A stretch of 18,446 nucleotides of DNA from Desulfobacterales bacterium (GTDB lineage: Bacteria > Desulfobacterota > Desulfobacteria > Desulfobacterales > Desulfosalsimonadaceae): contig JAGXLE010000002.1 in assembly GCA_018334855.1 (NCBI GenBank), forward strand, positions 1 through 18,446, given 5' to 3'. Under the pieces are notes generated by a model. It had not been told where the DNA came from, made no database searches, and saw nothing but the letters and a program-made list of their open reading frames with translations. Numbering within the stretch: the first letter of the stretch is position 1; each line of letters begins with the position of its first letter. The position numbers and the translations under genes were made by a program. This document shows positions 1 to 18,446 of the stretch, one piece after another.

Positions 1-71
1 CGGCGGGCGGAGATTTGTTCGCTGCTGACCGCTGGTGCGCTCAAATGCGACTCACAAACCCCCGCCCGCCG
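1..71. repeat. GC-rich inverted repeat at the window edge
   Basis: Positions 1-18 and 54-71 are inverted copies matching at 16 of 18 positions, with a 35-base loop. Ten outer bases (CGGCGGGCGG) pair perfectly. The two differences would be G-U wobbles in a minus-strand transcript but A-C mismatches in a plus-strand one. No T-tract follows on either side, so a classical terminator is not supported. The left arm may continue beyond the window. Function is unknown; it could be a palindromic repeat or the structured end of an upstream transcript. Confidence 0.5.
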
Positions 72-191
72 TCCCTTGCCGGCCACCGCCCCGGGTTGCT
101 TTCAGGTCCCATTGCCAGGTGTATAAATGTGGCAAACCCTCTTGAAGGAAAGGGGGCATAAATTCGCAGAAGGTTTGTCCGGGGCGGGGGA

Positions 192-358
192 CAAGGGTGG
201 TTTGCGAAGCTGCATTGAGCGTTTTCGTGTAAGATTCGGCTGCGGCCGGAGCGTAGGAATTTCAAATTGTCTGAGGACGACAGTCCGAGTTTTTGAAATT
301 TCAGCGAAGGCCTCAGCCGAATCCACGAAAACGGTCAGCAGTAAGCAAATCGCCTTTG
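192..358 (+). repeat. Long imperfect hairpin, putative structured RNA or palindromic element
   Basis: The arms run about 192-266 and 292-358. From the outside in: 192-205 pairs with 345-358 (14 contiguous pairs, three of them G-U wobbles in the plus-strand RNA); 209-212 with 336-339; 220-229 with 324-333 (10 perfect pairs); 233-242 with 314-323 (10 perfect pairs, after a 3-base bulge); 244-247 with 309-312; and 258-266 with 292-300 (9 perfect pairs). A small GGAC/GTCC stem (275-278 with 283-286) caps the loop and is flanked by possible tandem G-A pairs. Weaker pairing may extend out to about 180/369. Wobbles that keep the pairing in only one orientation suggest selection on a plus-strand RNA. 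I do not recognise the family; an intergenic repeat family is the main alternative. Confidence 0.6.
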
Positions 359-448
359 CCGCAGCCCTGCGAAGATACTGGAAGCTTGTTATTTTTAAAA
401 GAGCCCGGCTTGCTGCAGATTGAAACACCTTGAATTTGGGTGTAAGCT

Positions 449-478
449 TTGCTACTGGTACTAGATTTTAAACATACT
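449..478 (+). promoter_or_regulatory. Weak sigma70-like promoter candidate for argC
   Basis: TTGCTA (449-454) and CATACT (473-478) are separated by 18 bases; each matches 4 of 6 positions of the -35 and -10 consensus. Transcription would begin near 485, giving a leader of under 30 bases to the argC start at 512. The match is weak, and other hexamer pairs nearby are possible. Confidence 0.25.
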
Positions 479-511
479 TTTGAAATTCATCTTTCCGGTG
501 CAGGAGGATAA

Positions 512-1549
512 ATGATCAGAGCGGCTGTGGCGGGCGCAACCGGTTATGCCGGGGCGGAGCTGGTGAGAATTCTTGCAGGGCACCCCGAGGTGGTATTAAC
601 GGTGCTCACTTCGCGGCAGTATGCGGGCAGGTCTTTTGACAGCATATACCCGGCAATGGCAGGGACTATTACCGCCCAATGCGAGAGCTTTGATGCCGAT
701 TCGGTTTGCGAGCGCGCTGACGTGATATTTACGGCACTGCCGCATAAGCTGCCCATGGATATAATACCCGGTCTCATGGAAAGGGGTGTGAAGGTGGTTG
801 ATTTATCAGCCGACTTTCGGTTCCGTGACCCTGAACTCTATGAAGCGGCCTATCAGCCCCATGCCGCCAGGGATCTTCTCTCAGAGGCGGTTTACGGGTT
901 ATGCGAGGTGTTTGCCGATGACATAGGAAATGCCAGGCTTGTGGGCAACCCGGGATGCTATCCCACCAGCGTGCTGCTGCCTTTGGCGCCGCTGGTTAAA
1001 GCCGGGATGATTGATACCGGCAGCATTATCGCGGATTCCAAATCCGGGGTGAGCGGTGCCGGGCGGAGCCTTAACATGACGAGCCTTTTCTGCGAGGCAA
1101 ACGAATCTTTCAAGGCATACAAGGTGGGCTCACATCGGCATGAACCGGAAATGGAAGAGAACCTGACCAGGATGGCCGGAAAGCCCGTAAACATCAGTTT
1201 TGTTCCTCACCTGGTGCCGATGAACCGCGGCATGCAGACCACTATTTATGCTTCCCTTGCCAGAGATGCGGGAGATGAAGATATTCGGAACTGCATGCTG
1301 GAGTATTATGAGGGATGCAGGTTCATCCGGATTACGCGGGACGGCCGCCCGCCCGATACCAGGGATGTTCGGGGCACCAATTACTGCGATATCGGTTTTG
1401 TTATAGATCGCGATCATGGGCGATTGATTTTAATGTCTGCCATCGACAACCTGGTAAAGGGGGCAGCCGGACAGGCGGTACAAAACATGAATATAATGTG
1501 GGGCCTGGCCGAAACAGTCGGATTAACAGGCGTGCCTTTTCCCGTGTAG
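512..1549 (+). CDS. argC: N-acetyl-gamma-glutamyl-phosphate reductase
   Basis: ArgC catalyses the NADPH-dependent reduction of N-acetyl-glutamyl-5-phosphate to the semialdehyde, the third step of arginine and ornithine synthesis in the cytoplasm. The 345-residue length fits type 1 ArgC. The N-terminus carries a Rossmann nucleotide-binding motif, GATGYAGAEL (8-17). The catalytic cysteine is C149 in GNPGCYPTS. The substrate-binding loop SGVSGAGR (178-185) and the motif GSHRHEPE (206-213) are both present. The start is fixed by a strong AGGAGG sequence (502-507), five bases before ATG. No other arg gene is in the window. A 36-bp gap separates it from the ACT-domain gene, so co-transcription is possible but not shown. 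The identification is secure. Confidence 0.97.
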   Translation: MIRAAVAGATGYAGAELVRILAGHPEVVLTVLTSRQYAGRSFDSIYPAMAGTITAQCESFDADSVCERADVIFTALPHKLPMDIIPGLMERGVKVVDLSADFRFRDPELYEAAYQPHAARDLLSEAVYGLCEVFADDIGNARLVGNPGCYPTSVLLPLAPLVKAGMIDTGSIIADSKSGVSGAGRSLNMTSLFCEANESFKAYKVGSHRHEPEMEENLTRMAGKPVNISFVPHLVPMNRGMQTTIYASLARDAGDEDIRNCMLEYYEGCRFIRITRDGRPPDTRDVRGTNYCDIGFVIDRDHGRLILMSAIDNLVKGAAGQAVQNMNIMWGLAETVGLTGVPFPV

Positions 1550-1585
1550 ACCGGTTTTTAACAAAAACTTACCCGGAGAATTGAG

Positions 1586-2017
1586 ATGAAAATTACCCAG
1601 ATTTCCGTGTTCATGGAAAACCGCTCCGGCCGGCTGGCCAGCATCACCACCGCCCTTGGCAATTCAGGGATAAATATCCGGGCCATGTCGCTCGCAGATA
1701 CTTCCGATTTCGGTATCCTGCGCCTGATCGTATCCGATACTGAAAAAGCCGGCCGCGTATTAAAGGAGCACGGCTTTCTGGTTCGCACGGCCGAAGTAGT
1801 TGCAGTGGCAATACCCGATACGCCGGGTGCCCTGGGCAACCTGCTTGCCATAATGGATTATGCGGATTTAAACGTGGAATACATGTACGCTTTTGTCGAA
1901 AAAGCTCATGACCAGGCCATACTGATTTTCCGTTTCGATGATATGGACAGGGCGATCGACGTTATGCTGGAAAACGATATTAACGTACTCGAAGCCCGCA
2001 AGGTGCTTAGCATGTAG
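1586..2017 (+). CDS. Tandem ACT-domain protein, putative amino-acid sensor
   Basis: This 143-residue protein consists almost entirely of two ACT domains (about 4-65 and 72-140), with the ligand-loop glycines in NRSGRL (G15) and DTPGAL (G81). It has no catalytic or DNA-binding domain, no signal peptide and no membrane segment. ACT domains usually bind amino acids at dimer interfaces. Stand-alone tandem-ACT proteins are often found beside liv transporters and PaaK-like ligases in anaerobes, as here. It precedes livK by 76 bp. By inference it senses an amino acid carried by the transporter, or regulates a partner protein. ATG is preceded by CGGAGA at a suitable distance. Domain assignment is secure; the biological role is not. 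Confidence 0.85.
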   Translation: MKITQISVFMENRSGRLASITTALGNSGINIRAMSLADTSDFGILRLIVSDTEKAGRVLKEHGFLVRTAEVVAVAIPDTPGALGNLLAIMDYADLNVEYMYAFVEKAHDQAILIFRFDDMDRAIDVMLENDINVLEARKVLSM

Positions 2018-2026
2018 TCGGGTGCC

Positions 2027-2057
2027 GGGGCCCGGTACACGGATTACGGCGGGCCCC
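2027..2057 (+). other. GC-rich hairpin between the ACT gene and livK
   Basis: GGGGCCC (2027-2033) and GGGCCCC (2051-2057) form a perfect 7-bp stem around a 17-base loop, starting ten bases after the ACT-gene stop. No T-run follows, so it is not a standard terminator. It could stabilise the upstream message end or reduce read-through into the liv genes. Confidence 0.4.
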
Positions 2058-2093
2058 TAATGGCAGGAAACCGTTTAAATAAGGGGGTAGACA

Positions 2094-3248
2094 TTGAAAA
2101 ACAGGGTTTTATCAGCAATCATTGCGGCAATGTTTATTGTTTCATTTGCATCGATTCTTCACGCCGGGGAAAAGGAGCCGTATCATATCGGCTGCGCTTT
2201 TGCCATTACCGGCAAAGCGGCCTGGCTCGGGGAACCGGAGAGAAATACCGCGGTAATGATAGCCGAGCAGATCAACAAAGCCGGCGGTATCAACGGCCAT
2301 GAACTGGTGCTGCACATAGAAGACACCCAGGGCAGCAACACGCGCGCGGTCAATGCAATCAAGAAGCTGATCAAGAAAGACAACGTGTGCGCCGTTATTG
2401 GTCCCTCGCGTAGCGGAACCACCCTTGCCTCCATCCCGGTGGTCCAACAGGCAAAAGTTCCCATGCTTTCCTGTGCCGCGGCGGCAAGCATTACCAATCC
2501 GCCTGAAAAGCGTGAATGGGTTTTTAAGATGGGCCAGAACGACAGCGATGCCGCGCGCCGCATTTATGAGCACATGCAAGAAAACGGTATTGAAAAAGTC
2601 GGTGTTATAACCGGCACGACCGGTTTCGGTGATGCGGGCCGCACCCAGCTAAAAAACCTGAAGGACGAATACGGCATTGAAATCGTGGCCGATGAAACAT
2701 ATGCGCCCGGAGATACGGACATGACCGCGCAGTTGATAAGTATCCGCAAATCCGGGGCCCAGGCGGTTATCAACTGGTCAATCGTCCCGGCCCAGTCCAT
2801 CGTGCCCCAGAACATGGACCAGCTAAAGATGGATATCCCCCTGTATCAGAGCCACGGCTTTGCCAACATCAAGTATGCCGAGTCTGCCGGGGAGTCGGCA
2901 GAGGGATCTATTTTTCCCGCCGGCAGGATCATGGCGGCAAAAACAGTGCCAGCGGATCATCCCCAGAAAGAGGTCCTGATCTCCTATAAAAATGCCTATG
3001 AGTCCAGCTATGACGACCAGGTCACCACTTTCGGGGGTCATGCCTATGATGCGATGCATATTATAGCAAAGGCGCTGGAAAAAGTGGGCGACAACCCCGC
3101 AAAAATAAAAGAAACCATTGAAAACATGGAATTTGTGGGGATCAGCGGTGTGTTTGAATTTTCAGAAAACGATCACTGCGGCCTGGATAAAACGGCTTTT
3201 GAAATGATGACCGTCAAAGACGGCAGGTTCGTGGTGCTGGATCGCTAA
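2094..3248 (+). CDS. livK: Branched-chain amino-acid type ABC transporter, substrate-binding protein
   Basis: This 384-residue periplasmic binding protein (family Peripla_BP_6, LivJ/LivK-like) captures the substrate and delivers it to the LivHM channel. Residues 1-24 form a Sec signal peptide: K2 and R4, a hydrophobic core, then a likely cleavage site after LHA (22-24). The mature protein begins with the family's YHIGCAFAITG strand and contains the characteristic VIGPSRSGTT segment. The start is TTG, supported by AAGGGGG (2081-2087) at six bases' spacing; the next in-frame ATG would cut into the signal peptide. It is followed after 2 bp by livH. The ligand cannot be read from sequence: Leu/Ile/Val, aromatic amino acids or aromatic acids are all possible for this family. 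Confidence 0.92.
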   Translation: MKNRVLSAIIAAMFIVSFASILHAGEKEPYHIGCAFAITGKAAWLGEPERNTAVMIAEQINKAGGINGHELVLHIEDTQGSNTRAVNAIKKLIKKDNVCAVIGPSRSGTTLASIPVVQQAKVPMLSCAAAASITNPPEKREWVFKMGQNDSDAARRIYEHMQENGIEKVGVITGTTGFGDAGRTQLKNLKDEYGIEIVADETYAPGDTDMTAQLISIRKSGAQAVINWSIVPAQSIVPQNMDQLKMDIPLYQSHGFANIKYAESAGESAEGSIFPAGRIMAAKTVPADHPQKEVLISYKNAYESSYDDQVTTFGGHAYDAMHIIAKALEKVGDNPAKIKETIENMEFVGISGVFEFSENDHCGLDKTAFEMMTVKDGRFVVLDR

Positions 3249-3250
3249 AC

Positions 3251-4150
3251 ATGGAAACCGGGCTGATTACCGACCTGCTCCAGTTCCTTTTTATGGGGAT
3301 CCAGAGGGGCGCGATATATGCCATGGTGGCAATAGGTTTTAACATGATCTATAATTCCACCGGCATAATCAATTTCGCTCAGGGCGAGTTTGTGGTCCTG
3401 GGCGGCCTCATGATGGTCTCGCTGACCATGAGTTTAAAACTTTCGCTGGTTTTCGCATTCCTTATGTCAGTGGCTTTTGTAACCGTGGTGGGCATTTTAA
3501 TGGAGCGCCTGACCATAAACCCGGTCAGGCGGCCCACGGTGCTGCGCCTGATTATAATAACCATTGCGGTCTCCATGCTGTTTAAGGGTTCTGCGATGTG
3601 TTTCTGGGGCAAAGGATCCCATTATATGCACCATTTTACTGATGCGCCGCCGCTGGAGGTAATGGGTGCAACAATTCTGCCCCAGTCATTATGGGTGATA
3701 GGTATCCTGGCGCTGGTGGTGATCGGCTATGTCATGTTTTTTAACTGGACCATGACCGGAAAATGCATGCGGGCATGTGCAATCAACCGGGATGCAGCCC
3801 GCCTGGCGGGCATAAACGACCGCAGGATGGTGATGCTTTCCTTTGCCCTGTCTGCGGCCATAGGTGCGGTTGCCGGCATTATTATCACCCCGATTATCCA
3901 GATGGATTACGCCCGGGGAGCGCTGCTGGGTTTGAAAGGATTCGGTGCGGCGGTGATCGGGGGGCTGGGCAACTCCATGGGAGCCGTTGCCGCCGGCCTG
4001 CTGCTCGGTATTATAGAGGCCCTGTCCGGAGGCTTTATTTCTTCTCATTACATGGATGCAATTGCTCTGTTGGTGATGCTTGGCGTGCTCTTTGTACGGC
4101 CCGGAGGCTTGTTTGGCAGTTCTGAAGAAGTTCGGTTAAAAGAATTCTAG
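3251..4150 (+). CDS. livH: Branched-chain amino-acid ABC transporter permease LivH
   Basis: LivH is one of two inner-membrane permease subunits of a Liv-type importer. The 299-residue protein is almost wholly hydrophobic, with several membrane segments. Family landmarks are GIINFAQGEFVVLGG (38-52), the cytoplasmic coupling segment around ACAINRDAARLAGIN (175-189), where the ATPases dock, and GLKGFGAAVIGGLGN (227-241). The length is typical. Its ATG lies 2 bp after the livK stop, and livM follows after 1 bp, indicating translational coupling in one operon. Confidence 0.95.
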   Translation: METGLITDLLQFLFMGIQRGAIYAMVAIGFNMIYNSTGIINFAQGEFVVLGGLMMVSLTMSLKLSLVFAFLMSVAFVTVVGILMERLTINPVRRPTVLRLIIITIAVSMLFKGSAMCFWGKGSHYMHHFTDAPPLEVMGATILPQSLWVIGILALVVIGYVMFFNWTMTGKCMRACAINRDAARLAGINDRRMVMLSFALSAAIGAVAGIIITPIIQMDYARGALLGLKGFGAAVIGGLGNSMGAVAAGLLLGIIEALSGGFISSHYMDAIALLVMLGVLFVRPGGLFGSSEEVRLKEF

Positions 4151-4151
4151 C

Positions 4152-5168
4152 ATGCACGCAAAAGACTATATCGGATTTTCCATACTTATCGGGATGGTAC
4201 TCGTAATGCCCCATCTGGTGGGCAACGATTACTATGTAGGGGTGCTGGTGTTTGCAGCATTCAACTGTCTTGCCTGCATCGGGCTGTGCCTGCTTATGGG
4301 TTATGCGGGTCAGATATCTCTTGGACACGGCGCATTTATTGCCATAGGGGCCTATGCCTCGGGTCTGCTGACAACAAAAATGGGGTGGTCGCCCTGGACG
4401 GCCATGGCCGCCGGGGCGTTTCTGGCCATGGCAATAGCTTTTATTGTCGGTATTCCCACCTTGAGATTAAAAGGCCATTATCTTGCCATGGCCACCCTGG
4501 GTTTTGCCTCGATTGTCCATATAGTTGCCGTGGCGGCGGTTGACTTGACCGGCGGTCCGGCCGGAGTCCTCGGCATTCCCAGGATCGGCCTGTTCGGCTT
4601 TAGCCTCGATTCCGATATTCAGTACTATTATTTTGCCTGGACTGCAGTTGTGATAGGACTTTACCTGGCCTTTAACATTATTGACTCCAGGATCGGAAGA
4701 GGCCTGCGGGCAATCCACGGCAGCGAGGACGCAGCATCGGCGGCCGGGGTAAACACGTCCGTTTACAAGATCCAGGTTTTCGCCTTAAGCGCTGTTTATG
4801 CCTCGGTCAGCGGGAGCCTTTACGCATATTATGTAAACTACATCGATCCCGGCCCTTTTGATGTCATGCACTCGATTTTGCTGGTAACCATGGTGGCGGT
4901 AGGAGGGCTGCGCCACCTCTGGGGGGCTGTAATCGGCGCGCTTCTGCTTTCTCTGCTGCCGGAAATGCTTTCCTTTGCAGCCGCTCCACTCCAGGCGATC
5001 GGCATTGAGTACAAGCCTGACTATGATATTATAGTATACGGAACCATATTGCTGCTAATCATGCTGTTTCTGCCCGAAGGGCTGTTTGCGGGTCTGGCTG
5101 CGGGGTGCAAATCGGCCTGGAATCTGTTTAAAAAGATTTTAAAGGGGCGGCCGTTTGTACGGGAATAA
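4152..5168 (+). CDS. livM: Branched-chain amino-acid ABC transporter permease LivM
   Basis: LivM is the second inner-membrane permease subunit. The 338-residue protein has many hydrophobic segments. It carries the family motif GYAGQISLGHGAFIAIGAY (50-68) and the ATPase-contacting segment RGLRAIHGSEDAASAAGVN (183-201). The C-terminus ends in a short basic tail. Its ATG is one base after the livH stop, and its last 14 bases overlap the start of livG. That overlap is typical of tightly coupled transporter operons. Confidence 0.95.
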   Translation: MHAKDYIGFSILIGMVLVMPHLVGNDYYVGVLVFAAFNCLACIGLCLLMGYAGQISLGHGAFIAIGAYASGLLTTKMGWSPWTAMAAGAFLAMAIAFIVGIPTLRLKGHYLAMATLGFASIVHIVAVAAVDLTGGPAGVLGIPRIGLFGFSLDSDIQYYYFAWTAVVIGLYLAFNIIDSRIGRGLRAIHGSEDAASAAGVNTSVYKIQVFALSAVYASVSGSLYAYYVNYIDPGPFDVMHSILLVTMVAVGGLRHLWGAVIGALLLSLLPEMLSFAAAPLQAIGIEYKPDYDIIVYGTILLLIMLFLPEGLFAGLAAGCKSAWNLFKKILKGRPFVRE

Positions 5169-5922
5169 TCAAATACTAAAACTTGAGAAGCTGCGAAAGG
5201 TCTTCGGCGGCGTGGTCGCCCTGGATGATCTTTCTTTTGAGGTGGGTACAGAGACGATTACCTCTGTGATCGGGCCCAACGGGGCGGGCAAGACAACCGT
5301 GTTTAACCTGCTCAGCGGATATCTGCAGCCCACCAAAGGGGCCATGATATACAAAGACAGAAGCCTGCAGGGAGAAAAACCCTATAAAATAGCTTCTCTG
5401 GGAATCGGCAGAACATTTCAGAACGTTCAGATTTTTCCTGACATGACAGTTCTGGAAAACGTCATGGTTGGCAGACACCTTCGTTCCCGGACAGGAATGC
5501 TTTTTTCCGCGTTAATTCCCTCTTTTTTAAGGCCGGAGGAAAAACGCATAAGAGAAGATGCGGTTCGCTGCCTTGCCTTTGTGGGTCTTGAGCATGCAGC
5601 AGACACCCCAGCCGGCTCGCTTCCCCTGGGAAACCAGCGGATGCTGGAAATCGCCAGGGCTATGGCTATCGAGCCTGATCTGCTGTTGCTCGATGAGCCG
5701 GCTTCCGGATTAAACAGCCGGGAGACCATCGCCATGGGAGAATTAATTAACAGGATCCGTGAAAAACGGGTAACCGTGATGCTGGTGGAACATGATATGG
5801 AGCTGGTAATGGAGATTTCCGACCGGGTGGCTGTCATGAATTTCGGGCGGCTTATAGCAGAAGGCACGCCCCGCGAGGTTCAGGAAAATCAGGAAGTAAT
5901 TTCAGCATATCTTGGAGAATAA
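5155..5922 (+). CDS. livG: Branched-chain amino-acid ABC transporter ATP-binding protein LivG
   Basis: LivG is one of the two cytoplasmic ATPases driving the LivHM permease. In the 255-residue protein, Walker A is GPNGAGKTT (40-48), the Q-loop lies in GRTFQN (85-90), the signature is LPLGN (156-160) and Walker B ends in LLLLDEP (176-182). The H-loop lies in VEHDME. The signature differs from the usual LSxGQ, but variants beginning LPxG are common in LivG, so loss of function is not implied. The start is TTG at 5155, supported by AAGGGGCGG just upstream; no nearby in-frame ATG would keep the conserved N-terminal strand. It overlaps livM by 14 bp. Confidence 0.95.
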   Translation: MYGNNQILKLEKLRKVFGGVVALDDLSFEVGTETITSVIGPNGAGKTTVFNLLSGYLQPTKGAMIYKDRSLQGEKPYKIASLGIGRTFQNVQIFPDMTVLENVMVGRHLRSRTGMLFSALIPSFLRPEEKRIREDAVRCLAFVGLEHAADTPAGSLPLGNQRMLEIARAMAIEPDLLLLDEPASGLNSRETIAMGELINRIREKRVTVMLVEHDMELVMEISDRVAVMNFGRLIAEGTPREVQENQEVISAYLGE

Positions 5923-5934
5923 GGGTTTGATGCC

Positions 5935-6672
5935 ATGCTTCGCCTGGTAAATGTCAACAGCTATTACGGACTGGTCCACGTTTTAAAAAATGTTTCCATG
6001 CACGTGGGAGAAGGCGAGGTAGTTACCATCATCGGAGCCAACGGGGCGGGCAAGACCACCACCCTTCGTACTGTCAGCGGTCTGCACCCGGTAAAAAGCG
6101 GCCGGATTTTTTTTGAGGACCGAGATATAACGGGCTGGCCGGCAGAAAGACTGGTGGATCTCGGCATAGCCCATGTTCCCGAGGGCCGCCAGATTTTCAG
6201 TCCCATGTCTGTTTACGATAATCTTGAACTGGGCGGCCATCTGATATATAAGCATTACGGCAGGAAACGGCTGAAGGCTGAAATCGACGAGGTCTTTGCC
6301 ATGTTTCCCGTACTGCGCCAGCGCCGCCGGCAGTATGCAGGAACGCTGTCGGGAGGCGAACAGCAGATGCTTGCAATCGGCATGGCGCTGATGTCAGGGC
6401 CTCGCATGCTGCTCTTGGATGAGCCGTCAATGGGGCTTGCGCCCATGATCGCAAGGGATATATTTGCCCGCGTATCCCGGCTCAGGCAGGAGCGTAATCT
6501 TACGGTGCTTTTGATAGAACAGAATGCCAGGGCGGCCTTAAATATTTCCCACCGGGGATACGTGATGGAAACCGGGCGTATCCTGCTCGAAGAAGATGCA
6601 GGGGCCCTGCTTGCCAACCCGGAGGTAAAAAGGGCATACCTGGGCCGCGACCAGCGGGAAATATGGGAGTAA
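5935..6672 (+). CDS. livF: Branched-chain amino-acid ABC transporter ATP-binding protein LivF
   Basis: LivF is the second ATPase, pairing with LivG. In the 245-residue protein, Walker A is GANGAGKTT (34-42), the canonical signature LSGGEQQ is at 138-144 and Walker B is MLLLDEP (158-164), followed by the LivF-typical SMGLAP. Unlike LivG, its signature motif is standard. The gene lies 12 bp after livG and 29 bp before the PaaK-like gene, completing a five-gene transporter with no missing component. Confidence 0.96.
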   Translation: MLRLVNVNSYYGLVHVLKNVSMHVGEGEVVTIIGANGAGKTTTLRTVSGLHPVKSGRIFFEDRDITGWPAERLVDLGIAHVPEGRQIFSPMSVYDNLELGGHLIYKHYGRKRLKAEIDEVFAMFPVLRQRRRQYAGTLSGGEQQMLAIGMALMSGPRMLLLDEPSMGLAPMIARDIFARVSRLRQERNLTVLLIEQNARAALNISHRGYVMETGRILLEEDAGALLANPEVKRAYLGRDQREIWE

Positions 6673-6677
6673 CTCCG

Positions 6678-6690
6678 CTGTATTATACAG
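6678..6690. promoter_or_regulatory. 13-bp palindrome between livF and the PaaK-like gene
   Basis: CTGTATTATACAG is a perfect palindrome around a central T. It lies five bases after the livF stop and directly before the GGGGG ribosome-binding site (6690-6694) of the next gene. It could be an operator or a small hairpin affecting translation. It is not a standard LexA box, because the half-site spacing is too short. Chance occurrence is possible. Confidence 0.25.
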
Positions 6691-6701
6691 GGGGAAAATA
6701 A

Positions 6702-7994
6702 ATGACATACTACAACGAACAAATCGAATGCATGGACAAAGAAATTTTGTCCCAGGTTCAGCTCGAAGGCCTTCAGGCGACCCTTAACAGGGCTTACAAG
6801 AATGTCAGACACTACCGTAAGCTGTTCAGAGAAATCGACTTCATGCCCGAAGACCTCACATCAATGGATATGCTGCCGCGCCTGCCGCTTCTGACCCGGC
6901 GTGATTTGAGCGCAAATTATCCCTACGATATGTTTGCCGTGCCCCTGCGGGAAGTGGTCCGTCTTCATACGGCATCATTTAACTTCGAGGAGCCCGTGGT
7001 CACAGGGTTTACCGGAAATGACATGAGCAACTGGGCCGAGCTCACCGCCAGAAATCTTGCCGGTATAGGGGTGACAAGGGACGATGTGGTCCAGATAGCA
7101 CTTACATTCGGCATCATGTCGGGTCCTTTCGGCATCCAGCTCGGAGCGGAAAAGATCGGCGCTTCCGTGATTCCGATTTCCGCCGGCAAGCTGCGGGAAC
7201 AGGTTAAAATCATGAGGGATTTCAAAACTTCGGTTCTGGTCTCCACCCCGACCGTGGCGCTGGGACTGATACGCTCCATGGATGAGCTGGGGGTTGATCC
7301 CAACGGGCTGACATTGAAATGCGGTATTTTCGGGGCCGAACCTTGGGGGGAGCAGACGCGGCAAAAGATTGAATCAAGCTTTTATATCACTGCAACAGAC
7401 ACCTATGGGCTGACAGAAATTTTCGGCCCCGGCGTGGCCTGGGAATGCCCGGCGAAAAAAGGACTTCATATCGCCGAAGACCACTTTATCGCCGAAATCA
7501 TCGATCCGGAAACCTGCGAAGTTCTGCCGCACGGACAGGAAGGGGAACTTGTAATAACAACCATCGGAAAGGAGGCTTTCCCTTTAATCCGGTTCAGAAC
7601 GGGAGATCTTACCAGGATTGATAACACCCCGTGCGAATGCGGCCGAACCCATTGCCGGATTTCCCGGATATTTAAGCGGTGCGATGACGTTGTCGTTGTC
7701 AGGGGAACCAGTATTACTCCGGAACAGATCGGGCGCATACTGACCGGTATAAGCGGATTTGAGCCGCGGTTTCAGATGGTGGTCGACCGGCAGGAGGACA
7801 GGGACCAGTTAATGGTTGTCATCGAAGCCGCTGACCAGTACTTTTTTGATGAAATGAAAAAACAGCGTCGTTTTGTGGAAAATCTTCACAGGCAGATATC
7901 TGAATTTGTAGGTTGGGAAGTAAATGTCCGCTTGGTGGAGCCGGGAACATTCGACCCAAACCGAAGGGTGGTGGATAATCGCACTTTTAAATAG
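6702..7994 (+). CDS. paaK: PaaK-like adenylate-forming protein (phenylacetate-CoA ligase family), divergent
   Basis: This 430-residue protein is a clear PaaK-family member. It has TYGLTEIFGPGV (234-245), GLHIAEDHF (254-262), FRTGDL (298-303), the cysteine-containing CECGRTH (311-317) and a C-terminal small domain. Family enzymes activate phenylacetate or related acids to CoA thioesters through an acyl-adenylate. Two hallmarks are missing. Where PaaK has SSGTTGKP, this protein has ASFNFEEP (91-98), with no insertion or deletion. The end reads DPNRRVVDNR where a GKAxRVxD-type lysine segment is usual. The flanking sequence is well preserved, so this is not a pseudogene. It may be a subfamily with altered chemistry or a non-catalytic role. 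The symbol is given at family level only. It is the last gene of the liv operon, 29 bp after livF. Confidence 0.85.
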   Translation: MTYYNEQIECMDKEILSQVQLEGLQATLNRAYKNVRHYRKLFREIDFMPEDLTSMDMLPRLPLLTRRDLSANYPYDMFAVPLREVVRLHTASFNFEEPVVTGFTGNDMSNWAELTARNLAGIGVTRDDVVQIALTFGIMSGPFGIQLGAEKIGASVIPISAGKLREQVKIMRDFKTSVLVSTPTVALGLIRSMDELGVDPNGLTLKCGIFGAEPWGEQTRQKIESSFYITATDTYGLTEIFGPGVAWECPAKKGLHIAEDHFIAEIIDPETCEVLPHGQEGELVITTIGKEAFPLIRFRTGDLTRIDNTPCECGRTHCRISRIFKRCDDVVVVRGTSITPEQIGRILTGISGFEPRFQMVVDRQEDRDQLMVVIEAADQYFFDEMKKQRRFVENLHRQISEFVGWEVNVRLVEPGTFDPNRRVVDNRTFK

Positions 7995-7995
7995 C

Positions 7996-8140
7996 CAGTG
8001 CCCATCCGGAAATGGCTAATTTGCCCAATTTCTGCGTCAGGCTCAAATTTTAATCCTCAAAATACTTTGAGTATTCCTGCGGTTAAAATTTTCGCCTTCC
8101 TTGAACTTGAACAAATTATCCGATTTCTGGATGGACACTG
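7996..8140. repeat. 145-bp imperfect palindrome, MITE-like or structured RNA element
   Basis: The element starts one base after the stop codon of the PaaK-like gene. Its ends, CAGTGCCCATCC (7996-8007) and GGATGGACACTG (8129-8140), are inverted copies matching at 11 of 12. Similarity between the arms continues inward, including TAATTTG (8017-8023) against CAAATTA (8112-8118) and AAATTTTAA (8045-8053) against TTAAAATTT (8083-8091). The centre is a small palindrome, CTCAAA/TTTGAG (8056-8071). No obvious target-site duplication is visible and no gene lies inside. It fills most of the 183-bp gap before folD. A non-autonomous mobile repeat and an RNA-structured spacer both fit. Confidence 0.65.
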
Positions 8141-8177
8141 CTGTATTTACTGTAACTCAAAGAAAAGGAGTGTAGAA

Positions 8178-9086
8178 ATGACGGCACAACTAATCAAAGG
8201 AACGGAAATCAGGGAACAGATTCTTGATGAAATTGCAGAAGAGGTCAAGCAGATCAAGGAAAAGCACAATGTTGTCCCGGGCCTGGTGACAATACTGGTC
8301 GGAGAAAATCCGGCCTCGGTATCTTATGTATCCCTGAAGGTAAAAACAGCAGAGCGTCTGGGATACAAGGAGGTTCAGGACAATCAGCCTGAAGACATTT
8401 CCGAGGCCGACCTGCTTGCATTAATTGACAAGTACAACAATGACGATTCCATTCACGGCATCCTGGTACAGCTCCCCCTGCCGGATCACATCAACGATAA
8501 GAAGGTGCTAAATGCCATTGATCCGGACAAGGATGTGGACGGATTTCATCCGGTCAATGTAGGCCGGTTGATGATCGGCGGATCCGAGGTCAAGTATCCC
8601 CCGTGCACGCCGGCCGGCATCCAGGAAATGATCATCCGGGCAGGAGTGCAGACAAGCGGCGCTGAAGTCGTTGTGGTGGGCCGCTCCAACATTGTGGGGA
8701 AGCCCATTGCAATGATGATGTGCCAGAAGGGCGAGGGTGCCAATTCAACTGTCACCATCGTCCATACCCGGACCAAGGACCTGGAGTTCCACTGCAAGCG
8801 CGCAGATATCCTGATAGTGGCAGCCGGGGTCCCGGGCCTGGTCAAGCCCGAGTGGATCAAGGAAGGCGCCTGCGTCATCGATGTCGGAGTAAACCGGGTC
8901 GGCGAGAAGATCAGCGAGAAGACGGGCAGAAAGGTGGCAATCCTGCGCGGCGACGTGGATTTTGACGCTGCAAAGGAGATCGCCGGCTACATCACCCCGG
9001 TTCCAGGGGGCGTTGGACCGATGACTATTACGATGCTGATGAGAAATACCCTGAATGCGCTGAAATTCCGGCTTGGTTTAATGTAG
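8178..9086 (+). CDS. folD: Bifunctional methylenetetrahydrofolate dehydrogenase/methenyltetrahydrofolate cyclohydrolase
   Basis: FolD interconverts 5,10-methylene-, 5,10-methenyl- and 10-formyl-tetrahydrofolate using NADP in the cytoplasm. In anaerobes it may also serve the methyl branch of the Wood-Ljungdahl pathway, an inference here. The 302-residue protein is family length. Visible motifs are SYVSLKVK with Y50 and the catalytic-type K54, QLPLP (98-102), DVDGFH (119-124), PPCTPAG (141-147), GRSNIVGKP (168-176) and PVPGGVGPMT (274-283). The frame stays open upstream to 7998, but that extension lies in the palindromic element and is unlike FolD. ATG 8178 has a strong AAAGGAG sequence (8164-8170) and is the right start. 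Confidence 0.97.
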   Translation: MTAQLIKGTEIREQILDEIAEEVKQIKEKHNVVPGLVTILVGENPASVSYVSLKVKTAERLGYKEVQDNQPEDISEADLLALIDKYNNDDSIHGILVQLPLPDHINDKKVLNAIDPDKDVDGFHPVNVGRLMIGGSEVKYPPCTPAGIQEMIIRAGVQTSGAEVVVVGRSNIVGKPIAMMMCQKGEGANSTVTIVHTRTKDLEFHCKRADILIVAAGVPGLVKPEWIKEGACVIDVGVNRVGEKISEKTGRKVAILRGDVDFDAAKEIAGYITPVPGGVGPMTITMLMRNTLNALKFRLGLM

Positions 9087-9118
9087 TTGCCTTATACCAT
9101 AGTTTCTGGTAATCTGAT

Positions 9119-9170
9119 AAGCTGAAAAACCTCGAATTATAATCAGGCCGGGGTTTTTCAGCTTTTTTCT
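9119..9170 (+). terminator. Strong intrinsic terminator after folD
   Basis: AAGCTGAAAAACCTCG (9119-9134) pairs with CGGGGTTTTTCAGCTT (9149-9164), giving 16 pairs of which one is a U-G wobble, around a 14-base loop. A run of T (9163-9168) follows. The position 33 bases after the folD stop and the long stem make this a convincing Rho-independent terminator. The near-symmetric A-run and T-run mean it could also work in the reverse direction. Confidence 0.9.
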
Positions 9171-9208
9171 TTGCGCCGGGCGTTGCCGGGGGAAAATACC
9201 CGCGGTAC

Positions 9209-9237
9209 TTGACTTAAAGGTAAAGTATGCACATTAT
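9209..9237 (+). promoter_or_regulatory. Candidate sigma70-like promoter for secA
   Basis: TTGACT (9209-9214) and CATTAT (9232-9237) are 17 bases apart. The -35 matches 5 of 6 positions; the -10 matches 4 of 6. TATATT (9235-9240) is an alternative -10 with a longer spacer. The site lies between the folD terminator and secA, where a new promoter is expected. It sits inside a CCGCGGTA/TACCGCGG inverted pair (9200-9207 and 9243-9250). Confidence 0.5.
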
Positions 9238-9323
9238 ATTCTTACCGCGGATGTATGGCACCCGCCTGATTTTAAATCAATTAAATATTGAAATGATACA
9301 AAATATCAAGGAAATATAGAAGT

Positions 9324-11861
9324 ATGGCTGCACTTGCCGCAGGCAATTTATTGACAAGAGTATTTGGGAGCAAAAACGAGCGGGTATTGAAAAAGCTCTA
9401 CCCGACCGTGGATGCAGTAAATGAGCTCGAGCCGAAATTTGAGAAAATGACCGATGCCGAGCTCGCAGAACAGACCCGTATATTTAAAGAAAGGTATCAG
9501 AAAGGCGAAACACTGGAAGATCTTCTGCCCGAGGCCTTTGCAGTGGTTCGCGAAGCATCAAAGCGTACGCTCGGAATGCGGCACTTTGATGTTCAGATCC
9601 TGGGCGGAATTGTTTTGCACCAGGGAAATATAGCTGAAATGAAGACCGGTGAAGGAAAGACCCTGGTGGCCCCCCTTGCTTTATATCTCAATGCTCTTAC
9701 CGGCAAGGGCGCTCACGTGATCACGGTAAACGATTATCTGGCAAGCCGTGATGCTGAATGGATGGGCAGAATTTACAGTTTCCTGGGCATGAGCGTGGGC
9801 AACATCGTTCACGGAATGGATGACCAGGAGCGTAAACAGGCTTATGCCTGCGATATAGCCTACGGGACAAACAATGAGTTCGGCTTTGACTACCTGCGCG
9901 ACAACATGAAATTTGACAAGGAGTCGCTGGTACAGCGGGAACTCAACTTTGCCATAGTAGACGAAGTAGACAGCATTTTAATTGACGAGGCCCGCACCCC
10001 GCTAATTATTTCAGGTCCTGCGGAAAAATCCACCCATCTCTACTATCAGGTCGACAGCATAGTTCCGCATTTAAAAGCCGAGGAGCACTACACGGTCGAT
10101 GAGAAGGCCAAGTCCGTGGCCCTGACAGAAGAAGGGGTGGCAAAGGCCGAGACCCTGCTCAAGGTGGAAAACCTCTATGATCCCAAAAACATCGAGCTGC
10201 TCCATCATGTCAACCAGGCCTTAAAAGCCCACGCCCTGTTTACCCGGGACGTGGACTACATTGTCAAGGACGGCCAGGTAATCATAGTCGACGAGTTTAC
10301 CGGCCGGCTTATGCCGGGTCGGCGCTACAGCGAGGGCCTGCATCAGGCCCTGGAGGCCAAGGAAAAAGTCAGGATCGAAAACGAAAACCAGACCCTTGCA
10401 ACCATTACGTTCCAGAATTTTTTCCGGATGTATAACAAGCTTTCGGGCATGACCGGTACTGCCGATACCGAGGCTGCAGAGTTCAAAAAAATCTACGATT
10501 TAGACGTTGTTGTTGTGCCCACCAATGAACCGATGATCCGGGTCGATCATCCGGACATGATTTATATGACCAAGGAGGAGAAATACCAGGCCGCCATTGA
10601 AGAGATCGTCGAGCTCCACCGCATAGGCCGCCCCGTGCTTGTGGGCACGGTCTCAATTGATGTTTCCGAGTATCTTAGCAGCCTGCTCAAAAAGCGCGGT
10701 ATAAAGCACAATGTTTTAAATGCCAAGAATCACGAGGCCGAAGCTGAAATTATCGCCAATGCCGGGCAGGAGGGCGCGGTCACCATTGCAACCAACATGG
10801 CCGGCCGCGGCACAGACATCGTGCTCGGCGAAGGCGTGGCCGAACTCGGGGGGCTTCACATCCTTGGTACGGAGCGGCATGAAAGCCGCCGTATCGACAA
10901 CCAGCTCCGGGGCCGCTCCGGGCGGCAGGGTGATCCCGGATCTTCGCGTTTTTATTTGTCCCTGGAAGACGATCTGCTCAGGATTTTCGGCGGGGAACGT
11001 ATCTCCGGATTCATGAACCGCATGGGAATGGGCGACGGAGAGCCCATTGAGCACAATATGATTTCCCGGGCCATTGAAAACGCACAGAGCAAGGTCGAGG
11101 GGCACAATTTTGATATCAGAAAGCAGCTGCTCGATTTTGACGATGTGATGAACCAGCAGAGGGAGGTGATCTACGAGCAGCGCCAGCAGGCATTGAGCGA
11201 TGAAAGCTTAAAACCCGTGATCACCGAGATGATCCGGGAAAAATCAGATAAGATTGCATGGGAATATGCAGATGAAAAAACGCCTTCAGACCAGTGGGAT
11301 TTAAAAGGGCTCTCAGATGCCGTATTCGGGCAGTTTAACCTCAAGCTCGATTTCAGCCCGGAAAAGCTGGAGGGATACGGCCCGGAAGATCTTTCCGATC
11401 TGATCTATGATTCGGCCATGGCCGCTTACCAAAACAAGGAAAAGATGATTCCGGAAGACGATTTCCGCCATCTCGAGCGCATCATCATGCTCCAGACAGT
11501 CGACAGCCTGTGGAAGGATCATCTGCTGTCCATGGATCACCTGAAAGAAGGCATCGGGCTGCGGGGCTACGCACAGCAGGATCCTTTGATCATATACAAG
11601 AGGGAAGCCTTTGCAATGTTTCAGGAAATGGTTGACCGGATCAAAGAGGAAACTTTAAAGATCCTGTTCCGGGTCCAGATCGCTCCTTCTGCCGGTGTGG
11701 ACGATCTTGTGCAGCCCAAAGAACAGGAAATGACCCTATCCCACGGCGACGGAGAGGCCGGGGCCAAACAGCCCCATAAACGCAGCAGTGAAAAAATCGG
11801 CCGCAACGCTCCCTGCCCGTGCGGCAGCGGCAAGAAGTACAAGAAATGCTGCGGCCGGTGA
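9324..11861 (+). CDS. secA: Preprotein translocase ATPase SecA
   Basis: SecA is the motor that drives unfolded preproteins through the SecYEG channel at the inner membrane. The 845-residue protein is full length. Visible features are Walker A MKTGEGKT (106-113), the DEVD Walker B (213-216), the FDYLRDNM segment (188-195) and the second RecA-like domain with NMAGRGTDI and [13 protein letters not shown]. The scaffold and wing regions are followed by a C-terminal SEC-C zinc motif, [13 protein letters not shown] (831-843), which in relatives binds zinc and contacts SecB or ribosomes. ATG 9324 follows AAGGAA at moderate spacing. The gene is flanked by terminators and so is probably transcribed alone. 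No SecM-like upstream gene is visible. Confidence 0.98.
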
Positions 11862-11885
11862 TGGCCACAGCGCATCTTTTCCAGC

Positions 11886-11925
11886 CCGGCAGGCCTGAGC
11901 TTCTAAACTCCAGCCCGGTTTTTTT
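11886..11925 (+). terminator. Probable intrinsic terminator after secA
   Basis: An imperfect stem between 11886-11899 and 11908-11918 (CCGG...GGC...GAG against CTC...GCC...CGG, with bulges) is followed by seven T residues (11919-11925). The position, 24 bases after the secA stop, fits. The same stretch contains a 10-base direct repeat TCCAGCCCGG (11880-11889 and 11909-11918). The stem is less regular than the one after folD. Confidence 0.45.
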
Positions 11926-11939
11926 ATGTGGAATTTGGC

Positions 11940-11969
11940 TTGAATTTTGAGCCGCAATAATTTTATAAT
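11940..11969 (+). promoter_or_regulatory. Candidate sigma70-like promoter for clpS-clpA-aat
   Basis: TTGAAT (11940-11945) and a perfect TATAAT (11964-11969) are 18 bases apart. This follows the secA terminator and precedes clpS by about 115 bases, leaving an AT-rich leader in which I see no further conserved element. The perfect -10 makes it the best promoter match in the window. Confidence 0.6.
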
Positions 11970-12083
11970 CTCTATTAACAGGCTGACAGGGTCAGTATCC
12001 GTGTTTATATTAAAATTAAATCATCTGGTTTTACACGAGATTATTTTTTCGCAAACAGATGTTTTCGGTAAAGCGGGGTAACA

Positions 12084-12398
12084 ATGCAGCAGGACAAACC
12101 GGGAACAGAAGAAAAAGTAATTTCAGAAACCCGGAAATCACTCAAGGAGCCGCCCATGTACCGGGTGCTGCTCCATAACGACGATTACACCACCATGGAC
12201 TTTGTGGTGGAGCTTTTGATGAAGGTGTTTCAGAAATCCTTTGAAGAAGCCACACACATCATGCTACGGGTTCACAGGGCCGGTGTAGGGGTGTGCGGTG
12301 TGTATACATACGAAGTGGCGGAAACAAAAATCGAGACGGTGCATCAGCTTGCCAGGGAAAGAGGGTTTCCGCTGAAAAGTTCTATGGAAAAGGTATAG
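12084..12398 (+). CDS. clpS: ATP-dependent Clp protease adaptor ClpS
   Basis: ClpS binds proteins bearing destabilising N-terminal residues (Leu, Phe, Trp, Tyr) and delivers them to ClpAP. The 104-residue protein has a flexible N-terminal tail (about 1-22) and then the ClpS core. Residues that in characterised ClpS bind the N-degron amino group are present: N32, D33, D34 in HNDDYTTM and H64 in RVHRAG. M38 matches the hydrophobic specificity gate. The second motif, GVCGVYTYEVAETK (69-82), is intact. It lies 3 bp before clpA. All key residues are kept, so it should be a functional N-recognin. Confidence 0.97.
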   Translation: MQQDKPGTEEKVISETRKSLKEPPMYRVLLHNDDYTTMDFVVELLMKVFQKSFEEATHIMLRVHRAGVGVCGVYTYEVAETKIETVHQLARERGFPLKSSMEKV

Positions 12399-12401
12399 CA
12401 T

Positions 12402-14642
12402 ATGATCAGCAAAGGACTGAGTATTGTTCTAAGCCAGGCAGTAAAGGAGGCCAGAAAGCGCCGGCATGAGTATGTCTGCGTGGAACACATGCTCTATGCC
12501 ATTATTCACGACAGCGTGGGAATAGAAATAATTGAAAGCTGCGGCGGCAACGTTGAAAACATCCAGAACGAGCTTGAAAAGTTTTTCGATGAAAAATTAG
12601 ACAAGGTTCCGGAGACAAACGAATATATCCTACAGCAGACCATCCGTTTTCAGAGGGTTATCCAGCGGGCAGTCAACCATGCCAGATCTGCTGAGAAGGA
12701 ATCGGTATATGTTGGCGACATCCTGGCTTCAATTCTCGAAGAGCGAAAATCCCACGCCGCTTACTTTATGGCTGCCGAAGGCATTACCCGCCTCGATGTT
12801 TTAAACGTGATTTCACACACCTCCTCGGGAGAAATGTTTAAGGAAAATTCGGATACGGGGATTGCCACCGGCAGGAAAAACAAGAAAAAAGAATCTGATC
12901 CGCTGGAGATATATGCCGTTGACCTGGTGGAAAGGGCCATGTGCGGCAAGCTCGATCCCTTAATCGGCAGACAGACCGAAATGGACCGCATTGTCCAGGT
13001 CCTGTGCCGCAGAAGAAAGAATAATCCGGTTTTTGTAGGCGATCCAGGGGTAGGCAAAACAGCAATGGCTGAAGGTCTTGCCCAGAGAATAGCAGAAGGG
13101 GGAGTACCGGACCTGCTGGAAGGCGCCCGGATATATTCGCTTGACCTGGGGGCGCTTCTGGCCGGAACCAAGTACAGGGGCGATTTTGAGCAGCGCTTGA
13201 AATCAGTGATCTCGGAGTTGCAGAAACGGGAAAACGCGATCCTCTTCATTGATGAGATCCACACCATCGTCGGGGCCGGGGCCACCAGCAGCGGTTCCAT
13301 GGATGCTTCAAACATTTTGAAACCGGCCCTGGCAACAGGAGAGATGCGCTGTATCGGATCGACCACTTACGAGGAATTTAAAAATTATTTCGAAAAAGAC
13401 CGGGCATTTTCGCGCAGGTTTGAAAAAATAGAAATTTCCGAGCCGTCAATAGATGATACTGTTAAAATTCTTAAAGGTCTTAAAGGCTATTACGAGGACC
13501 ACCATCGCATAGATTACACGGAGCCGTCTTTAAAGGCTGCAGCCGAGCTTTCGGCCAAGTATTTGACAGAGCGTTATCTTCCTGACAAGGCCATTGACGT
13601 TATTGACGAGGCAGGGGTGCTGCTCCGTCTCACCGGTTCCGAGCGCAGAAAAAGGGTGCAGCCATCTGATATCGAAAAAGTGGTGGCAAAGATATCCCGG
13701 GTCCCTGCGCACAGGATGACCTCGTCTGACAAGACAAATCTTGCCAGCCTGGAAGAGCGCTTAAAGCAGAAAATTTTCGGCCAGGATGACGCTATAGGTT
13801 CGCTGGTAACCGCGATTAAGCGGTCCAGGGCCGGGCTTGGCGCCCCGGAGCGGCCCATCGGCTCGTTTCTGTTTACCGGTCCTACAGGGGTCGGCAAGAC
13901 CGAGGTGGCCAGGCAGGTGGCCAGTAACCTGGGAGTCAGCTTCCTTCGCTTCGATATGAGCGAATACATGGAAAAGCATGCAGTGGCAAGGCTTATCGGT
14001 GCACCGCCGGGTTATATCGGTTTTGACCAGGGAGGTCTTCTTACGGATCAGATCCGTAAAAATCCGTATGCGGTCCTGCTGTTAGATGAAATAGAAAAAG
14101 CACATATAGACATGTACAACATCCTGCTGCAGGTAATGGATCATGCGGCATTAACGGATAACAACGGCAAAATCGCCGATTTCAGAAACGTGATCCTGAT
14201 TATGACCTCCAATGCCGGGGCCCGTGAGATGGCATCAAATACCATCGGTTTCGGCGGAACACAGGCCGATGATCCGGGCAGCAAGGGCAGAAAGGCTGTT
14301 GAAAGTTTTTTCAGCCCGGAATTCCGCAACCGTCTGGATGATATTATCAATTTCCGCCCCCTGACCCTTGAGATCATGGAGATGGTGGTTGATAAATTTA
14401 TGGATGAGCTGGCACCTCAGCTTGCGGCCAAGAAGGTTTCGGTCCGCCTATCTGCCAATGCCAGGCGCTGGCTGGCGAAAAAGGGCTATGATCCGCATTT
14501 TGGAGCAAGACCGCTCGATCGCCTGATCGAAAAGGAAATAAAGGACGTGCTTACAGACGAGATACTGTTTGGAAAGTTGACCAGGGGCGGAGAGGTCTTT
14601 GTCAAGGTAAAGGACGACCGGCTGATGTTTAATTTCAGCTGA
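12402..14642 (+). CDS. clpA: Clp protease ATP-binding subunit ClpA
   Basis: ClpA is the AAA+ unfoldase that feeds substrates, including those delivered by ClpS, to the ClpP peptidase. The 746-residue protein has the Clp N-domain (about 1-145), AAA-1 with Walker A GDPGVGKT (213-220) and Walker B ILFIDE (280-285), and AAA-2 with GPTGVGKT (493-500) and LLLDEIEKAH (559-568). No long ClpB-type middle coiled coil is present, which separates it from ClpB. The ClpP-docking tripeptide IGF is at 615-617, so a ClpP partner is expected elsewhere in the genome. It is coupled to clpS (3-bp gap) and aat (6-bp gap). Confidence 0.97.
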   Translation: MISKGLSIVLSQAVKEARKRRHEYVCVEHMLYAIIHDSVGIEIIESCGGNVENIQNELEKFFDEKLDKVPETNEYILQQTIRFQRVIQRAVNHARSAEKESVYVGDILASILEERKSHAAYFMAAEGITRLDVLNVISHTSSGEMFKENSDTGIATGRKNKKKESDPLEIYAVDLVERAMCGKLDPLIGRQTEMDRIVQVLCRRRKNNPVFVGDPGVGKTAMAEGLAQRIAEGGVPDLLEGARIYSLDLGALLAGTKYRGDFEQRLKSVISELQKRENAILFIDEIHTIVGAGATSSGSMDASNILKPALATGEMRCIGSTTYEEFKNYFEKDRAFSRRFEKIEISEPSIDDTVKILKGLKGYYEDHHRIDYTEPSLKAAAELSAKYLTERYLPDKAIDVIDEAGVLLRLTGSERRKRVQPSDIEKVVAKISRVPAHRMTSSDKTNLASLEERLKQKIFGQDDAIGSLVTAIKRSRAGLGAPERPIGSFLFTGPTGVGKTEVARQVASNLGVSFLRFDMSEYMEKHAVARLIGAPPGYIGFDQGGLLTDQIRKNPYAVLLLDEIEKAHIDMYNILLQVMDHAALTDNNGKIADFRNVILIMTSNAGAREMASNTIGFGGTQADDPGSKGRKAVESFFSPEFRNRLDDIINFRPLTLEIMEMVVDKFMDELAPQLAAKKVSVRLSANARRWLAKKGYDPHFGARPLDRLIEKEIKDVLTDEILFGKLTRGGEVFVKVKDDRLMFNFS

Positions 14643-14648
14643 TGAATA

Positions 14649-15368
14649 ATGCCGATATTTCGCCTCTCCGATAAAGTTTCATTTCCGCCGCCGCATTACG
14701 CGGCCGGAAACGGTCTGCTGGCCATCGGAGGGGATTTAAGCGAGTCCAGGCTCCTGCTTGCCTACAGAATGGGGATATTCCCCTGGTTTTCCCCGTATGA
14801 TCCGATACTGTGGTGGTCGCCTGATCCTCGCCTGGTGCTTTACCCCGATGAAATCCACGTGCCGGGCCGACTGAGACGGAAAATCAACAGCGGAATTTTT
14901 AAAGTGACCAGCGATACGGTCTTTGACCGGGTTATTTGTGAGTGTGCAAGAGTGCGCAGGGAAAACAACGAGGAAACCTGGCTGGTCGACGAGATGATAG
15001 AAGCATATTGCGGCCTTCATGAGCAGGGCTATGCTCACAGCGTGGAAACATGGTACCGCAATGAACTGGCCGGCGGTCTTTACGGGGTATGTTTGGGCGG
15101 GAGTTTTTTCGGGGAATCCATGTTTACAAGGATAAGTGATGCCTCCAAGGTGGCTTTGACGGCTCTGTGTTGCTACATGTCGGAAAACGATTTTGATTTA
15201 ATCGACTGCCAGGTTCCCACGGCCCATCTGGTGTGGATGGGGGCAAGGGAAGTGCCGAGAAAAGTTTTTTTAAAACAGCTTGAGGCCTCGGTTAAAAAGC
15301 CGATGCCCGCGGGGAAATGGAATGTAGGGCTGAAGCGGTTTGCCCGGGGCTGGCACAATCACAACTAA
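14649..15368 (+). CDS. aat: Leucyl/phenylalanyl-tRNA--protein transferase
   Basis: Aat transfers Leu or Phe from charged tRNA to the N-terminal Lys or Arg of proteins, creating N-degrons that ClpS recognises. The 239-residue protein has the family landmarks GIFPWF (42-47), WWSPDPR (55-61), GYAHSVE (127-133), GGLYGVCLGGSFFGESMF (142-159), DASKVAL (164-170) and LIDCQ (184-188). Length and start agree with the family. A misplaced ATG at 14642 is in another frame. The gene begins 6 bp after clpA, so it is probably co-transcribed with clpSA. Confidence 0.96.
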   Translation: MPIFRLSDKVSFPPPHYAAGNGLLAIGGDLSESRLLLAYRMGIFPWFSPYDPILWWSPDPRLVLYPDEIHVPGRLRRKINSGIFKVTSDTVFDRVICECARVRRENNEETWLVDEMIEAYCGLHEQGYAHSVETWYRNELAGGLYGVCLGGSFFGESMFTRISDASKVALTALCCYMSENDFDLIDCQVPTAHLVWMGAREVPRKVFLKQLEASVKKPMPAGKWNVGLKRFARGWHNHN

Positions 15369-15434
15369 TGCATGTAAAATCCGGATAGTTCTGCCGAGCA
15401 TCCTTTTTGAACCTGTTTTTTTATGGAGGAAAAT

Positions 15435-15767
15435 ATGGGAGATGACTGCCTGTTCTGCAAAATAGCGGGAGGAGAAACAGACACGGATTTTTTAATGGAG
15501 ACAGATGATGTTGTGGTTTTCAGGGACATAAACCCTATTGCGCCGGTTCATCTGCTGCTTGTGCCCAAAAGGCATATCCGCAGCGTAAATGATCTCACAG
15601 AAGAAGACAGCCCTGTTTTGTCGGCCCTGCTTTTTGCAGCCAGAGACATGGCAGTGCAGATGGGAGTGGATGCCACCGGCTACAAGCTGATTTTCAACGT
15701 GGAAAAGGGCGGCGGCCAGGAAATCTTTCATCTGCATATGCACATGATAGGCGGATGGGAGTCATAA
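15435..15767 (+). CDS. HIT-family (histidine triad) nucleotide-binding protein
   Basis: HIT/HINT proteins hydrolyse nucleotide phosphoramidates and acyl-adenylates in the cytoplasm. This 110-residue member has the histidine triad HLHMH (99-103), with the catalytic central His and the distal His on the same strand, the N-terminal CLFCKI with C5 and C8 typical of HINT, and HLLLVPKRHI (39-48). The frame opens at ATG 15423, but GGAGGA (15426-15431) is an obvious ribosome-binding site for ATG 15435, and HINT proteins usually start just before the CxFC motif. The physiological substrate is unknown. Its stop codon touches the next gene's start. Confidence 0.93.
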   Translation: MGDDCLFCKIAGGETDTDFLMETDDVVVFRDINPIAPVHLLLVPKRHIRSVNDLTEEDSPVLSALLFAARDMAVQMGVDATGYKLIFNVEKGGGQEIFHLHMHMIGGWES

Positions 15768-16394
15768 ATGGCTAAAAACCCTGTATTTGATGAAACCTAC
15801 CGCCGTTACCTGTCTGAATTTGCCTGCCTGGATATTAAAAAGCGCGCCCCGGTACTCGGAGTTGAACCAGACGGAGACGGTGTTTTGGTCCGGTTTTTTA
15901 CCGAAATATACCGGGTATCCCAACAGGGGGTCACGGGCCCGAACGGCAGACGCCCCATCCATGCGGTCAGCGTGGTGCTGCTGAAATATTTTATTCTCTG
16001 CCCGCAGGAAACCCCCGAAGATGACCGGTGGGTTTCATACAGGGATTTCAAGGATGCAGCCCCTTTTGTGGGCGCCTTTGCAAACAACACGGAACAAACA
16101 ATCGCCGATAATTTCTGCGGGGACGCAGACGGTCTTGCCGCGGCGTGCACCCGGCTTGGAGGCACAAAAGCGGATCAGGACCTGCCGTATGACGTGGCCA
16201 TGCAGGTATATGCCCTTCCAAGGATACCCCTGCTGCTTTTATTCAATGATTCAGACGATGAGTTTTCCTCCTCCTGCTCGGTTCTTTTTGAGCGCCGGGC
16301 GGAAAAATTTCTTGACATGGAGTGTCTGGCCATTGTGGGATGGCTTTTTTCCGATTACCTGGAACGTGTGCGCGGCAGGATGGACACTTTTTAG
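15768..16394 (+). CDS. DUF3786 domain protein of unknown function
   Basis: This 208-residue protein matches the DUF3786 pattern as I know it: RRPIHAVSVVLLKYFI (61-76), WVSYRDF (88-94), RLGG (129-132), LPRIPLLLLFND (150-161), DDEF (163-166) and a final helix. No signal peptide or membrane segment is visible. Some relatives in anaerobes carry an extra iron-sulfur domain, which this one lacks. It starts on the base after the HIT stop, suggesting translational coupling. Conserved acidic residues and a cysteine (C170) lie near the centre of the motif block. I know of no established function and infer none. Confidence 0.75.
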   Translation: MAKNPVFDETYRRYLSEFACLDIKKRAPVLGVEPDGDGVLVRFFTEIYRVSQQGVTGPNGRRPIHAVSVVLLKYFILCPQETPEDDRWVSYRDFKDAAPFVGAFANNTEQTIADNFCGDADGLAAACTRLGGTKADQDLPYDVAMQVYALPRIPLLLLFNDSDDEFSSSCSVLFERRAEKFLDMECLAIVGWLFSDYLERVRGRMDTF

Positions 16395-16436
16395 CAATTT
16401 TGATTATTTACGAAAAAATTCGAATGGAACCTGAAA

Positions 16437-17723
16437 ATGGCCAAAACTGTTGCTGAAAAAATATTTGACGCTCACCGGGTGGATAACCCGGCAGGGGATA
16501 TGTATGTGCTGGGCCTGGATGCGGTTTTCTGCCACGAGATCACCACGCCCGTGGCAATCAACGACCTGGTTCGCCGCGGCAAGGATCGTGTTTTTGATCC
16601 GTCAAAGATCAAGGCGGTAATTGATCATGTCTCGCCTGCCAAGGATTCCAAGACCGCCATGCAGGGAAAGATCATGCGCGAATGGGCCAGGCGCCACAAT
16701 ATCGAGGATTTTTTCGATATCGGCAGAAACGGGGTATGTCACGCGCTTTTTCCTGAACAGGGCTTTGTGCGTCCCGGCTATACCATTATCATGGGCGATT
16801 CGCATACCTGCACTCACGGCGCATTCGGCGCGTTTGCAGCCGGGGTGGGCACCACCGACCTGGAAGTCGGGATTTTAAAGGGCGTTTGCGCTTTTCGCTA
16901 CCCGCGCTCCTTAAAAATCGAGGTTACAGGCGGGCTGCCCGCAGGCGTGTATGCCAAGGACCTGATCTTATCTGTTATAGGCCGCCTCGGGGTCAACGGG
17001 GCAACGGACCGGGTAATCGAGTTTTGCGGCCCGGCAGTGGATGAAATGAACATGGAATCGCGCATGACGCTTTGCAACATGGCCGTTGAAGCCGGCGCCA
17101 CAAGCGGTATCTGTTATCCTGACATGACCACGGTGGATTACCTGTGGCCCTTTATCAAAGACGACTTCGACGCCCCGGAAGCCGCACTGGCACATTACCG
17201 GAAGTTTCTGCCGGATGCCGATGCGCAATATGATGATATCGTGCAGATAGATGCCGCAGGACTTTCTCCTCAGGTCACCTACGGCTACAGGCCGGACAAC
17301 GTGTCGCCTGTCTCGCAAATGGAGGGCACGCCCGTGGACCAGGTCTATATCGGATCATGTACCAACGGCCGGCTCGAAGATCTGCGGGTGGCGGCAAGTG
17401 TGCTTTCCGGACACCGGATCAGCGACTCGGTGCGGGCTATTGTTTCGCCGGCAACCCCGGAAGTTTATCGCGGCGCCCTGGATGAAGGCATTATTCATAC
17501 CTTTATGGATGCCGGTTTCTGCGTGGCCAATCCCACCTGCGGGGCGTGTCTGGGCATGTCCTGCGGAGTGATTGCAGAAGGCGAGGTGTGCGCTTCGACT
17601 ACAAACCGCAATTTTTACGGACGTATGGGAAAAGGCGGTACAGTTCACCTGATGAGCCCGGCAACGGCTGCTGCAACTGCCATTGCAGGCCATATAACCG
17701 ATTCCACGCTATATGAAAAATAG
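16437..17723 (+). CDS. leuC: 3-isopropylmalate dehydratase large subunit
   Basis: LeuC with LeuD isomerises 2-isopropylmalate to 3-isopropylmalate in leucine synthesis. The 428-residue protein is of the shorter (HacA/archaeal-like) LeuC type rather than the longer enterobacterial form. The three cysteines that hold the 4Fe-4S cluster are C308 in YIGSCTNGR and C368 and C371 in PTCGACLGMSCG. The substrate motif GDSHTCTHGAFG (120-131) is intact. Homoaconitase or a related hydro-lyase is possible because this subgroup shares the same fold, but the leuD neighbour favours LeuC. The Shine-Dalgarno sequence is weak (GGAAC, 16426-16430). Confidence 0.9.
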   Translation: MAKTVAEKIFDAHRVDNPAGDMYVLGLDAVFCHEITTPVAINDLVRRGKDRVFDPSKIKAVIDHVSPAKDSKTAMQGKIMREWARRHNIEDFFDIGRNGVCHALFPEQGFVRPGYTIIMGDSHTCTHGAFGAFAAGVGTTDLEVGILKGVCAFRYPRSLKIEVTGGLPAGVYAKDLILSVIGRLGVNGATDRVIEFCGPAVDEMNMESRMTLCNMAVEAGATSGICYPDMTTVDYLWPFIKDDFDAPEAALAHYRKFLPDADAQYDDIVQIDAAGLSPQVTYGYRPDNVSPVSQMEGTPVDQVYIGSCTNGRLEDLRVAASVLSGHRISDSVRAIVSPATPEVYRGALDEGIIHTFMDAGFCVANPTCGACLGMSCGVIAEGEVCASTTNRNFYGRMGKGGTVHLMSPATAAATAIAGHITDSTLYEK

Positions 17724-17743
17724 ACACAGGGGATAGAAAGAAA

Positions 17744-18268
17744 ATGCAAAATTTCGGCGGCAACGTTCTGTTTCTGGACCGCTCAGACATCAATACAGAC
17801 GAGATCATCCCTGCCCGGTATCTTACCGAGGTTTCCAAGGAAGCCTTAAAGCCTCATCTGCTTGAGGATCTTAACCTGGAAGGCTTTGATCCGAAGGTCG
17901 ATATAGAAGAAAAACAAGTCATTGTGACCCGCTCGAATTTCGGTTGCGGCTCTTCCAGGGAGCATGCGCCCTGGGCACTGGAGCTAAACGGCATCCATAT
18001 AGTCATTGCCGAAAGTTTTGCCCGCATCTTCAGGCAGAACATGTATAACTGCGGCATGCTTGCCATTGACCTGCCCCGAAATTTTGTTGACAGGTTATTT
18101 GACGAATTTTCCGCGTTTGATACAGAGATTTATGCCGATGTTGAAAAAAGCGTGCTCAAGGTTCGGGGCGGCGGCAGGGAAGCTGAAATACCGTTTTCCA
18201 TATCAGAATTTGACCGGGCCCTGGTGGCGGCCGGCGGGTGGGTGGAATATGCGGATTCCCATTACTGA
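17744..18268 (+). CDS. leuD: 3-isopropylmalate dehydratase small subunit
   Basis: LeuD supplies the swivel domain that completes the active site with LeuC. The 174-residue length is typical of the short LeuD group. The motifs INTDEIIPARYL (16-27) and FGCGSSREHAPWAL (66-79) are both present, the latter carrying substrate-binding residues. The gene follows leuC by 20 bp, with GGGGATAGAAAG as ribosome-binding region, and is followed after 9 bp by hisE. The loop after YL (28-42), which tunes substrate choice in this family, is not a form whose specificity I can name. Confidence 0.9.
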   Translation: MQNFGGNVLFLDRSDINTDEIIPARYLTEVSKEALKPHLLEDLNLEGFDPKVDIEEKQVIVTRSNFGCGSSREHAPWALELNGIHIVIAESFARIFRQNMYNCGMLAIDLPRNFVDRLFDEFSAFDTEIYADVEKSVLKVRGGGREAEIPFSISEFDRALVAAGGWVEYADSHY

Positions 18269-18277
18269 TGGTATTGT

Positions 18278-18446
18278 ATGAAACGATTTGAAGAGTTGTT
18301 TGAAGAGCTTTCCCAAAAGCTCCGCGACCGGGATCCGGAATCCGGGACCGTGCAGCGGGTGGATCAGGGTGCCCACGAGATCGGCAAAAAGTTGCTTGAG
18401 GAAGCCGGCGAGGTATGGATGGCGGCATCACATGAAAACAGGCAGC
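18278..18446 (+). CDS. hisE: Phosphoribosyl-ATP pyrophosphatase (partial, runs off the window)
   Basis: The first 56 codons are present. HisE hydrolyses phosphoribosyl-ATP to phosphoribosyl-AMP, the second step of histidine synthesis. The visible part holds [20 protein letters not shown] (24-43) and EVWMAA (45-50), the MazG/HisE helix with the EExxE metal-binding pattern. The wording resembles actinobacterial HisE ([12 protein letters not shown]) more than the enterobacterial form, as far as memory allows. The start is ATG 18278, nine bases after leuD. The C-terminal half is outside the window. Confidence 0.85.

Follow-up and report, generated by a model that had tools for sequence, protein, structure and literature searches.

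Some sediment bacteria maintain a paralogue of phenylacetate-CoA ligase (PaaK) that is predicted to be dead with respect to adenylation. This conclusion, drawn from sequence comparison, is well supported because the P-loop and the A10 lysine loop have been lost, the motifs surrounding the adenosine have been kept and the gene displays low dN/dS. With both of these loops gone, the protein, referred to below as W, would be unable to make an acyl-adenylate from ATP, and because it has lost the parts needed for using ATP and yet is strongly conserved, its present role is probably to sense or hold a molecule rather than to make one. The gene is found in a stretch of 18,446 nucleotides from a Desulfobacterales bacterium (the whole stretch is referred to as the window) in the order argC, tandem-ACT protein, livK, livH, livM, livG, livF, W, folD and secA (the latter named by eye), which recurs throughout the family as far as the contigs extend. 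The genes of the locus are:

512..1549, + strand: argC (named by eye from its translation), found upstream of the locus in many relatives
1586..2017, + strand: tandem ACT-domain protein (PF19571, ACT_8; 100.5 bits, cut-off 23.5)
2094..3248, + strand: livK, solute-binding protein (NCBIfam NF011933, 80.1 bits, below the cut-off; CouP, a binder of aromatic acids, is among its nearest solved relatives)
3251..4150, + strand: livH, permease (by eye), with an ortholog only in genomes that harbor W (among 36 family genomes)
4152..5168, + strand: livM, permease (by eye), recurring in the family loci
5155..5922, + strand: livG, ABC ATPase (by eye), recurring in the family loci
5935..6672, + strand: livF, ABC ATPase (by eye), 29 bp upstream of W
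6702..7994, + strand: W, PaaK-family protein of 430 residues, predicted adenylation-dead (Pfam and TIGR profiles, predicted fold)
8178..9086, + strand: folD (by eye from its translation, start inferred), downstream in most family loci

Predicted Fold

W passes the gathering scores of the Pfam profiles PF00501 (43.6 bits) and PF14535 (58 bits) and displays an ANL fold, which places it in the ANL superfamily. The profile TIGR02155 yields 401.7 bits, i.e., less than its cut-off of 646.3, which is also missed by the intact PaaK of the same genome (627.4). Comparison of an AlphaFold model with solved structures revealed the PaaK fold over the full length of W, at 36-40% identity to the solved PaaKs. 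With PaaK (TIGR02155; 2y27/2y4n/2y4o, 4r1l) W thus shares the full-length fold, motif A5, the A7 Asp, motif A8 and the C-terminal PF14535 domain, but it is devoid of the P-loop and the A10 lysine, it carries RTGD instead of RTRD, its aryl pocket is altered and it is linked to a transporter operon.

The W model fits the thioesterification state of 2-hydroxyisobutyryl-CoA ligase (6he0) over its entire length with a TM score of 0.90 and an rmsd of 2.7, compared to only 0.71-0.72 and 11.7, respectively, for the post-adenylation structures 6hdx and 6hdw, where it should be kept in mind that AlphaFold may pick a thioester-like state for any PaaK and that the model is of low confidence at residues 136-142 and at the P-loop position. 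The sequence identity to 6he0 is 26%, and this enzyme is an active two-step ligase, whereas W is predicted to be dead.

Loss of the Adenylation Elements

The first half-reaction of ANL enzymes depends on the P-loop and the A10 lysine; motif A5, the A7 Asp and motif A8 have a part both in holding AMP and in shaping the CoA step. The corresponding positions in W are:

6972..6995, + strand: A3 (P-loop) position, residues 91-98, ASFNFEEP in place of SSGTTGKP (alignment, predicted model)
7398..7418, + strand: motif A5, DTYGLTE, residues 233-239, retained (D233, Y235 and E239 in 33/33 W rows)
7602..7604, + strand: residue 301, Gly instead of the Arg of intact PaaKs (RTRD to RTGD; alignment rows)
7605..7607, + strand: A7 Asp302, retained (33/33 W rows)
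7677..7706, + strand: A8 hinge, RCDDVVVVRG, residues 326-335, retained (R326 in 31/33, with Lys in two; D328 in 33/33; G335 in 32/33)
7941..7982, + strand: C-terminal PGTFDPNRRVVDNR, residues 414-427, A10 loop deleted (SEGKA in the genome's own canonical PaaK; alignment)

Roles were assigned to motifs A3-A10 from family knowledge and partly from the available text of PMC8388817. The rows compared were 33 of W, five intermediates, 37 of a second dead class (X3, see below) and 36 intact PaaKs; before counting, we left out short pieces (L060 and two of L072), loci fetched twice (L006-L009, L113-L115) and the unaligned L010.

Positions 6966-7013, i.e., codons 89-104 of the open reading frame 6702-7994, read H T A S F N F E E P V V T G F T. 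An earlier note on this DNA had described an in-register replacement of the P-loop, which was confirmed: residues 89-104 align without gaps to PaaK2 (2y4o), PaaK1 (2y27) and BT_0428 (4r1l), such that ASFNFEEP falls on HASSGTTGKPTVVGYT in 2y4o and 2y27 and on the GTTGN loop in 4r1l, and the flanking residues H89, S92, P98, V100, G102 and T104 match those of 2y4o and 2y27. In the model this position forms a near-continuous beta-hairpin (strands 85-95 and 97-104), with a pLDDT of 57 for the block 91-100. The substitution is not unique to the strain. In the best 120 of 7,965 homologues found, which are 60-98% identical to W, there is no glycine at residues 91-98 (0/120), where intact PaaKs carry two in 36/36 cases, and the frequent forms of the loop are A-S-[FIV]-N-F-[DE]-[DE]-P and P-A-L-T-L-D-K-P.

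The reversal of charge from Lys to Glu, to which attention had also been drawn, is found in W itself but is not a family trait, since position 97 is variable, with Lys in 19 of these best 120 of 7,965 homologues and in 7/33 W rows. It was therefore rejected as the key change; the conserved change at A3 is the loss of the Gly/Thr loop. In 11/36 otherwise intact PaaKs the P-loop Lys is replaced by Gln, so that this residue seems dispensable. According to the available text of PMC8388817, mutations in this loop of ANL enzymes lower activity 14- to 2,000-fold or abolish it, and those of the Lys only 4-fold.

At the C-terminus, the "GK" of the tail is found in all 36 intact PaaKs but only in 1/33 W rows (L103), in none of the five intermediates, in 0/37 X3 rows and in 1/120 of the best W homologues (of 7,965). 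The same part of PMC8388817 describes the A10 Lys as the key catalytic residue of ANL enzymes. Residue 301 is Arg in 36/36 intact PaaKs and Gly in 33/33 W rows, 37/37 X3 rows, 5/5 intermediates and 120/120 of the best W homologues (of 7,965). Because ANL enzymes in general have Gly at this position, as (S/T)GD (PMC8388817, available text), the change at R301 is a correlated signature that alone does not mark a dead enzyme, and our search of the accessible parts of the open-licence PMC literature found no role for R301. The joint loss of the P-loop glycines, the A10 lysine and R301 speaks against W being an active ATP-dependent CoA ligase that holds ATP in an unusual manner, as does the separate presence of a canonical ligase in the same genome, and we consider such an activity highly improbable.

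Retained Adenosine Side and Possible Residual Catalysis

On the adenosine side, G211, E213, D233, Y235, E239, D302 (which, from family knowledge, we take to be the ribose contact) and D328 are found in 33/33 W rows, and R326 in 31/33. Intact PaaKs share 130 columns conserved to 95% or more, and W retains 88 of them. Columns 136, 139 and 185, which presumably form part of the PaaK aryl pocket, are Y, F and Y in 35/36, 36/36 and 36/36 intact PaaKs, respectively, and are not kept in W. The statement of the earlier note that the rest of the adenylation fold is well preserved is thus valid for the fold but not for the active site, where the A10 loop is deleted, the second Arg of RTRD has become Gly and columns 136, 139 and 185 have changed.

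This pattern, where the P-loop and the A10 lysine needed for adenylation are lost while A5, the A7 Asp and A8 are retained, could also be that of a protein that is still an enzyme, catalyzing only the second half-reaction or some other adenylate or CoA-thioester chemistry (exchange of acyl-AMP and CoA, acyl transfer or hydrolysis). The 88 retained columns and the thioesterification-like state of the predicted model are consistent with such a role, but the aryl-pocket columns are not kept, no new catalytic group was identified in W and we know of no source of free acyl-AMP. Residual catalysis of this kind therefore appears unlikely.

Linkage to the Importer

Homologues with the replaced loop do occur beside liv genes: in all 32 readable W loci the closest gene identified upstream is livF, i.e., in 20/20 loci of the family (the window included) and 12/12 outside it, where these counts leave out L060, which ends inside W, and L097, which ends before the upstream gene. 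The distance between livF and W is 8-500 bp in the fetched loci. Neighbours were identified solely by comparison with reference proteins, so that any unrelated small gene lying in one of the wider gaps would escape notice. No ACT hit was found beside W in L049 (family), in L104 or, upstream, in L107 (outside the family); in L107 a PaaK and an ACT gene are located downstream of W. A LivH of the window type (at least 73% identity) is found in 20/22 family genomes with W and in 0/14 without, the best LivH of the latter being at most 51% identical to that of the window; the two W genomes that lack it, G022 and G025, are 71% and 86% complete, respectively. A tandem pair of livK genes is seen in three W operons of genus g10 (L051, L053, L057).

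The window LivK aligns to the CouP group (3tx6/4f8j/4fb4) with 136.5 bits and to the E. coli LIV-binding protein 2liv with 33.4 bits; the nearest relative of LivK in the canonical PaaK operon described below is 7ylt (165.8 bits), followed by the CouP group. The available text of PMC3610893 describes 4f8j as CouP with coumarate, cites 4fb4 as a caffeate complex of CouP and adds 4-hydroxyphenylpyruvate as a ligand, but the published description of the CouPSTU aromatic-acid ABC importer, as far as contained in that text, includes neither an ACT protein nor a dead ligase. In the available part of a study of R. palustris (PMC3223731), 22 tested binding proteins annotated for branched-chain amino acids or amides had ligands that did not match the annotation, and very few shifted with Leu, Ile or Val. 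The substrates of the W-linked importer are perhaps aryl acids, as would fit an importer beside aryl-CoA ligases; because the similarity of LivK to CouP is distant, this reading is a lead only.

Relation to Canonical PaaK

In the same genome, contig C49 carries a canonical PaaK (SSGTTGKP, SEGKA) with ACT, livKHMGF and X3. The full order from PaaK to X3 is found in 18 of 20 further family stretches fetched for the canonical operon, most of which were picked since both end genes had already been found; of the other two, L079 has only PaaK and ACT, and in L080 the contig stops after livM. In L072, one of these 18 stretches, the canonical PaaK of G023 (L072:1665-2956) lies in two overlapping frames in an assembly of only 8 contigs, i.e., it is either a real frameshift or an error. 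PaaK in Bacteroides is followed by a gene with the annotation "amino acid-binding protein", whose product may be similar in kind to the ACT protein.

Because the biological unit of PaaK is a dimer (PMC4498308, available text) and the position of the P-loop in PaaK1 makes dimerization necessary (PMC8388817, available text), W or X3 might be a regulatory subunit that tunes a catalytic PaaK in a mixed dimer. The location of X3 within the canonical operon would fit, as would the presence of a PaaK-type match (44-49% identity to W) in 21/22 W-bearing family genomes, one of these matches being split between two frames and another carrying an internal TAG. But W accompanies its own Liv system, no catalytic PaaK was found in the W operon in the family loci and a PaaK-type match is also found in 10/14 family genomes without W, which makes a mixed dimer distinctly unlikely.

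Relatives and Origin

X3 (L011:496-1776, - strand; homologues L116-L131) is a second class of livF-linked dead PaaK that is found beyond the class, elsewhere in the phylum. Both proteins follow livF, are without the A10 lysine (37/37 X3 rows) and carry Gly301, and they are 38% identical. In contrast to W, X3 still has one or more of the loop glycines (TAPGTTRNP type), most of its rows end before A10 and its adenosine pocket is partly lost (D233 in 0/37, G211 in 1/37 and E213 in 26/37). A shared AMP-type ligand would therefore not be general.

A tree was calculated from 76 rows, excluding the loop and C-terminal columns; the supports quoted are from the quick tree. W forms one clade of 23 rows with a support of 100, whose sister group is the five intermediates, having loops SSGTSENP, SSG-TAKP and SSGTM[TV]NP and no A10 lysine. 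Next are intact PaaKs with GTTG and GKA, some of them after livF (L141, L142), and the branch that joins these to W has a support of only 88. The nearest tree relatives of W are the intact L141 and L142 and the intermediates L134, L135, L139, L140 and L108, found elsewhere in the phylum; livF is located just upstream in six of these seven, and none was found in the short L134. The intact proteins keep GTTG and GKA, the intermediates keep SSG without the A10 lysine and W has neither, which by parsimony indicates, if the tree is right, that in the W line the loss of A10 and the change at R301 preceded the full replacement of the loop. In one genome (G046; L108:5703-10081) there are two livF genes with distinct PaaK-like proteins behind them; the first of these proteins carries SAGTTVKP, retaining the loop Lys but lacking the A10 lysine, and the other carries SSGTSENP.

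The 26 X3 rows make up a clade of their own. In the quick tree the four outgroup rows are scattered rather than placed together on one side, and the X3 part is uncertain owing to two long X3 rows. In the free careful tree X3 is not joined with W and the intermediates. Forcing all dead rows into one clade costs only 5.21 log units (AU p 0.351, 54 of the 76 rows) and is not rejected, i.e., one origin or two of the dead PaaK copies are both compatible with the AU test, and neither is shown nor rejected.

Selection and Distribution

Pairwise dN/dS is 0.049-0.079 for W (eight genome pairs), which is close to the 0.028-0.054 of canonical PaaK (seven measurable of eight pairs), and 0.055-0.161 for X3 (seven of eight pairs). 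Because dS is high in several pairs, the less saturated ones weigh most, i.e., G020-G021 with a ratio of 0.049 at a dS of 0.85 and G029-G035 with 0.073 at a dS of 0.46. Catalytic residues are thus lost throughout the W clade under purifying selection, the combination by which a pseudoenzyme is recognized.

The source genome is a draft of 62% completeness in 287 contigs, such that decay or a sequencing or assembly artefact might be suspected. But the same state of the loop is found in 120/120 homologues (the best of 7,965) from many other contigs, the dN/dS of W is that of a constrained gene and none of the W matches listed in family genomes has an internal stop. The earlier judgement that decay is improbable holds; decay or a strain-specific error was ruled out on the basis of these homologues and dN/dS, and we assign it a negligible probability.

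The W gene is found in 22/36 family genomes, in two of them as fragments, and in 4/9 genomes of its own genus, a patchy occurrence which means that W and its operon are dispensable. A survey of class genomes at least 90% complete (242 including the genome's own, with up to seven candidates scored per genome) revealed a W-type match in at least 28, at least 13 of them outside the family in eight other families, as well as the intermediate PaaK-like protein of G046.

Possible Functional Role

The simplest reading of the sequence data is that W may bind an adenosine-containing ligand without making it. A role in sensing, or in gating of uptake, is suggested by the usual company of W, i.e., its own importer and an ACT protein. 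On balance, we find it somewhat probable that W is a pseudo-ligase dedicated to its own Liv-type (HAAT) importer and ACT protein, which binds an adenosine-containing ligand and reports it; the identity of the ligand and the regulation of transport are inferred more weakly. In the proposed mechanism, W would rest in a conformation similar to the thioester state and bind one of the pathway's adenosine-containing compounds (AMP, acyl-AMP or acyl-CoA). It would then report the ligand to the importer, perhaps together with the ACT protein, such that an aryl or related acid would be taken up in step with its activation by the catalytic PaaK encoded elsewhere in the genome.

The earlier note had offered two interpretations. 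A non-catalytic partner of the ACT/Liv system, still putative, fits the linkage to livF, the co-occurrence and the adenosine residues; a different mode of nucleotide binding or another chemistry is less likely because the separate A10 lysine loop was lost along with the P-loop. Beyond that note are the loss of A10, the canonical PaaK in the same genome, X3, the livF-linked intact and intermediate relatives and a binding protein that is closer to those for aromatic acids than to those for branched-chain amino acids.

A broader and more doubtful generalization is that the PaaK-ACT-Liv operons of the phylum have, once or several times, turned ligases into non-catalytic sensor subunits that gate ABC uptake, where the dead ligase would read the acyl-CoA, acyl-AMP or AMP state from its thioester conformation and, with the ACT protein, gate uptake. 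If so, acid uptake would be coupled to the state of CoA activation, for which our search of the open-licence PMC literature found no precedent. The copies found next to livF, which range from intact through intermediate to fully replaced, also illustrate how an ANL enzyme can lose its first half-reaction with much of its nucleotide pocket kept, and make this course of events testable.

Searches of the open-licence PMC literature found no description of a PaaK pseudoenzyme or of a transporter-tied clade of dead PaaKs, nothing on pseudoenzymes of the ANL superfamily, and no phenylacetate-CoA ligase with a branched-chain amino acid ABC system in Desulfo- organisms; for dead ANL proteins, the titles and opening lines of abstracts among the matches listed contained no PaaK case. 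In the accessible part of PMC6925170, paaK and livF are named together only in a gene table. To the extent of that literature, a transporter-tied PaaK clade predicted to be adenylation-dead appears to be without earlier description. Several W homologues (among the best 120 of 7,965) are named "phenylacetate--CoA ligase" in public records, and pathway reconstructions would therefore count an aryl-CoA ligase that is probably unable to activate any substrate.

Other Features of the Window

At positions 149-401 the window contains a dispersed repeat of approximately 250 bp, with copies at G000:C49:8565-8797 (86%) and G000:C209:3514-3698 (92%), the latter of which also matches the other strand (71%), as if it contained an inverted repeat. 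At 15768-16394, between HIT-like and leuC-like genes (both named by eye), a DUF3786 protein is encoded (PF12654, 151.7 bits).
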